Below are positions 1 to 64,000 of a DNA stretch of 64,000 nt, in pieces. Source of the stretch: an uncultured Bacteroidota bacterium (GTDB lineage: Bacteria; Bacteroidota; Bacteroidia; B-17B0; Aurantibacillaceae); the NCBI GenBank assembly GCA_937873155.1, contig CALMVZ010000038.1, forward strand, positions 1-64,000, read 5' to 3'. The notes beneath the pieces were generated by a model, which worked only from the letters and a program-made list of their open reading frames with translations, was not told the origin of the DNA and searched no databases. The stretch's first letter is position 1, and each line of letters opens with the position of its first letter. The translations under genes and the position numbers were made by a program.

Positions 1-2832
1 GGTGGAACAGGTCCTTATAATTTCTTATGGTTCCCTACTTTAAATAATACACCAAATGTAGGTACACTTCCTCCGGGAACACATACCGTACAGATCACTG
101 ATAATTTAGGTTGTATCACAACATTAACTACTAATATCACACAACCTCCTGCTTTAACAGCTGCGATCTCATCTACTAACTCTAACTGTACACAGGCAAA
201 TGGTCATGCTTGTGTTGTAGCCGGTGGTGGTGCAGGTGGTTATACCTATCAATGGACAAGTAATCCTTTATTCACTAACTCTTGTATCAATAATGTTGTA
301 GCAGGCGCGTATACTGTAACTGTAACAGACGTTAACGGTTGTACAATAAATGCAATTGCAAACATCAATGATATTGCAGGTCCAAGCGTTGCCGTAACAG
401 CAACTACTGCGGTACTTTGTTTCGGTGGCAGCAACGGTTCTGCAAATACAAATATTTCCGGTGGTACAGGAACGATCAGTGTGTTGTGGTCTTATTTAGC
501 ACAAACATCTCAGAACGTAAATAATTTACCGGCAGGTTTACATTCAATTACCATTACAGACGCGGCAGGTTGTGTTGCTTCAGCTTCAGTTCTTATCACA
601 CAACCGACGCAATTGAACTCAGCTATAACAAATGTTACAAATGTATCTTGCAGCGGATCTAACAACGGTTCAGCAACTATGTTAGTGAATGGCGGAACAC
701 CGGGTTACACTTACTTGTGGTCGCCAAGCGCACAATCTTCATCAATGGCTGTAAGTATGGGGCCTGGTACTTATACTTGTTCTGTAACAGATGCAAACGG
801 TTGTCCTACTTCACAAACAGTAACTATTACACAACCGAATCCGTTAACAATAACAAGTTTCTCTGTTACTAATTTAACTTGTAACGGAAATAATACCGGC
901 CAGATCCAAACAACTATATCAGGAGGTTCTCCTGCTTACACTTTAGTATGGTCACCGGCTCAACCTGCAAATGCAGTGATCACAAACCTGGCGGCAGGTA
1001 CTTACTCGTTATTAGTAACAGATACACAATCATGTACAACAACAGGTGTGTATGTTGTAACAGAACCTGCAGCTCTTTCTTCTGCCGCAACAGCAACACC
1101 TGCTACTTGTGGTAATGCAAATGGCAGCGCAACTGTAACAGTGAATGGCGGAACTCCGGGTTATACTTATAACTGGAATACACCAACAATACAAACAACA
1201 GCAATTGCTACGGGTATGGCAGCAAACACTTGGAGCTGTACTATTACAGATAGCAAAGGTTGTATCATTACACAATCGGTAACTGTTCCTAATGCTCCGG
1301 GCCCTGCTAATGCAACAACAAGTTTCACTGCACCATTGTGTTTCGGGCAACAGAACGGATCGATGGCTGTTAACTTTACTTCAGGTACTTCACCATATAC
1401 ATTTATCTGGAATAACCCAAGTGCATCTACAACACAAACCGTGAACGGTGTTGGTGCGGGCGTTTATTCAGCAACAGTAACAGATTTTTATGGTTGTACA
1501 ACGAATGCAGTTGTTAACGTTACTCAGCCAAACATCTTATTACTGAATATCAGTCCTGATGTGACAATTTGTTACGGCCAGTTAACACAGATCTATGCAG
1601 CGGGTGCTGGTGGAACTCCGGCTTACTCTTATACATGGAATGTCGCTTCACTGAATGGTGGCGGCCCTCATGCTGTTACTCCGACTGTTACCACTCAGTA
1701 CATTGTTAATATGAGTGATGCAAATGGCTGTACGGTAAATCCGAAAACGATCAATGTGAACGTAACTCCTCAGTTGTTAGCAACAGGTGGTATGGCTACA
1801 CGTTGTGATGGTAAAACAGTTAATTTAAGCCCTACGATTACCAGTCCCGGTAATGGTGGCCCTTATACTTATAACTGGACAGGAGGTTCAACATCATCTA
1901 ATATTACTGTGACTGCGAGTTATCCTACATCACCAAATATTTATACTGTAACTATCAGTGACGGATGTACAGTGCCTGATGCAACAGCTATCTTCACTGT
2001 GAATGTGAATCCATTACCGAATGGTTCATTTACAGGGGATATACTAAAAGGCTGTGCACCTTTAGGTGTGAACTTTACAGCTTTATCCAATGTACCGGGT
2101 GCGGTTTACGAATGGCATATGAGCGGTGGTACGGGGTCGAATGAGAATGGTAGTCCGAAATACTGGATCTTTGATCAGGACGGACAATATACTGTTCAAT
2201 TAACGATCACAAATCCATTGACAGGCTGTAAGAAAGATACTACTGCAATTAATTATATTGAAGTTTATCCTGTGCCTATCGCAGAATTCATTGCTAATCC
2301 ATGGGAAAGTACGATCCTGGATCCGATCATCAGCTTCACAAACTTATCAGTAGGTGGTACAAGTTACTATTGGGATTTTGGTGATATCGATGATCCGTTA
2401 AATAATACTACAGTAATGCATCCGTCGCACGCCTATGAAAATGCAGGTGTGTACAAAGTGTGGTTAGTGGCCTTCAATGATAAAGGTTGTAAAGATACTG
2501 TGATGCACACTGTTGAGATCTTAGGTGAATATGCATTGTATATCCCTAATACATTTACACCTGATGGAAACGGATTGAATGATATCTTCCAGCCGAAAGG
2601 TGTTGGAATTGATGAAGAATCGTATAAAATGTACATCTTCGACCGCTGGGGCGAGATCATCTTCACCAGTGATGAATTCCGTAAAGGGTGGGATGGTAAG
2701 GTAAAAGGTACAGACAAGCAGGCTGAACAAGGTGTTTATACATACAAGATCTTAGTGAAAGATTACCAGGGAAATGTTCATCCTTATATCGGTCATGTTA
2801 ACTGTTTACCTCGACAAGAGAAAGTAGATTAA
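1..2832 (+). CDS. SprB-repeat/PKD adhesin with T9SS type B sorting domain (5' end outside window)
   Basis: The frame is open from base 1, so this is the C-terminal 943 residues of a larger surface protein; the GTG at 481 is internal. The first ~650 residues are tandem SprB-like units of about 80 residues, each with a Cys, a 'NGSA/GGTPGY.Y.W' segment and a 'T(V/I)TD..GC' segment. Two PKD-like domains follow (the second has YYWDFGD). The end carries the gliding-motility-associated C-terminal domain (IPNTFTPDGNGLNDIF, then FDRWGE and GWDG), which is the type B T9SS export signal in this phylum. The likely role is a cell-surface adhesin or gliding/biofilm protein. Near-identical DNA in neighbouring repeats makes length variation by recombination plausible. 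A strong terminator follows. The family call is confident; the ligand is unknown. Confidence 0.93.
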   Translation, partial: GGTGPYNFLWFPTLNNTPNVGTLPPGTHTVQITDNLGCITTLTTNITQPPALTAAISSTNSNCTQANGHACVVAGGGAGGYTYQWTSNPLFTNSCINNVVAGAYTVTVTDVNGCTINAIANINDIAGPSVAVTATTAVLCFGGSNGSANTNISGGTGTISVLWSYLAQTSQNVNNLPAGLHSITITDAAGCVASASVLITQPTQLNSAITNVTNVSCSGSNNGSATMLVNGGTPGYTYLWSPSAQSSSMAVSMGPGTYTCSVTDANGCPTSQTVTITQPNPLTITSFSVTNLTCNGNNTGQIQTTISGGSPAYTLVWSPAQPANAVITNLAAGTYSLLVTDTQSCTTTGVYVVTEPAALSSAATATPATCGNANGSATVTVNGGTPGYTYNWNTPTIQTTAIATGMAANTWSCTITDSKGCIITQSVTVPNAPGPANATTSFTAPLCFGQQNGSMAVNFTSGTSPYTFIWNNPSASTTQTVNGVGAGVYSATVTDFYGCTTNAVVNVTQPNILLLNISPDVTICYGQLTQIYAAGAGGTPAYSYTWNVASLNGGGPHAVTPTVTTQYIVNMSDANGCTVNPKTINVNVTPQLLATGGMATRCDGKTVNLSPTITSPGNGGPYTYNWTGGSTSSNITVTASYPTSPNIYTVTISDGCTVPDATAIFTVNVNPLPNGSFTGDILKGCAPLGVNFTALSNVPGAVYEWHMSGGTGSNENGSPKYWIFDQDGQYTVQLTITNPLTGCKKDTTAINYIEVYPVPIAEFIANPWESTILDPIISFTNLSVGGTSYYWDFGDIDDPLNNTTVMHPSHAYENAGVYKVWLVAFNDKGCKDTVMHTVEILGEYALYIPNTFTPDGNGLNDIFQPKGVGIDEESYKMYIFDRWGEIIFTSDEFRKGWDGKVKGTDKQAEQGVYTYKILVKDYQGNVHPYIGHVNCLPRQEKVD

Positions 2833-2853
2833 GATTAACTATATTGTGTAAAG

Positions 2854-2893
2854 AGCCCCTGAAGCGTACTTGTTCTGCTTCAGGGGCTTTTTT
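2854..2893 (+). terminator. Rho-independent terminator after the adhesin
   Basis: A perfect 12-bp stem (AGCCCCTGAAGC at 2854-2865 pairing with 2877-2888) and an 11-base loop are followed at once by a run of six T. It lies 21 bases after the adhesin stop and separates it from the Sia-like operon. Confidence 0.93.
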
Positions 2894-2935
2894 GTTCCTA
2901 AAAGGCTTTAAATAGTAATAGTTTAATTACTTTAT

Positions 2936-2943
2936 TATATTTG
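2936..2943 (+). promoter_or_regulatory. Bacteroidota -7 promoter element (TATATTTG)
   Basis: An exact match to the TAnnTTTG -7 consensus of this phylum, 11 bases before the ATG of the SiaB-like gene and downstream of the preceding terminator. If transcription starts 4-7 bases after the motif, the leader is only a few bases long. I see no good -33 TTTG, so the call rests on the -7 match and position. Confidence 0.5.
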
Positions 2944-2953
2944 TTATAAAGGC

Positions 2954-3493
2954 ATGAATCCCGGCAATTCCGTCATACACGAGATCTATCAGTACATGAA
3001 TGATAAAGGCGTTGTCATCTCTTACCTGGGTGGCTTTAACCAGGATGTAGTTAACTCTTTACTGGGTTCTGTAAAAAAGATCGTGAATGAGTCGGAATTG
3101 GATTTCCGGACTAAAAAACGTTTTTACGCTGTGGCTGCTGAATGCCTGGATAACGTGAACCGGTATAATTATGAAGCGCCCGGTAGTAACGGTTTCACGA
3201 AAACTTTTTTCAATGTTTCAAGTGATGATAATTTCTTTATTATCCAGACAGGAAATTATATTCATAAAGATCAAAAAACAATTTTAACTGAGAAGTTGGA
3301 TAAGGTGAACTCACTGAACAGGGAAGAACTGAAAAAATTCTATCACGAAAAATTATCTGAAAGCCCTGCACGCGGAGGCGGATTGGGAATAATTGACATT
3401 TCACTGCGTACCGGCTGTAAGATCGCTTATGATTGTAAGCCTATCGATGGTGATGTTTACTTTTTTGTTTTACTAACTTCTATCAAAAAATAA
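2954..3493 (+). CDS. SiaB-like protein kinase (DUF6272)
   Basis: This 179-residue soluble protein has no signal peptide or membrane segment. It looks like the DUF6272/SiaB family: a GHKL-type ATPase fold with an N-box-like stretch AAECLDNVNRY near residues 57-67 and a glycine-rich ARGGGLGI segment near residue 140, expected to bind ATP. In Pseudomonas aeruginosa, SiaB phosphorylates SiaC and the PP2C phosphatase SiaA reverses this. The next gene, 3 bases downstream, is SiaC-like and PP2C-domain genes follow, which strongly supports the call. No SiaD-type diguanylate cyclase is nearby, so the output is unknown. The gene begins just after a TATATTTG element. Confidence 0.85.
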   Translation: MNPGNSVIHEIYQYMNDKGVVISYLGGFNQDVVNSLLGSVKKIVNESELDFRTKKRFYAVAAECLDNVNRYNYEAPGSNGFTKTFFNVSSDDNFFIIQTGNYIHKDQKTILTEKLDKVNSLNREELKKFYHEKLSESPARGGGLGIIDISLRTGCKIAYDCKPIDGDVYFFVLLTSIKK

Positions 3494-3496
3494 TTT

Positions 3497-3901
3497 ATGG
3501 ACGCTATTATATTAGAACCTACAGCAACCACGCCGAAAGTAATTATCGATCCTTCGAAGGATAAATTCGAGATCTCGGGGGAATCACGGCCTGAGAATGC
3601 TGCTAAATTTTATACGCCCATCATCGCCTGGTTCGATAATTATAAATCTGTGCTCTATTTTCAGAAGGAAAGTTTTGGGAAAGCGAAGTCAGTGAACATG
3701 GATTTTAAATTAGAGTACTTCAATTCAACATCTGCAAAATTCATTCTCGATATATTCTACCAATTGGAAAAAATAAAAAAGGATGGTTTTGAAGTAGAAG
3801 TGATCTGGAACTACGATGCCCGTGATACCGATATGAAAGAATCCGGGGAAGAATTCTCAAGTTACGTTCCCGGGTTAGCAGTGAAGTATGTTGAATACTA
3901 A
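3497..3901 (+). CDS. SiaC-like regulatory phosphoprotein (DUF1987)
   Basis: This is a 134-residue cytosolic protein of the DUF1987/SiaC family, seen in the N-terminal TPKVIIDP and FEISGESRPEN segments and the central LEYFNSTSAKF motif. In SiaC of P. aeruginosa the equivalent motif carries the phosphorylated threonine; here the candidates are Ser77, Thr78 and Ser79. It is expected to be the switch protein, phosphorylated by the upstream kinase and dephosphorylated by one of the downstream PP2C proteins. It starts 3 bases after siaB-like and ends 8 bases before the first phosphatase, so the genes are surely co-transcribed. Its partner in this organism is unknown. Confidence 0.88.
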   Translation: MDAIILEPTATTPKVIIDPSKDKFEISGESRPENAAKFYTPIIAWFDNYKSVLYFQKESFGKAKSVNMDFKLEYFNSTSAKFILDIFYQLEKIKKDGFEVEVIWNYDARDTDMKESGEEFSSYVPGLAVKYVEY

Positions 3902-3909
3902 AATCATTT

Positions 3910-6129
3910 ATGAGGAAAATAGCGTTTGCTATATTGATCTTTATCTCACAAGTTGTCAGCTCACAAAGCAGGCGCGTTCTTGATTCCTTATTAACTTTAA
4001 TTAAAAACAGTTCTGTACAGGATACGGTGCTCGCTAAACATTATAACGAGACCGCTTATGCATTCAACCGTATAAGTATTGATTCTTCAAAATACTTCGC
4101 AGAAAAGGGCCTTCAGCTTTCTACAAAATTAAATTACAAAAGCGGAATTGCCGGAGCGAATAATGCTTTAGGTATCTATTATCACATGACATCGAAATTC
4201 GATGATGCTATTGCTTATTATAAAAAGGCAAAGGATATTAAAGAATCAATCGGCGATAAGAAAAGCGCAGTAAGTTCACAGAACAATATCGGTATCATTT
4301 ATTATCTGCAGGCTAAGTATGATATGGCGCTCGCTACTTTTAATGCTTCATTACGGACACAGGAAGGAATGAAAGATAGCACTGGTATTCCTAATACTTT
4401 AAATTATATCGCCTCAGTTCATTTCTTTCTTTCTAATTACGAAAAAGCTTTAGGGTATTATTTAAAATCGCTCGGATTGTATAAAAAGACTAACGACAAA
4501 CCGGGAATGGCACAGGCATATAACAATCTTGGGATCATTTATAGTTCGCTCAACAATGAAGAAAAGGCTATTGAGAATTATACCAGTTCACTTCAGTTAG
4601 CTAATGAAATAGGAGCAAGAGATCTCGTTACAACAGCTTATAATAACCTTGGAACCGTCTTTCAAAAAAGAAAGAATTATCCGAAAGCATTGGAGTATTT
4701 CACAAAAAGTCTCAGTCTATCGAGGGAACTAAAATTAAGTGAAGGTATTGCGCAGAATCTGGAAAGGATCGGGATGGTAATGCAGGAGCAAAATAAATTA
4801 CCGGAAGCACTCGTAAAGTTTGAAGAAGCACTGGATATGCAGGAAAAAGCCGGACAGGTTTATAGTACAGCCAATATATTAATGTCGATGGGTAGTGTTT
4901 TAGCTAAATTAAACAGATCAGCTGATGCAGCTAAGTGTTACGACCGGGCTTTAAAAATTGCCCAGGAGATAAAAGCAAAGAACCTGATCGCCGATATTTC
5001 TTTTAATTATGCAGGATTATTGAAACAGAATAAAGATTATAAGAAAGCTTATTTCTTCATGACACAATATTCTTCTATCCGGGACAGTATTTTAAGTGAT
5101 GAGAAAAATAAGAGCATGGCTGAGATGCAAACACGCTTTGATACTGATGCAAAGGAGAAAGAGATCGTTCTGTTAACTAAAAATAAAGATATTGAAGAAC
5201 TAAAATTAGGAGAGCAAAAAGAGAATATTGAGAAGCAAAAAGTTACCATCTATGCTTCGGGTATTAGTATTGTTTTGGCTCTTGCTCTCGCTTTTTTTGG
5301 TTACCGAAGTTATGCTGAGAAGAAAAAGACCAATATTATTCTGGAAGAAAAGAATCGCGCCATCTCAAAGCAAAAAGAGATCTTAGAAATAAAAAATAAA
5401 CAGATCACCAATAGTATTGTGTATGCAAAAAGTATCCAGGATGTTATTTTACCGTCTGATGAAGTAGTTAAAAAGCAATTACCGGATTCTTTCATTTTAT
5501 TTAAACCCAAAGACGTTGTCAGTGGAGATTTCTATTGGTTAAATGGAGAGTATATTGCAGCTATTGATTGTGTCGGACATGGGGTTCCCGGTGGTTTTAT
5601 GGCTTTACATGCTTATAACCTGATAGAACGTATTGCAAAGGAGAATAAAAACGCTTCCCCGAATCTGATCCTTGATCAGTTAAACAAGCAGGTCATTGAA
5701 TCGCTCCATCAGAATAACGATCACACATCAGTAAAACACGGCATGGATCTTGCTTTGCTGAAAATAAAAGGGAATAAGATAGAATATTCAGGAGCGAGAA
5801 ATCCGCTTTTAATTGTTAGTCCCGCTAAAGAACTAAAAGAAGTAAAGGCAGACAAAATGTTTGTTGGTGGCGCTCTTGGTAATTTTACGAATAATATTCT
5901 GGAGGTTGAGAAAGGCAGCATGCTTTATGTTTTTACGGATGGGTATGCTGATCAGAAAGGTGGCCCGCAAAATAAAAAATTCTTTATCAGTGTATTGAAG
6001 GAACTGTTGGCGTCTGCATCAGATAAGAATACAGAAGAGCAAAAAGCCATACTCGATAAAACATTTGAGGAATGGAAAGGGAAGAATGAACAAATGGATG
6101 ATGTGTTAATTGTCGGCATCCGTGTATGA
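3910..6129 (+). CDS. TPR-TM-SpoIIE/PP2C phosphatase, catalytically intact (SiaA-like role)
   Basis: 739 residues: signal peptide (1-18), about nine TPR motifs (to ~390) predicted periplasmic, a membrane segment near 446-467, a charged coiled coil (~470-510) and a C-terminal SpoIIE-type PP2C domain. The phosphatase residues are present: Asp540 in SGDFYW, Asp553 and His557 in DCVGHG, GMDLALL, Asp677 in FTDG and Asp731 in the final MDDVLIVG. It is therefore likely an active Ser/Thr phosphatase, predicted to dephosphorylate the SiaC-like protein in response to a signal or partner sensed by the TPRs. The architecture differs from Pseudomonas SiaA, whose sensor is not TPR-based. It overlaps the next gene by 4 bases (ATGA). 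Confidence 0.88.
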   Translation: MRKIAFAILIFISQVVSSQSRRVLDSLLTLIKNSSVQDTVLAKHYNETAYAFNRISIDSSKYFAEKGLQLSTKLNYKSGIAGANNALGIYYHMTSKFDDAIAYYKKAKDIKESIGDKKSAVSSQNNIGIIYYLQAKYDMALATFNASLRTQEGMKDSTGIPNTLNYIASVHFFLSNYEKALGYYLKSLGLYKKTNDKPGMAQAYNNLGIIYSSLNNEEKAIENYTSSLQLANEIGARDLVTTAYNNLGTVFQKRKNYPKALEYFTKSLSLSRELKLSEGIAQNLERIGMVMQEQNKLPEALVKFEEALDMQEKAGQVYSTANILMSMGSVLAKLNRSADAAKCYDRALKIAQEIKAKNLIADISFNYAGLLKQNKDYKKAYFFMTQYSSIRDSILSDEKNKSMAEMQTRFDTDAKEKEIVLLTKNKDIEELKLGEQKENIEKQKVTIYASGISIVLALALAFFGYRSYAEKKKTNIILEEKNRAISKQKEILEIKNKQITNSIVYAKSIQDVILPSDEVVKKQLPDSFILFKPKDVVSGDFYWLNGEYIAAIDCVGHGVPGGFMALHAYNLIERIAKENKNASPNLILDQLNKQVIESLHQNNDHTSVKHGMDLALLKIKGNKIEYSGARNPLLIVSPAKELKEVKADKMFVGGALGNFTNNILEVEKGSMLYVFTDGYADQKGGPQNKKFFISVLKELLASASDKNTEEQKAILDKTFEEWKGKNEQMDDVLIVGIRV

Positions 6130-8240
6130 GAGAACGATTGACATATTTGTTTTTCTTTTTCTGTTGTGTATGCAATTCGCAATCCCATTTAGATTCCCTC
6201 AATAAGGTTCTGCAAACTGTTTCTAATGACACAGATAAAGTAAAAACACTTTTGCAATTCTCTCTTTTTTATGGCAGCAACGATCCTGAAAAGGCATTTG
6301 AGTACAGCGAAAAAGCTGTAATGATCGCTGAGAACCCGAATTATAATCTCACCAATAGATCAAACAAACGAATTGCGGGCTCAGCTTACAGAAGTAAAGG
6401 AGTTGCAAGTTATTTTTTAGGAAATTATTCGCAAGCGCTAAAATTATTACAAGCTTCACTAAAGCTAAGCGAAGAAGCCGGCGACAGACCAGGATGCTCG
6501 AGTGCTTTTGGCTGGTTGGGAAATACATATTATAGCAAAGGTGATTTCGAAAAAGCATTACAGTTCTTACTAAGTTCGCTTAAATTACAGGAAGAATTAA
6601 AAAATATCGCAGGTGTTGCAGGGTCTATGAATGGCATCGCAAACATCTATCATATCCGGAAAGAATTCAATAAAGCGTTGGAGTATTATTTCAAATCCCT
6701 CGAGATGCGGAAGAAATTAGAGGATCAGGTCAATGTCGCTTATACTTATAATAACATAGGGCTCGTTTATGCCGAGGCGGATAGCCTGGATAAATCACTT
6801 TTCTATCATTTAAAATGTTTACAGATCGTAAAACATCATGATGATAAGAAAGGAATGGCGAACTCTTACGGAAATATTGGGAATGTTTACCTGAGACAAA
6901 ATAAATACAGTGATGCTTTGGCTTACCTTAACAAGTCACTCGCTATATCAGAAGAGATAAGTGATAAGAATGGAGTTTGTGCTTCGTATTATGAAATTGG
7001 CAAAACCTACGAAAGCTCTGGTGATCATAAAAACGCTATCATTTATTTTGATAAAAGTTTAGCGTTAGGAAAGGAAATCGGAGATAAGGATGCTGTCAAG
7101 GATAACTACCGCGAGCTCGCCGGTATTTATTCGGGAAGCAATGATCATAAGAAAGCAATGGAGTATTACGAAAATTATGCTTTACTCAAAGATTCGTTGC
7201 TAAATCAGGGCAATGATGAGAACATGCAGGAAATGCAGGCGAGTTTTGACACAGAACAAAAATCAAAAGAAATAGAATTATTGCAAAAGGATAACAGTAT
7301 CCGCGAATTGCAAATTAATACCCTGGAAGCAAGCATTCACCGTCAACGAATAGTTATTTATGCAGTTATCGGAAGTTTGCTTTTAGCAGTAGCACTTATA
7401 ATTGTTGTCCTTCGTGGAAATAAGCAAAGAAAGAAAACAAATCTCGGACTTGAAAGAAAGAACAAGGAAATTGAATTACAGAAACGATTGATAGAAGAAA
7501 AGAACATGCAAATTACAGACAGTATCGATTATGCCAGTTCTATTCAAAATGCAATTCTTCCCACAGAAGAGAATATCAAGATGTGTTTTCCGGATTCTTT
7601 TGTTCTGTTTTTGCAGAAAGATGTTGTTAGTGGGAATTTTTATTGGCTTCAGGCCCCCGCCGGCTCCCAAAAAGGGGGAGAGAAGAAGACGGTCGATAAT
7701 TGTTTGTTTGCCGTTGTGGATTGTTCAGAAAAAGGCGTGCCCGGAGCTTTTATGAGTGTGATGGCTAACGGAATGTTGGAAAGTAGTGTTGACAATACAA
7801 CTATCAATGAGCCGGGTGTAATTCTTGATGAGTTAAACAAAACTGTGAAGAGATTGAATATGCCTGTTAAATTTGGTTTAGACCTCGCTTTAATGAATTT
7901 TGACCCAAAGAAGCAGGAAGTGAAGTTTGCGGGAACAAATACGCCTTTAGTAATTGTTGGGAAAGACGGAACGATAAAGAAATTGGCTCCTGATCCCAAA
8001 AGAATTGGAAATGCTGATCAAAACTTTAATTCTTCTTCAGCAAAAGTGAATAGAGGCGATATGATCTATTTGTTCACGAATGGTTTTTCAGAACATTATC
8101 CGGTTTTTTTAGATTTGCTTGCTTCTATCTGCGGATATGATTCCCAGGAACAAAAAGAAAACCTGAACCGGGAATTCCAAAAATGGAAGGAGAAGCATGA
8201 ACAAATGGAGGATATACTTGTAATTGGCGCCCGTGTATGA
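6126..8240 (+). CDS. TPR-TM-PP2C paralogue with degenerate active site (probable pseudophosphatase)
   Basis: 704 residues with the same plan as the gene before: signal peptide, TPR array to ~370, membrane segment near 407-428, coiled coil, SpoIIE-type domain. The active site is broken. The SGDFYW aspartate is Asn504, the G-H of DCxGHG is Glu535-Lys536, and the FTDG aspartate is Asn652; Asp532 and Asp696 remain. With two of the four expected metal-binding aspartates gone, phosphatase activity is unlikely, yet the frame is open and the fold motifs are kept. A 12-16 residue insert (APAGSQKGGEKK) follows FYW and is encoded by a palindromic repeat. Both ends show 4-base ATGA overlaps. It may sense through its TPRs and bind SiaC-like protein without catalysis. 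Confidence 0.83.
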   Translation: MRERLTYLFFFFCCVCNSQSHLDSLNKVLQTVSNDTDKVKTLLQFSLFYGSNDPEKAFEYSEKAVMIAENPNYNLTNRSNKRIAGSAYRSKGVASYFLGNYSQALKLLQASLKLSEEAGDRPGCSSAFGWLGNTYYSKGDFEKALQFLLSSLKLQEELKNIAGVAGSMNGIANIYHIRKEFNKALEYYFKSLEMRKKLEDQVNVAYTYNNIGLVYAEADSLDKSLFYHLKCLQIVKHHDDKKGMANSYGNIGNVYLRQNKYSDALAYLNKSLAISEEISDKNGVCASYYEIGKTYESSGDHKNAIIYFDKSLALGKEIGDKDAVKDNYRELAGIYSGSNDHKKAMEYYENYALLKDSLLNQGNDENMQEMQASFDTEQKSKEIELLQKDNSIRELQINTLEASIHRQRIVIYAVIGSLLLAVALIIVVLRGNKQRKKTNLGLERKNKEIELQKRLIEEKNMQITDSIDYASSIQNAILPTEENIKMCFPDSFVLFLQKDVVSGNFYWLQAPAGSQKGGEKKTVDNCLFAVVDCSEKGVPGAFMSVMANGMLESSVDNTTINEPGVILDELNKTVKRLNMPVKFGLDLALMNFDPKKQEVKFAGTNTPLVIVGKDGTIKKLAPDPKRIGNADQNFNSSSAKVNRGDMIYLFTNGFSEHYPVFLDLLASICGYDSQEQKENLNREFQKWKEKHEQMEDILVIGARV
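7650..7687. repeat. Palindromic GC-rich insert in the PP2C domain (copy 1)
   Basis: A C-run and G-run element (AGGCCCCCGCCGGCTCCC, then AAAAAGGGGGAGAGAAG) forms a CTCCC/GGGAG hairpin. It sits in frame right after the SGNFYW codons, where the first paralogue goes directly from FYW to the next strand. A diverged copy lies at the same place in the third paralogue. Its composition is unlike the AT-rich flanking sequence. Confidence 0.6.
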
Positions 8241-10135
8241 GGAAATTGTTGTTCATAGTTCTTGTTCTTATCTCTAATGTTATTCCGGCTGTTAACATCG
8301 ATTCAGTTCTTAAAGCTATTTCAGGACATAAAATTGATTCCGCTTATTGTTTTATGCTCACCAACCTTGCCGGAAATTATGAAGATCTTGGGGATTACGA
8401 CAACGCTATTGCTTATGCTTTGCGCGCAAGAAAAATAGCAGATTCGCTCAATTATAAAACAGGATTACAAGCCGCACTTAATAGTTTAGGGACTTCTCAT
8501 TTGGATAAGGGTGATGTAAAAAAAGCTCTGGAATATCATTTAGCGGCGTTAAAAGTAAGAGAGGAACTAGGTTCAAAATTACTGATCGCTTACAGTTACC
8601 TGAATTTGGGAAATATTTATTTCAGATTAGGTGAAGATGAGAATGCACTGAAGGATTACCAGCTCTCGATCGATCTGATGTATGAAATGCAGGATACTAT
8701 GAACGCGGCGATTGGTTTAACAAACATGGGTTCCATTTATAGTAACAAAGGTGATGTAAAGAAAGCGCAGGAACTTTATCTGAAAGCATTAGCAATACGT
8801 AAACGTTTCAATGATGTGGACGGGATCGCGGAGATCTATTCGAATCTCAGTGTTACGTTCATGGATGCGCAGCGGTATAAAGAAGCTTTGGAGTATGCTT
8901 TTCTTACCATTGATCTGTATGGAGAAAGCGGAAGTAAATTGGGAAAAGCTATTTCTTACAGTAATATAGGAGATGTCTATGAACACATGAACGATCTGAA
9001 CAATGCGATCAAATACCAGGAGATAGCGATGCAGTTGTCGTTGGAGATGAAAAGTATGTTCATGTTGCCTACCTGTTACCAGTTGCTGGCTTCAGCTTAT
9101 TCGAAAAAAGGTGATTATAAGAACGCGGTGATGTATGCCGAGTTGTTTTCTCGGGTAAGGGACAGTGTGATGAACTCTGAGAATTCAAAAATGATCCAGG
9201 AAATGCAAACGCGTTTTGAAACAGGAAAGAAAGAGAAAGAGATTGAATTACTCCAAAAGGATAAGAACATCCGTGATCTTGAAATAAGTAAATCGGATGC
9301 AAGCATAAAACGTCAACGCATCATCATATTTACGATCATTGGCGGATTGATATTGGTTATTGCTCTTATTACTTTGATATTAAAGAGTAACCGTGAACGC
9401 AAAAAGATCAATATCGGATTGGCGAAGAAAAATATTGAGATCGAACATCAGAAAGATCTGATCGAGGAGAAGAATAAAATGATAACGGACAGCATTGATT
9501 ACGCCCGTACCATTCAGAATGCAATATTACCTCCAGATGGAAAAATAAAAGAATGTTTCCCTGAATCCTTCATTGTCTTTGAACCTAAAGAAATTGTGAG
9601 TGGAGATTTTTATTGGCTTCAGGCCCCAACCGGCTCCCGCAAAGAGGGAGAGAAGAACCAGGCCGATCATTGTTTGTTTGCCGTAGTGGACTGTGCAGGA
9701 GAAGGTGTGCCGGGAGCTTTTATGAGTATTATGGTAAATAATATGTTGGAGACGATAGTATTGGAACAAAAATTGATTGATCCTTCTGTTATAATCGAAG
9801 AGTTAAATAAAAAATACAAGACTGAAATTTCTTTGATCGCCTGGAATAGAAAGAAAAACGAATTTCAATTCGCAGGAACTAAAATGCCTTTGGTTATTAT
9901 CGGCAATTCCAAAGTCAATAAGATTATTCCTGAAAGCGGAAAAACACAAACTATTCCTCTGCAAAAAGGAGATATGGTTTACATGTTTACGGACGGAGTA
10001 AAAGGTGATGTTGAATTTATTGAAGAGTTAACGGCTATCTCTCAAAAGGATCTTCAGCAGCAAAAAGAAATTCTTCAGCAAGGATTCAAAAGCAAGGAAG
10101 ATGATATTTTAATCGTTGGCTTTAAAAATAGTTAG
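8237..10135 (+). CDS. TPR-TM-PP2C paralogue with partly degenerate active site
   Basis: 632 residues: signal peptide (1-17), TPR array to ~300, membrane segment near 360-382, coiled coil and a shortened SpoIIE-type domain. Asp457 (SGDFYW), Asp485, Asp586 (FTDG) and Asp623 (final EDDILIVG) are kept, but DCxGHG reads DCAGEG (Glu489 for His) and the usual DLAL strand is ISLIA, so about 20-30 residues there are missing or altered. Activity is uncertain. It carries the same palindrome-encoded insert after FYW as the previous gene, showing that these two share a more recent ancestor. It is the last gene of the operon, overlapping the upstream gene by 4 bases. Confidence 0.83.
   Translation: MRKLLFIVLVLISNVIPAVNIDSVLKAISGHKIDSAYCFMLTNLAGNYEDLGDYDNAIAYALRARKIADSLNYKTGLQAALNSLGTSHLDKGDVKKALEYHLAALKVREELGSKLLIAYSYLNLGNIYFRLGEDENALKDYQLSIDLMYEMQDTMNAAIGLTNMGSIYSNKGDVKKAQELYLKALAIRKRFNDVDGIAEIYSNLSVTFMDAQRYKEALEYAFLTIDLYGESGSKLGKAISYSNIGDVYEHMNDLNNAIKYQEIAMQLSLEMKSMFMLPTCYQLLASAYSKKGDYKNAVMYAELFSRVRDSVMNSENSKMIQEMQTRFETGKKEKEIELLQKDKNIRDLEISKSDASIKRQRIIIFTIIGGLILVIALITLILKSNRERKKINIGLAKKNIEIEHQKDLIEEKNKMITDSIDYARTIQNAILPPDGKIKECFPESFIVFEPKEIVSGDFYWLQAPTGSRKEGEKNQADHCLFAVVDCAGEGVPGAFMSIMVNNMLETIVLEQKLIDPSVIIEELNKKYKTEISLIAWNRKKNEFQFAGTKMPLVIIGNSKVNKIIPESGKTQTIPLQKGDMVYMFTDGVKGDVEFIEELTAISQKDLQQQKEILQQGFKSKEDDILIVGFKNS
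9630..9657. repeat. Palindromic insert in the PP2C domain (copy 2)
   Basis: A diverged copy of the element at 7650-7687 (AGGCCCCAACCGGCTCCC, then GCAAAGAGGGAGAGAAG), again in frame after SGDFYW. The CTCCC/GGGAG arms are kept while the loop differs. Gene duplication followed by drift explains the two copies best. Confidence 0.55.
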
Positions 10136-10202
10136 CACAATGTTTGCCCTGGGCAGTCGAAGGGGTGTTATGGTGGTTGGATTCGAACTTAATAAGATCA
10201 GA

Positions 10203-10288
10203 GCTAAAACTCAATGAATTGAAGGATGTCAACAACCCAAGACATGAGTCTGGGGTTAAGAAATGCTAAAGAACTCAAGGGTTTTAGC
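10203..10288. repeat. Imperfect inverted repeat between convergent genes
   Basis: GCTAAAACTC (10203-10212) pairs with GGGTTTTAGC (10279-10288) with one G-T wobble. The arms enclose 66 bases in the gap between the PP2C operon and the convergent 1495-residue gene. There is no T-run, so it is not a classical terminator; it could be a bidirectional terminator or a copy of a dispersed non-coding repeat. The rest of 10136-10298 shows nothing I recognise. Confidence 0.4.
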
Positions 10289-10298
10289 CCAGATGATG

Positions 10299-13200
10299 CT
10301 ACTCCTCCTGCTTCTCTTCCTTCTCCTCGCCAACCACACCGGCTTGTTTTAGTTTGGTTTCGAAGACGGTTACTTTTTGTGGAGAGCAAGAATTGAACTG
10401 ATAAGATGGTCCTTTCTCAACATTCTGCTTCCTGTTCTTTGGTTTTAATTCTTTTAATACATTATTGAATTCATTATTACTCGATACCGCACTCATTAAA
10501 CCTTTGTAATATTCAAAGTAATACCAGGTGTTCTGGTCAATTTTTATATAGATGATGATCTTATCGCCACCACCGCGCATCTTATCTACTTTTATCCATC
10601 CCGGTACATAACGGTTGATCTCGTTCTTTAAAATGTTCCCTACACCAATTTGCCCGGTGGAGATGAATGATTTCAGCTCCGGGTAATATTTGAATTCTAC
10701 ATCATTGAAGAAAAATGTTTTCTCTAATTCATCCGGAAATTTCTTTATTGAACCGTATAACGTCAAGTCAGCAATAGCTTTATCAGCTTTTTCTTTCCCT
10801 AAAATTTCCATTAAACCTTTAAATAGTTCGGGCTGAGAAAAATCTACAGGCGATAAGCTGTTGATGTAGATCTCCATGTCTTTTGCCATGATCCGCATCG
10901 CTTTATCTTCAAAGAAGAAATTGATGGTCATCATCAAACGAATGTTGGATGAATCTCCCGGTGTGTAATGCGTTGCTTGTCCAACCGAATTGATGGCAAC
11001 CTGCCCAAGATCAGCCCCAAGATCAAATTTACCTTCACCGTACATGGTACAGTTCTTCGTGTTCAGACTTAAATAATTACCCGGTAAATTTGATTCAATT
11101 AATTTTTCACGGTTCGAGATCTGGTATTCTTCACTTTCCCTGTCGAATGTTAAGAAACCATCAGCGCTCACTAATTTCTGGTCTTTTTTACTTCCTTTCG
11201 GTGATAAGAATCCTGAATACACTGCATTCGTATCTGTTGAATACATGATCGCATTTACAACGTCCCTTCCAAACATATCTTTCGCATCGGCAGGAATCGG
11301 AATTAAAATTTCTTTCGGATTGATATCACCGCTGAATTTCAGGTAGGATTTGCCAACCCTGTTACACACGTGAACAATTCTTGTACCGCCATCGAAATTC
11401 AAGAATTGATTACTTGCGGATAACGTTACTTTTCCGGCAAAACTAAAATAATCGTTGAAGTTGAAATTATCTTTTTCGCTGATCATACCTTGCGAAATTG
11501 TATTACCTGAAGTGTCCGGACGAATAACATCGAATTTGATCAGGAATTTCTTTTCGTTCTCATCCACATATAAATAATCTCCCGTTCCTAAATAATCACG
11601 GCGGCTGAAGATATTTGCTTTTACATTACGGATGCTGTGGTATCTGGTAACCGTGTTAGCCATGATAGAAGCGTTCTTTAAAGTATCCATTACCGCATTT
11701 TTACGAATGGTCACCTTACCACTGTCAGGAAATAAACGGGCATCGGCAACATTAATGAATGGCACATTCAAACAGTTGATGATGAATTTCCGTAAATTAT
11801 ATTTCGCGGCAGGTGCAAAGAACCGGAGCGAATCCTGTTTGGGATGAACGCTGATAAATTCGGGTCCCTCGAGGTCGAGAGCATTCTCTGTATTTGCATC
11901 GAGTTTTTTCTGATCGTCACCCAATTCAATTTCCTCACTATCCATGTACCATTTGAAGCGGTCCATGTAAGCGATGTATTGATTCTTATCAAAACGTACA
12001 TAAGAACCGGCGCCATTGGAAATAAATTCTCCCATCCGTTTATCAAAATCGATCTTCGAGTTTACGTTAACGGTGGAGAAGGTGAATCCTTCCTCGTCAA
12101 AAGCTTTTAAGTGGAAGTCAGAAGTATCAGAGAAGAATTTCCGTTTGATGAATAATATTTTTCCGGATTTAAGGTCGGCTTTTCCGAAATCCACTTTTCC
12201 GTTTCCTGTTAGGGCATGTTTTGTTAAGTCAAACCGCCCGCTGAATTTTGCATCTTCTTTATAGGCGGTGAACGGTTTTTTTAAATTGCGTGCCTGTAAT
12301 AATTCTTTGTAAGGTTTAAAATGTAAGTATACAGTATCACCATGCGCTACCGGGAATTCATCCGGCACTTCCTGTTCTTTCACATCAAAGACAGTTGCGA
12401 CCCCATTCGCAGAGTCGGGGAAGAAGATCAGGTCAGGTACTTTCGATTTACTGGCACTAAAGATAAAATCCCCACCGCCGCGTAAACCTTTATTACTTAA
12501 ACGGATCTCCTGGTCGAAATTACCAACGCCGCCGTAAATAGGATAACCGCCCGGAGGAGTTTGACGGATGAAACCTAACGAATAATCTTTTTGGAGCGTT
12601 AACTTCTCCCTGAATGTTGGAAAAATTCCTGCTGAAGAAAATTCACCATTAAATTCTAAACCTTGTTTGGTGAAGTTGTCCAAACTATCAATCGTGAACG
12701 GATCGAGTTTGAAATAGAATTTATCACGGTTGTAAACTCCTTTAAAGATCTGGCGCTTGTCGTAGAATGAATAACTTTCTTTGAAGCTTTGGAAAGCAGG
12801 GTAGGTTGGGGCTTTGCCCCAGCCTGATTTATTTTTAGGTGCGTCGATCCGTAATTCTCCGTTAGCATTCTCAATAACAGTTTGTACTTTTTTGAATGGC
12901 AGATTTCCATTCACATCAGGTTCGTAAGCTTCCACATAGATCTTTATCGAATCGATCGTTTTCATTTTTACTTTGAAGAGATCATAATCGAAAACGAAAT
13001 CTTTACCATGGAATTCGAATTTTCCGGAAGCAACAACACCCGAGAATTCCATGTTACGGTTCTTCTTCAGTACAATGTCTTTACCTGTGGGAAACATGAA
13101 TACTTTTTGTGTATCACTTAAGAGCACATTTTTCACACCGTGAACTGTAAGATCCCAGTTCAATAAATTAAGCGTAGCATTTTCTTGTCCCGGAATAACA

Positions 13201-14786
13201 GAATGCAAAGTTAAAATATCGTAATCACGGTTATGTTTTTGATTAGCCATGTAATCGAACAAACGTTGCCTTACAGTGATCATATCACTTTCGGGATCAA
13301 AATAAATAACGCCGAAAATTGCGAGTTTGAAAATGATAGGCCTGAGATCCACAGCTAAATATTTAATATACTTCGCAAAATCAACAACACTGAATGGCTG
13401 TTTATCATTAGCTAGCCAATACTCATTTAGTTTTTGTGTTAAACTTAGACTTTCATTTCCACGGATAGCAGCGGCACGATCGGCATTATAAAAATCCATC
13501 GATTCAAAATAAGCTTCACCCTGGAAGTTATTCGGAAGAAATCCTAAGGTCAATAAGGGCTCATCGATTTTCCAAACCAATTGTTCGAAATACATATCGA
13601 ATTTGTGGAAAGTGTTTGAAACCGGTGTTTTTTGTAACCCGTCATCTCCGCGGATAATGGTCACCGTTTTTTTATCCACCTGGTAAGTGAAACTTAAACC
13701 TGGATGATAAATAGAGTCTTTATCCATGAATAATTTTATAGTTCCCGGATTGGCAACCACACGTTCTTTACTCATTGCAAAAGCACGTGCAGAAACTTCC
13801 ATAAATTTTTTTCCTTCACGCCTGAAAATAATTTTAGCAGGATTTGATGCATTACCTGAACCAACGAATTTCGGACCACGCATCCCAAAACCTCCGTCAT
13901 AATCCACATCCGGATAAATATTCTTTACTAATAACCTTTTACTATAAGAATCGAAGCGGGGATAAGAGGCTTCTCCGTTCTCTGTAATGATACGGTCGGT
14001 TAATTTTCCTAATTGTGGTTTATCAAAATATTGTTTTCCGTAGAAGATAGCAGAATCTGCAGTATAATTCCCGGTCTTGCAATCAATTTTATAACGTTTG
14101 ATATCAGCGTAAACATCGTCACCTAAACCCGCGCGGATCCATTCTACTTTTCCGCCCTTCCCTACAAATTGTCCCCATGTCGGGTAATATGTTCCTTTTG
14201 TATTTTCGATCGACATAGAATCTCCTCTTGGATTTTGTCCAACTAAAGTAAAATCAGTGAAGATCAATTTTGGAATGGAATCATATTCGAATTTATAATT
14301 CGGTTCCATACTTCTGTAAATGTAGGAAGGGGATTTGTAAAAGATATTTCCTGCAAACAGATTCTCGCTCATCTCAAGGAAATCTGAAAAGCCACGGATA
14401 CTTTTTGCTTTCAGCATTTTTTCCATGCACTTTTGCCAGTTCTCTCGGTTTTCTTCAGGCTGACCTGATTTCAGAAAGTTGAGCATTGCATTATAGTAAC
14501 TTACGAAATACGGATACGGTTTCAAGCGTTTTTGAAGGAATTGATTACTGGTTTCAATTATGATCTGTTTATAGGCACCGGCAAGGACAGGTGTTTTCCA
14601 AACTTTAGAGAATTCGAGAACGTAAGCCTCCGCATCTTTTTTATTAGCAGAATTGTCGAAAAAAAATTCATTAAGCTCTTTAATGAATTTAATGGTATCA
14701 CCTGAGAACTGGGATAGTTTCTGTGCTTTAAAAGAAGAAGCGAAGAAAAGTAATGGGAGTATATAGTAAAATGACCTTTTAGACAT
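10299..14786 (-). CDS. Very large exported protein of unknown function (1495 aa)
   Basis: A signal peptide (residues 1-21, ending SFKA) is followed by about 1470 residues without another clear membrane segment or a T9SS sorting domain. The sequence is rich in beta-strand-like alternation and short repeats such as 'F.G.F.F.GKDFVF', 'TGNGKVDFGKADLKSGK' and 'LFPDSGKVTIRKNAVMDTLKNASI', which resemble beta-jellyroll/OstA-like envelope proteins (inference, weak). It ends in a charged Glu/Lys tail (GEEKEEKQEE). It is transcribed alone, convergent with the PP2C operon, with a TATATTTG element 20 bases upstream of the ATG. I do not recognise a characterised family. The length and lack of interruption argue it is functional, probably periplasmic or on the outer membrane. 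Confidence 0.85.
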   Translation of the reverse strand: MSKRSFYYILPLLFFASSFKAQKLSQFSGDTIKFIKELNEFFFDNSANKKDAEAYVLEFSKVWKTPVLAGAYKQIIIETSNQFLQKRLKPYPYFVSYYNAMLNFLKSGQPEENRENWQKCMEKMLKAKSIRGFSDFLEMSENLFAGNIFYKSPSYIYRSMEPNYKFEYDSIPKLIFTDFTLVGQNPRGDSMSIENTKGTYYPTWGQFVGKGGKVEWIRAGLGDDVYADIKRYKIDCKTGNYTADSAIFYGKQYFDKPQLGKLTDRIITENGEASYPRFDSYSKRLLVKNIYPDVDYDGGFGMRGPKFVGSGNASNPAKIIFRREGKKFMEVSARAFAMSKERVVANPGTIKLFMDKDSIYHPGLSFTYQVDKKTVTIIRGDDGLQKTPVSNTFHKFDMYFEQLVWKIDEPLLTLGFLPNNFQGEAYFESMDFYNADRAAAIRGNESLSLTQKLNEYWLANDKQPFSVVDFAKYIKYLAVDLRPIIFKLAIFGVIYFDPESDMITVRQRLFDYMANQKHNRDYDILTLHSVIPGQENATLNLLNWDLTVHGVKNVLLSDTQKVFMFPTGKDIVLKKNRNMEFSGVVASGKFEFHGKDFVFDYDLFKVKMKTIDSIKIYVEAYEPDVNGNLPFKKVQTVIENANGELRIDAPKNKSGWGKAPTYPAFQSFKESYSFYDKRQIFKGVYNRDKFYFKLDPFTIDSLDNFTKQGLEFNGEFSSAGIFPTFREKLTLQKDYSLGFIRQTPPGGYPIYGGVGNFDQEIRLSNKGLRGGGDFIFSASKSKVPDLIFFPDSANGVATVFDVKEQEVPDEFPVAHGDTVYLHFKPYKELLQARNLKKPFTAYKEDAKFSGRFDLTKHALTGNGKVDFGKADLKSGKILFIKRKFFSDTSDFHLKAFDEEGFTFSTVNVNSKIDFDKRMGEFISNGAGSYVRFDKNQYIAYMDRFKWYMDSEEIELGDDQKKLDANTENALDLEGPEFISVHPKQDSLRFFAPAAKYNLRKFIINCLNVPFINVADARLFPDSGKVTIRKNAVMDTLKNASIMANTVTRYHSIRNVKANIFSRRDYLGTGDYLYVDENEKKFLIKFDVIRPDTSGNTISQGMISEKDNFNFNDYFSFAGKVTLSASNQFLNFDGGTRIVHVCNRVGKSYLKFSGDINPKEILIPIPADAKDMFGRDVVNAIMYSTDTNAVYSGFLSPKGSKKDQKLVSADGFLTFDRESEEYQISNREKLIESNLPGNYLSLNTKNCTMYGEGKFDLGADLGQVAINSVGQATHYTPGDSSNIRLMMTINFFFEDKAMRIMAKDMEIYINSLSPVDFSQPELFKGLMEILGKEKADKAIADLTLYGSIKKFPDELEKTFFFNDVEFKYYPELKSFISTGQIGVGNILKNEINRYVPGWIKVDKMRGGGDKIIIYIKIDQNTWYYFEYYKGLMSAVSSNNEFNNVLKELKPKNRKQNVEKGPSYQFNSCSPQKVTVFETKLKQAGVVGEEKEEKQEE

Positions 14787-14805
14787 AATATGAATTGAAT
14801 TTTAT

Positions 14806-14813
14806 CAAATATA
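14806..14813 (-). promoter_or_regulatory. -7 promoter element (TATATTTG) for the 1495-aa gene
   Basis: On the minus strand this is an exact TAnnTTTG match, ending 20 bases before the ATG. No convincing -33 element is seen. The rest of the 14787-15067 gap holds nothing else I can name. Confidence 0.45.
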
Positions 14814-15067
14814 AAAGTATGCTGTGATATTAGTAATGGTTCTGAATAATTTGTTAAAAGATTTATTCGGAGGTGAGGCCTTCAGTGAGCTTTTGCCGAA
14901 CTGTTAAGGATTCTTAAATGGTTCCACTTAATGCTCCGGATCTACCACTTGTTAAGAGCTTCGTTTACTAAACCATTTCAGCTCTTTTGTGGCACGTGCT
15001 TTGAAATGTACCCTGTATAACAAACCAGTGAAGGAGAGCAAAACACCCTTCATTATCAAACCAAAAT

Positions 15068-15766
15068 ATGAAAACAATAACAGCAATTGCAACCATGTTA
15101 CTAGCTTTAAGCATTAACGTAACTGCACAGGTAAAAGTAAAAAATTACGCACCGCGAAATCAGCCTAAGAATGATCCGCAGCCTGCCAATAATAGCCAGG
15201 CGAACCATTGGGGATGGGGTCAGGGTGGTTCATATGGTAATGTGACCATTGGTTTTGGCAGTTATCCGAATTACTATTATAATAACTACAATTCGTATAA
15301 TGGTTACAGCGTAAAAAAAGCGGCTAAGTACTCGATCAGGAATGCCGGCCGCTTAATTAACCAGGCTGTAGCTTTTGATTCGTGGAATGATATTTATTCG
15401 CCTTTGTTAGCGAAAGCGATCCGTCACCATAATTATTCACGACAATTATATTGGTGGGGAAATTACGCGGCTGCGCATAATCATTCGGAACGTGCAGGAT
15501 ATTTAGCATGGTATAGTTTGCAATATTTCCAGGATCCTAACTGCGGTGGGAATTATGGCGGCGGATATAATGCTCCGGACCCGTATAGTGATCCATACAA
15601 TCCATATTACAGAACGGATCAGGCAGGAGGAAAGAATCAAAATGAAGGAAACAGAACCCCGGATATTTCTAAAAATGAGAATCTGGACACAAAATTACCC
15701 GGTTCTGAAGTAAATGACAGAGAATTGATCCTAAGTTTTGACAGATCTGAATTCAAGGATGAATAA
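15068..15766 (+). CDS. Secreted Gly/Tyr/Asn-rich hypothetical protein
   Basis: 232 residues: a clean signal peptide (to ~20, ending VTAQ), a low-complexity Asn/Gly/Tyr region (WGWGQGGSYGNVTIGFGSYPNYYYNNYNS is its core, at about residues 49-77), a more ordered central segment rich in Trp, Tyr and His (RQLYWWGNYAAAHNHSERAGYLAW, about 125-150), a second Gly/Tyr stretch and an acidic tail. There is no T9SS domain, so it is probably periplasmic. I do not recognise a family and give no function. It is monocistronic: its own terminator follows 5 bases after the stop. Confidence 0.8.
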   Translation: MKTITAIATMLLALSINVTAQVKVKNYAPRNQPKNDPQPANNSQANHWGWGQGGSYGNVTIGFGSYPNYYYNNYNSYNGYSVKKAAKYSIRNAGRLINQAVAFDSWNDIYSPLLAKAIRHHNYSRQLYWWGNYAAAHNHSERAGYLAWYSLQYFQDPNCGGNYGGGYNAPDPYSDPYNPYYRTDQAGGKNQNEGNRTPDISKNENLDTKLPGSEVNDRELILSFDRSEFKDE

Positions 15767-15770
15767 ATTT

Positions 15771-15798
15771 AACCCTCACAGTGTTGTGAGGGTTTTTT
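15771..15798 (+). terminator. Rho-independent terminator
   Basis: A 10-bp perfect stem (AACCCTCACA at 15771-15780 with 15785-15794), a GTGT loop and a run of six T. It ends the Gly/Tyr-rich gene and isolates the next promoter. Confidence 0.92.
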
Positions 15799-15814
15799 AA
15801 TTGCAATATTTTCC

Positions 15815-15822
15815 TATTTTTG
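15815..15822 (+). promoter_or_regulatory. -7 promoter element (TATTTTTG)
   Basis: An exact TAnnTTTG match between the upstream terminator and the ATG at 15832. It overlaps the TTG at 15820, so that TTG cannot be the start if the promoter is real. The predicted leader is about 0-5 bases. Confidence 0.5.
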
Positions 15823-15831
15823 GCTGCAGAA

Positions 15832-16206
15832 ATGAGATCCGTTGAACTTTCATATGCGACAATAGAAAATAGAAAAGGGATACTTTGGTTGATATTAAAA
15901 GAAGATGCGGAGATAGATGTAAAGGAAATAAGAGAATTAACCAGGATCTGCGAAGAATTATCAGGTAACAAACCTTACTCTCTTGTTTCAGATGCAAAAG
16001 TAAATCTGACCATTACTTCAGAAGCAAGGAAAGCAGCAGCCAGCAAAGAAGAATCACCTTTATTGGTTGCAAATGCAGTTCTGGTAAATAATATTGCTGT
16101 CAGGATGGTCGCAAATTTTTTTACTGCGGTTAATAAACCTCATTTTAAGTATAAAGTATTCAACGAAGAACAGGAAGCCCTTAGTTGGCTGAAAAAACAA
16201 GTATAA
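15832..16206 (+). CDS. STAS/SEC14-like small protein (DUF7793-type)
   Basis: 124 residues, cytosolic, with no signal. The pattern is an N-terminal strand pair (GILWLILKEDAEI), a helix, SLVSDAKV, a helix EARKAAASKE, then VANAVLVNNIAVRMVANFF..NKP and a closing 'F.(E)EQEALSWLKKQ'. It matches a Bacteroidota family with a SpoIIAA/STAS-like fold (recognition by pattern, not by search). ATG 15832 is preferred over an in-frame TTG at 15820 because the -7 promoter element covers the TTG. Its stop is 3 bases before the likely start of comEC and in the same frame, suggesting translational coupling. The function is unknown. Confidence 0.75.
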   Translation: MRSVELSYATIENRKGILWLILKEDAEIDVKEIRELTRICEELSGNKPYSLVSDAKVNLTITSEARKAAASKEESPLLVANAVLVNNIAVRMVANFFTAVNKPHFKYKVFNEEQEALSWLKKQV

Positions 16207-16209
16207 CAC

Positions 16210-18231
16210 CTGGTTAATTTTCAAAATAACCCTTTTCTCAGAATTCTTATCCCGTTTGTTTGCGGGATCTTAATTTATTCCGGCAATCATTTTAATGTGA
16301 ATGTAATTTTTCCTTTGCTTATTTCGTTAGTAGTATTGATCATTCTCTTTTATCTCAATAGAAAGCAGGTCACGGAGAAAGAAAAATTGAGTTTTGTTTT
16401 AGTATCAGATCTATTCTTGTTTCTGGCAGGTTTTTATTGTTGTTATGTATATGACGTAAAAAATGATCCTTCTTATTTTGGTGCTTACGTGAATTCAGAA
16501 CAACAAATGTGGGTTGGAGAAGTAAAGGATCTGTCTGTAGAAAAAGAAAAATTCTATAAAGTTCTGATGAGTGTCAAGGGTTTCCAGGGGAAGACACAAT
16601 TAAATGGCAATGCGCTTGTCTATATTAAAAAGCCAATTGATGTTACGCAGTTAAAACCAGGAATGGTGTTGCAATTAGAAAGTAATTTTATTCAGCCACC
16701 GGCACCTTTAAATCCGCATGAATTTAATTACAAAGAATTTTTAGAGCGGAAGAATATTCATTTCCAAAGTTTTGTTGATCCGGAAAATGTTCAGGTTTTA
16801 GGGGAAAGCAATGATTTTTCAGTGATAAATTTCGGTCTCGAAATAAAACACGAGATCAAGGCCTGTTTTGAAAATAGTACTTTAAATAAAGAAGCAGCTC
16901 AATTATGCGTGGCGTTACTTACGGGTTATGATGATGAGATTGATACTGAAACGATAAATGCTTTCGCACATTCGGGTACTTTGCATGTCCTTTCCGTTTC
17001 AGGATTACATACCGGAATTTTGTATGCGGTTTTGGTTTTTGTATTGGGATGGATAGACAGAAACAGAAAATATAAGTTCTTACAATTGGCGATCATAAGT
17101 TTAAGCTTATGGTTCTTTGCCTTAATAACCGGATTTGCCCCTCCTGTTTTAAGGGCAGTGATCATGTTGAATCTTATTGCTATCGGAAGGGCGTATTATT
17201 CGTATTCATCACAGCATTCTGTAAATATTCTGTCGGTTTCAGCTTTTCTTATTTTGGTGTTTGATCCGCTTTTGGTTTATGACACAGGCTTTTTATTGAG
17301 CTATTCGGCTGTTGCAGGAATTTTATATTTTGAGCCGGGATTTACTGCGTTAGTTGATTCAAGATATTGGATAGTAAATAAAGTTTGGCAACTGACAAGC
17401 GTTTCTCTTGCCGCGCAAATAGCAACTTTACCAATAACATTATATCTGTTCCATCAATTTCCGTTATGGTTCATATTCTCGAATTTGATCGTGATCCCGT
17501 TGTGTACAGTTGTTATGTTCCTGGGATTTTTAATACTATTGAAATTAAATTTTGTTGCACCATTGATAAACGGATGTTCTTCTTTTATTTTTTATTGTAT
17601 TCACTTAACGGACGGAAGAGACAGCGGTTATATAGATCAAATTGATTTTACCTGGAGCGATCTGATCTTCCTGACTGCTTTTATAATCGCTGTCGCGATA
17701 TTTGTTAAGCACCGGACATATGTCTATGTAGCAGGAGCTGCCGTATTACTCATTCTTTGGCAAATGATCTCTTTGTTTGAAGTGGCAGAGAAAAAATCTG
17801 AAACTCATTTGGGTATTTATCATATAAATAAACAAACAGCGGTTGATGTGAAAAATAAAGGAATAATCAATTTTAATTCTGAATTAAACAGTAGCAATTA
17901 TAACTATCACGTTAAACCTAATCAAACCACTTACAATTATGCTGATATGTATAGTTTGGGATTTGATTATGTAAGATCTTCAAATGTTTCCTTTTTGAAA
18001 TTAAGTTCTCCGGAGCAGAAGCCGCTGATCGGATTTTTGAGGCCGGACTATCTTTTGGTTTCAAATAATACGCAACTGGAAGAGGCTTATCTCACAAAAA
18101 ATGTCCGTATGGTGATAGCCGACGGTTCAAATAATTATAATAATATCAAAGAACTTAAGGCGCTTTGTGATAAATTTGCAGTACCGTTTCATGCTACACG
18201 TGAAAAAGGGTATTTGCAGCTGAATTTATAA
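16210..18231 (+). CDS. comEC: ComEC/Rec2-type competence membrane protein
   Basis: A multi-pass membrane protein with the DUF4131-type N-terminal soluble domain (about residues 70-190) and the Competence domain (about 215-480), seen in LHVLSVSGLHTGIL, 'GFAPPVLRAV' and 'YDTGFLLSYSAVAGI'. The C-terminal metallo-beta-lactamase domain of the longer forms is absent, as is usual in this phylum. It is expected to form the inner-membrane channel for single-stranded DNA uptake. The first ATG/GTG/TTG in frame is GTG 16297, but the codons before it read NNPFLRILIPFVCGILIYSG, the conserved first helix, so translation must begin further upstream. The only start-like codon after the preceding stop is CTG 16210. 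The start is thus uncertain. Confidence 0.88.
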   Translation: MVNFQNNPFLRILIPFVCGILIYSGNHFNVNVIFPLLISLVVLIILFYLNRKQVTEKEKLSFVLVSDLFLFLAGFYCCYVYDVKNDPSYFGAYVNSEQQMWVGEVKDLSVEKEKFYKVLMSVKGFQGKTQLNGNALVYIKKPIDVTQLKPGMVLQLESNFIQPPAPLNPHEFNYKEFLERKNIHFQSFVDPENVQVLGESNDFSVINFGLEIKHEIKACFENSTLNKEAAQLCVALLTGYDDEIDTETINAFAHSGTLHVLSVSGLHTGILYAVLVFVLGWIDRNRKYKFLQLAIISLSLWFFALITGFAPPVLRAVIMLNLIAIGRAYYSYSSQHSVNILSVSAFLILVFDPLLVYDTGFLLSYSAVAGILYFEPGFTALVDSRYWIVNKVWQLTSVSLAAQIATLPITLYLFHQFPLWFIFSNLIVIPLCTVVMFLGFLILLKLNFVAPLINGCSSFIFYCIHLTDGRDSGYIDQIDFTWSDLIFLTAFIIAVAIFVKHRTYVYVAGAAVLLILWQMISLFEVAEKKSETHLGIYHINKQTAVDVKNKGIINFNSELNSSNYNYHVKPNQTTYNYADMYSLGFDYVRSSNVSFLKLSSPEQKPLIGFLRPDYLLVSNNTQLEEAYLTKNVRMVIADGSNNYNNIKELKALCDKFAVPFHATREKGYLQLNL

Positions 18232-18315
18232 AATAACCATGTTTTCTGAGTTCAAACTAAAAATAAAGATAAACCGGCTATTCCATATGACCATCAAGAA
18301 ACAAATTATTTGTAT

Positions 18316-19308
18316 ATGAAATTAAGGATAGGAGATAAGGTCCGGTTTTTGAATGAGAAAGGTGAAGGTGTTGTAACCCGTTTTGGCAATAAGGAAACCG
18401 CTTTTGTAGAAATGCCTGATGGTTTCGAAATTCCTTATCCGGTGAAGCACCTTGTTCCGATTCACACTGAACTCATCATCAATTCAGAAGCAGAAAACCT
18501 GGATCTTGAACCTGAGAGCGGGGTTACCGATGCTGTTTATTTTGTGATAGAACCTGATCATGAATTGCCGATGCTGGTGAGCGATTACAATATTTATCTG
18601 TTCAATTCTTCCTCGTATAATTTAATGTTTGCTTATTCAATAAAAGATGAAGCGCATTTCCAGACTTTAAAACATGGCGAGATAGGAGCCTATCAAAAAA
18701 TAATCCTGAAAACAGTTAAAGCAAGTTTTTTAAAAGAGTATCCTTATCATAAAATTGAATGTTTGTTATTCAAGAACGTACATTACCGTGCTCAAATTCC
18801 GGTCTCAGAAACTGTTTTTGTGAATCCCGCTAATTTCAATCATCATTCACTGATCAAACACGAGGAATTTAAGCTTCCGGTGTATGCTTTTTTGTTAAAA
18901 GATGAATTCATAGTGTCACAAAATGTGGAACAGGAATTATCTGTTGAAGATATTGAAAGATTAAAGCGGATGAAGGAAGTCAATTCCTTCAAAAAAACCT
19001 CAAAATCACATAAAGAACAGTTAAAAAATCTTGAAAAAGAGGTCGATCTTCACATAGAAGAATTAGTGGAGGATATTAACGGTTTAACAAGTCACGAAAT
19101 GTTATCAATACAGCTCGAGCGTTTCGAAAAAGAGTTGGATAATGCTATAGAAAATGGTATAAAAAAGATCATTTTTATTCACGGTGTAGGAAACGGGCGG
19201 TTGAAAATGGATATCCGCCATGTCTTGAAATCCACGCCGGGTGTGACTTTCCAGGATGCTTCCTATAAACTCTATGGTTTTGGCGCTACTCAGGTAAACA
19301 TTTTGTAG
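18316..19308 (+). CDS. DUF2027/Smr domain protein
   Basis: 330 residues: an N-terminal Tudor/KOW-like segment (KLRIGDKVRFLNEKGEGVV, about 1-65), a middle DUF2027-like beta domain (~70-205), a charged helical linker and a C-terminal Smr domain (DLHIEELV at ~250 and the IFIHGVGNGRLK loop). Smr domains are nucleases or nucleic-acid binders in MutS2 and related proteins; this stand-alone combination is typical of Bacteroidota and uncharacterised. ATG 18316 (MKLRIGDKV) is preferred to TTG 18310. rnpB follows in the same direction. Confidence 0.87.
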   Translation: MKLRIGDKVRFLNEKGEGVVTRFGNKETAFVEMPDGFEIPYPVKHLVPIHTELIINSEAENLDLEPESGVTDAVYFVIEPDHELPMLVSDYNIYLFNSSSYNLMFAYSIKDEAHFQTLKHGEIGAYQKIILKTVKASFLKEYPYHKIECLLFKNVHYRAQIPVSETVFVNPANFNHHSLIKHEEFKLPVYAFLLKDEFIVSQNVEQELSVEDIERLKRMKEVNSFKKTSKSHKEQLKNLEKEVDLHIEELVEDINGLTSHEMLSIQLERFEKELDNAIENGIKKIIFIHGVGNGRLKMDIRHVLKSTPGVTFQDASYKLYGFGATQVNIL

Positions 19309-19363
19309 GCTCAGCCACTTCAGAACTTCGCAATTTTTCTGTAACCAATTGGCAGAATTTTCG

Positions 19364-19371
19364 TAAATTTA
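19364..19371 (+). promoter_or_regulatory. Probable rnpB -7 element (TAAATTTA)
   Basis: A TAnnTTTA sequence, one mismatch from TAnnTTTG, ends 3 bases before helix P1 of RNase P RNA. It serves as an internal calibration for where transcription starts relative to this motif in this genome. Confidence 0.5.
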
Positions 19372-19373
19372 AA

Positions 19374-19748
19374 TGCAGGTTGTTCTATCGCCTGAATAGC
19401 AATATTTGGGAGGAAAGTCCGGGCAACATAGGGTGATCCGCCGCATGAAAATGCGGGCATATTTCCTGAAAGGAAATTTTGACAGAGAGTGCCACAGAAA
19501 CAAGGTAGCCCCCACAGTATTGTGGGGGTGATAGTGAAAATGTGAGGTAAGAGCTCACAGGTGCAGGCAGTAATGTCTGTATCAGGTAAACCTCGGGTGT
19601 TGAAAGGCCAAATAGGTCCTGGTTTTAGAGCGACCCGTTCTATTCGCCGCAAGGTGATAACCAGGATGGGTAGGTCGCACAGATAAATGATAGGATATAT
19701 CGCGGGGTAACACCCGCGAAGAAACAGAACCCGGCTTACAGACCTGCA
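19374..19748 (+). ncRNA. rnpB: RNase P RNA (class A)
   Basis: The catalytic RNA of RNase P, which trims tRNA 5' ends. The conserved cores are present in order: GAGGAAAGTCCGGGC at 19410-19424, CACAGAAA, GGTAAGAGCTCACAGG, CAGGTAAACCTCGG, AGATAAATGATAG and ACAGAACCCGGCTTACAGAC near the end. TGCAGGT (19374-19380) pairs with ACCTGCA (19742-19748) as helix P1. A strong CCCCCACA/TGTGGGGG arm (~19509-19528) fits a P12-type helix. The ends are set by P1; a small CCCC/GGGG hairpin follows and may aid termination. Confidence 0.97.
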
Positions 19749-19786
19749 CCCCAATGGGGAAAGAATATAGAATACTGAACTAAAAA

Positions 19787-22700
19787 ATGAACATGGTTAA
19801 AAAACTACTAATAGTTTTTTTCTTTTTAGCAACTTTCTTTGCTAAAGCACAATGCCCTCAGGTGTTCGATTATCTGGGTAATCTTAGCAATAACCCCAAA
19901 TGGATCAGTTGTACAGGTTCTGCTAACTATCTTTTGAATTTTCAGTCTAATGTAGGTTGGGGAGCATATACTATCAATTGGGGTGATGGTTCACCAAATC
20001 AAAATGCTGCAACGTATTCAGCTTTTTCTAATATTACTCATAATTATACAACAACCGGTACAGATACGTTTGTAGTATCTCTGATGATATCGTCATTGAG
20101 CTGCACGCTTACGGGATTAGTGGTTATGGAAAAACCTGTTAACGCTTCGATCCAAATTCCTATTGGAGGTGTTACCCAGGCTTGTGCCCCTGCAATTTTA
20201 CAGTTCATTAATTCAAGTACGGATGTTTCGGCAACAACAACTTTCACATGGAATTTCGGTGATGGTTCGCCACCTGCAATTTTCAATTATACGAACGCCG
20301 GACAAACAATCTCACACACCTATAGTGTCGGAACGGTCAATTGTCAAACAGCCGTCACACTGATGGCGATGAATTATTGCAGTTTCGGAAATCCTACAAC
20401 TGCAAACTTTAATCCGATTCAAATTTATGACAGGGATGTTGCTGCAATCACACCTGATGCGTTCATTAAATGTTTACCGAATACTTCATTCACCTTCACA
20501 AATACAACAACACGGAATTGTTTAGCTCAGGGAAATACGTTCCAGCGGCAGGAAGAATGGAATTTCGGTGATTACTGGGGAAGGGGATATGATTCAATTA
20601 TTCCATGGAGCCCGTGGCCGCCAACAACTCCTATTACAATTAATTATCCCGGTATCGGAACTTATTCTGTGGTGTTGCGCGATAGTAATTTGTGTGGTGT
20701 ATCAACAACCACAATAAACGTTTCTATAATCTCTGCACCGGTCGCTAATTTTAATGTGCCGCCAAATCCGTTATGCCAGAACTCTCCTGTAACATTTACT
20801 AATACAAGTACAACAGGTTATTTTTATAAATGGGATTTCGGCGTTGGTGCAGGATATGTGAACACGTCCTACGCCCCACAAACTTTCAATTATACTACGC
20901 CGGGAACATATACGGTAATGAACGTCGTCTACTTTGCAACCGGCTGTTCTGATACATCCAAGCAAGTCATAACTATTTTACCTGCACCAACTGCCAGTTT
21001 TGTTTTAACACCAACAGTCGGATGTAATACCCTGACGGCTGTTTCATTCACAGATGTTTCCGTCAGTGCAACGGGATGGAACTGGAATTTTGGAAATGGA
21101 AATACATCAACCAGTCAAACGCCGCCTGCACAAACTTATACGACAATTGGAAATAGCGTAATTACCTTAACTGTAACAGCCGCTAACCTCTGTAGAAATA
21201 TCAGAACAGCAACCGTGACTGTATTCCAAAGTCCTGTTGCTGCATTTTCTCCCACATCATCCTGTGTCGGTTCTGTCGTCACGTTCACAGATATATCAAC
21301 ATCCGCTCCAACGAATACTATTACAAACTGGAATTGGAATTTTGGAGATGGTTCTCCTGTTTCGCTCTTGCAGAATCCTGTTCATACGTATACGGCCCAG
21401 GGAACTTATACCGTAACGTTAGCGGTGAATTCAGCGGTATGTTCAAATACACTCAGTCAAACTTTTGTGGTGAATGTTAAACCAACAGCAGCGTTTACTT
21501 TAAATCCTATGAGCGGTTGCCCGACACTTACAGTAAATTTTACGAATAACTCTCTTAATGCAACCAGTTTCCTTTGGGATTTTGGGGTAATACCTACATC
21601 AACTTCGAATGCAACTAACCCTGTGTTCAATTACACTAATACAACCGGTGTAGCTTTTAATCCAACAGTGAGTTTAGTTGCTATGACTGGCGCTGGTTGT
21701 AGTGATACGGCCGTTACTTCATTAACTGTCTTTCCTGAACCTGTCGCTTCGTTTACTGTAAATACAACGCCCGGTTGTTCACCTTTAGCATTAACATTCA
21801 CAAACACTTCAACAGGTGCCACCAGTTATAACTGGGATTTTGGTGATGGGAATAATTCAGTACTCCCCAATCCGGTTCATACTTATACCAATGCTACTTT
21901 GTTCTCTCAAACGTTCACTGTGCAATTGATCGCAACGAATTCTGATGGCTGTAAGGATACAACAACACAGGTGATCACAACTTTTCCTAAACCGTTATTT
22001 ACATTTACAATGATCCCTGCGAGTGGGTGTACGCCGCTTAACGTGAATTTCCCTACCATTCCGGGTGCTGTTACGACCAACTGGGATTTCGGGGACGGGA
22101 ATACTTCAACTAACTTAAATCCTAATCATACATTCACCAATACAACTTTAGTTAACCAAACTTTTACAGTCACATTGATCGCTCAAAATGCTTTCATGTG
22201 CGTGGATACAGCTTATGGTTTCCCTGTAGTTTTCCCTAAGCCAATTGCTAATTTTAACCGCACGCCTAGTACGGGGTGTTCACCTTTGGTTGTGAACTTT
22301 ACAAACCTGAGTGCTTTGAATGCGGGTAACAATTGGGATTTTGGTGATGGTAATATTTCTTCAACACCAAATCCTGTCCACACTTTTACTACAAATAATA
22401 CTTTATCAAACACTGTTTATAGCGTGCAATTACTGGTTATCAGTACTGATGGCTGCCGTGATTCGATCACAAGGCCTGTTACGCTATTACCTTTACCATT
22501 GGCTAATTTTTCAGTTGATACGCCGGCTTGTTCACCAAAACAATTAACGTTCACAAATTTATCACAGGGTGCTAATTCTTATAATTGGGATTTTGGCAAC
22601 TCTGTTACATCAACAGCTACAAATCCGCAACAGCAATACATAAATAATTCCGGCGTCAATCAGACATATACTGTTCAATTGATAGCTACCAACGCTGTGA

Positions 22701-23557
22701 ATTGTAAGGATACCATTCAGGTTCCTATTGTCGTTCACTCGCAGCCAAATTATAATATAATAGCATCTCCAACTTCAGGGTGTGCGCCATTAACAGTGAA
22801 TTTCCCTGCAGTTCCGGGAGCAACCAATTACAATTGGAATTTTGGCGATGGTAATACAGCAACAGGAGCGCCAGTGCAACACACATTTGTAAATGTTACT
22901 ACAGCTAATGCAGTTTATACGGTTCAAATGATAGCGGCCGATGCAAACAGTTGTGCTGATACAGCTTTCGCTCAGATAACAGTTTTCCCTCAGCCTGTTG
23001 CTAATTTCCAGGTGAGTCCAACCACTGTTAATATTCCGGATGATCCTATTCACTGTACCAATCTTTCTACAGGAAATATTATTTTGAATAACTGGACATT
23101 TGGTGACGGAGGAACTTCTACTGCAACAAATCCGGATCACGATTATAAAACAGAAGGTGAGTATGTAGTGACCCTGATCGTTACGAGTGATAAAGGATGT
23201 AAGGATACATTCGAATTGCCAACGAAGATAATAGTATTTGAAGAGGCGAGTATTGAAATTCCAAATGCATTTACACCGAATTTACTGGGATCACCCGGTA
23301 CGACTTTTAGTGCAAGCGATCTCAGTAACGATATTTTCCATCCTGTAGTTAAAGGTGTTGATAAGGAGAGATATGAATTAAGCATTTACTCGCGCTGGGG
23401 AGAATTGTTATTCATGACCAAAGAAACAACTGAAGGATGGGACGGTTATTACAAGGGAAAAGTTTGCACGCAGGATGTTTATGTATGGAAGATAAAGGCC
23501 ATTACATTGGATGGGAAAATAATTAATAAAACTGGAGATGTGTTGCTGTTGAAATAG
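19787..23557 (+). CDS. PKD-repeat adhesin with T9SS type B sorting domain
   Basis: 1256 residues: signal peptide (to ~22, FAKA), then about thirteen PKD-like domains recognised by WDFGDG/WNFGDG variants, and the CHU_C gliding-motility C-terminal domain (IPNAFTPNLLG, DIFHP, YSRWGE, GWDGYYKG). It is a long rod-like surface protein exported by T9SS, likely an adhesin. It opens a three-gene operon with a PD40 protein (4-base gap) and a PorP/SprF barrel, the usual partner set for type B cargo. ATG 19787 is used; ATG 19793 (MVKKLLIV) is equally possible. The ligand is unknown. Confidence 0.93.
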   Translation: MNMVKKLLIVFFFLATFFAKAQCPQVFDYLGNLSNNPKWISCTGSANYLLNFQSNVGWGAYTINWGDGSPNQNAATYSAFSNITHNYTTTGTDTFVVSLMISSLSCTLTGLVVMEKPVNASIQIPIGGVTQACAPAILQFINSSTDVSATTTFTWNFGDGSPPAIFNYTNAGQTISHTYSVGTVNCQTAVTLMAMNYCSFGNPTTANFNPIQIYDRDVAAITPDAFIKCLPNTSFTFTNTTTRNCLAQGNTFQRQEEWNFGDYWGRGYDSIIPWSPWPPTTPITINYPGIGTYSVVLRDSNLCGVSTTTINVSIISAPVANFNVPPNPLCQNSPVTFTNTSTTGYFYKWDFGVGAGYVNTSYAPQTFNYTTPGTYTVMNVVYFATGCSDTSKQVITILPAPTASFVLTPTVGCNTLTAVSFTDVSVSATGWNWNFGNGNTSTSQTPPAQTYTTIGNSVITLTVTAANLCRNIRTATVTVFQSPVAAFSPTSSCVGSVVTFTDISTSAPTNTITNWNWNFGDGSPVSLLQNPVHTYTAQGTYTVTLAVNSAVCSNTLSQTFVVNVKPTAAFTLNPMSGCPTLTVNFTNNSLNATSFLWDFGVIPTSTSNATNPVFNYTNTTGVAFNPTVSLVAMTGAGCSDTAVTSLTVFPEPVASFTVNTTPGCSPLALTFTNTSTGATSYNWDFGDGNNSVLPNPVHTYTNATLFSQTFTVQLIATNSDGCKDTTTQVITTFPKPLFTFTMIPASGCTPLNVNFPTIPGAVTTNWDFGDGNTSTNLNPNHTFTNTTLVNQTFTVTLIAQNAFMCVDTAYGFPVVFPKPIANFNRTPSTGCSPLVVNFTNLSALNAGNNWDFGDGNISSTPNPVHTFTTNNTLSNTVYSVQLLVISTDGCRDSITRPVTLLPLPLANFSVDTPACSPKQLTFTNLSQGANSYNWDFGNSVTSTATNPQQQYINNSGVNQTYTVQLIATNAVNCKDTIQVPIVVHSQPNYNIIASPTSGCAPLTVNFPAVPGATNYNWNFGDGNTATGAPVQHTFVNVTTANAVYTVQMIAADANSCADTAFAQITVFPQPVANFQVSPTTVNIPDDPIHCTNLSTGNIILNNWTFGDGGTSTATNPDHDYKTEGEYVVTLIVTSDKGCKDTFELPTKIIVFEEASIEIPNAFTPNLLGSPGTTFSASDLSNDIFHPVVKGVDKERYELSIYSRWGELLFMTKETTEGWDGYYKGKVCTQDVYVWKIKAITLDGKIINKTGDVLLLK

Positions 23558-23561
23558 GTTT

Positions 23562-25127
23562 ATGAATTTTTTGATCAGGATAAATATATTTTTATTAATA
23601 AGCAGTGGTTTGTTTGGCCAATCAACCGCAAAACAGGTAAATAAGCAGCTTAAAGAAGCCGCTTTTTATTTCGATGGGGAAGATTACCTGAATGCACTTA
23701 AAGAATATAAAAAAGTAATTGTAATCGATAAAACCAACGAAACTGCGAACCTGAATGCACTTGTTTGTAAATTGAAATTAAGCCAGCCTGTTGATTCTGT
23801 TCTTGGGCATGCACATCATATCCAGGATTCAAAATTACCTGAGGCGATGTTCTGGTTGGGAAAAGTGAACCACCAGTTAAAGAGTTTTGATAAAGCGACT
23901 GAATATTTTAACAGGTACAATAATATTGAAGAAAAGAAAAGGGCGATCACAACAGATGAAACTACACGCATGATAGAGATCTGCAATAATGCCAAGAAGG
24001 AAATTTCGCATCCTCACCGTTCAATAATTTCGAACCTCGGTGAAGGCGTGAATTCTTCTTATCCTGATTATGTACCTGTGATCTCTGCAGATGAACAGGT
24101 GATGTATTTTACCTCAAGGAGAGAGGGCAGTTCTAATAATGTAAAAGATGCGTATGGAAATTATCACGAGGACGTTTATGTCAGCTATAATACGTATGGT
24201 AAATGGAGTAAAGCAGTTAATCTTGGCCCGCCGGTAAATAGTGATACACATGATGCATGTGTGGCTTTGAGCCCGGATGGAGAACGGATGATCGTTTACC
24301 GAACAGCGGCTGATCTTGTAACAGGAGATCTTTACGTAACGCGTTTTGTAAATAGTTTTAATGGCAAGGCATGGGGGCCGTTGCAAAAATATGGTAAGGA
24401 GATCAATTCACAATTCATTGAAACCAGCGCATGTTTCAGTAATGATACAAGTGAAATTTACTTCAGCAGTAACCGTCCTGGCGGTTATGGAGGGAAAGAT
24501 CTTTACAGAATAAAAAAATTACCGAATGGTAAATGGGCTATGCCATTCAATCTTGGAAAAGACGTGAATACACCTTACGATGATGATGATCCGTATTTGC
24601 ATCCGGATGGTGTTACTTTATTTTTCAGTTCGAAAGGGCACAATACCATTGGGGAATACGATGTATTTAAAACGGTCCTGGATCCTGAGACCAATAAATT
24701 CTCGGAAGTGCAAACTTTAGGTTATCCCATCAATTCGGTTAACAACGACAGGTTCTTTGTATTGAGTGGCGATGGTAAGCATGGTTATTATTCATCAGTT
24801 AAAGAAGATAGTAAAGGTTCATCTGATATTTATGTGATCGATACACGGTTTGGTGATAATGATGAATTAGTAAAGCAAGCGATGGTCTATAAAGAAGATG
24901 TTCCGGGTCATGCTAAAATTACATTGATGGATGGTGAGACCAAGCAAGTGGCAGGTATATTTAATTCAAGTGCTAAAACAGGAAAGTTTGTTTTGGTGAT
25001 GAATCCTTTAAAGAGTTATACAGCTATCGTGGAAGACGAAGGTTATAATACCGTGGTATTAAATATTGATCCTATTGCATTTGAAAAAACTTCAGGTGAT
25101 CTGATAATTAAACTGACAAAAAAATAA
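23562..25127 (+). CDS. TPR-PD40 envelope protein lacking an OmpA domain
   Basis: 521 residues: signal peptide (to ~20), a short TPR-like region (~25-140), five PD40/WD40-like beta-propeller blades (for example YPDYVPVISADEQVMYFTSRR and 'IYFSSNRPGGYGGKDLYR') to ~430 and a C-terminal beta-sandwich of carboxypeptidase-regulatory type. Homologues between adhesin and PorP genes usually end with an OmpA peptidoglycan-binding domain, as does the protein at 59506-61452; this one stops before it. It lies 2 bases before the PorP/SprF gene. It is likely a periplasmic partner of the T9SS cargo complex without wall anchoring. Confidence 0.87.
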   Translation: MNFLIRINIFLLISSGLFGQSTAKQVNKQLKEAAFYFDGEDYLNALKEYKKVIVIDKTNETANLNALVCKLKLSQPVDSVLGHAHHIQDSKLPEAMFWLGKVNHQLKSFDKATEYFNRYNNIEEKKRAITTDETTRMIEICNNAKKEISHPHRSIISNLGEGVNSSYPDYVPVISADEQVMYFTSRREGSSNNVKDAYGNYHEDVYVSYNTYGKWSKAVNLGPPVNSDTHDACVALSPDGERMIVYRTAADLVTGDLYVTRFVNSFNGKAWGPLQKYGKEINSQFIETSACFSNDTSEIYFSSNRPGGYGGKDLYRIKKLPNGKWAMPFNLGKDVNTPYDDDDPYLHPDGVTLFFSSKGHNTIGEYDVFKTVLDPETNKFSEVQTLGYPINSVNNDRFFVLSGDGKHGYYSSVKEDSKGSSDIYVIDTRFGDNDELVKQAMVYKEDVPGHAKITLMDGETKQVAGIFNSSAKTGKFVLVMNPLKSYTAIVEDEGYNTVVLNIDPIAFEKTSGDLIIKLTKK

Positions 25128-25129
25128 GG

Positions 25130-26182
25130 ATGAAGTATAAATTTGACATACTCACAAGCACCGGTATATTTAGCTTCACCCAAGGTTTGAAAAAACAGTT
25201 TTGTATATTCATTTCATTGATTGCAGCAATGCAGGTATTGGCGCAGGATCCGCAAATGACACAATTCTATGCAGCGCCACAGTATTTGAACCCGGCGTTC
25301 ACTGGTCTGACAACCGAACATCGCTTCGTAGCGAATTACCGTAACCAATGGCCGGGCATACGTAAAACCTATCAAACATCAATGGCGGCTTATGATTATA
25401 ATTTAAGTAATGTGAATAGCGGTATAGGGATTTTCGCGATGCAGGATGTTGCGGGCACTGCGGGGTTAAAACATTCGCAGGCCGGATTAAATTACGCGTA
25501 TCGTTTTACTGTAAGAAAAGTAAGTGAGATCCGTGCAGGTATCAGTGTTTCTTATAACATGAAAAGTTTAGGTTTTAGTAAATTAACTTTCAACGATCAA
25601 TTAGTTACGGGCTCTTCCACTTCCCTTGACGGTACAACATACGGGCAAAGGAGTTTTGTTGATATTGGCGCAGGAGTTCTTTTTAACAGTACAAAATACT
25701 GGATCGGTGGTGCGGTTAAACATTTGAACAGGCCTAATGTAAGCCTGATCGGCGGCCAGGAGCCATTGCCAATGTTTATTGGTTTACATGGCGGATACAG
25801 GTATATCATTGAACAAAAAGGAAAGACTGCTTTGAAGCGTTTTGTATCGGTCGCATTCAATTATAAACATGAATTGAAGAATGATCAGTTTGATGTGGGT
25901 TTCTATTATTTCCACGCACCGGTTAATTTTGGTTTTTGGTACAGAGGTATTCCTTTCAAGAATTATGCCCCGGGTTACGTGAATAACGAAAGTTTCGCTT
26001 TACTGATCGGGTTTGAAGTTCCTAAACGTAATTTACGGATCGGGTACAGTTATGATATGACCTTATCCCAATTAGGAATTAATAATACCACCGGATCGCA
26101 TGAAGTTTCATTGATCTACGAATACGCTCAGCGCAAGAAAAGAAAAGCGAAGCACGTACTGGTTACCTGCCCGAAATTTTAA
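25130..26182 (+). CDS. PorP/SprF family outer-membrane protein
   Basis: 350 residues with a long N-terminus whose signal peptide ends at MQVLAQ (~39), then the family hallmark DPQMTQFYAAPQYLNPAFTG and a beta-barrel pattern to the C-terminus (GYSYDMTLSQLG near the end). PorP/SprF proteins hold T9SS type B cargo at the cell surface. It ends the adhesin-PD40 operon. A start closer to the signal peptide (ATG near residue 35) is less likely. Its last 20 bases overlap the convergent amidase gene. Confidence 0.92.
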   Translation: MKYKFDILTSTGIFSFTQGLKKQFCIFISLIAAMQVLAQDPQMTQFYAAPQYLNPAFTGLTTEHRFVANYRNQWPGIRKTYQTSMAAYDYNLSNVNSGIGIFAMQDVAGTAGLKHSQAGLNYAYRFTVRKVSEIRAGISVSYNMKSLGFSKLTFNDQLVTGSSTSLDGTTYGQRSFVDIGAGVLFNSTKYWIGGAVKHLNRPNVSLIGGQEPLPMFIGLHGGYRYIIEQKGKTALKRFVSVAFNYKHELKNDQFDVGFYYFHAPVNFGFWYRGIPFKNYAPGYVNNESFALLIGFEVPKRNLRIGYSYDMTLSQLGINNTTGSHEVSLIYEYAQRKKRKAKHVLVTCPKF

Positions 26183-27464
26183 CCTCAGGTTCTTTAAAGT
26201 AATTCATTATCGCTTCGTAGTATGATTTTGCGACCAAATAAACACGTTCGGAAGTTTTAACACCGTAATCATTATAATTGCAAGTGCTTAACATGGTACA
26301 TTCTTTAGCATTATCCTGATACAGACTTTCACCGTACACCAAAGGTGAATTTATACAACGTGTCAGGATAAGGTTACGGCAAAACAGCCCTTGGTAATTG
26401 GTACTTAATGTGTTTTTAGCCAGGTATTCTGTATCCGTTTTTTTAGCGCGTGTGATCTTCAGGTTTTTCTCAAACGAATTCATTGTCAAGCGGCCGATTG
26501 TTTCAGATTGCTGAACTTGTTTTCCCAATAACAAACGGAGGAAATGTAATTTATTGGAAGGTCTTGTAAGATCTTTTGTTCCGAAAGCGCCGCTTATAAA
26601 ACACATACTGTTATTCCGGTTACTTGCAGTTGTCCATGGTGAATTCTTTTCATCTACGTTATAATGAATGATAACCGAAACATGAGGGTAGAAACCGTTG
26701 ATCTTTTTAACACGCTCCATCAATTCGTAATCGCGGAAGAAAGCCCAGAATAATTTTTCTTTAGGAAATTGTTTCAGGATCTTATATTTATCTTCATCTA
26801 ATTCTTTCTTTTGTTTCAGACTATCTAATACTTTATTTCTCCTGTTCTTATACCAATCGGCATAAGTTTGATTGAAAGCTGTTGTGTTCTCTTTATTCCG
26901 CGATAAAATAACTTTCGCGCCTTGTTCTTCCAGCATATTTTTTAAAACCTGTGCTGTAAGAAATGTGAGTTGACCCTCAACTAAAGTTATCGTATCTTTT
27001 TTCCTGGCTTTTTCATTCACGAGCTTCACATATTTTCCTTCCACTTTTGAATCTTCAAAATTAGAGGAGAAATGTCCGGGATCAATAGCGATCCTGATAT
27101 TGTATAAAGGCTTTGAAGGATTTGGTTTGGGCAATTTGCTATCATCATTCATCGTGATCACCAAACTATCCAATTGTTTTTTGCTAAGTTTATTCAGCCC
27201 TTTTAGCTTGTAAAGTTTAAGTTGCTCCGTAACGCTTGAATTTTCGAAAAAGTCTGCCAGAATTTTAGATTCATTAGCATAAACAGCAAATTCTTTTTCT
27301 TTTTTGTCGTTCAGAATATAAAAAGCGTTTGATTCGAAGAGAACATGGTCGTTAAGAGCGCCATTCAGATTCAGGTATTTTTCGAAACGGGTCTTGCAAT
27401 CGGCAATGGTTTGCGACATTCCGGTTTGGGTAATAAATAGTAATATGGGTATAAGATACCGCAT
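26163..27464 (-). CDS. N-acetylmuramoyl-L-alanine amidase (Amidase_3 type)
   Basis: 433 residues: signal peptide (~1-17), an N-terminal region of ~105 residues and an Amidase_3-like domain beginning IRIAIDPGHFSS (~130). Predicted zinc ligands are the His of DPGH, a Glu in the following EGK/EGQ stretch and the His in VSVIIHYNVD (~260). It would cut the amide bond between N-acetylmuramic acid and the stem peptide in the periplasm. An unusual charged insert (KNRRNKVLDSLKQKKELDEDK) separates the ligands. It is divergent from arfB with a very short shared promoter region. Confidence 0.85.
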   Translation of the reverse strand: MRYLIPILLFITQTGMSQTIADCKTRFEKYLNLNGALNDHVLFESNAFYILNDKKEKEFAVYANESKILADFFENSSVTEQLKLYKLKGLNKLSKKQLDSLVITMNDDSKLPKPNPSKPLYNIRIAIDPGHFSSNFEDSKVEGKYVKLVNEKARKKDTITLVEGQLTFLTAQVLKNMLEEQGAKVILSRNKENTTAFNQTYADWYKNRRNKVLDSLKQKKELDEDKYKILKQFPKEKLFWAFFRDYELMERVKKINGFYPHVSVIIHYNVDEKNSPWTTASNRNNSMCFISGAFGTKDLTRPSNKLHFLRLLLGKQVQQSETIGRLTMNSFEKNLKITRAKKTDTEYLAKNTLSTNYQGLFCRNLILTRCINSPLVYGESLYQDNAKECTMLSTCNYNDYGVKTSERVYLVAKSYYEAIMNYFKEPEVKISGR

Positions 27465-27469
27465 TATAA

Positions 27470-27477
27470 CAAATATA
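27470..27477 (-). promoter_or_regulatory. -7 promoter element (TATATTTG) for the amidase
   Basis: An exact TAnnTTTG match on the minus strand, 6 bases before the amidase ATG. By the rnpB calibration transcription would start at or within 1-3 bases of the ATG, so the mRNA would be leaderless or nearly so. Confidence 0.45.
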
Positions 27478-27530
27478 TGTTCAATGGCTTTCAGGATTTT
27501 CGTAACTTCAGGCTTGTTATTAAAACGGTC

Positions 27531-27941
27531 ATGTTAGCAACGGCACAAATAGAGCTCCTTAAAAAGGAATTTAACTTCAAAACCTCACGGTCGGGCGGCA
27601 AAGGCGGGCAGAACGTGAACAAGGTTGAGACAAAGGTAGAGCTAAGTTTTAAGATAGCAGATTCTAAAGTGTTAAATGATGTTCAGAAGACTATTCTCTT
27701 GGAAAAACTGGCTTCGAGGATAACAGATGAGGGTGAGTTAAAAGTGACAGAAGAGAAACACCGCTCCCAATTAGAGAATAAAATGGAAGTGATGGAGAAG
27801 TGTTTTAACATTTTGAATAAAGCGCTTTACGTTCCTAAAAAAAGAAAAGCGACCAAACCCAGTAAAGCGAGTAAACAAAAGCGAATTGAAGGAAAAAAGA
27901 AGAGGGGCGAGGTAAAACAAAACCGCAGAAAACTGTTTTAA
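27531..27941 (+). CDS. arfB: Peptidyl-tRNA hydrolase ArfB-type ribosome rescue factor
   Basis: 136 residues from ATG 27531. It carries the class-I release-factor catalytic motif GGQ at residues 25-27 (TSRSGGKGGQNVNKVETKVE), the following 'S..L' strand, and the basic C-terminal tail (KKRKATKPSKASKQKRIEGKKKRG) that enters the empty mRNA channel. It lacks the codon-recognition domains, so it is the rescue enzyme that hydrolyses peptidyl-tRNA on stalled ribosomes. The ATG at 27477 would add 18 residues that do not resemble the family and is not preferred. Its stop overlaps the next start by one base (TAATG). Confidence 0.92.
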   Translation: MLATAQIELLKKEFNFKTSRSGGKGGQNVNKVETKVELSFKIADSKVLNDVQKTILLEKLASRITDEGELKVTEEKHRSQLENKMEVMEKCFNILNKALYVPKKRKATKPSKASKQKRIEGKKKRGEVKQNRRKLF

Positions 27942-29095
27942 TGGAAAGTATAAAGAACTTTTTATTGAGTAAGTATTTTTTGGCGTTTGCTTTTGCAGCA
28001 CATGCATTAGTGCTGTTAGTATTGTATCTGAAATTCGGGATCAATCTTTCAAATGAAGGCGAAAAATACTTGCAGGTAGCCGGCCGGTTGAATTTTGAAA
28101 ACTACAGGGAGGAATTACAGTATTTATGGGCTTATAGTTTTTATATTGTATTTCTTACTGTTTGTTTGAAATCAGGCTTTTCAGTGTATGTGATCATTGT
28201 TATTCAATACCTGGTTTCTGTCGCAGGATTTTATTTATTCTATAAGTTTATTTTATCCCAGAATTTCTTTTCAAAACTGTATGCAAGGATTTGCTGGCTG
28301 GTGATCATTACTTGCCCTGTTATTATTTATTGGCAACTGACATTCTATACTGAGACCTTTTTTATTGCTTTGGTTATAATAAGCACTTATTGTGCTTTCA
28401 AGCCAATCACAAATTACTTACCACTTATAGTATTGTTCCCGGCCTTGCTTTTTTGCAGGCCCGTTGGTGTTTTTTATATGATCGCATTAAGCGCCGTACT
28501 TTTAAAAAAGCAGGGATTTAAATTTACAAGAGGGTTTCTTTACGCTTCTTTTGGACTGGTGTTTTTTATTGTATTATTCCTGGTGCCGCTCCATTTTTAT
28601 GATTTTGCTTTGCCTATTTTCCAGGGTTCTGTTATTTGCGGATTTCCAATGTTCCCGGCTTCAGTGCTTCCTGAAGGAAATTATTTTTTAGCCCAAATAC
28701 ATGTTTCGTTCATAGAGGAACATGGCCTGGCTGATCTTTTGATCATTTCCCTTAAAAAAATAGCTGCCTTTTTCACAATTACACGCCCGTATTATTCATT
28801 CAGTCATAATGCCATCAACTCTGTTTATTACCTGTTCATTATCGGCGGATTACTTGGGATAGGGGATACCCTAAAACGGAATTCACACCCCCTTTTTTAC
28901 GGTTATTTTACAAGTGTTTTAGCGGCAAGTTTGTTAATTGTGGTTCTGATCTATAACGAGTGGAGCGAGCGTTTCATGGTGCCTTTATTGCCGTTTTTCA
29001 TTCTTATGACCTTCATTTTTATCTTCAGGATCCGTATCGGAACGGTGCTTCCGGTTGTGGAACCGGTCAATGAAAAGCCCGTAATTACCATCTAA
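27941..29095 (+). CDS. Polytopic membrane protein, possibly GT-C glycosyltransferase-like
   Basis: 384 residues with about ten hydrophobic helices and few loops. Residues ~33-45 hold an acidic loop (NLSNEGEKYLQVAGR) after the first helix, a feature of GT-C/ArnT-like transferases, and a 'CRPVG' segment near 175 resembles the conserved Arg-Pro of those families. The similarity is weak and the function uncertain; lipid-linked sugar transfer is only a guess. It is translationally coupled to arfB. Confidence 0.75.
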   Translation: MESIKNFLLSKYFLAFAFAAHALVLLVLYLKFGINLSNEGEKYLQVAGRLNFENYREELQYLWAYSFYIVFLTVCLKSGFSVYVIIVIQYLVSVAGFYLFYKFILSQNFFSKLYARICWLVIITCPVIIYWQLTFYTETFFIALVIISTYCAFKPITNYLPLIVLFPALLFCRPVGVFYMIALSAVLLKKQGFKFTRGFLYASFGLVFFIVLFLVPLHFYDFALPIFQGSVICGFPMFPASVLPEGNYFLAQIHVSFIEEHGLADLLIISLKKIAAFFTITRPYYSFSHNAINSVYYLFIIGGLLGIGDTLKRNSHPLFYGYFTSVLAASLLIVVLIYNEWSERFMVPLLPFFILMTFIFIFRIRIGTVLPVVEPVNEKPVITI

Positions 29096-29192
29096 AAATA
29101 TCTCCCTCAGTTTAGGGGCTTTCCCACCTGTTTTTCAACAATATTTTAATAAAAAACCCGTTAACTAAGAGGAAAATCTCGCAAATATTAAT

Positions 29193-29200
29193 TAAATTTA
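29193..29200 (+). promoter_or_regulatory. -7-like element (TAAATTTA) for the porV-like gene
   Basis: The same octamer as the rnpB element, 8 bases before ATG 29208, giving a predicted leader of 0-5 bases. It covers the region just before the GTG at 29202, favouring the ATG as start. Confidence 0.4.
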
Positions 29201-29207
29201 GGTGTTT

Positions 29208-30287
29208 ATGCGTATAGTAGTTTTATCAGCCTTATTGGCAATTTCAGGTGTTGCTTTTGGGCAGATCGCAAAATATAGTAACGAATTTCTGAATGTTGGT
29301 GTAAGTGCCCGTGCTATGGCAATGGGTAATGCTAATGTGTCTTCTGTGAATGATGTAACTGCCGGTTACTGGAATCCATCCGGTTTACTTTACCAGCAAA
29401 GCAATCTCCAGCTAGGCTTAATGCACGCCGAATATTTTGCAGGTATCGCGAAGTATGATTATATAGGTGCATCAAAACGTATCGATAGTAATAGTGTAGC
29501 CGGAATTTCGTTCATCCGTTTCGGTGTGGATAATATACCGAATACTTTAGAATTAGTAGATGCGAATGGTAATGTGGATTATTCACGGATCAAATCGTTC
29601 AATGCAGTTGATGCCGCAGTTCTTATTTCTTACGCGCGTAATCTTCAAAAGATACAAGGATTAAAAATAGGAGGGAATTTTAAAGTGATCCGCCGTAAAC
29701 TTGGCGAATTTGCTGGTGCATGGGGTTTTGGATTGGATCTTGGGGCAATGTACGATTATAAAAAATGGCATTTTGGTGTGATGGGCAGAGATATCACAGG
29801 TACATTCAATGCATGGACCTACAACCTGACCGAAGAAGAAAAAAATACTTTGACCATTACAGGAAATGAGATCCCGACCAACTCTGTTGAAGTTACTGTT
29901 CCGAAACTGATCTTAGGTGCTTCAAGAAAATTCCTCGTATGGAACAACCGTGTTTCAATTCTTGCTGAAGCAAATCTTATCAATACATTCGATGGTAAAC
30001 GTAATACCGTTATCAAAACAAAAACATGGAGCATGGAACCGAATTTAGGAACCGAGATCGGTTATAAGGACCTTGTGTTCTTAAGAGCAGGTATCGGTAA
30101 TATCCAAAAAGCTTTGAATGCAAAAGGAGATGCTTTCGTTACAACTGTACAGCCCAACATTGGTGCAGGCGTAAAATATAAGATCTTTGCTTTGGATTAT
30201 GCATTCACAGATATCGGCGACCGTTCTATAGCATTGTACTCTCACATCATCTCACTCAAGATAGATATCAATAAAAAACCCAAGTGA
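29208..30287 (+). CDS. PorV/PorQ family outer-membrane barrel
   Basis: 359 residues: signal peptide (to ~19, AFGQ), then the family opening 'FLNVGVSARAMAMGNANVSSVNDVTAGYWNPSGL' (split here as the hallmark GVSARAMAMG and YWNPSGL) and a FadL-like 14-strand barrel pattern. PorV shuttles T9SS cargo from the translocon to the PorU sortase. The next gene, overlapping by 4 bases, is PorU2-like, which fits a paired shuttle and sortase. It could be an alternative PorV or PorQ-like protein rather than the main one. GTG 29202 would add two residues and is not preferred. Confidence 0.87.
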   Translation: MRIVVLSALLAISGVAFGQIAKYSNEFLNVGVSARAMAMGNANVSSVNDVTAGYWNPSGLLYQQSNLQLGLMHAEYFAGIAKYDYIGASKRIDSNSVAGISFIRFGVDNIPNTLELVDANGNVDYSRIKSFNAVDAAVLISYARNLQKIQGLKIGGNFKVIRRKLGEFAGAWGFGLDLGAMYDYKKWHFGVMGRDITGTFNAWTYNLTEEEKNTLTITGNEIPTNSVEVTVPKLILGASRKFLVWNNRVSILAEANLINTFDGKRNTVIKTKTWSMEPNLGTEIGYKDLVFLRAGIGNIQKALNAKGDAFVTTVQPNIGAGVKYKIFALDYAFTDIGDRSIALYSHIISLKIDINKKPK

Positions 30288-33200
30288 AGCGTATAACTCA
30301 TATTATGCTGTTCCTCGCTTTGGCGGTTTCGCTAAAGGCACAGGTGTATAATAACGAGTGGATCAATTTTTCGAACAAATATTATAAATTCCCGATCCAT
30401 AAAACCGGTTTTTACCGTATCGATTCGTTAGCGCTTGCCAATAGCGGGATCAACGTTAGTTTACTGAATCCAAAAAATCTTCAATTATTCCTCAAAGGAA
30501 AAGAAGTTCCTTTATACATTTTCGGAGAAAGTGATAATATGCTTAATGATTCCGATTTCATCGAGTTCTACGCCGAACCGAATGATGGTCGTTTTGATTC
30601 GAGTATATACAGTAATGTAAGTTATGTGCCGAATCCATATGTGTCTTTATTCAACGATACAATTCATGCCTTTTTAACCTGGAATAATTTAACAACGAAT
30701 AAACGTATCATCCAGGAAACCGATACAGTGGTTTCCGGGAATACGCCGGCTCCTTATTTCTTTACTGAAAGAATTTACACAGGGAAGAACGAATATAATT
30801 ATGTTGAAGAACATCCGGAATACAGCAGTGATCCGAGATATACCCAGGCCGAAGGTTACGGCTATCAATTGTATTTCGGGCAAGTATTCAACACTAATAT
30901 CAGTCCTGTTAATATTTATACGCAAACCGCTTTACCGGTCCAGTTGAATATAAATTTTTCAGGGTCCAGTATAGATAATAATTATCCTGTATCCGATCAT
31001 CAGGCAAAGGCTGTTATTTACGATCAGGCAAATACACCTGTAAAATTATTCGATACAATTTTTAAAGGATATAAGCCTTTCTCGTATAAATTTTCTTTGC
31101 AATCCAATACGTTATCGGCCGCCTCCAATGTTGAAATGACCAATGTTGCTAATCCTCTTTTTACACCGGGTGGTGTTTATGAAAGCAGGCTCGCGATGCA
31201 TTACATTTACATTAAGTATCCCCAGCTGCCTGATGTAGCGGGTACACCAACCTATAAATTATTTGTTGATGATGATCCGGTGTTCCCGAAAACCTATTTA
31301 AGGATAGGAAGTGTGAATACAGGATTGAACGGCGTTATCTTATTCTATGATCTTACCAACAGCAAGCGCATCCCTGTTAAAATGACAACGGTTGCGAATT
31401 TATTGGTGCCAAATTCAGGCGCACAGAAAATTTGTTATATGACAGCTGAGTCAAATACTATTGCTGTTACAAAAGTTACACCTGTTAATCAAACAGGGTT
31501 TTTCGTGAATCATAAAACAATGGATGATTCGGCATTTGTGATCATCACGCCGCAAAAATTCATTAACGAGTCTAATAGTTACGGAGCATACAGGCAAACT
31601 GCACAAGGCGGATCGCATGATGTTATTGTTGCAACGATGGAAGAGTTAACAGACCAGTTCGCTTATGGTATTCAAAAACACCCGACTGCTATCCGTAATT
31701 TCTGTAAATTCTTAATGGATAGTTTACCAACCGATCCGGCGAATGTGTTCCTGATTGGTAAAAGTATTGAGCACAGGAATATGTATGGTGGTTCACCGGG
31801 TTGGCAGAAATCCTTAATTCCTTCAATGGGAATTCCGCCATCTGATAATCTTTTAACAGGAGCTTTAACAAATACAAATTATTTCATTCCTGAAATCCCG
31901 ATCGGTCATTTAGCCGCGCAAACAACAACTGATGTTCTTAATTACTTAGCAAAAGTTCAGCAGCACGAAGCGCCTTTAACAGGCCCGCCTGAAACATACG
32001 ATTGGAAGAAACATGTTCTGCATTTTGCGGGTGGAACAGATGCGGCTCAGCAAAGCCAGTTCGAAGGCTATTTGAATAATTATAAAAACATCATCCAGGA
32101 TACTTCTTATGGTGGGAATGTTTACGATTTCAAAAAAACCACAACAGCCCCTATACAGATCACGTTAAGTGATTCCGTAAAGAATCATTTTAGTTACGGA
32201 GTTGGTCTGGTATGTTTTTTCGGTCATGGTTCTTATACAGGTTTCGACCAGGCTATTGATGATCCTAATTCTTATAACAATCCCGGAAAATATCCGTTGT
32301 TCGTTGCTAACTCTTGTTATTCGGGCGATATCCATACGCACGATGTGAACAGTAATTCAGAAAAATTCGTATTAGCTAATCAAAAAGGGAGTATCGCTTT
32401 CATAGCAGCTACTTCTGTTGGTTTTGTGAATCAGTTGGATGGTTATACGCATTACCTATACCGTGGATTATCCTATACTCATTATAATAAAGGTATTGGT
32501 CAGATCATAAAAAACACTTGCTCAGCTCTTTTCTTTTCAACCCCAACACAGCAATTCACTAATGTAGATATGACACTTCATGGTGATCCTGCTTTGAAAT
32601 TCTCGGCAGGAGCATTACCTGATTATTTCATTGATAACAGCCGTGTGTTCTTTGATGTAAAAACTTATACGGATTCACTCGGGATCTCTGTTGATATCAG
32701 TAATATGGGACGCGCAAGGAAAGATTCGTTCATTGTAAGGATCGAGCGTTATTTTCCTACAGGGGATTCAATAACTATCTTTAAAAGTATTAAGGCACCT
32801 TTTTACCGCGACACGCTGTCGTTTTACACAGCTGTTGATTTTACAAGGGGCTTTGGTTTAAATAAATTCAAGGTGATCGTTGATGCTTACAATGAGATCA
32901 TAGAATCTAATGAAAGCAATAATTCAACAAGCGGAACGGTAGATATATTTATCCAGGGCGGTGATCTTGTTCCTGTCTGGCCATACAAATACGCAGTCGT
33001 CCCTACTGCTACAACAATTACGTTGAAGGCAAGTACTTCCGATCCGTTCTCTCCAACAAGGAACTACCGGATGCAGTTAGATACCACAGATAGTTTTACG
33101 TCGCCTCTTACAACTACTCTAATGGCAAGTTCAGGAGGTGTGGTGGAGTGGACCGTTAACCTTCCTTTTGCTGATAGTACAGTTTATTACTGGAGGGTTA

Positions 33201-35332
33201 GTAAAGATTCGATCAATGCAAATGAAACTTTCGTGTGGAGAGAAAGTTCATTCCAAACTATAACGAATAAACATGGCTGGGGACAATCCCATTTTTTCCA
33301 ATTCAAGAACGACGGGTATCAATTCGTTAAGTACAAAAGGCCTCTTCGGCAGTTTGCTTTTGAGAACGACAGAACCGGAATATTTTGTACAACAAAACGA
33401 TTTTTAATTGGGCCGGATTTCGCTGATGTATATTATTCTATTGATGGGTCCGTTAAACATGTGTGGAGTTGCGAACGTGATGGATGGACCATTGCTGTAT
33501 TTGATTCGATCTCAGGACAACCGTGGCATGCCAATGCAGGTGTATTCACACCAAGTATTGGTGTTCATGGTAATTTCCTTTGTTACCCAATGCCACAACC
33601 ATTGTGGGCGTATGATTTTGGAAACTTTAGTAATAACGGTGCGACTTCAAATACTCACCCGGGCGACTGGAAGGCGGATCTTGAAAACTTTATCAATTTT
33701 ATTCCTAAGAACAGTTACGTGTTAGCCTATTCAGCACAGGATCACACCGCATCAACTTATCCCGAATCCCTTTACCAGGCATTCGAAAAATTAGGAAGTG
33801 CTAAGATCAGAACCGTACCGGATACTTGTCAAATGATACTCTTCGGAAGAAAATCTTTAACACCGACGATTGGCAGTGCTAACGAAGCTGTATCGACCAG
33901 CAGTAATGGCCCTGTGAGTTTGAATGATACGATTAAAACAAGATGGAACAGCGGATATATTGCTTCTGAATTAATTGGTCCTGGTTACAAGTGGAATAGT
34001 TTTCATTGGAAAGTACGAAGCCTGGATGCTTTGCCCGGAGATACAACGATCGTGAAAATTGTGGGTTACAAAACAAATGGCGCAATTGATACACTTGTGA
34101 CGTTTGGTGAAGACAGTTTAAATGTCCTGGATCTTTACAATTATGCGGATGCGAATGTTTATCCTCACATAAGGTTAGTGGCCTTTAAGAAGGATAATAA
34201 ATTCACCACATCACCCCAGTTAAAGAATTGGTACGTTTTATACGACGAAGCGCCTGAGTGCGCCATTAACCCGAAGAAAGGCTTTAAAGCAATTAACGAT
34301 ACATTACAGGAAGGTGATAAAGTAACTTTAGTTTTACCAATAGAAAATATAGGTATAATTCCGTTCACAGACAGTTTAGTTGTAACGTATTGGATCGAAG
34401 ACGCGAACCGTGTGAATAATTATTTGCCGCAGAAGATGAAAGCAAAACCATTTAATCCGGGCGCTGTTATTTTAGATACGATCAATATTGATACCTATAA
34501 ATATCCGGGCAATAATGCTTTATGGGTAGATGTGAATCCGCTGAGCAATACAAAGTATCAGAAAGAGCAGCATCATTTTAATAACATAGCCCGTTATCCT
34601 TTTTCAGTTAGCAGGGATGTTACCAATCCTTTATTAGATGTAACGTTTGATGGGATCAGGATCATGAATGGTGATATTGTTTCAGCTAAGCCACATATTT
34701 TGGTGAACCTGAAGGATGAGAATAAATTCCTTGCATTGAATGACACAAGTGCATTCAGGGTGTATCTGAAAAAACCGAGCGATCCTGCTGAACAACGCAT
34801 TTACTTTGCAAACGGATTAATATTTACACCTGCTCAATTACCCGGTAACAGTTGTAAGATCGAGTATTTCCCTGCTTTGCCTGAAGATGGTAAGCACATC
34901 TTAATTGTTCAGGCAACCGATAGAAGTAATAATATTTCGGGTGCTATCGATTACCGTATCACATTTGATGTCATTAATAAATCAACTATCACGCAGGTGA
35001 TCAATTATCCTAATCCGTTCAGTACATCAACGCGTTTTGTTTTTAATTTAACAGGAAGTGAAGTCCCTGAGATGTTCAACATCCAGATCATGACCATCAC
35101 CGGTAAAATTGTGAAAACGATCCAACGCGATGAATTAGGTCCATTGCATGTCGGCAGGAATATTACGGAGTACGCCTGGGATGGAAAAGATGATTTCGGG
35201 GATAAATTAGCAAATGGGGTTTATTTATATAAAGTACAAACTAAAATAAACGGACAGTCCATAGAGCATAAAGCAACAGAAGCGGATGGATTCTTCACAA
35301 AAGAATTAGGTAAAATGGTAATCATGCGTTAG
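30284..35332 (+). CDS. PorU2-like C25 (gingipain-type) protease/sortase
   Basis: 1682 residues from a GTG start that overlaps the previous stop (GTGA). Signal peptide to ~20; N-terminal beta region with a 'HKTGFYRID' segment typical of PorU proteins; a C25 peptidase domain (~415-795) with the catalytic pair His648 (VCFFGHGSYTG) and Cys678 (VANSCYSGD); then CARDB/Ig-like domains and a FlgD-like C-terminus (YPNPFSTSTRFVF ... WDGKDDFGDKLANGVYLYKV). The architecture matches proteins annotated as putative T9SS sortase PorU2. It would cleave sorting domains and attach cargo to the cell surface; whether it serves all cargo or a subset is unknown. Confidence 0.92.
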   Translation: MKRITHIMLFLALAVSLKAQVYNNEWINFSNKYYKFPIHKTGFYRIDSLALANSGINVSLLNPKNLQLFLKGKEVPLYIFGESDNMLNDSDFIEFYAEPNDGRFDSSIYSNVSYVPNPYVSLFNDTIHAFLTWNNLTTNKRIIQETDTVVSGNTPAPYFFTERIYTGKNEYNYVEEHPEYSSDPRYTQAEGYGYQLYFGQVFNTNISPVNIYTQTALPVQLNINFSGSSIDNNYPVSDHQAKAVIYDQANTPVKLFDTIFKGYKPFSYKFSLQSNTLSAASNVEMTNVANPLFTPGGVYESRLAMHYIYIKYPQLPDVAGTPTYKLFVDDDPVFPKTYLRIGSVNTGLNGVILFYDLTNSKRIPVKMTTVANLLVPNSGAQKICYMTAESNTIAVTKVTPVNQTGFFVNHKTMDDSAFVIITPQKFINESNSYGAYRQTAQGGSHDVIVATMEELTDQFAYGIQKHPTAIRNFCKFLMDSLPTDPANVFLIGKSIEHRNMYGGSPGWQKSLIPSMGIPPSDNLLTGALTNTNYFIPEIPIGHLAAQTTTDVLNYLAKVQQHEAPLTGPPETYDWKKHVLHFAGGTDAAQQSQFEGYLNNYKNIIQDTSYGGNVYDFKKTTTAPIQITLSDSVKNHFSYGVGLVCFFGHGSYTGFDQAIDDPNSYNNPGKYPLFVANSCYSGDIHTHDVNSNSEKFVLANQKGSIAFIAATSVGFVNQLDGYTHYLYRGLSYTHYNKGIGQIIKNTCSALFFSTPTQQFTNVDMTLHGDPALKFSAGALPDYFIDNSRVFFDVKTYTDSLGISVDISNMGRARKDSFIVRIERYFPTGDSITIFKSIKAPFYRDTLSFYTAVDFTRGFGLNKFKVIVDAYNEIIESNESNNSTSGTVDIFIQGGDLVPVWPYKYAVVPTATTITLKASTSDPFSPTRNYRMQLDTTDSFTSPLTTTLMASSGGVVEWTVNLPFADSTVYYWRVSKDSINANETFVWRESSFQTITNKHGWGQSHFFQFKNDGYQFVKYKRPLRQFAFENDRTGIFCTTKRFLIGPDFADVYYSIDGSVKHVWSCERDGWTIAVFDSISGQPWHANAGVFTPSIGVHGNFLCYPMPQPLWAYDFGNFSNNGATSNTHPGDWKADLENFINFIPKNSYVLAYSAQDHTASTYPESLYQAFEKLGSAKIRTVPDTCQMILFGRKSLTPTIGSANEAVSTSSNGPVSLNDTIKTRWNSGYIASELIGPGYKWNSFHWKVRSLDALPGDTTIVKIVGYKTNGAIDTLVTFGEDSLNVLDLYNYADANVYPHIRLVAFKKDNKFTTSPQLKNWYVLYDEAPECAINPKKGFKAINDTLQEGDKVTLVLPIENIGIIPFTDSLVVTYWIEDANRVNNYLPQKMKAKPFNPGAVILDTINIDTYKYPGNNALWVDVNPLSNTKYQKEQHHFNNIARYPFSVSRDVTNPLLDVTFDGIRIMNGDIVSAKPHILVNLKDENKFLALNDTSAFRVYLKKPSDPAEQRIYFANGLIFTPAQLPGNSCKIEYFPALPEDGKHILIVQATDRSNNISGAIDYRITFDVINKSTITQVINYPNPFSTSTRFVFNLTGSEVPEMFNIQIMTITGKIVKTIQRDELGPLHVGRNITEYAWDGKDDFGDKLANGVYLYKVQTKINGQSIEHKATEADGFFTKELGKMVIMR

Positions 35333-35336
35333 TACT

Positions 35337-36611
35337 ATGAGGAAGTTAGCGATCGTATCTTTAATTTTTTTATCTCTGATCTTCAGTTCAGCATCAGTAA
35401 ACGCCCAGGTAGGGAGATCATATAAGATCGGTGATATTGCTAATGAGACCATCGAGGTTTACGATACCAATAAAGTAGCTGTTAATTTAAAAGTTCCTGA
35501 TAATGATACTTATTTGATCGTATACAATTACCGTTGGGTAAATGCGGGAAATGGTGTTGATTCGAGGGATTCGTTGAAAGTGCTCGAGCAAAAGATCGCC
35601 GAAGTTATCATTGGCGGAATGATCGGAAAATTGAGAGTTGTTTGCTTATCGTACGATAAAGATGCTAAGTTCGATGATTGGATCGCACAGATAAAAAAAG
35701 AAAAACCATTGAAAAGTACCACGCGTTATAAAGTGGATTATTATAATCTTCACAATAACGGGTTGGGTGAATTGAAGTGTAAAGAATTATTCAGCCGGCT
35801 TTGTATTATAGGGCCTGATGGAAAGATATTACAGTATGCAAAATATTTTGCAAATTTCAGGTATCACCGTACGGATGCAAAAATGAGTTTAAAAGCAAAG
35901 TTAGTGACATCAGACGCTAAAGGAGTGAAAACGCCATTGAATAACGCATTGGTGCATGTGGATTCAGGTAATATGTATGATACAATTGCGAAAACAAAAA
36001 CGGATAAGTTTGGTGATTTTGAATTGAGTTTACCTAACGACAAGAAGGACTATAAGATCAAAGTAAAGCCACAGGATGAAAAAGTAAAGAACATCTCTAT
36101 TCTGACAAGACAAGGAGCGGAAGTTCAGAAAATGGAATTAAAAGCCACAGGTTTTGAGTATGAACTATTAAGCGCAGATATTATTCTATTGGCTGAGATC
36201 CAAACCGAAGATATCTCTTTAAAATATGATCTGTTCAATTCAGCAGCCCGTATGAAAGAGTTGAATACCGATGAGAATATTTTTTATGAGACCAATAAAA
36301 GCACCATCCGTCCTGAATCAAAGGTCATTCTTAATAAGATCGTAAAGATCTTAAATGACAATCCAAAAGTTAAAGTGGAGGTCATTTCACATACTGATGC
36401 CAATGGCGATGACGCGGCCAATCTTGAACTTTCTTCCAAAAGGGCACTTGAAGTGGCCGATTATTTCATTAAGAACGGCATTTCAGATAAGCGCATCAAA
36501 TCCACAGGAAAAGGGGAGACCCAGATCCGTAACCGATGCCAGAATGGTGTGCCATGCCCTGATAAGGAACATGAGTATAACCGACGTACAGAATTCAAGT
36601 TCAGCCGGTAG
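35337..36611 (+). CDS. OmpA-domain protein with thioredoxin-fold-like N-terminus
   Basis: 424 residues: signal peptide (to ~23, VNAQ), an N-terminal domain (~30-185) patterned like an AhpC/thioredoxin fold (TYLIVYNYRWVNA, then 'LRVVCLSYDKDAKFDDW') but without a CxxC pair, a carboxypeptidase-regulatory-like beta domain (~190-260) and a C-terminal OmpA domain (~315-424) with SHTDANG and SSKRALEVADYF for peptidoglycan binding. It follows porU2-like by 4 bases, so it probably anchors or assists this sorting complex at the wall. The redox-like fold is an inference; no catalytic cysteines are seen. Confidence 0.88.
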   Translation: MRKLAIVSLIFLSLIFSSASVNAQVGRSYKIGDIANETIEVYDTNKVAVNLKVPDNDTYLIVYNYRWVNAGNGVDSRDSLKVLEQKIAEVIIGGMIGKLRVVCLSYDKDAKFDDWIAQIKKEKPLKSTTRYKVDYYNLHNNGLGELKCKELFSRLCIIGPDGKILQYAKYFANFRYHRTDAKMSLKAKLVTSDAKGVKTPLNNALVHVDSGNMYDTIAKTKTDKFGDFELSLPNDKKDYKIKVKPQDEKVKNISILTRQGAEVQKMELKATGFEYELLSADIILLAEIQTEDISLKYDLFNSAARMKELNTDENIFYETNKSTIRPESKVILNKIVKILNDNPKVKVEVISHTDANGDDAANLELSSKRALEVADYFIKNGISDKRIKSTGKGETQIRNRCQNGVPCPDKEHEYNRRTEFKFSR

Positions 36612-36816
36612 GTTTTTGACCAGTTATATACAAAAGCCGCCCAATTGTATCTTTTTCCCTGTAGTTAATCCCCGAAACTCTTATTTTGGTAAAAATAATG
36701 TTACTGTAACTTTAATTTAAACGAAGGATTAAGAAATGCTTATCGTCTAAATTGTTAAGAGTGAAATCTAAATAATTTAGTTTTAACTCCCGGAACGAAG
36801 AAAAATTAATAATTTA

Positions 36817-36832
36817 ATTACCTTTAGGTAAT
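36817..36832 (+). promoter_or_regulatory. Promoter-like TACCTTTA inside a palindrome, head of the CotH/VTC operon
   Basis: ATTACC (36817-36822) and GGTAAT (36827-36832) form a perfect 6-bp inverted repeat around TTTA, and TACCTTTA (36819-36826) fits the -7 pattern with G changed to A. The predicted leader to ATG 36852 is about 20 bases. An operator over the promoter is possible. The rest of 36612-36816 is AT-rich with nothing else clear. Confidence 0.4.
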
Positions 36833-36851
36833 ATTCATTTAAACAAAACCC

Positions 36852-38540
36852 ATGAATAAAAGAACATTTACTTTCTGTTTTATTTTATCCTTTATCACAG
36901 TTTTAACCATCAATGCCCAGCAGTGGAATGGTTTAACGTATTACGGGAACAGCGGTTCAACCAATGGTTACCTTGTTGACACTAATGGTACCACAGTAAA
37001 AACCTTCACTTTTGCAGGCTTCGGCAGCAATGGTTACTCTACCCATATGATGCCGGGCGGGGATGTGTGGCGTTCGGTTTCGAACAGTGGCAGCAACATT
37101 TTAACAGGTGGTGGTATGACAGGCCGTATCCAAAGATGGAGTTACAATAATGTTCTGTTATGGGATTATACTTATTCGTCCGCTTCCTATTGTTTGCATC
37201 ATGATCATTGTCCGTTACCGAATGGGAATGTTCTGGTGATCAGTTATGATGTGAAGACGCCAACCGATGCCTATAATGCGGGTGCAACAAGTTCAATTAC
37301 TATATGGTCAGAAAAAGTAATGGAATTAAAACCTGTAGGAACAAATTCTGCAATAGTTGTTTGGCAATGGAATGCATGGGATCACTTAGTTCAGAATCTT
37401 TATCCTACAAGGGGAAATTATCAAACCTCTATAGTAAACAATCCGCAACGTATAAATATTAATTATCAAACCCAGAAGGATTGGATGCATATGAACGGTA
37501 TAGATTATAATCCGATGCTTGACCAGATCGTTGTGAGTTCTCACAATCTTAATGAGTGGTATGTGATCGATCATAGCACAACAACTGCTGAAGCCGCAGG
37601 TACAACCGGAGGAAATGCAGGAAAAGGCGGAGATATTTTATACCGTTGGGGAAATCCTCCTGCTTACCAGGCAACAGGTACAAAGATCTTAGATGTAACC
37701 CATGATTCGCATTGGATACCTGAAGGCGTTCCGAATGCAGGTTATCTTGTGGGTCTGAATAACAAAGGTTCAACCGGACCAAAAACAACAGTAGACCACG
37801 TTACTGTTCCGCGTTCAAATTATAATTATACAATTACTACAGGAAGTGCTTTTACACCCGCAACTTTCACCAGTCGTCATATTTCAAGCGGTTACACAAG
37901 TAACATGGGATGTTCAGATCAGTTCCCGAATGGAAACCAAATGGTGTGTTTGGCCACATCAGGAACAATCTATGAGATCGATCCCGCAGGAAATGTTCTA
38001 TGGACAAAGAGTACCGGTGGATCATGCCCGCAATCTCACCGTTATACTACATGCTTTATTAACAATCCGGCGCCCGCGCAGCCAACTATTTCATTAAGCG
38101 GATCAGATCTTTTAGCAACTACAGGTGTTACGTATCAATGGTATGTAAACGGGAATTTAATTCCCGGGGAAACATCCCAATTACACACACCGAACCAAAA
38201 TGGTATCTATGTGGTTAGAGTAACAGATAGCAATGGATGTGTCTACGCTTATTCAGCCGGATATAATTATTCATTGCTTACAGGTATAAAAGGACTGACC
38301 TCACAGAACGATATCAATATCTATCCGAACCCGACCAGCGGTTTAGTAAGTATCGCAACGAACCTGATCAACCACGAGAATTTTACAGTGAATGTATTTG
38401 ACAGTTTCGGTAAATTATTACTAAGTGTTGAGAACACAAATACACTTGATCTGTCAGAATTAAGTAATGGTGTTTACTTTATCTCTGTAATTACAGAACG
38501 CGGAATATCAGTAAATAAGAAGATCTCATTGGCAAAATAA
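36852..38540 (+). CDS. Secreted arylsulfotransferase (ASST)-like protein, T9SS type A
   Basis: 562 residues: signal peptide (to ~22, INAQ), a six-bladed propeller-like domain of the ASST family with HHDHCPLPNGN (~118), WMHMNGIDYNP, SSHNLNEWYVID, YRWGNP and 'THDSHWIPEG' histidine segments, an Ig-like segment and a type A sorting domain (IYPNPTSGLVSI, ~490 to end). ASST enzymes transfer sulfate between phenolic compounds, with a catalytic His; several candidate His residues are kept. It is the first gene after a promoter-like element, and the nine co-directional genes that follow it have gaps of at most 21 bases. The substrate and true activity are unknown. Confidence 0.87.
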   Translation: MNKRTFTFCFILSFITVLTINAQQWNGLTYYGNSGSTNGYLVDTNGTTVKTFTFAGFGSNGYSTHMMPGGDVWRSVSNSGSNILTGGGMTGRIQRWSYNNVLLWDYTYSSASYCLHHDHCPLPNGNVLVISYDVKTPTDAYNAGATSSITIWSEKVMELKPVGTNSAIVVWQWNAWDHLVQNLYPTRGNYQTSIVNNPQRININYQTQKDWMHMNGIDYNPMLDQIVVSSHNLNEWYVIDHSTTTAEAAGTTGGNAGKGGDILYRWGNPPAYQATGTKILDVTHDSHWIPEGVPNAGYLVGLNNKGSTGPKTTVDHVTVPRSNYNYTITTGSAFTPATFTSRHISSGYTSNMGCSDQFPNGNQMVCLATSGTIYEIDPAGNVLWTKSTGGSCPQSHRYTTCFINNPAPAQPTISLSGSDLLATTGVTYQWYVNGNLIPGETSQLHTPNQNGIYVVRVTDSNGCVYAYSAGYNYSLLTGIKGLTSQNDINIYPNPTSGLVSIATNLINHENFTVNVFDSFGKLLLSVENTNTLDLSELSNGVYFISVITERGISVNKKISLAK

Positions 38541-38559
38541 TTTTTAAGAGAGCAGCGAA

Positions 38560-39570
38560 ATGAAAAGAATAATTTTAGCACTTGTTTTAGCATTAACTTT
38601 CACAAATGCATCAGCAAAGAAAATAAGATTTGCAGTTGATATGGGTACCCATACTATAAGTACGGCCGGTGTCCATTTAATGGGAAGCTTTCAATCCACT
38701 TTGGGTTTACCGGGTGGTGATTGGCAACCGAATACTTTAAGGTTAGGGCAAGTTGGCACTTCAACTGTTTATGATACAATATTAGATCTGCCCGCTTTTA
38801 ATAAATATGAATTCAAATTTTTGAGCGGTGATTTTGGTTATGAGGTTGAATTCGTTCCTAACGTTGCCCGTGTGGAACCATTTTTATTTAATGATAACCG
38901 CTGGTTATATTTGGATTCTTTGTCAAACGATACAGCCTTTGTCGGAGTGGTTATACCTTTTTCAGGCACTGCACCTGTTGGGAAGTCTTTGATTCGGTTT
39001 ATGGTAGATATGTCAAGTGTTATGACATCAACAAGTGGAGTTCATGTGGCCGGAACTTTCCAATCTTCGGCATGGAATACTAAAGATAATATTCTTTATA
39101 GTTTTGGCGGAGGTATCTATGAAATTATCGCTTACGCCGTAAATGGAAATTATAGTTTTAAGTATTATAATGGAAATACAATTGGTACTACAGAAACAGT
39201 GCCGGGCCCTTGTGCAACAGGCGGTAATCGCACTCACAACTTAACTAAGGATACCATTCTGGAAACGGTTTGCTTTAGCGCTTGTGTCAGTTGTGCATTA
39301 GCCGGAATGAAAGAGTATACTACAGAGATCACAAATATGAAACTATTCCCTAATCCAACGGCACATTCTTCTGTTATGGAATTTGAGAATAAAAATGTTA
39401 ATTATAGCATTTCTGTTATGGATATGACGGGCAGGGTACTAAGGTCGTATACAAGTAATAAAGGAGAATCTGTTACTATTGAAAAAGATGATCTGAGTTC
39501 CGGACTTTATTTTGTGAATGTTACCGATTCGCAGAATGCCAAAGCATCTTCTAAATTAATTATAGAGTAA
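38560..39570 (+). CDS. Secreted protein with two E-set/CBM-like repeats, T9SS type A
   Basis: 336 residues: signal peptide (to ~19), two related beta-sandwich units that each open with RF(A/M)VDM..(H/S).....(S/A)GVH(L/V)(M/A)G(S/T)FQ (~24 and ~147), and a type A sorting domain (LFPNPTAHSSVMEF, ~265). The second unit ends in a Cys-rich loop (CFSACVSC). Such units occur in many Bacteroidota surface proteins and resemble carbohydrate-binding or starch-binding E-set domains. It lies 10 bases upstream of the first CotH gene, so it may be the binding partner or substrate of the kinases (inference). Confidence 0.8.
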   Translation: MKRIILALVLALTFTNASAKKIRFAVDMGTHTISTAGVHLMGSFQSTLGLPGGDWQPNTLRLGQVGTSTVYDTILDLPAFNKYEFKFLSGDFGYEVEFVPNVARVEPFLFNDNRWLYLDSLSNDTAFVGVVIPFSGTAPVGKSLIRFMVDMSSVMTSTSGVHVAGTFQSSAWNTKDNILYSFGGGIYEIIAYAVNGNYSFKYYNGNTIGTTETVPGPCATGGNRTHNLTKDTILETVCFSACVSCALAGMKEYTTEITNMKLFPNPTAHSSVMEFENKNVNYSISVMDMTGRVLRSYTSNKGESVTIEKDDLSSGLYFVNVTDSQNAKASSKLIIE

Positions 39571-39579
39571 TTTGTCCTG

Positions 39580-41853
39580 ATGAGAATTATTTTTTGTTTT
39601 TTTATTGTACTGTTTTGTTTGGCTGGGAATAAATTGACCGGCCAAACTTTTTATAATACATCTTCCATTCAAAAGATCGAAGTTCAGTTCTCACAATCAA
39701 ACTGGGATTACATGCTCGATACTGCGAAACTGGGTAAAGAAAATTACATCATGGCCCAATGGGTAAAGATCAATGGTGTGATGATGGACAGCGTTGGTGT
39801 TAAATACAAAGGGAACAGCTCTTACGATTCTACAAATAAGAAGAATCCGATCCATATAGAACTTGATACGTACAAGAATCATTCTTACCAGGGTTACCAG
39901 GATATTAAATTAGGTAACGGTTATTCCGATCCTTCTATGATCCGTGAAGTTTTGGCCTATGATATTCTTAAAAACTACATGCATTGTCCGCAAGCCAATT
40001 TTGCACAGGTTTACATTAACGGAAATTACATGGGTGTTTATTCGAATGCCGAATCCATCAATAAAAAATTCTGTTCCGATCATTTCTATTCGTCAAATAA
40101 TATTTTTGTAAAATGTAACCCGATAGTTGTGGCAAGTACCAATTCGAAAAGTAATTTGAGATACATACCGTTAGCTGACAGCAGCGGTTATTACAATTTT
40201 TACGAAATGAAATCAAATTACGGCTGGAATCAACTAAAAGACCTTTGTGATTCTGTGACGAACACTGCCAATAGTATTCCAAATGTTATGGATCTCGACC
40301 GTTCTATCTGGATGCTAGGGTTCAATAGTGTATTGGTTAACCTTGATAGTTATAGCGGCGCGTTTTGTCAGAATTATTATTTGTACAAAGACATGACTTC
40401 CCGTTTCAGTCCGGTTATTTGGGATCTTAACATGGCATTTGGCGGGTTTCCTCATGTGGGTTTTTCTAATTCAAGTATGTCGAGCCAGACCATCGCTCAA
40501 TTACAGCAATTGCCGACAAATGTTCATAGTACAGATCAATACTGGCCGCTTATTAAAAATATCATGAGTAATGGCATGTATAAAAGAATGTACATTGCCC
40601 ATATGAGAACGATCATGAACGAAATATTCGTGAGTAATTATTATTCAACAAAAGCCGCTCAATTGCAAGCAGTGGTTGATACAGCGGTACAATCTGATCT
40701 GAATAAATTCTATTCTTATCCGCAATTCCAAAATGGAATGACAGGAAATGTTTCGGTAGGAAGTTATTCTGTGCCGGGTATCAGTACATTAATGAGCGGC
40801 CGTATTCCGTATTTGCAAGGTACCGCTGATTTCACTTATACGCCGCCAGCTATTTCATCAGCTTCAGCAGCTACAACACCAAGTTTAAATAGCGCGGTTA
40901 CTATGACCGTAAATGTTACTAACGCCAATTCAAACGGTGTTTATTTAGGATACAGATTCAATAATACGAGTAAGTTCAACCGGATCTTAATGTACGATGA
41001 TGGTTTGAATAATGATGGGGCTGCCGGTGATAATAAATTCGGAGTAACTTTCACGATGTCCGCTTCTTCAGCGCAATATTATGTATATGCCGAAAATAAT
41101 AACGCAGGTATATTCTCACCTGAAAGGGCAGAGCATGAGTTCTATGATTTGGTAGCCATACAAACCGCAACATTAGGGCAAGTAAAGATCAATGAATTCT
41201 TAGCGGATAACGTTGGCGATGTTATGAATGAATTTTTCCAATTTGAAGACTGGATCGAACTTTATAATACTACTTCAGGTCCGCTTGAACTTTCAGGATT
41301 ATTTTTAAGTGATAATTTTTCTGTTCCTTCTAAATTCACTTTTCCTCAAAACACCATAATTCCTGCAAACGGCCACTTGATCGTATGGGCCGATCAAAAT
41401 CCTGCAACTCCTTCATATGTCCATTGTAACTTTAAATTAGCTGCAGGAGGAGAGCAATTAATGCTAAGCGCACCCGGTGGAATAGTACTTGACAGTATAA
41501 CTTTCGGCCCTCAGATCACTGACAAATCAATGGGCCGTTGTCCGGACGGAGTAGGGACTTTTTCTACAGGAACGATCCCAACCTTTAAAATGTCGAATTG
41601 TTTGGTAGGAATCGATGAATTGAATTCTAATTCTTCAACTGTGAATGTTTTTCCAAATCCCGCATCTTCACATGTATTTGTAAGGACAACAAGCGGCCAA
41701 CCTCAAAAATTAGAGGTAACAAATACAGTAGGACAGGTTATTTACAGGTCAACTTATTTAAACCAAACAGAGATATTGACGTCAAATTGGGAAGACGGTA
41801 TTTATTTTATCAGAACCAATAGCACAGTCAAAAAAGTGATCATAAACCATTAA
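39580..41853 (+). CDS. CotH kinase-like protein with lamin-tail domain, T9SS type A (copy 1)
   Basis: 757 residues: signal peptide (to ~21), CotH-like kinase domain (~25-400) with VGVKYKGNSSYD, 'FAQVYINGNYMGVYSNAES', a catalytic-type NLDSYSGAFCQNYYLYKD segment and VIWDLNMAFGG, a beta-sandwich linker (~425-530), a lamin-tail domain (VKINEFLADNVGDV ... EDWIELYNT, ~540-680) and a type A sorting domain (VFPNPASSHVFV). CotH proteins are atypical secreted protein kinases, shown for Bacillus spore coat proteins. T9SS export would put this one on the cell surface. It is followed 12 bases later by a paralogue. Confidence 0.9.
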   Translation: MRIIFCFFIVLFCLAGNKLTGQTFYNTSSIQKIEVQFSQSNWDYMLDTAKLGKENYIMAQWVKINGVMMDSVGVKYKGNSSYDSTNKKNPIHIELDTYKNHSYQGYQDIKLGNGYSDPSMIREVLAYDILKNYMHCPQANFAQVYINGNYMGVYSNAESINKKFCSDHFYSSNNIFVKCNPIVVASTNSKSNLRYIPLADSSGYYNFYEMKSNYGWNQLKDLCDSVTNTANSIPNVMDLDRSIWMLGFNSVLVNLDSYSGAFCQNYYLYKDMTSRFSPVIWDLNMAFGGFPHVGFSNSSMSSQTIAQLQQLPTNVHSTDQYWPLIKNIMSNGMYKRMYIAHMRTIMNEIFVSNYYSTKAAQLQAVVDTAVQSDLNKFYSYPQFQNGMTGNVSVGSYSVPGISTLMSGRIPYLQGTADFTYTPPAISSASAATTPSLNSAVTMTVNVTNANSNGVYLGYRFNNTSKFNRILMYDDGLNNDGAAGDNKFGVTFTMSASSAQYYVYAENNNAGIFSPERAEHEFYDLVAIQTATLGQVKINEFLADNVGDVMNEFFQFEDWIELYNTTSGPLELSGLFLSDNFSVPSKFTFPQNTIIPANGHLIVWADQNPATPSYVHCNFKLAAGGEQLMLSAPGGIVLDSITFGPQITDKSMGRCPDGVGTFSTGTIPTFKMSNCLVGIDELNSNSSTVNVFPNPASSHVFVRTTSGQPQKLEVTNTVGQVIYRSTYLNQTEILTSNWEDGIYFIRTNSTVKKVIINH

Positions 41854-41865
41854 CCCTTTATTGAA

Positions 41866-44094
41866 ATGAAAAAGTTTTCTTTTTTTCTCTTCTTAATTGC
41901 GTTCTCAGCTACAATTGTAAAAGCACAGACCTTTTACAATACAAATACCTTACAAAAGATCGAGATAACTTTCTCGCAATCAAATTGGGATTATATTTTA
42001 GATACCGCCAAAGCCGGAAAAGACGGTTACCTGATGGCGCAGTTGGTAAAGATCAATGGCACTTCATTCGATAGCGCGGGGGTTAAATTCAAAGGTGGAA
42101 GTTCTTACAACGTCAACAACGCGAAAAACCCTTTTCATATCGAACTTGATTATTTAAAGAACCAGGATTACCAGGGATATAAAGACATCAAATTAAGTAA
42201 TGGTTTCAAGGATCCTTCCATGGTTCGTGAGGTGCTTGCTTATAATATACTGAGCAAATATATGCCGGCATCGCTTTCTAATTATTGCCAGTTGTATGTT
42301 AATGGCGTTTACATCGGACTTTACGCGAATAGCGAAGCGGTAACAAAGAGTTTTGTGAACAGCCGGTATTATTCAAAAGATAATGCGTTTTTCTTCATGG
42401 ATAATTTTAATTGTCCGCTAAAGTATAACGGTCCTGACAGTGCGAATTATACCAATTACACAATGAAATCAGTTGCAGGCTGGAAAGCGTTGATCAACTT
42501 ATGTGATACATTAAATAACCAACCATCCTTCATTGAATCTATTTTGGATGTTGACCGTTCGCTCTGGATGATGGGATTTGATAACGTTACAGTTAATCTT
42601 GACAGTTATATCGGTGCTCCGACACACAATTATTATATGTACCGTGATGATAACGGTCGTTTCAATCCAATTGTGTGGGATGTGAATGAAGTGTTCGGGA
42701 ATTTCACAAACGCGGGTGGCGGCCCTCCTTTAACTTTACCCCAGGAACAAACTATGTCGCCGTATCTTCATATCACAGATCCTAACTGGCCTTTGATCTC
42801 GAAATTATTTGCAGATCCGATGTTCAAGCGTATGTACATCGCTCATATGCGTACAATAGTGAATGAGAATTTTGCAAACGGTTCATATACCACAACTGCT
42901 TATAATCTGCAAACTGTTATTGATACAGCGCTTCAATCTGATATCAATAAACTTTATTCAATGGCCCAGTTCTCTACAAATGTAAATTCGAATGTTACGG
43001 CCGGTCCTTCTACAATTCCGGGATTGATCTCGTTAATGGGACCTCGGGTAAGCTATTTACAAACTTCAACTGATTTTACATTAACACCGCCTACGATCTC
43101 TTCTCCCTCAGCTGCTACAACACCAAGTTTGAATTCAGCTGTAACGATCACAGCTAATGTTACAAATGCGAATAGTAATGGTGTTTATTTAGGATACAGG
43201 TTTGCAGTTACGCAACGATTTAAACGTATCCAAATGTTCGATGATGGCTTAAATAATGACGGAGCGGCTTCTGATAATGTTTACGGTGCCACTTTTACTA
43301 TGTCTGCTTCATCGGCACAATATTATATCTATGCTGAAAATAATAATGCAGGTATGTTCTCACCGGAGCGAGCCGAATATGAATTCCATACTTTAGTAGG
43401 TGTTCAAACGGCGAGTGTCGGCCAGGTTTATATTAACGAGGTCTTGGCTGATAATGTTGGTGATGTTGTTGACGAAGCGTTCCAATATGAAGATTGGATC
43501 GAATTTTACAATACATCGTCGGTGCCTTTGGAATTATCAGGTTTATACCTTACTGATGACTATTCAGCGCCAACTAAATTCCCTTTCCCTCAAAATACGA
43601 TCATTCAGCCGAATAATTTTTTAATTGTGTGGGCAGATAGTGATCCTTCAACAGCATCTTATGTTCATGCTAATTTTAAATTATCAGCGGGCGGAGAAAG
43701 ATTAATGTTAAGCACAGGGGCGGGTGTGGTATTGGATAGTATTACGTTTGGACCTCAAACTCCTGACAAATCTATTGCACGTTGTCCGGATGGTGTTGGT
43801 ACTTTCTCTGCAAATGCTACTCCAACTTTTAAAATGTCGAATTGCGCAATTGGAGTGAATGAACTAAAAGGAAATGAGAATAATCTCAGGATATATCCGA
43901 ATCCTGCAAATAATTATTTTGTTGTCAGAACAAATTCCAACAATGAGTACTTGGTTGTTTATAACACTCTTGGTGAAGAGATCTGGAAAACAAAATTCAG
44001 TAAGGAGTTAACTGTCACAACTTCGGGCTGGGAACCGGGAATTTATTTTGTCAGCACCCAAAACTCGGTGAAAAAACTGGTAATAACACATTGA
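41866..44094 (+). CDS. CotH kinase-like protein with lamin-tail domain, T9SS type A (copy 2)
   Basis: 742 residues and a tandem paralogue of the gene before, with the same domains: signal peptide (to ~21), CotH-like domain (AGVKFKGGSSYN, 'LYVNGVYIGLYANSEA', VNLDSYIGAPTHNYYMYRD, IVWDVNEVFGNF), beta-sandwich, lamin-tail domain (VYINEVLADNVGDV, EDWIEFYNTS) and sorting domain (IYPNPANNYFVV). The core kinase residues of copy 1 are kept, so both may be active. The linker and tail are more alike than the N-terminal substrate-facing loops, suggesting different targets. It is in the middle of the operon. Confidence 0.9.
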   Translation: MKKFSFFLFLIAFSATIVKAQTFYNTNTLQKIEITFSQSNWDYILDTAKAGKDGYLMAQLVKINGTSFDSAGVKFKGGSSYNVNNAKNPFHIELDYLKNQDYQGYKDIKLSNGFKDPSMVREVLAYNILSKYMPASLSNYCQLYVNGVYIGLYANSEAVTKSFVNSRYYSKDNAFFFMDNFNCPLKYNGPDSANYTNYTMKSVAGWKALINLCDTLNNQPSFIESILDVDRSLWMMGFDNVTVNLDSYIGAPTHNYYMYRDDNGRFNPIVWDVNEVFGNFTNAGGGPPLTLPQEQTMSPYLHITDPNWPLISKLFADPMFKRMYIAHMRTIVNENFANGSYTTTAYNLQTVIDTALQSDINKLYSMAQFSTNVNSNVTAGPSTIPGLISLMGPRVSYLQTSTDFTLTPPTISSPSAATTPSLNSAVTITANVTNANSNGVYLGYRFAVTQRFKRIQMFDDGLNNDGAASDNVYGATFTMSASSAQYYIYAENNNAGMFSPERAEYEFHTLVGVQTASVGQVYINEVLADNVGDVVDEAFQYEDWIEFYNTSSVPLELSGLYLTDDYSAPTKFPFPQNTIIQPNNFLIVWADSDPSTASYVHANFKLSAGGERLMLSTGAGVVLDSITFGPQTPDKSIARCPDGVGTFSANATPTFKMSNCAIGVNELKGNENNLRIYPNPANNYFVVRTNSNNEYLVVYNTLGEEIWKTKFSKELTVTTSGWEPGIYFVSTQNSVKKLVITH

Positions 44095-44115
44095 TATTTT
44101 TTGTAAACTTACACT

Positions 44116-44517
44116 ATGAAAGCAACCTTTAAAACCCTGGCTGTACTTATTATTGCGTTGAATGTAGTTTCTTGCAAAAAACCTGCCGGGGAAGGCGGGA
44201 AAGTCACTCTAAGAGGTTCTGTTCTTGTGGAAGACTGGAACAGTTCCTTTACGATCAAGAACAGCGAATATCCCGGGTACGACGAAGATGTTTATATCAT
44301 ATACGGTGATGACGGCGGTTATAGCGACAGAACCAGAGCGAATTATAACGGTGAGTACGAATTCAAATACCTGCGTAAAGGAAAATACAAGATCTATGTG
44401 TATTCAAAAGATAAGACCTTAACACAGCCTTCAGGTGAAACTTCAGTTGTGAAAGAAGTTGAGATCACTGAAAAGAAAGGTGTGAAAACTGTTGATCAAA
44501 TCATTATTTATAAATAA
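44116..44517 (+). CDS. Small lipoprotein with a carboxypeptidase-regulatory-like domain
   Basis: 133 residues. A lipobox-like VVSC at ~16-19 (Cys19) predicts a lipoprotein. The rest is one beta-sandwich of SdrB/CarboxypepD_reg type (KVTLRGSVLVEDWN, 'GEYEFKYLRKGKYKIYVYSKDK'). It lies between the CotH pair and the VTC gene, with 21- and 2-base gaps. I do not recognise a specific family; a structural or docking role is likely. Confidence 0.75.
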   Translation: MKATFKTLAVLIIALNVVSCKKPAGEGGKVTLRGSVLVEDWNSSFTIKNSEYPGYDEDVYIIYGDDGGYSDRTRANYNGEYEFKYLRKGKYKIYVYSKDKTLTQPSGETSVVKEVEITEKKGVKTVDQIIIYK

Positions 44518-44519
44518 AC

Positions 44520-44996
44520 ATGTTCCGGAAAATAATTTTCGCTTTACTGATCTGTTCTTCTTTTGCCGGTTTCTCTCAAAAGAAAAAAGAGGTAAAGAAG
44601 TATAAGATAAAAGGCCTCACTGAAACAGAAACAGTGAATGGCAAAACTATTTTCGATGGCAAAAAGACTTTCGATTCTAATGGTGAAGTGGCTGAAGAGC
44701 GCAATTACGATAAAGACGGAACAGTGAAGTCTATCCACCGTTACAAGTATAATTCGGAAGGTGATGTATTGGAAGACGCTGAATACGATTCTAAAGAACA
44801 ATTAAAAGAAAAGCATACTTTCAAATACAACAGTCTTGGTGAAAAGATCGAAGAGCAAAGTTTCGATAAGGATGGTAAATTAGAAAAGAAAAGTGTTTAC
44901 ACCTACGATGGAAAAGGGCTTAAATCAGAGCGCAAAACCTACGATGGCGCCGGTACTTTAATATCAGTAAAGAAATATATTTACGAATATAAATAA
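44520..44996 (+). CDS. Small exported protein with YD-like beta repeats
   Basis: 158 residues: signal peptide (to ~20), then about six repeats of ~20 residues on a 'Y(D/N)..G....(R/K)..Y.Y' theme (for example RNYDKDGTVKSIHRYKYNS), resembling RHS/YD or MORN-like surface repeats. It is highly charged, rich in Lys and Glu/Asp. No function is recognised. The repeats and position suggest a periplasmic or surface ligand for the neighbouring kinase/polyphosphate proteins. One base separates it from the VTC gene. Confidence 0.75.
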   Translation: MFRKIIFALLICSSFAGFSQKKKEVKKYKIKGLTETETVNGKTIFDGKKTFDSNGEVAEERNYDKDGTVKSIHRYKYNSEGDVLEDAEYDSKEQLKEKHTFKYNSLGEKIEEQSFDKDGKLEKKSVYTYDGKGLKSERKTYDGAGTLISVKKYIYEYK

Positions 44997-44997
44997 A

Positions 44998-45771
44998 TTG
45001 AAAAGTATCACCGATATATTAAATACTTATTCTCCTACCACCCTTGAGGAAATGGATAAGGCGAAATTAATGGACCGGACGGATACTAAATTCACGTTCT
45101 CGAATGAGAATTTGATGAAAGTGCTGGAAGAAGTAAAGGGGAGTTATAAAGTTCTTGAAATTGAGAATTGCAGGGCTTCAAAGTATCAGACCTTGTACTA
45201 TGATACAGCCGATCTGAGTTTGTATTTAAAACATCATGCAGGAAAGTTGAACCGTTATAAAGTGCGTCACCGCACTTATGTTGAGAGTAAATTAGGATTC
45301 CTGGAAGTGAAATTCAAGAATAATAAGGGACGCACTATTAAGAAAAGGATCAAGATCATGGAAGTTCCGCAGCAATGGACAAATGACGCTTCTGAATTCA
45401 TCCAGGCCAAAACTCCTTATGCGCCTGAAACTTTAGTGCCGAATATTTGGGTTAACTATAAACGGATCACACTTGTAAATAATGAGAATGCTGAGCGTGT
45501 AACTATTGATACCGAATTGGAATTCATCAATAAAAGTTATACCGAAAAAATGACCAATCTTGTTATTGCAGAAGTGAAACAGGATAAGAAGAATCCGTCT
45601 GTGTTCTTAGCGGCAATGAAAAAATTCGGGATCCGTGAAGGTTCCATTAGTAAGTATTGTATGGGGGTAGCGGTGACCAATAAAACCATCAAGAAAAATA
45701 ATTTCAAGGAGAAACTATTATCATTAAATCATATAATTTATGCTGGCAACCATATTACTGCAAATAGCTGA
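44998..45771 (+). CDS. VTC-domain polyphosphate polymerase-like protein
   Basis: 257 residues from TTG 44998 (the only good start after the previous stop). It matches the VTC tunnel domain: LMDRTDTKFTFSNENL, 'YYDTADLSLYLKHHAGKLNRYKVRHRTY', GFLEVKFKNNKGRTIKKR, VNYKRITL and VTIDTELEF, with the basic residues and ExK acid typical of the phosphate-polymer channel. In yeast Vtc4 this domain makes polyphosphate from ATP. It is cytosolic, and here it precedes DUF4956, a common pairing. The overlap with the next gene is 32 bases. Polyphosphate synthesis is a family inference. Confidence 0.88.
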   Translation: MKSITDILNTYSPTTLEEMDKAKLMDRTDTKFTFSNENLMKVLEEVKGSYKVLEIENCRASKYQTLYYDTADLSLYLKHHAGKLNRYKVRHRTYVESKLGFLEVKFKNNKGRTIKKRIKIMEVPQQWTNDASEFIQAKTPYAPETLVPNIWVNYKRITLVNNENAERVTIDTELEFINKSYTEKMTNLVIAEVKQDKKNPSVFLAAMKKFGIREGSISKYCMGVAVTNKTIKKNNFKEKLLSLNHIIYAGNHITANS

Positions 45772-46390
45772 TGAATCAGTTGTAACATCAGGTTTCGATG
45801 CTTTTCAAAAGATCGGAGCGAAATTAGGCCTGCGCTTTTTAGTGGATATCCTTTCTGTATTCGTATTGGTTCGTTTCGTTTATTTCCCGATCTATAAGCA
45901 CCGCGAATTATTCTTTACGTATTTTATTTTCAATACGGTTATTTTCCTGATCTGTTTCCTTTTGAATAAAGTTGACTTGAGTATGGGAGCAGCGTTTGGT
46001 TTGTTTGCTGTGTTCAGTATGTTGCGCTACCGCACCGAGGATATCAGCATGAAAGACATGACCTATTTATTTTTGGTGATAGCAATGGGATTGATCTCCG
46101 CTGTTACGAAAATTAAAGGCGCGGAGGATTCAGTAGAAGCTTTATTCGTATTAGCTATTAATGCTACTATTATTATTCTTGCTTATTTATTGGAAAGCAC
46201 ACTCTTAATGAAAAAAGAAGGCGCGAAAGTGATCGTGTACGAGAATATCAACCTTGTTCATGCCGGAAAAGAAGCAGAGCTTTTAGAAGACATCAAACAA
46301 CGTACAGGTATCAATGTTCACCGTTTTTCTATTCAAAAAATCGATTTCTTAAGGGATTCTGCCCAGATAAAGATCTTTTATTTTGAATAA
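45740..46390 (+). CDS. DUF4956 membrane protein
   Basis: 216 residues: five predicted membrane helices (~30-50, 57-77, 80-95, 108-125, 134-155) with 'AAFGLFAVFSMLRYRTEDI' between helices three and four, then a ~60-residue cytosolic domain. This is the DUF4956 pattern, which is often found next to VTC and CotH genes. It may be the membrane partner that couples the VTC enzyme to export or transport of polyphosphate or another substrate (inference). The start lies inside the VTC gene and the stop overlaps the DUF2490 start by 8 bases. Confidence 0.88.
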   Translation: MLATILLQIADESVVTSGFDAFQKIGAKLGLRFLVDILSVFVLVRFVYFPIYKHRELFFTYFIFNTVIFLICFLLNKVDLSMGAAFGLFAVFSMLRYRTEDISMKDMTYLFLVIAMGLISAVTKIKGAEDSVEALFVLAINATIIILAYLLESTLLMKKEGAKVIVYENINLVHAGKEAELLEDIKQRTGINVHRFSIQKIDFLRDSAQIKIFYFE

Positions 46391-47066
46391 ACTCTATAAA
46401 TATATTTTCCTTGGCGTACTAAGCCTTTTGGTATCAAATTCCTTTTCACAGGAATATGAAGATGACGCGCAGCTATGGTTAAATCTTAACCTCGAAAAGA
46501 AATTAAACGATAATTTCGATGTCCATTTTTCACACAGCAGCCGGATCAGTAATAATATTTCAGAGTATCGTTTAGGTTATGGTGATATTGGCGTTTCTTA
46601 TGCACGCAATAAGAATATTAAAGTAATGTTGGATTATGTCCTCAGGCAAAGAAGAAACCCGGATGGTTCATACAGCACCCGTCACCGTGCTTATTTTGCT
46701 GTTATTCTTAAAAAAGAAATTTCCCAATTCACTTTTTCATACCGTTACCGTTTCCAGGGCGAATTAAGGGATGTGCTTACTAGTGAGGATGGAATGATCC
46801 CAAGATATTATGACCGTCATAAACTAAGTATTAAATATGAACTGAATAAGCGTTATTCTGTTTATGTTTCTGAAGAACTGTATTATCCGTGGTACCAGGC
46901 AAAAAACAAAGGATTCGACCGTTCGAGAAGCGCTATCGGTTTGATCTGTAAATTATCAAAAAGGAAAAGTATAGAAGGAAACTTTACTTACCGTCACGAA
47001 TTAAATGCCTTTAACCGTACGAACCGCGATTTCATTTACAGCCTGACTTATTCTTACGAATTCTAA
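46383..47066 (+). CDS. DUF2490 outer-membrane barrel-like protein
   Basis: 227 residues with a TTG start inside the previous gene, signal peptide (to ~22, NSFS) and an alternating beta-strand pattern of a small barrel (LWLNLNLEKKLNDNFDVHFSHSS, 'KVMLDYVLRQRR', 'FSYRYRFQGELRD', ending in 'SLTYSYEF' with a C-terminal Phe). It matches DUF2490. It ends the operon and is convergent with the MauG-type peroxidase, overlapping by 4 bases. It may form an outer-membrane pore for the system, but this is unproven. Confidence 0.83.
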   Translation: MNKLYKYIFLGVLSLLVSNSFSQEYEDDAQLWLNLNLEKKLNDNFDVHFSHSSRISNNISEYRLGYGDIGVSYARNKNIKVMLDYVLRQRRNPDGSYSTRHRAYFAVILKKEISQFTFSYRYRFQGELRDVLTSEDGMIPRYYDRHKLSIKYELNKRYSVYVSEELYYPWYQAKNKGFDRSRSAIGLICKLSKRKSIEGNFTYRHELNAFNRTNRDFIYSLTYSYEF

Positions 47067-48031
47067 TGGCTTTTTGCTTCGGCCAGGACCTTTTTCTTAA
47101 ATCTTCTGTCTGTTAAACTCAGTAGAAAATTCTCGAGATCTTTTTTCTCGCTCTCAGTTAATCCTAAAGGTTTCTTCAATAAAGTATCACGGTTCACGCT
47201 GTTCGCAACGAATTTATCCGGTTCATTATAATAATCGATCACCTCACGTAAGGTCTTATGCATGCCATTGTGCATATAAGGTGGTGTGATGGCAATATTC
47301 CGCAATCCCGGTGTTTTAAATCTTCCGACATCGGTTAATTGATGTGTAACTTTATACCGGCCACTGTCATTCAGGTCTTTCCCATTAAACAAACCGATAT
47401 TCCTGAACTGGTCGCCCGTAAAATCAGGACCAAAATGGCAATCAAAACATTTCCCTTTATTATTGAAGATATCTTGTCCGCGTTGTTCAGATCTGCCAAA
47501 ACCTGTGGTATCATCATTCTTCATATAATCATCAAAAGGCGTATCCTCAGTTTCAAGTGTTCGTTCAAATGCAGCAATGGCTTTTGCAATATTGTTGCGG
47601 TTGGGTTTTTCACCATAGATCTTATCGAAAAAAGCCATGTACTGTTTATGCCTGTATAAGCGGTTGATCAATTCACTAACAGGAAAATTCATTTCTACGG
47701 GGTTCTCAATAGGGCCGAGGGCTTGTTCTTCTAAGGTCTCATTTCTTCCATCCCAGAACTGGAAAATACGTGCGCTTTGATTCATGCAACTGGGTGCATT
47801 GCGGTCGCCGGTCTTACCATTCATACCTTTAGCAAAACGGGTAGTATCCGCAAAGGCGAATTCAGGCTTATGGCAGGAGGCGCAGGAAACTGTACTGTCA
47901 CCCGATAAAATAGGGTCGAAGAATAGTAATTCCCCCAACGTAGCTTCATTATAAGGCTCTTTTAATTGCGAAACTGGTTCATTGCAAGAGCTAAGAATGA
48001 CCAGGGAAAAGAGTATAAAAGCGTTTTTCAT
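47063..48031 (-). CDS. Di-haem cytochrome c peroxidase (MauG/CcpA type), lipoprotein
   Basis: 322 residues: a lipobox ending at Cys16 (LSSC), two CxxCH haem c motifs (C50-H54 CASCH and C195-H199 CFDCH), and the family segments GDRNAPSCMN, FWDGR and 'ITPPYMHNG'. It is periplasmic and reduces hydrogen peroxide to water or, in some members, oxidises other substrates. It is monocistronic and convergent with the CotH/VTC operon. Confidence 0.93.
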   Translation of the reverse strand: MKNAFILFSLVILSSCNEPVSQLKEPYNEATLGELLFFDPILSGDSTVSCASCHKPEFAFADTTRFAKGMNGKTGDRNAPSCMNQSARIFQFWDGRNETLEEQALGPIENPVEMNFPVSELINRLYRHKQYMAFFDKIYGEKPNRNNIAKAIAAFERTLETEDTPFDDYMKNDDTTGFGRSEQRGQDIFNNKGKCFDCHFGPDFTGDQFRNIGLFNGKDLNDSGRYKVTHQLTDVGRFKTPGLRNIAITPPYMHNGMHKTLREVIDYYNEPDKFVANSVNRDTLLKKPLGLTESEKKDLENFLLSLTDRRFKKKVLAEAKSH

Positions 48032-48091
48032 TGAGCTTACAAAAGTACGTAAGTTTCGTTAAATAGATGTTTGCGATTTGCCTTAAAAAGT

Positions 48092-48099
48092 TAAATTTA
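48092..48099 (+). promoter_or_regulatory. Promoter with -33 TTTG and -7 TAAATTTA, for the CPBP gene
   Basis: TTTG (48070-48073) and TAAATTTA (48092-48099) are 18 bases apart, the spacing of the phylum's -33/-7 promoters. The motif ends 5 bases before ATG 48104, so the transcript should be leaderless. Confidence 0.6.
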
Positions 48100-48103
48100 C
48101 GCA

Positions 48104-49075
48104 ATGGAAACCACTGAACCCACGACCTCAAAGAGCCTCCCTTTTAATAATTTGTTTTTGAATTCAGGCGTTATTCATGGTCTGAATGAATGGTGGATGT
48201 ACGTGCTTGGCATTTTCGCTGCCATGTTCGGTTATTTTTTAGCCCAGTTATTCATGGTTTTCCCCTTAATGGCAGCAGCAGCTAATAACGGAATAACAAT
48301 GACCGATATCCAGGAACATCCTGAGAGCTTGTTTGATCCTGAAAAGATAGGGATGAATAAAAATATAATGCTCGCCTTGTTGTTCAGCATGTTCGTTTTT
48401 ACGCTGGCATTTCTGCTTTTAGTGATAAGAAGGGTTCACAAAAAAACTCTCACTTCGGTTATTACAGCTTATGATAAGATCCGTTTTAAACGTTTCTTTT
48501 TTGCTTTTGGCATTTGGGCTGCGTTTTTGATCATCTCAGTTTCACTTGCTTATTTTTTGAATAAAGATGAAGTGACCATTCAGTTCGATCCTGTGAATTT
48601 TGCGTTCCTGGTTGTTGTGTGTGTTATCCTGATGCCAATACAAACTACAACGGAGGAGATCATTTTCAGAGGCTATTTAGTGCAAGGGCTTTCGCAGGTA
48701 TTTAAGAACGGTATCGTGCCGTTGATCATTACTTCGGTGTTATTTGGAATGGTGCATATGACCAATCCGGAGGCAAAGGCTTACGGATGGGTGACCATGT
48801 TACCTTATTATGCGATCTTTGGTTTCTTTTTGGGAGCTATAACGTTATTAGATGAAGGATTGGAATTAGCAATGGGAATTCACTGTGCAAATAACTTAAT
48901 TTCGAGTTTATTGATCACTTCTCCGAATGGCGTATTAAAAACGGATGCAATTTTCGTAGCTAATTCGGAAAACCCGGGTGCTGAATTCGTGACATGGTCC
49001 GTTATGGCCCTGTTTACATTTATCATTTTTTGGCGAAAATATCGCTGGAAAAACTTTAACTTGCTTATTAAATAA
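48104..49075 (+). CDS. CPBP family intramembrane metalloprotease
   Basis: 323 residues with seven to eight hydrophobic helices. The CPBP motifs are present: TTEEIIFRGYLVQG (EExxxR, ~184), 'FGMVHM' (catalytic His) and GIHCANN. These enzymes (relatives of Rce1) cut within the membrane. The substrate is unknown. It is the first gene of a co-directional run with the M61 peptidase, 4 bases downstream. Confidence 0.9.
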   Translation: METTEPTTSKSLPFNNLFLNSGVIHGLNEWWMYVLGIFAAMFGYFLAQLFMVFPLMAAAANNGITMTDIQEHPESLFDPEKIGMNKNIMLALLFSMFVFTLAFLLLVIRRVHKKTLTSVITAYDKIRFKRFFFAFGIWAAFLIISVSLAYFLNKDEVTIQFDPVNFAFLVVVCVILMPIQTTTEEIIFRGYLVQGLSQVFKNGIVPLIITSVLFGMVHMTNPEAKAYGWVTMLPYYAIFGFFLGAITLLDEGLELAMGIHCANNLISSLLITSPNGVLKTDAIFVANSENPGAEFVTWSVMALFTFIIFWRKYRWKNFNLLIK

Positions 49076-49079
49076 AAGT

Positions 49080-50927
49080 ATGAGGATCATCTCTTTTTGT
49101 TTCTTGTTTTGCCTTGCTTCCGTAAGTGGCTTTGCTGATAAGGACTATCATTATTATATCAATCTCAATAAAGTATTAGATGATAAGATCACTGTTGAGT
49201 TGACTCCGCCCGATATTGCCGAAAAAGAAGCTTTATTGAATTTCCCGGCTATGGTGCCCGGTACTTACGAGATCTACAATTTCGGACGGTTCGTCAGCAA
49301 TATAAAAGCTTTTGGAAAGAACGGGGCGAATGTAACTGTTACAAAAGTTTCCAATGATACTTATAAATTCTCTCCGGCTGATCAGTTAGCGAAAGTGACT
49401 TACGAAGTAGAAGATTCCTGGGATACCAAAATAAAAGAAAAAATTGTTTTTGAACCTGCCGGAAGTAATATCGAGGACGGTAAGAATTTTGTTTTCAATA
49501 CACATTGTTTCTTCGCGTATTTCAAAGGCATGACCGACAGGAATTTTATCCTGGAGTTCGATAAACCGAAGGGATTCTATCCTTCAACAGGATTGAGCGA
49601 TATTAAAACAAGTGAAACAAAAGATGTGATCACGGTTGCAGATTATCACGATCTTATTGATTCTCCGATCATGTATAACCAGCCGGATACAACTACAATT
49701 GTTGTGTCAAATACAAAAGTCCTTGTTTCGGTATATTCTCCAAACAAAGTGATCACCTCAAAATTCGCGGCAAGTAAGTTAACACGGTTACTGAATGCAC
49801 AGAGAGATTATTTGAATGGTGAGTTACCGGTAGATAAATACGCATTCCTTTTTTATTTTACGGATAGATCAACTTTGTCGGGAGCTTCCGGCGCATTAGA
49901 ACATTCTTATTCTTCAATGTATGTTTTGCCTGAGATGGACACGATGTCGATCTCGCAAACAATCAATGACGTCTGCGCGCATGAGTTCTTTCACATTGTA
50001 ACACCATTGAATATTCACGCAGAGGAGATCGGGAATTTTGATTTCAATAATCCTGTGATGAGTGAACATCTTTGGCTATATGAAGGCTTAACGGAATATT
50101 CCGCTCATCATGCACAGGTAAAATCAGGTTTGATCGGTTATGATTATTTTTTCCAGATCATGATGGATAAGTATAACAATTCGTTGACCGATTACAATGA
50201 TACGGTTCCATTCACATTCATGAGTAAACATGTTTTAACACCACATTATCACAAACAATATAATAACGTTTATGAGAAAGGTGCAGTCATCAGTATGTGC
50301 CTGGATATCCTGATGCGTTATCATAGCAACGGAACTTACGGTACACAAGATTTGATGCGTGACCTGGCGAAGAAATACGGGAAGAAGGTTTCCTTCAAGG
50401 ATAAAGATCTGTTTGATGATATAGAAAAATTAACTGTACCTGAAGTAAGAAAATTCCTGAACGAATATGTTGCCGGACCGAAACCTTTGCCAATGGTGGA
50501 GATCTTCAGGATGGTAGGCTTGGATCTGATAAAAAAACGTGAAACCGAAACAATAACGTTAGGCGGTATCGGAATCGGATATAGCGAAGAAACAAAACGT
50601 TTGACGATTATCGATGTGGCGAATGTAGATGCATTTGGAAAGCAGTTCAAGTACAAAGAAGGAGATGAACTGTACTCGTTCAATAACCGTTTAATGACCA
50701 TTGAGAATGCACAGGAGATCGTTACTGATTTTGTGGGGAAAGCAAAAGAAGGTGAAAAAGTAGTTGTTGAAGTTTACCGTAAGGACAAGAAAGGGAATTT
50801 CAAACTGAAAACATTGAAAGGTAAAGTGAAGAAAGTGAAAATAACAGAAGAGAACATAATCGACATTTCAAAAGACCCGACAGAAAAAGAAGTTATTGCA
50901 AGAAGAGCATGGTTAGGAATTGAATAA
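49080..50927 (+). CDS. M61 family metallopeptidase with PDZ domain
   Basis: 615 residues: signal peptide (to ~20), an M61 N-terminal beta domain (~22-190), the zinc motif HEFFH at 301-305 with the third ligand in EGLTEY (~340), and a C-terminal PDZ-like domain (~490-580). M61 enzymes are glycyl aminopeptidases or related exported peptidases. It follows the CPBP protease by 4 bases, so the two likely work on exported proteins. Confidence 0.92.
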   Translation: MRIISFCFLFCLASVSGFADKDYHYYINLNKVLDDKITVELTPPDIAEKEALLNFPAMVPGTYEIYNFGRFVSNIKAFGKNGANVTVTKVSNDTYKFSPADQLAKVTYEVEDSWDTKIKEKIVFEPAGSNIEDGKNFVFNTHCFFAYFKGMTDRNFILEFDKPKGFYPSTGLSDIKTSETKDVITVADYHDLIDSPIMYNQPDTTTIVVSNTKVLVSVYSPNKVITSKFAASKLTRLLNAQRDYLNGELPVDKYAFLFYFTDRSTLSGASGALEHSYSSMYVLPEMDTMSISQTINDVCAHEFFHIVTPLNIHAEEIGNFDFNNPVMSEHLWLYEGLTEYSAHHAQVKSGLIGYDYFFQIMMDKYNNSLTDYNDTVPFTFMSKHVLTPHYHKQYNNVYEKGAVISMCLDILMRYHSNGTYGTQDLMRDLAKKYGKKVSFKDKDLFDDIEKLTVPEVRKFLNEYVAGPKPLPMVEIFRMVGLDLIKKRETETITLGGIGIGYSEETKRLTIIDVANVDAFGKQFKYKEGDELYSFNNRLMTIENAQEIVTDFVGKAKEGEKVVVEVYRKDKKGNFKLKTLKGKVKKVKITEENIIDISKDPTEKEVIARRAWLGIE

Positions 50928-51038
50928 TTATTTATTTCGGGTTTAGTGTTTCGGCTTGTTTGTTCAATAGATGTAATTTGTAAGATGAATAGCATTCGTA
51001 TTTTAAATAAAGTTGTTGACGGTAGTTCTGAAGTGGGA

Positions 51039-53045
51039 ATGACAAACCTGAAACCCGGAACCCGAAACATTTTGAAAACGATTCTGCTTTTGTTTTTCTG
51101 CTTTCTTTTCAACACGAAAGTCAGTTCCCAGGCAAACCTACCTCCGGGAACTTATTCCAGTACGAATAAGAAAGCAATTAAACATTTTGAGGAGAGCCAG
51201 GCGCTGTTTAAAGCAAGAAAAGATGAAGATGCTGAAAAAGCAGTTCTTAAAGCATTAAAAGAGGATGATAATTTTATTGAAGCGCATTCAGGGTATGGAG
51301 ATTATCTGATGAGTAAAGGAAGGGCGAAAGAGGCTATTCCGCATTATGAAAAAGCTATCCAGGTCAATCCAAAGATCTTTTTAGATAATAATTTCTATTT
51401 AGGAGGTGCTTATCTGACAATCGGAGAATATGAAAAAGCAATTGGTCCGTTTAAAACTTTCCTGAAAGCAGAGCGTGTTAATCCCGCTATGAAAGAATAC
51501 GCACAATCGAGTTTAAAGAATGCTGAGTTCGGGGCAAATGCTGTGAAAAATCCAAAACCATTTAATCTTGTAAACGTTGGTGGCGGTATCAATACCGGTT
51601 TTGATGAATATTTCCCTTCTGTAACCGGTGATGGAAAATATTTTATGTTCACAAGGAATTTAGATTCTACGCACAACCAACAATTGGCCATGGAAGATTT
51701 TTATATCGCTAAGAACCTTGGAAAGGAGTGGAGTGAAGCGATCCCGATGAATGGAGTAAATACAACTTGTAACGAAGGGGCGCCAAGTATCGGAGCTGAT
51801 GGAACTTTTATGTTCTTTGCTTCTTGCCCGGATCAAATGTGCAGCAGCGGAGATAAGCCAATGAAGAATTTCGGACACTGTGATATTTTTTATTCCCAGA
51901 AAGTAAATGGAAAATGGACCCGTCCCGTGAATATTGGCCCGCCTGTAAATACAGCGAATTGGGAATCACAACCTTCTTTTTCAAGTGATGGTAAGACCTT
52001 GTATTTCATCAGAGGTAAAGTTGGAAGGGATGGAAGGATCAATGAAGAAGATATCTTTATGAGTACAATTCAGCCTGATGGTAAATTCGGAACACCGGTT
52101 AAATTGAGTGATAAGATAAATACACCTCTGCAGGAGGAATCTGTTTTCATTCACCCGGATAACCAGACTTTATATTTTAGCAGCGAAGGACACCCGGGGA
52201 TGGGAGGATTAGATATTTACATGAGCCGTCGTCAGCCCGATGGGTCTTGGGGTGAAGCAATTAACTTAGGTTATCCTATTAATACTTCACAAAATGAAAA
52301 CAGTTTATTAGTTGATCCAAGCGGAAGGCTGGCGTATTTTGCAAGCAGCAGGCCGGGAGGATTCGGAGGATTGGATGTTTACCAGTTTGAATTACCTGAA
52401 GATGTAAGGCCGCAAAAGATCACTTATGTAAAAGGAAAAACTTACAATGCAAGAACGAAGGAAGCTGTATCAGCTAAATTTGAGTTGATCGATCTTGAAA
52501 CACAGCAAAGTGTTACAGAATCTTATTCAGATAATGCAGGCCAGTTTTTAGTGACCTTAACAGGAAATAAGAATTATATCGTGAACGTTGCTAAAGATGG
52601 TTTTTTGTTTTACAGTGACAATTTTTCATTGAAAGGAAAGGAAACGGATTTCAATAAACCTTTTGTATTAGATATTCCTTTGCAACCGATCGATACAGGA
52701 AGCACGGTTGAATTGAAAAACGTTTTCTTTGATGTAGATAAGTGGGAACTGAAACCTGAAAGTAAGGCGGAGTTAGATAAATTAATTTTCTTCCTCACTA
52801 AAAACCCATCAGTAAAAATTGAATTAGGCGGCCATACCGATAACAGCGGAAAAAAAGAGTGGAATAAAACACTTTCTACCAACCGCGCAAAAGCAGTTTA
52901 TGATTACGTGATCACTAATGGAAAAATTCCTGCAGCACGTTTAAGCTTTAAAGGTTACGCAGAAACAAAACCAAAAGTGCCGAACGATACCCCTGAGAAT
53001 AAAGCGAAGAACCGCAGAACGGAATTCAAGGTAACGGCAAAATAA
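51039..53045 (+). CDS. TPR-PD40-OmpA envelope protein
   Basis: 668 residues from ATG 51039: signal peptide (~10-31), TPRs (~40-140), a PD40 propeller (~160-450), an Ig/carboxypeptidase-regulatory domain (~470-550) and an OmpA domain (~560-668) with VFFDVDKWELKPES and GGHTDNSGKKEWN...NRAKAV for wall binding. Such proteins anchor T9SS or gliding complexes to peptidoglycan. The longer frame from 50946 has no signal peptide at its N-terminus, so ATG 51039 is chosen. It stands without an adhesin or PorP neighbour. Confidence 0.9.
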   Translation: MTNLKPGTRNILKTILLLFFCFLFNTKVSSQANLPPGTYSSTNKKAIKHFEESQALFKARKDEDAEKAVLKALKEDDNFIEAHSGYGDYLMSKGRAKEAIPHYEKAIQVNPKIFLDNNFYLGGAYLTIGEYEKAIGPFKTFLKAERVNPAMKEYAQSSLKNAEFGANAVKNPKPFNLVNVGGGINTGFDEYFPSVTGDGKYFMFTRNLDSTHNQQLAMEDFYIAKNLGKEWSEAIPMNGVNTTCNEGAPSIGADGTFMFFASCPDQMCSSGDKPMKNFGHCDIFYSQKVNGKWTRPVNIGPPVNTANWESQPSFSSDGKTLYFIRGKVGRDGRINEEDIFMSTIQPDGKFGTPVKLSDKINTPLQEESVFIHPDNQTLYFSSEGHPGMGGLDIYMSRRQPDGSWGEAINLGYPINTSQNENSLLVDPSGRLAYFASSRPGGFGGLDVYQFELPEDVRPQKITYVKGKTYNARTKEAVSAKFELIDLETQQSVTESYSDNAGQFLVTLTGNKNYIVNVAKDGFLFYSDNFSLKGKETDFNKPFVLDIPLQPIDTGSTVELKNVFFDVDKWELKPESKAELDKLIFFLTKNPSVKIELGGHTDNSGKKEWNKTLSTNRAKAVYDYVITNGKIPAARLSFKGYAETKPKVPNDTPENKAKNRRTEFKVTAK

Positions 53046-53058
53046 ATTTAATTGCCGG

Positions 53059-54402
53059 ATGAAGCGCCAGAAAAGTATACAAGCAATCTTGACAGGTTTA
53101 ATGCTTTTATCGGGTTCACTTTCCTTTTCCCAGCGTGAAGTTATAGTTAAAAGGAGCATAATTGTTTCGGAAAAAAATCCTGAGTATTTCATTGAAAGAT
53201 GTGATTATAGTCTATTGATCCCTGCGAACCGTTTAGGAAAACAGCAAGTGTTGGAATATAAGTATTCCATTAAACCGGAAAGAGCATTAAAGACTGAAGC
53301 TGATGAGTATTATCTCAAATGGAAAGGGGTTAGTTTTGGTGAATTGAATCACGTGAGGCTTGATGTTGAAATGAAGATAAAGACCAGTATTTATGATCTG
53401 AAAACAGCAAAGAAACATCCGGTGATTGATAAGGCGGATATGGATACTTTATTTTTTTTAAAGGATGAGGAAAATTTCCGGTCAAACTCAAAAGCAATAT
53501 TAAAAGTATCGGATAGTCTCACCGGTAAAAGCAGGGAAGAAATTGTAAAGTCGGTGTTTAATTATGTGATAAATAATTTAGACTATCATATTTTTAGCGA
53601 GCAGGACAGAGGAGCTAAGAAGGCCTTAAAGGACCGTAGGGGTGATTGTACGGAATATTCTGAGTTAATGGTAACTCTGTGCCGCGCCCGGAAAATTCCG
53701 GCCAGGATTGTTAAGGGTTTGATACCACGAAGTAATGGCGATGTAGGGCATCATAATTGGGTCGAAGTTTATTTTCCTGAATATGGTTGGGTGGCATTTG
53801 ATCCGACATGGGCAGACCACATGAGTTCAAGCACAACTTTTTACTCAATGCAAAACGCTTATGTCCAATTGAGTTATAAGAGATTTGTAAAGTCCACTTA
53901 TTGCTCATGCAGTGAATCAGCTTTTCCGTTTACTTACGGATTAAAAGATTCGTGCGCGGTACTTTCGAAAGATATTAATGTCAAGTTCTTAAACATGATG
54001 AAATTTTATAATGCAGGTGAGCTGGACAAGGCGATCCCGTTATTGGATACATTGTTGATAGATGAGCCTGATAGTTACGCTTATTGGACATTTAAAGGAA
54101 TGATCTACTCGAGACAGGGAAATTATGAGAAAGGATTTGAAGCCATACAAAAGGCGATCGATTATTCAGAAACAACAACTCAGAAATTTTTGAGTTTGTA
54201 CGCCATGGCGAATTATTATGCGCTTAAAGATGATAAGGAAAATGCAATGAAATATTTGAAAGAATCGGTAGATCTCGGGTTTTCAAATTATTCACACATC
54301 ATAAATGACCCTGATCTTAAAAACATAAAAGACCATCCGTCGTTTATTGAACTGACCAATGAATTAAAGGATAAAAAGAGTAATGTAAAAAAGGGAAAAT
54401 AA
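53059..54402 (+). CDS. Transglutaminase-like protease/transferase with TPR
   Basis: 447 residues: signal peptide (~1-25), a beta-rich N-terminus, a transglutaminase-core domain with Cys197 (GDCTEYS), His232 (HHNWVEVYF) and Asp248 (FDPTW), and C-terminal TPR motifs (~315-430). It is exported; the role could be peptide cross-linking or proteolysis. It lies 13 bases after the OmpA protein and shares its operon. Confidence 0.9.
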   Translation: MKRQKSIQAILTGLMLLSGSLSFSQREVIVKRSIIVSEKNPEYFIERCDYSLLIPANRLGKQQVLEYKYSIKPERALKTEADEYYLKWKGVSFGELNHVRLDVEMKIKTSIYDLKTAKKHPVIDKADMDTLFFLKDEENFRSNSKAILKVSDSLTGKSREEIVKSVFNYVINNLDYHIFSEQDRGAKKALKDRRGDCTEYSELMVTLCRARKIPARIVKGLIPRSNGDVGHHNWVEVYFPEYGWVAFDPTWADHMSSSTTFYSMQNAYVQLSYKRFVKSTYCSCSESAFPFTYGLKDSCAVLSKDINVKFLNMMKFYNAGELDKAIPLLDTLLIDEPDSYAYWTFKGMIYSRQGNYEKGFEAIQKAIDYSETTTQKFLSLYAMANYYALKDDKENAMKYLKESVDLGFSNYSHIINDPDLKNIKDHPSFIELTNELKDKKSNVKKGK

Positions 54403-54421
54403 TATCCTTCGGGTTTAGTTT

Positions 54422-54452
54422 CTGTCTGACCGGGTCCTTAAGAGGACGACAG
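54422..54452. terminator. Nested hairpin between convergent genes
   Basis: CTGTC (54422-54426) pairs with GACAG (54448-54452), enclosing GTCCT (54434-54438) with AGGAC (54443-54447). It overlaps the last codons of the minus-strand receiver gene. There is no long T-run, so bidirectional termination is only likely. Confidence 0.35.
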
Positions 54453-54941
54453 GCTTAATTTATCAGCATCTACCGGATTAGAAGTTAAAACAAATTCGTG
54501 TCTGTTGGGTTTAAGCAGATCGCGCCGCCACTTTAAATGAAAGATCTTTTGGAGAATTTTCGTGCTTTCTTTTATGAATAAAGGTTTCGGAATAAACAAA
54601 CCGGCTCCGTTATTAAACGCTTCTTCTATATCTTTCAGGTAAGTGCAGGGAGAGAAAACTATTACCGGCACGGTCGAAAGTTTTTTCCTCAGCCGGATCC
54701 TCCTCAAACATGTAACCGCAGTTTCATACTCTAAATTGAAGGTAAGAAAGATAATATCCGGAAAAGCGCTTGCCTGTCCTAATGCGTTCATTAATTTTTC
54801 TTCACTGGTAAATGAATGAATTTTCGCATTGATACCCGCTTTTTTAAAACTTTCCCTCATAAAACTTCTGTACTCTGAACTCTCGTCCGCAATAAATACA
54901 ACTATTTGTTCTTTAATTGATGTCGTCAAATGCATTTCCAA
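54438..54941 (-). CDS. Degenerate response-regulator receiver protein (pseudo-receiver)
   Basis: 167 residues with the receiver fold order (VVFIADESSEYR, PDIIFLTFNLEYETAVTCLRRIR, TVPVIVFSPCT, AGLFIPKP). The phospho-accepting Asp after 'IIFL' is Thr, and the double-acid pocket is reduced to DES; the Lys of IPKP remains. Phosphorylation is therefore unlikely. No output domain follows; the tail is basic. A TATATTTA element (54972-54979, minus strand) lies ~30 bases upstream. It may be a constitutive adaptor. No histidine kinase is nearby. Confidence 0.85.
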   Translation of the reverse strand: MEMHLTTSIKEQIVVFIADESSEYRSFMRESFKKAGINAKIHSFTSEEKLMNALGQASAFPDIIFLTFNLEYETAVTCLRRIRLRKKLSTVPVIVFSPCTYLKDIEEAFNNGAGLFIPKPLFIKESTKILQKIFHLKWRRDLLKPNRHEFVLTSNPVDADKLSLSSS

Positions 54942-55148
54942 TACTATAGTCTTAATTTTTTTGCTAACATATAAATATATCAGGCAGGTATTATTACAAA
55001 AAAATATGCTAAATTATTTTAGATGAATTTTTATATAAAGATGTATTTTATGATAACCGAAGAGTAATGATCCTGTTTTATTAAGCTCATTTTAATTAAT
55101 ACAACGGGCAGCATATCTTTTTTCGTAATCAGCGTTTTATGCCACCGC

Positions 55149-55523
55149 TTAGTAGGGGGACCTGTAATACCCTACAACTATAGATACAATCAGAAAAATA
55201 AAAATTATCCAAAAGAAAACACCTATTGCGATCGCTGCACCTTTTTCATCATTTACTTCTTCTTTTTTTGAGATAGGTATCGGTGGAATTAAGGCGAAAA
55301 TAAGGAAGGAAAAAAATAGGGAAACTATAAATAACGGTATCCAGGCTATGCCCCATCCTACAGGCCCGAAAGGCGCGATCCAAAGCTGTCCTGTCCATGT
55401 CGCCAGGAAAATAATAAGAAAGAAAACCCATAAACCTCTCATGGGTCTTCTTGAAAACATAGAAAAGATCAGGACAATGAATAAGGTTATCAGAAACGCT
55501 GCCGGGATGATTGAATAATTCAT
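55149..55523 (-). CDS. Small four-helix membrane protein of unknown function
   Basis: 124 residues from ATG 55523. Helices lie near 5-22, 29-47, 53-77 and 98-118, joined by RRPMRGLW and a 'GPVGWGIAWIP' loop. A frame from 55607 would add 28 charged residues and is not preferred. I do not recognise a functional family. Nothing else is seen in 54942-55148 or 55524-55776 beyond AT-rich sequence. Confidence 0.7.
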   Translation of the reverse strand: MNYSIIPAAFLITLFIVLIFSMFSRRPMRGLWVFFLIIFLATWTGQLWIAPFGPVGWGIAWIPLFIVSLFFSFLIFALIPPIPISKKEEVNDEKGAAIAIGVFFWIIFIFLIVSIVVGYYRSPY

Positions 55524-55776
55524 GATCAAGAGTTTTTTTGACAAAATTCTTACCATTTCTTTCGTCAAGGTTGATCTAATCGGGAGAACGTAAATAAAAG
55601 TCGTCAAAACCCGGATAAAGGTCGCTAAAGTGTTTCTTGTTAATTTTCTGCCTTGTATTTAAAACGATTAAGAGAATAGTTAAACGGTTTTTTTTCCTGT
55701 TTAGCGAAACGCGTAAGAAAAACTTTAAATCAGAATTTCCTTTGTTATTGAGTTTAACCTATAAAAATTGGATCCC

Positions 55777-56220
55777 ATGACACAGCTTACAAAAAGAAAA
55801 AGAAACGGCAATTTATTTCCATCGTTTCGCAATGATTTTTTTAAGAACCGGTTTTTGGCTCCCGGATTCTTTGATCTTGATGAAGATTTTTTTGACAATG
55901 GTATCGGTACACCTCCGGCCAATATTGTTGAAACGAATAAGGAATTCAAACTAGATCTGTCTGTACCGGGCATGAAAAGAGACGATTTCAAAGTTGATGT
56001 TGAAAACGGCGTTTTAACCATCACCAGCGAAAAGGAGGAAGAAAAGAATGAAACAGAAAAGAATTATCGTCGCAGGGAGTTTTCGTATAGCAGTTTCATG
56101 CGCGCTTTTTCTCTTCCTGAAAAGATCAATGCAAAATATGATAATGGTATGCTGCAAATTACCATTCCTAAAAATGAAATGACCGTTTCGAAATCAAAAA
56201 AACAGATCACGGTCGGATAG
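55777..56220 (+). CDS. Small heat-shock protein, Hsp20/alpha-crystallin
   Basis: 147 residues from ATG 55777 (a TTG at 55768 adds three). The alpha-crystallin domain (~45-135) shows 'ANIVETNKEFKLDLSVPGMKRDDFKVDVENGVLTI' features, here given by VPGMKRDDF and the final MLQITIPK. It binds unfolding proteins without ATP. It is monocistronic, with a hairpin after the stop. Confidence 0.95.
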   Translation: MTQLTKRKRNGNLFPSFRNDFFKNRFLAPGFFDLDEDFFDNGIGTPPANIVETNKEFKLDLSVPGMKRDDFKVDVENGVLTITSEKEEEKNETEKNYRRREFSYSSFMRAFSLPEKINAKYDNGMLQITIPKNEMTVSKSKKQITVG

Positions 56221-56233
56221 AACTTTATAAAAG

Positions 56234-56259
56234 ACCGGAACTTGGAAGAGTTCCGGTTT
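56234..56259 (+). terminator. Hairpin terminator after hsp20
   Basis: A 9-bp perfect stem (ACCGGAACT at 56234-56242 with 56249-56257) and a 6-base loop begin 14 bases after the stop. The T-run is short (TTTA), so efficiency may be modest. Confidence 0.6.
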
Positions 56260-56368
56260 ATAGATCAGATTCCTATTGGAACACCCGGAAAGATGAAGTC
56301 GCTACAGATAGTTCGTCTCGATTCTGTGATTCAGGAACAAGGCTTGCCCCTAATCCTAAAAACTATCT

Positions 56369-56376
56369 TATATTTG
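56369..56376 (+). promoter_or_regulatory. -7 promoter element (TATATTTG) for the FAD oxidoreductase
   Basis: An exact TAnnTTTG match 39 bases before ATG 56415, with TTG (56344-56346) 22 bases upstream as a weak -33. It lies in the gap after the hsp20 hairpin. Confidence 0.5.
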
Positions 56377-56414
56377 TTTAAAGAGAAATTATCTCCCTTT
56401 CCCTTTAACACTTA

Positions 56415-58013
56415 ATGAAAAACCTGTACGCTTCAACACTTGCCAACGAGCGCTATGATGCTATTGTCATAGGTTCAGGCGTAGGCGGATTAACTGTTGG
56501 GGTGTGTATGGCTAAAAGCGGTAAAAAGGTCTTGGTACTCGAGAGGCATTATGTGCCCGGAGGTTTCTCACACAGTTTTAAACGCAAGAATTTCGGGTGG
56601 GATATCGGTGTTCATTATGTAGGACGTGTTGAAGATCCTAAATCTACATTAAGAAAAACTTTCGATTATGTTACGGACGGCAAATTGCAGTGGACAGGTA
56701 TGGGCGAGATCTATGATAAAGCTATTATCGACGGCGATGAATACCATTTTGTAATTGGGGTAGAGAACCAGATATTAAAGATGATATCTTATTTCCCGGA
56801 TGAAGCAAAAGCTATCCGTTCTTATTACGATCTGATCAACAGTACTGCTGACAATTCCACAACCTTCTTTTCCGAAAAAACCATGCCGCGATGGGTAAGC
56901 CGGATCTTCGGGAAACTAATGAGAAAAGGTTTTGAAAGCCAGTCACACCGTACTACCTACGACGTTATAAGAGAATTCACCTCCAATGAAAAATTGATCT
57001 CTGTGTTATGCGCACAATGCGGTAATTACGGATTGCCTCCCCGAAAAAGCAGTTTCGCTATTCATGCGATGGTAGTTCATCATTATTTGGATGGAGGAAG
57101 TTATCCTGTTGGCGGTGCTGCAAGTATACATCGGTATATGCTTGAGTGTTTAGAAAATAATAAGGGACAACTGGCCATTAAGGCAGGAGTAAAAAGAATT
57201 CTGCTCGAAAAAAATAAAGCGGTTGGTGTTGAGATGGAAAATGGTGATAAGCTTTATGCTAAAAAAATAATCAGCAACGCAGGTGTCCACAATACATTCA
57301 ATACTTTATTAAATGACGAAGAAGCAGGAAAAGAACTGTGTGTTTCATATAATAAAGTAAAGGCCTCTGTAGCACACGTGTGTTTGTATCTAGGGTTAGA
57401 TGCAAATGACAAAGTTTTGGATTTACCACGCCACAATTTTTGGATGTACGATAATTATGATTTCGACGGAACCTACTCTAAACATATTGATGGTGAAAGA
57501 AGCGATCTTCCTTTGGCATATATTTCTTTCCCATCCGCAAAAGATCCCGGATGGGCGACGAAATATCCCGGCACTTCAACCATCCAGGTAATGACGGTTT
57601 GTCCTTACGAATGGGTGACGCAGTGGGAAGAAACGCGCTGGCAAAAAAGAGGGGATGAGTATAATGTTTTCAAAGAAAAATACACAAGGCAATTGCTCGA
57701 AAAATTGTATAAAGTAGTTCCGCAGGTAAAAGGACATATTATCGCTTCCGAATTAAGTACGCCTTTATCCACCAAGCACTTCAGTAATTATGGTAAGGGT
57801 GAGATCTACGGGATGGAACACACGCCTTTCCGTTTCGGGTTAAAAAATTTACGTCCGGAAACGATGTACAAAAATTTATTTCTTACCGGGCAGGATATTG
57901 TAACGGTAGGAGTAGGAGGGGCATTATTCAGTGGAATTATAGCATCAACAAGAATTTTGAACCGTAATATGTTGTGGCGGATCAATAAGTTTCATCAGGC
58001 AAACCGCCACTAG
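56415..58013 (+). CDS. FAD-dependent oxidoreductase, phytoene desaturase/retinol saturase-like
   Basis: 532 residues. The dinucleotide-binding motif GSGVGGLTVG (~20-29) is followed by the acidic VLVLERH and the GGFSHSF and 'GVHYVGR' segments of the CrtI/retinol saturase family, and the C-terminal FAD contact 'TGQDIVTVGVGGALFSGI' region is present. It would oxidise or reduce a polyene lipid or carotenoid. No carotenoid genes are nearby, so the substrate is open. It overlaps the convergent terC by 4 bases. Confidence 0.88.
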   Translation: MKNLYASTLANERYDAIVIGSGVGGLTVGVCMAKSGKKVLVLERHYVPGGFSHSFKRKNFGWDIGVHYVGRVEDPKSTLRKTFDYVTDGKLQWTGMGEIYDKAIIDGDEYHFVIGVENQILKMISYFPDEAKAIRSYYDLINSTADNSTTFFSEKTMPRWVSRIFGKLMRKGFESQSHRTTYDVIREFTSNEKLISVLCAQCGNYGLPPRKSSFAIHAMVVHHYLDGGSYPVGGAASIHRYMLECLENNKGQLAIKAGVKRILLEKNKAVGVEMENGDKLYAKKIISNAGVHNTFNTLLNDEEAGKELCVSYNKVKASVAHVCLYLGLDANDKVLDLPRHNFWMYDNYDFDGTYSKHIDGERSDLPLAYISFPSAKDPGWATKYPGTSTIQVMTVCPYEWVTQWEETRWQKRGDEYNVFKEKYTRQLLEKLYKVVPQVKGHIIASELSTPLSTKHFSNYGKGEIYGMEHTPFRFGLKNLRPETMYKNLFLTGQDIVTVGVGGALFSGIIASTRILNRNMLWRINKFHQANRH

Positions 58014-58720
58014 AATTTCTTCCCTATTTTTTTTATCTGGATAAAATTCACGAAGAAAGCAAAAGCCATTGAGAAGTAGATGTAGCCTTTTGGAATTTTG
58101 AAATGCAAGCCTTCAGCAACTAACGACAACCCTATCATCATTAAAAAACAAAGTGCAAGTATCTTTAAAGAAGGATGCTTTAAAATAAAGCGGCTGATGG
58201 GTCCAGATGCGAGCAACATAACGCCTACAGCAACAATAACAGCAGTATACATGATCCATAATTCCTGTACCATACCAACCGCGGTGATGATCGAATCGAT
58301 AGAAAAGACAAGATCAAGAATAATGATCTCGCTTAATAATTTTTTGAAACTGCCATGGATCTTTTCGATCTTACTTTCGTCATTATGTTCTTCCTGTTCT
58401 GTTTTATAAAGTATTTCCTTTGTACTTTTGTATAACAGGAATAAACCTCCGGCAAGAAGGATCAGTCCTTTACCCGAAAAAGAAATATCAAATACAGTGA
58501 ACAACTCAGTATCCAGTTTAAGGATCCATGAAATTACGGTGAGTAAGAATAACCGGATCACCATGGCAAGACCAATTCCCCAATAACGGAGTCTGTCTCT
58601 TCTTTCGGCGGGTAATTTATCAGCCAGTATAGAAATAAAAATAATGTTGTCGATCCCTAAAATGACCTCCAGAGAGATCAGCGACAAAAGAGCGACTATA
58701 GCATCAACGGAAACTGACAT
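58010..58720 (-). CDS. TerC family membrane protein
   Basis: 236 residues with seven hydrophobic helices and the TerC signatures LEVILGIDNIIFIS (~17-30) and LDLVFSIDSIITAVG (~135-149), whose acidic residues lie in the membrane. Family members move metal ions (Mn export and exoenzyme metalation). It is the last gene of the minus-strand run beginning with the T9SS adhesin, 15 bases after the MBL gene. Confidence 0.93.
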   Translation of the reverse strand: MSVSVDAIVALLSLISLEVILGIDNIIFISILADKLPAERRDRLRYWGIGLAMVIRLFLLTVISWILKLDTELFTVFDISFSGKGLILLAGGLFLLYKSTKEILYKTEQEEHNDESKIEKIHGSFKKLLSEIIILDLVFSIDSIITAVGMVQELWIMYTAVIVAVGVMLLASGPISRFILKHPSLKILALCFLMMIGLSLVAEGLHFKIPKGYIYFSMAFAFFVNFIQIKKIGKKF

Positions 58721-58735
58721 TTGATAAAATTACGT

Positions 58736-59491
58736 TTAATATTCCGTATACCAATTTCTTAATCTCACTTCAATATTTTCGTTGGCAGTATTAACAATTT
58801 TTCTGAATTTCTCAATATCACTTAGCCCATCATGTCCGCGATAATGATAGGGATAAACTATTTTAGGTTTGAAATCAAGAACAGCAGAAGCAGCCTGGTC
58901 AATATCCATGGTGTAAGGGAGATTCATACACACAAAAGCAACGTCAATATTTTTTAGTGTGCGCATTTCAGGAATATCTTCTGTATCCCCTGAAATGTAG
59001 ATCATTTTCCCTCCGATATCCAATACATAGCCATTTCCACGTCCTCTGGGATGACGCGAATCCGAAGTTTCAGGTAAATTATACATAGGGACCGAAGAAA
59101 TTGAAATTCCCTTTTCAAGTTTAGTTACGCCATTGTCTAAAACAATGATCTTACTTTTTATATCGGGAGGTAATTTATCTGCAACCGCTTTTGGAACAAT
59201 AAACGTTACGTTAGTTGTTACGATAGATTTTAATGTTTCGGTATTCAAATGATCCTGGTGGATGTCAGTTATAAGAACCAGGTCCGGTGCGGCAAGACCA
59301 ACGTAAGCTTTAGTTCCTCCGTAAGGATCAATATAGATCGTTTTATTATTCCATGTAAGAACAAGTGCGCCGTGAAAGACAGGCTGAATTGTTATTGGTC
59401 CGTCAGCGGCTTCTATCTGATCGGTTGCAGGGCGTTGTGCAAACAAAATGTTGGTTAAAAAGATCAGAAGAAAAATCCGGATATATTTCAT
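58736..59491 (-). CDS. Exported MBL-fold metallo-hydrolase
   Basis: 251 residues: signal peptide (to ~18, LFAQ), then a metallo-beta-lactamase fold with ITDIHQDHLN (the HxHxDH motif has Asp in the first His position), GNGYVLDIGGKMIYISGDTED and YPYHYRG. It is similar to UlaG-type/MBL hydrolases of unknown substrate. The changed first ligand is worth noting, although Asp there occurs in this subfamily. It is the fourth gene of the operon and is followed by terC, a metal-transport protein. Confidence 0.88.
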   Translation of the reverse strand: MKYIRIFLLIFLTNILFAQRPATDQIEAADGPITIQPVFHGALVLTWNNKTIYIDPYGGTKAYVGLAAPDLVLITDIHQDHLNTETLKSIVTTNVTFIVPKAVADKLPPDIKSKIIVLDNGVTKLEKGISISSVPMYNLPETSDSRHPRGRGNGYVLDIGGKMIYISGDTEDIPEMRTLKNIDVAFVCMNLPYTMDIDQAASAVLDFKPKIVYPYHYRGHDGLSDIEKFRKIVNTANENIEVRLRNWYTEY

Positions 59492-59505
59492 GCATTAAAG
59501 TTAGA

Positions 59506-61452
59506 TTATTTTTTAATAATAATAAATTCAGTCCTCCTGTTCTTTTGATGTTCATCTTCAGTACAATCAGAAACAACTTTGCCTTCGCATGCGCAGCCTG
59601 CAATCAATTTACTCTCCCCATAACCTTTACCATAGATCCGATCGGGATTTGTGATCCTTTTCCTGATATAATTAGCTGAAGCTTTAGCTCTGTGATTTGA
59701 CAGGATCTGGTTGTACAATTTAGTATGCCTGCAATCCGTATGGGAACCTAATTCAATTACCATATCAGGATGATCGTTCATGATCTTTACGATCTTATCA
59801 AGTTCTGTTTGTGCATCCGGACGAATGTCATATTTATCAAGATCAAAAAAGATCGGGTTAAGTCCCGGAATAGAGGCAAGATCATTTCCTGCTTCAATTT
59901 TCTTTTCAATGATCTCTTCTTCGGTCAGTAATGTTACATCCGCTTTTACCACGAATTCTGACCCGTAAGTACTCGCTGTGTTGGTTCCTTCTGAATATTT
60001 TTCTTTTTTACCGGTTAATTTGAAGTTTTTATCCGCATCAACTAAAAAAACATAAGAACCGTTTGCTTTGGTAGTAAAGGTGTCGAGTACATTTCCTGCA
60101 TCATCTTTTAAAGTGACAAATGTGTTTGGCAGAATGTTCATGTCTTTATCTTTCGCAACCCCAATTATTTTCTTGCCAAGGTTCATTTTCGAAATATCCA
60201 CAAAATAAATATCGTCATCCCCGCAGCCGCCTTCACGGTTCGAAGAGAAGTAACCTTTAGTAATACTGTCATTAGCAATGATCGAGAAATCATCGTATTG
60301 TGTATTCAATGGAAAGCCGGCATTTAAAACGGGACCGCATTCGCGTTCAGTTAAGGCGCAGGTAAAAATATCGAGGCCACCCAAACCGTAATGACCATTG
60401 GAAGTAAAGAATAAAATACTATTGGTACTCTCAAAGAACGGGAACATGTCATCACCTTCAGTGTTTATTTTATTTCCCATATTCTCTGGTTTGCCCCAAT
60501 TACCTTTTTCATCTTTTTTGATCCTGTAAATATCTGCTTTCCCCAAACCGCCGGGCATGTCACTTGAAAAATACATGGTGTTACCATCAGGAGTAAGGCA
60601 AGGATGTCCGACAGAATAATCTTTATTATTTAAAAAGAAAGGTTCGTTCTTTGTCCATTTCCCGTCCTTGAATGATGAGAAGAAGATCTGGAGTTTAACG
60701 TATTTATCTTTTCTTGTCAGATCCTGGTTGTTACAGGTAAATGCCATGAAAGTTCCGTCTTTATTGAAACTGGCTGTACCGTCGTGCATCTTGCTGTTTA
60801 AATTTTTATCAAATACGGAAGGAGTTTTTAACTGGTCTCCATCAATATCAGAAACATACATATCCAGGAAAGGTTTTCCGTTCCAATTGTAATTTTTCGG
60901 ATTCGATTTATCTGTTCTGCTGGATGCAAAAACAATTCTATCCTTATAAAAGCTCGGAGCAAAATCCCCATCTTCTGTGTTGGCGTAAAGATTTGTGATC
61001 TTGTATTTACCTGTTTCTTTTAAAAGTTCTTTTATCTTCGCTTTGTTGGTCATGTAACTTTTGCCCCTGATATCATCCGGTTTCAGGTCGTGGAATGTTT
61101 CCATCCATTTATCCGCTTCATCATACTTACCATTGCTTTTCAGGATCATTGCGTAATTGTAGTAATCTTCAGGCGTAAGATGCTCTGTTGATCTCAGTAA
61201 TTCAGAATAAGCTGTTTCAGCTTCTTTATTCTTCTCGAGGTTGCGGTAACATAAAGCGAGTTCACGCTGCCCCGCCGGTGTTAATTGTTTTGCCTGCGAA
61301 TAAGCTTCCGCGGCTTTATCGAACGAGTAAACGAAAGCATATTTATCACCTTCTTTTTCTTTTCTCGATTTTTCCTGTGCAATACCGCTCATCCCGATCA
61401 GTAAGGAAAGGATAGCGATCCCTGTCTTTTTAATTTTTAGTAGTTGTAGCAT
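59506..61452 (-). CDS. TPR-PD40-OmpA envelope protein of T9SS triad 2
   Basis: 648 residues: signal peptide (to ~25), TPR-like repeats (~30-140), a PD40 propeller (~150-430, 'MYFSSDMPGGLGKADIYRI'), a carboxypeptidase-regulatory-like domain (~440-520) and an OmpA domain (~535-648) with IFFDLDKYDIRPDA and GSHTDCRHTKLYN..LSNHRAKA. It anchors the adhesin/PorP complex to the wall. It is third in the operon, 18 bases after porP/sprF. Confidence 0.93.
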   Translation of the reverse strand: MLQLLKIKKTGIAILSLLIGMSGIAQEKSRKEKEGDKYAFVYSFDKAAEAYSQAKQLTPAGQRELALCYRNLEKNKEAETAYSELLRSTEHLTPEDYYNYAMILKSNGKYDEADKWMETFHDLKPDDIRGKSYMTNKAKIKELLKETGKYKITNLYANTEDGDFAPSFYKDRIVFASSRTDKSNPKNYNWNGKPFLDMYVSDIDGDQLKTPSVFDKNLNSKMHDGTASFNKDGTFMAFTCNNQDLTRKDKYVKLQIFFSSFKDGKWTKNEPFFLNNKDYSVGHPCLTPDGNTMYFSSDMPGGLGKADIYRIKKDEKGNWGKPENMGNKINTEGDDMFPFFESTNSILFFTSNGHYGLGGLDIFTCALTERECGPVLNAGFPLNTQYDDFSIIANDSITKGYFSSNREGGCGDDDIYFVDISKMNLGKKIIGVAKDKDMNILPNTFVTLKDDAGNVLDTFTTKANGSYVFLVDADKNFKLTGKKEKYSEGTNTASTYGSEFVVKADVTLLTEEEIIEKKIEAGNDLASIPGLNPIFFDLDKYDIRPDAQTELDKIVKIMNDHPDMVIELGSHTDCRHTKLYNQILSNHRAKASANYIRKRITNPDRIYGKGYGESKLIAGCACEGKVVSDCTEDEHQKNRRTEFIIIKK

Positions 61453-61470
61453 GTTAAAAATAGTTGAATT

Positions 61471-62412
61471 TTAAAAATGGCGCGGTGAATGTATCTGTTT
61501 CATTTCTCCCGGCAAGAAGTCATAACGTAAAACTATTTCATGGCTTCCGTTGTTATATCTTGATGTCTTTAAACCATACGACCAATCGTAAGAGTAGCCT
61601 AAGAATAATTGCGGTGTTATGTTGAACCCGATCAAAGCCCCGAAGGAATCACCTGTCCTGTAATTCGCACCGAGTGATAATTTATTAGCGTAAACCAATT
61701 GCGCAGTAAGGTCAGCTTCGATAGGCGCTGCAGGAGTTAATTTAACGAGAGTAGTAGGCTTTAAGGCTAAGTTGTTTGAGATATTCAGAACAGTTCCGGC
61801 AATTACAAAATAATGTCTTTGTTCTTGTCCCGCTAAAACGGTTCCGTCATTCAGTTTTATATCTGAGAATTTATTCTGGAAAATATAAGGAACTGAAGCA
61901 CCTAAATAAAAACGTTCTCTCGAATAATAGACCCCGAATCCGCAATTTGGGTTTGTTTTATTTACAATGTTATTAGTGAAGGCAGGATCACTTTCCTGTT
62001 CTAGATCCAATGAACTTAATCTTGCTTGTGTTACTCTCACTCCGGCACTCAAACCAAAAGCTAATCGTGATTTGGAATTTATGCGCAACCTGTAAGCAAA
62101 ATCACCAAATACAGAGGTGTTATTGATCGGGCCGATTCTGTCGTTCAGTGCATACATTCCGATAGCGAGTTTATTGTTTCTCAGCGGTGTGTGAAAGGTC
62201 ATGGTCTCAGTTTGTGGAGCACCTTTAAAACTTACCCATTGTGAACGGTGAAGTGCTGTGACCGTTAAAGCATCCCTGCTTCCTGCATAAGCGGGATTAA
62301 CAACCAATGTGTTGTACATATAATGTGTGTACATAGGATCCTGTTGTGCTTGCAGGCTCAAACTTCCTAATGTAAAACTGATCCCCAGTAATTTTTTATA
62401 AACGTTTTGCAT
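61471..62412 (-). CDS. PorP/SprF family outer-membrane protein of T9SS triad 2
   Basis: 313 residues: signal peptide (to ~22, LQAQ), the hallmark QQDPMYTHYMYNTLVVNPAY, then a barrel pattern ending 'GYSYDWSYGLKTSRYNNGSHEIVLRYDF'-like strands (core SYDWSYGLKT). It holds the upstream-encoded type B cargo at the surface. It is 11 bases after the adhesin. Confidence 0.93.
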   Translation of the reverse strand: MQNVYKKLLGISFTLGSLSLQAQQDPMYTHYMYNTLVVNPAYAGSRDALTVTALHRSQWVSFKGAPQTETMTFHTPLRNNKLAIGMYALNDRIGPINNTSVFGDFAYRLRINSKSRLAFGLSAGVRVTQARLSSLDLEQESDPAFTNNIVNKTNPNCGFGVYYSRERFYLGASVPYIFQNKFSDIKLNDGTVLAGQEQRHYFVIAGTVLNISNNLALKPTTLVKLTPAAPIEADLTAQLVYANKLSLGANYRTGDSFGALIGFNITPQLFLGYSYDWSYGLKTSRYNNGSHEIVLRYDFLPGEMKQIHSPRHF

Positions 62413-62423
62413 GATCTCTTTTT

Positions 62424-63440
62424 TTAGCGGTTCAGATAAATTGTTCCTTTAAAAGGAGGTGTGCCGTCACCCAGGTCAAGGATATAGAAATAAGTGCCAA
62501 CCGGTAATTCATTTCCGCCAACTCTTAACCCGAGGGTCGATGTTCCGTTCCAGGTGTTTTCGTAAGGCTGTGCATTAAATACTTTATCTCCCCAGCGGTT
62601 AAATATCTCAAAATAATTTTTCGGATAATTCTCTATACCTGCAATATTGAAAGTTTCGTTAATACCATCACCGTTCGGAGAAAATCCTTCAGGAATAACA
62701 GCGATTGGATTTCTTATCGTTACGCTGATCGCATCTCCTGCAGAACATCCGGCTGTGTTCGTTACTGTTACTGAATATGTACCACTGGTATTCACAGTTA
62801 TCATTTGAGTGATTGATCCGGTATTCCATAAATAAACAGAACCTGCATTTCCTGCATCCAGGGTGATATTGTTAGCAACAGTTACGTCAGGCCCCAGACT
62901 AACTACAGGCTTAGGTTTAATGGTAACATTAATTGTATCTGTATCCATGCACATACCGTTACTAACGGTCACCCAGAACTGGCCGCTGATGCAAATATTA
63001 AGATTGCTGTATTCCGATCCCGTGCTCCAATTGTAAGTCACACCCGATTGCGCTGCTGATACATTTACGCAAGCGCATGAAGAAGTGTCAGGGCCAAGGT
63101 TAACAACCGGTGCGGCTATAACATTTACAACGAATGTATCCATGCTTGTACAATTGTTTGCCCCGGTAGTCGCAACTATATAGGTTGAAGTGTTAGTTGG
63201 TGAAACTGCCACAGAAGGGCTGGTTTGCCCACCCGGGCTCCATGAATATGTATAAGGCCCGGAACAACCGGTGATAGTTGGTGTGAGAACAGTTGAACTG
63301 CCTCTGCAAAGCGTTACTGTAACTGTAGAAGCAGTTTTAAGACCATTGATCTGTTTTCTTTGGGCGAATGAAAGCGTTTGAATGATCGCGACCAGGATAA
63401 AAAGAAGAACTATTTTTCTTCTGAGTAATATTGTTTTCAT
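62424..63440 (-). CDS. Short T9SS type B surface protein (SprB-like repeats)
   Basis: 338 residues: signal peptide (to ~26), three Ig-like/SprB-type repeats marked by '[13 protein letters not shown]', '[11 protein letters not shown]' and '[10 protein letters not shown]', and the CHU_C domain ([27 protein letters not shown]). It is much shorter than the adhesin at 19787-23557. It is the first gene of the five-gene minus-strand operon; a TACCTTTG element lies ~44 bases upstream. Confidence 0.92.
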
Positions 63441-63483
63441 GTGATTTGAGTTTACCGAAACAGTTTTGACTGCTTCCCTGATC

Positions 63484-63491
63484 CAAAGGTA
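63484..63491 (-). promoter_or_regulatory. -7 promoter element (TACCTTTG) for T9SS triad 2
   Basis: An exact TAnnTTTG match on the minus strand, upstream of the adhesin ATG with a predicted leader of about 40 bases. The same gap holds the promoter of the divergent cphA-like gene. Confidence 0.5.
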
Positions 63492-63672
63492 TAGTCGTCA
63501 AAAACCGAAGCTTAGCTCAATTCGGTTAAAGGGGATTTTAAAAAGCTGACTGAGGAGCGTGAATGTTTGGCTGAAACAGGTTATATAAATACGAGATTTA
63601 CATCTATGAAAGCTTTTAACCTGTTTGAATACCCTTTTACCGAAATCTTTTCCCGCAATATCTGTTTGAAGG

Positions 63673-63680
63673 TATTTTTG
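63673..63680 (+). promoter_or_regulatory. -7 promoter element (TATTTTTG) for the cphA-like gene
   Basis: An exact TAnnTTTG match 23 bases before ATG 63703; the predicted leader is about 17 bases. Confidence 0.45.
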
Positions 63681-63702
63681 TTTAGATAGCAATTCATTTT
63701 AG

Positions 63703-64000
63703 ATGATAACTGAACTAAAAATAATGCGGGGGCCAAATATCTGGTCGGCTGAGCACTGTAAACTGATAGTCTTAAAAACCGAATTTAAAGATATCGGTAC
63801 TAGCGAAATAAAGAACCTTTGTGATCAACTAGGGAAATTTATTCCTTCAATAAATGAGCAATTGGAAAGTATTTCGAAAGACCGTGACGAAGGGAAAAGG
63901 CATCATGGTTTTGCTAAGATACTGGCACTACTCACACTCAAATTACAGCAACCCGATAAAGAAGAACTTTCGTATTATAACACAAATGAATTGAACGAGA
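63703..64000 (+). CDS. cphA: Cyanophycin synthetase-like protein, N-terminal fragment (cut by window end)
   Basis: 99 codons from ATG 63703 run to the window edge. The opening MRGPNIWSAEHCKLIVLKTEF matches the start of cyanophycin synthetase (typically 'RGPNYWS'), whose N-terminal domain precedes ATP-grasp and Mur-ligase domains that build the arginine-aspartate storage polymer from aspartate, arginine and ATP. The later domains lie outside, so the enzyme's completeness cannot be checked. The matching residues are few but specific. Confidence 0.72.
   Translation, partial: MITELKIMRGPNIWSAEHCKLIVLKTEFKDIGTSEIKNLCDQLGKFIPSINEQLESISKDRDEGKRHHGFAKILALLTLKLQQPDKEELSYYNTNELNE

Follow-up and report, generated by a model that had tools for sequence, protein, structure and literature searches.

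At positions 2954-10135 of the window, which is the whole 64,000-nucleotide stretch of uncultured Bacteroidota DNA analysed here, five co-directional open reading frames form one operon, encoding a SiaB-family kinase, a SiaC-family protein and three phosphatase-type proteins, T1, T2 and T3 (Table 1). The T1/T2 and T2/T3 junctions are ATGA overlaps of 4 bases, which relatives show too, and the operon ends with T3, since the 4.5-kb gene that comes after it lies on the opposite strand. The putative promoter element stands 10 bases ahead of the SiaB start codon, and an identical element precedes SiaB in locus L093 as well; TAnnTTTG is the -7 promoter consensus of Bacteroidota. Chance or wrong gene calls as the source of the operon were rejected, as the family matches lie far above the cut-offs.

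Table 1. Features of the operon and its upstream border (positions in the window)
Feature	Position	Strand	Evidence
Putative Bacteroidota -7 promoter element TATATTTG	2936..2943	+	Pattern match to TAnnTTTG; weak evidence
SiaB-family Ser/Thr kinase (GHKL/HATPase type), 179 aa	2954..3493	+	PF19788, NF038262, 6kko_A alignment
SiaC-family switch phosphoprotein, 134 aa	3497..3901	+	PF09345, 6kko_C alignment
T1: signal peptide, TPR, TM, coiled-coil linker, intact PP2C	3910..6129	+	PF07228, 6k4e match, residue mapping
T2: T1-like architecture, predicted pseudo-PP2C	6126..8240	+	Residue mapping, AF2 model
T3: T1-like architecture, eroded PP2C	8237..10135	+	Residue mapping, AF2 model

The upstream gene (481-2832) encodes a SprB-repeat/CHU_C protein, and its pairing with SiaB is conserved in the congener G055. 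As a member of the operon it was rejected and is probably a separate unit, because a hairpin and a T run, recognized by eye in the window and in L093, intervene before SiaB; an automated scan of 2700-10400 gave no listing of such a hairpin and T run ahead of SiaB. A copy 86% identical to this gene, which in the window is cut by the contig start (1-2832), opens contig C34 (L215:1-2829), so that the assembly break is probably located at this repeat. At the other end of the window, two neighbouring minus-strand genes encode one CHU_C and one PorP/SprF protein (59506-63440).

The product of the first gene matches DUF6272 (PF19788) at 6e-28 and scores 111.8 bits against the NCBIfam model SiaB_fam_kinase NF038262 (cut-off 85); in a search of solved structures it finds Pseudomonas aeruginosa SiaB (6kko_A, 1e-7), with an alignment that spans 22-170 and in which the catalytic Glu and the N-box Asn of SiaB are retained. 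The second gene product matches PF09345 SiaC with 118 bits (cut-off 24.5, 2e-34) and, among solved structures, P. aeruginosa SiaC (6kko_C, 6.5e-10). Both fall below the cut-offs for true equivalogs, the kinase with 45 bits against NF038264 (cut-off 225) and the second protein against the model for Pseudomonas SiaC. Ser77 of the SiaC-family protein aligns with Thr68 of P. aeruginosa SiaC, which is the phospho-acceptor and contacts SiaD (PMC7647112, PMC8457831); it is invariant among 7 SiaC orthologues and is the predicted phospho-acceptor. The locus therefore holds what characterizes a SiaABC-type system, a SiaB-family kinase, a SiaC with Ser/Thr at the T68 position and an adjacent SpoIIE-type PP2C.

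T1, T2 and T3 each combine TPRs with a PF07228 SpoIIE domain, the two parts being separated by a single TM helix. From the hydrophobic N terminus onward come the TPRs, then the TM helix with basic residues behind it, then a helical linker and finally the PP2C domain, an order consistent with TPRs outside and PP2C inside the cell. The preliminary description of this DNA, which had proposed a SiaB-like kinase, a SiaC-like substrate and three periplasmic-TPR, single-TM PP2C proteins joined by 4-base overlaps, with several sensors beside one SiaC, is borne out by the family matches, the 6kko alignments, the domains, the junctions and the gene content of the operon.

Its implication of three equivalent phosphatases acting on SiaC did not hold once the catalytic positions had been mapped onto SiaA numbering, with residue roles taken from the SiaA structure paper (PMC7647112). 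The PP2C domain of T1, whose nearest PDB chain is SiaA-PP2C (6k4e, 4e-27), retains D457, D474, G477, H478, D534, D600, G601, D604 and D653, and T1 is likely the SiaA analogue and SiaC phosphatase. At the same positions T2 has N, D, E, K, D, N, G, E and E; as three of the four metal-ligand Asp are lost (D457N, D600N, D653E), besides G477E, H478K and D604E, its PP2C is almost certainly catalytically inactive. T3, with D, D, G, E, E, D, G, G and D, has the four M1/M2 ligands D457, D474, D600 and D653, by which it could still be active, together with H478E and the M3-helper changes D534E and D604G. In both T2 and T3 the alpha5-alpha6 substrate loop, which holds G611 and F612 in SiaA, is deleted. 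Deletion of these two residues is the lesion of a non-aggregative SiaA mutant, and modelling of SiaA implicates the loop in SiaC binding (PMC7647112). Without this loop, which SiaA requires for its engagement of SiaC, phosphatase activity of T3 is doubtful and T3 would at best be a weak enzyme.

The eroded domains are still predicted to fold. In their AlphaFold2 models (mean pLDDT 85.5 for T2 and 82.5 for T3) both retain the PP2C fold, with SiaA-PP2C 6k4e as best phosphatase match (TM-score on the target 0.87 and 0.76, rmsd 2.2 and 2.9, respectively). The SiaA dimer is formed via helices alpha1-alpha3 (PMC7647112), and alpha1-alpha2 is the PP2C segment best conserved between T1 and T2/T3 in the window, with 63% identity of T1 to T2 and 59% to T3 compared with 30-48% in other PP2C parts, which indicates just that some dimer, perhaps a homodimer, is kept.

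Orthologues of this SiaC (at least 69% identity) are present in five of the 87 genomes of the family, and the order SiaB-SiaC-T1-(T2)-(T3) is kept in four related genomes (G055, G064, G001 and G056) as far as their contigs reach, so that the separation of these genes in relatives, which had been named as a refutation of the proposed system, is not what is found. G064, of another genus, has all three PP2Cs intact, which points to three active enzymes as the ancestral state. The T2 of the congener G055 is missing D600, D604 and the loop and retains SGD and GHG; G056 has two copies only, the second of which is T3 by its TPRs and has lost D474, G477, D600 and D604. Together, the intact trio and these partly eroded copies demonstrate that erosion proceeded stepwise in the genus of the window. 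In trees of the TPR parts, T1, T2 and T3 are separate clades across genera (support 100/100, 100/100 and 100/99), whereas the tree of linker plus PP2C groups the T2 and T3 copies from the genus of the window together (99/98) and places those of G064 elsewhere; this conflict suggests either gene conversion of the effector half with the sensors kept distinct or long-branch attraction of the eroded domains.

Constraint on the two halves is inverted between T1 and its paralogues. Identities of the window proteins in TPR/PP2C are 44/65% (T1), 53/45% (T2) and 59/45% (T3) to G064, 73/78% (T1) and 80/66% (T2) to G055, and 69/63% (T1) and 61/47% (T3) to G056; the TPRs are thus better conserved than the PP2C in T2 and T3, and the reverse is the case for T1 in two of three comparisons. 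With sites treated as independent, three of four contrasts are significant, T1-T2 with z 3.6 (G064) and 4.8 (G055) and T1-T3 with z 5.6 (G064), whereas the T1-T3 contrast against G056, where T1 also conserves TPR over PP2C, is not (z 1.2). Between T2 and its G055 counterpart omega is 0.06 for the TPRs and 0.13 for the PP2C, and eroded PP2C domains range from 0.13 to 0.25, well below 1; these values are rough because dS, at about 1.8-1.9 for T2, is near saturation. By these estimates the sensors of T2 and T3 are under strong purifying selection, with their PP2C domains relaxed, not free.

The 4.85-Mb source genome encodes about 41 SpoIIE-type phosphatase domains and five SiaC proteins. According to a motif table, only T2, T3 and one further domain, C11a, are clearly eroded among them, and each of the three stands in tandem with an intact SpoIIE copy. 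C11a is the degenerate first member of a second tandem TPR-SpoIIE pair (L030:3980-8439; G000:C11:381979-386438), whose second member is intact; its motifs read SGN, SAKQG, TEG and LKD, and D457, G477, D600 and D653 are lost. No SiaB or SiaC adjoins this pair. A relative of C11a in G058, 46% identical, is eroded too (SSDFYF, LANCKDPG, YTGAN) and carries an internal stop.

With P. aeruginosa SiaABCD the operon shares the SiaB-type kinase, a STAS-like substrate of SiaC type whose acceptor occupies the corresponding position and a SpoIIE/PP2C phosphatase in the membrane that is closest, among solved structures, to SiaA; it differs in that SiaD is missing, the acceptor is Ser instead of Thr, the sensor is a periplasmic TPR superhelix and three phosphatase-type receptors are present, one or two of them apparently catalytically dead. 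The logic of kinase, STAS-like antagonist and PP2C is also that of RsbU/RsbT/RsbS-type and other sigma-factor partner switches, but here the kinase is of the SiaB family, the substrate is of the SiaC family and no sigma factor gene lies in the operon. Eukaryotic PP2C pseudophosphatases such as TAB1 and PHLPP2 likewise kept the PP2C fold after metal-ligand loss and have a regulatory, not a catalytic role; those considered here come from a bacterium, carry a periplasmic sensor on the same polypeptide and are encoded in tandem with a paralogue that is active. A literature search for bacterial PP2C pseudophosphatases returned eukaryotic or off-topic papers only.

We favour, with a probability of about one half, a SiaABC-type switch in which one phosphatase works and the two eroded copies have been retained as additional receptors. 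By homology, SiaB would phosphorylate SiaC on Ser77, and T1 would take this phosphate off when the TPR superhelix on its periplasmic side adopts the signalling state. T2 and T3, in which the TPR sensor is constrained and the TM/coiled-coil linker and the dimer helices of the PP2C are preserved, probably relay signals without enzyme action, most likely as non-catalytic receptor subunits that would heterodimerize with T1; alternatively they may pair with each other, or bind phosphorylated SiaC without cleaving it. In each case a single SiaC switch would gain two more inputs from the periplasm. SiaC in its free form would then act on a partner other than a diguanylate cyclase, for which type IX secretion or its adhesins are the leading guess. 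The broader proposition that catalytically dead PP2C receptors, each equipped with a periplasmic TPR sensor of its own, partner a single active paralogue, that several signals thereby set the phosphorylation of one SiaC and that in Bacteroidota this SiaC controls type IX secretion or the display of surface adhesins in place of c-di-GMP, is speculative, and we would rather bet against it.

Stepwise loss of catalytic residues, faster evolution of the PP2C of T2 and T3 than of that of T1 and the reduction to two copies in G056 would also be expected if T2 and T3 were decaying duplicates heading for loss and T1 alone mattered. Their frames are, however, without stop codons or frameshifts, ATGA coupling is retained, the predicted PP2C fold is intact in both, and the T2 sensor is held tighter than its PP2C with even the eroded domains far from neutrality, which makes decay unlikely. 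A still smaller chance is given to T1, T2 and T3 all being phosphatases, each of which answers its own signal through its own catalysis with the substitutions tolerated: the four retained metal ligands of T3 and the three intact copies of G064 speak for it, but T2 is without three of these ligands, and both T2 and T3 lack the loop whose two-residue deletion in SiaA accompanies non-aggregation. Comparably improbable is that T2 and T3 serve as sinks, inactive PP2Cs which, with no pairing to T1, bind, shield or localize phosphorylated SiaC and compete with T1 in a dominant-negative manner; a fold kept after catalysis is lost would suit such a role, but the loop through which SiaC would be bound is precisely what both have lost. 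One active enzyme with two receptor subunits stays the preferred reading, and the eroded tandem receptors, as a natural series of three intact, partly and fully eroded copies, lend themselves to asking how bacteria make enzymes into regulatory receptor subunits.

To our knowledge, the only worked-out SiaC output is a diguanylate cyclase; SiaC has been suggested to be a general modulator of adjacent proteins. SiaC is found in 85 of the 87 family genomes, and whole-genome searches gave no GGDEF domain in the source genome and a match in just one of the 87, a 118-aa piece with an internal stop, so that the output is not SiaD-like. The absence of the cyclase, already stated in the preliminary description, is thereby confirmed, and a hidden SiaD was rejected by the same searches. 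As this whole family uses the switch with no intact GGDEF found, what the switch controls there can be put to the test.

Among 80 Bacteroidota SiaC loci, SiaB-SiaC adjoining a SpoIIE phosphatase is the usual arrangement; this is a phylum-wide habit and not particular to the present locus, where what is new is the tandem array of eroded receptors. In statistics that ignore kinship, with loci picked by SiaC similarity and several of them clearly sisters, PD40/OmpA proteins (by a model that covers more than one domain) number 25 per 1.2 Mb near SiaC loci versus 2 per 0.4 Mb in control regions, 23 of the 25 within two non-core genes of SiaB/SiaC (p 8e-6), PorP/SprF reaches 7.5 per Mb at SiaC loci versus 3.6 per Mb in whole genomes, eight of nine being near SiaB/SiaC (p 0.02), and CHU_C alone is not significantly near SiaB/SiaC at these loci (p 0.06). 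The order CHU_C, PorP/SprF, PD40-OmpA and then the Sia genes recurs in L118, L132, L144 and L177. The other SiaBC loci of the source genome have no clear T9SS-type neighbourhood, and a literature search on T9SS with PP2C, TPR-SpoIIE and Bacteroidota partner switching yielded nothing on point; type IX secretion or surface adhesins as SiaC output is a lead, not a result.

Fusions of about 300 aa between SiaB and SiaC occur in many Bacteroidota (L145, L155, L156, L157, L161, L164, L172-L175), and one PP2C-SiaB fusion of 938 aa is encoded at L109:9773-12589; such fusions are natural evidence that kinase, SiaC and PP2C work together. As a clue to the output, the SiaC-SiaC, SiaB-SiaB and SiaB-SiaC fusions of L118 brought no new output domain. 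Tandem SiaB-SiaB (about 370 aa) and SiaC-SiaC (273 aa) proteins are encoded at L118:14211-15335, L169:18152-19255 and L118:9985-10806. In several relatives (L103, L107, L110, L111 and L112) the product of the gene preceding SiaB is conserved and about 325 aa long (RPRRNRKS..IR..VQE); we take it to be a putative porphobilinogen synthase (HemB), with a possible link to haem.
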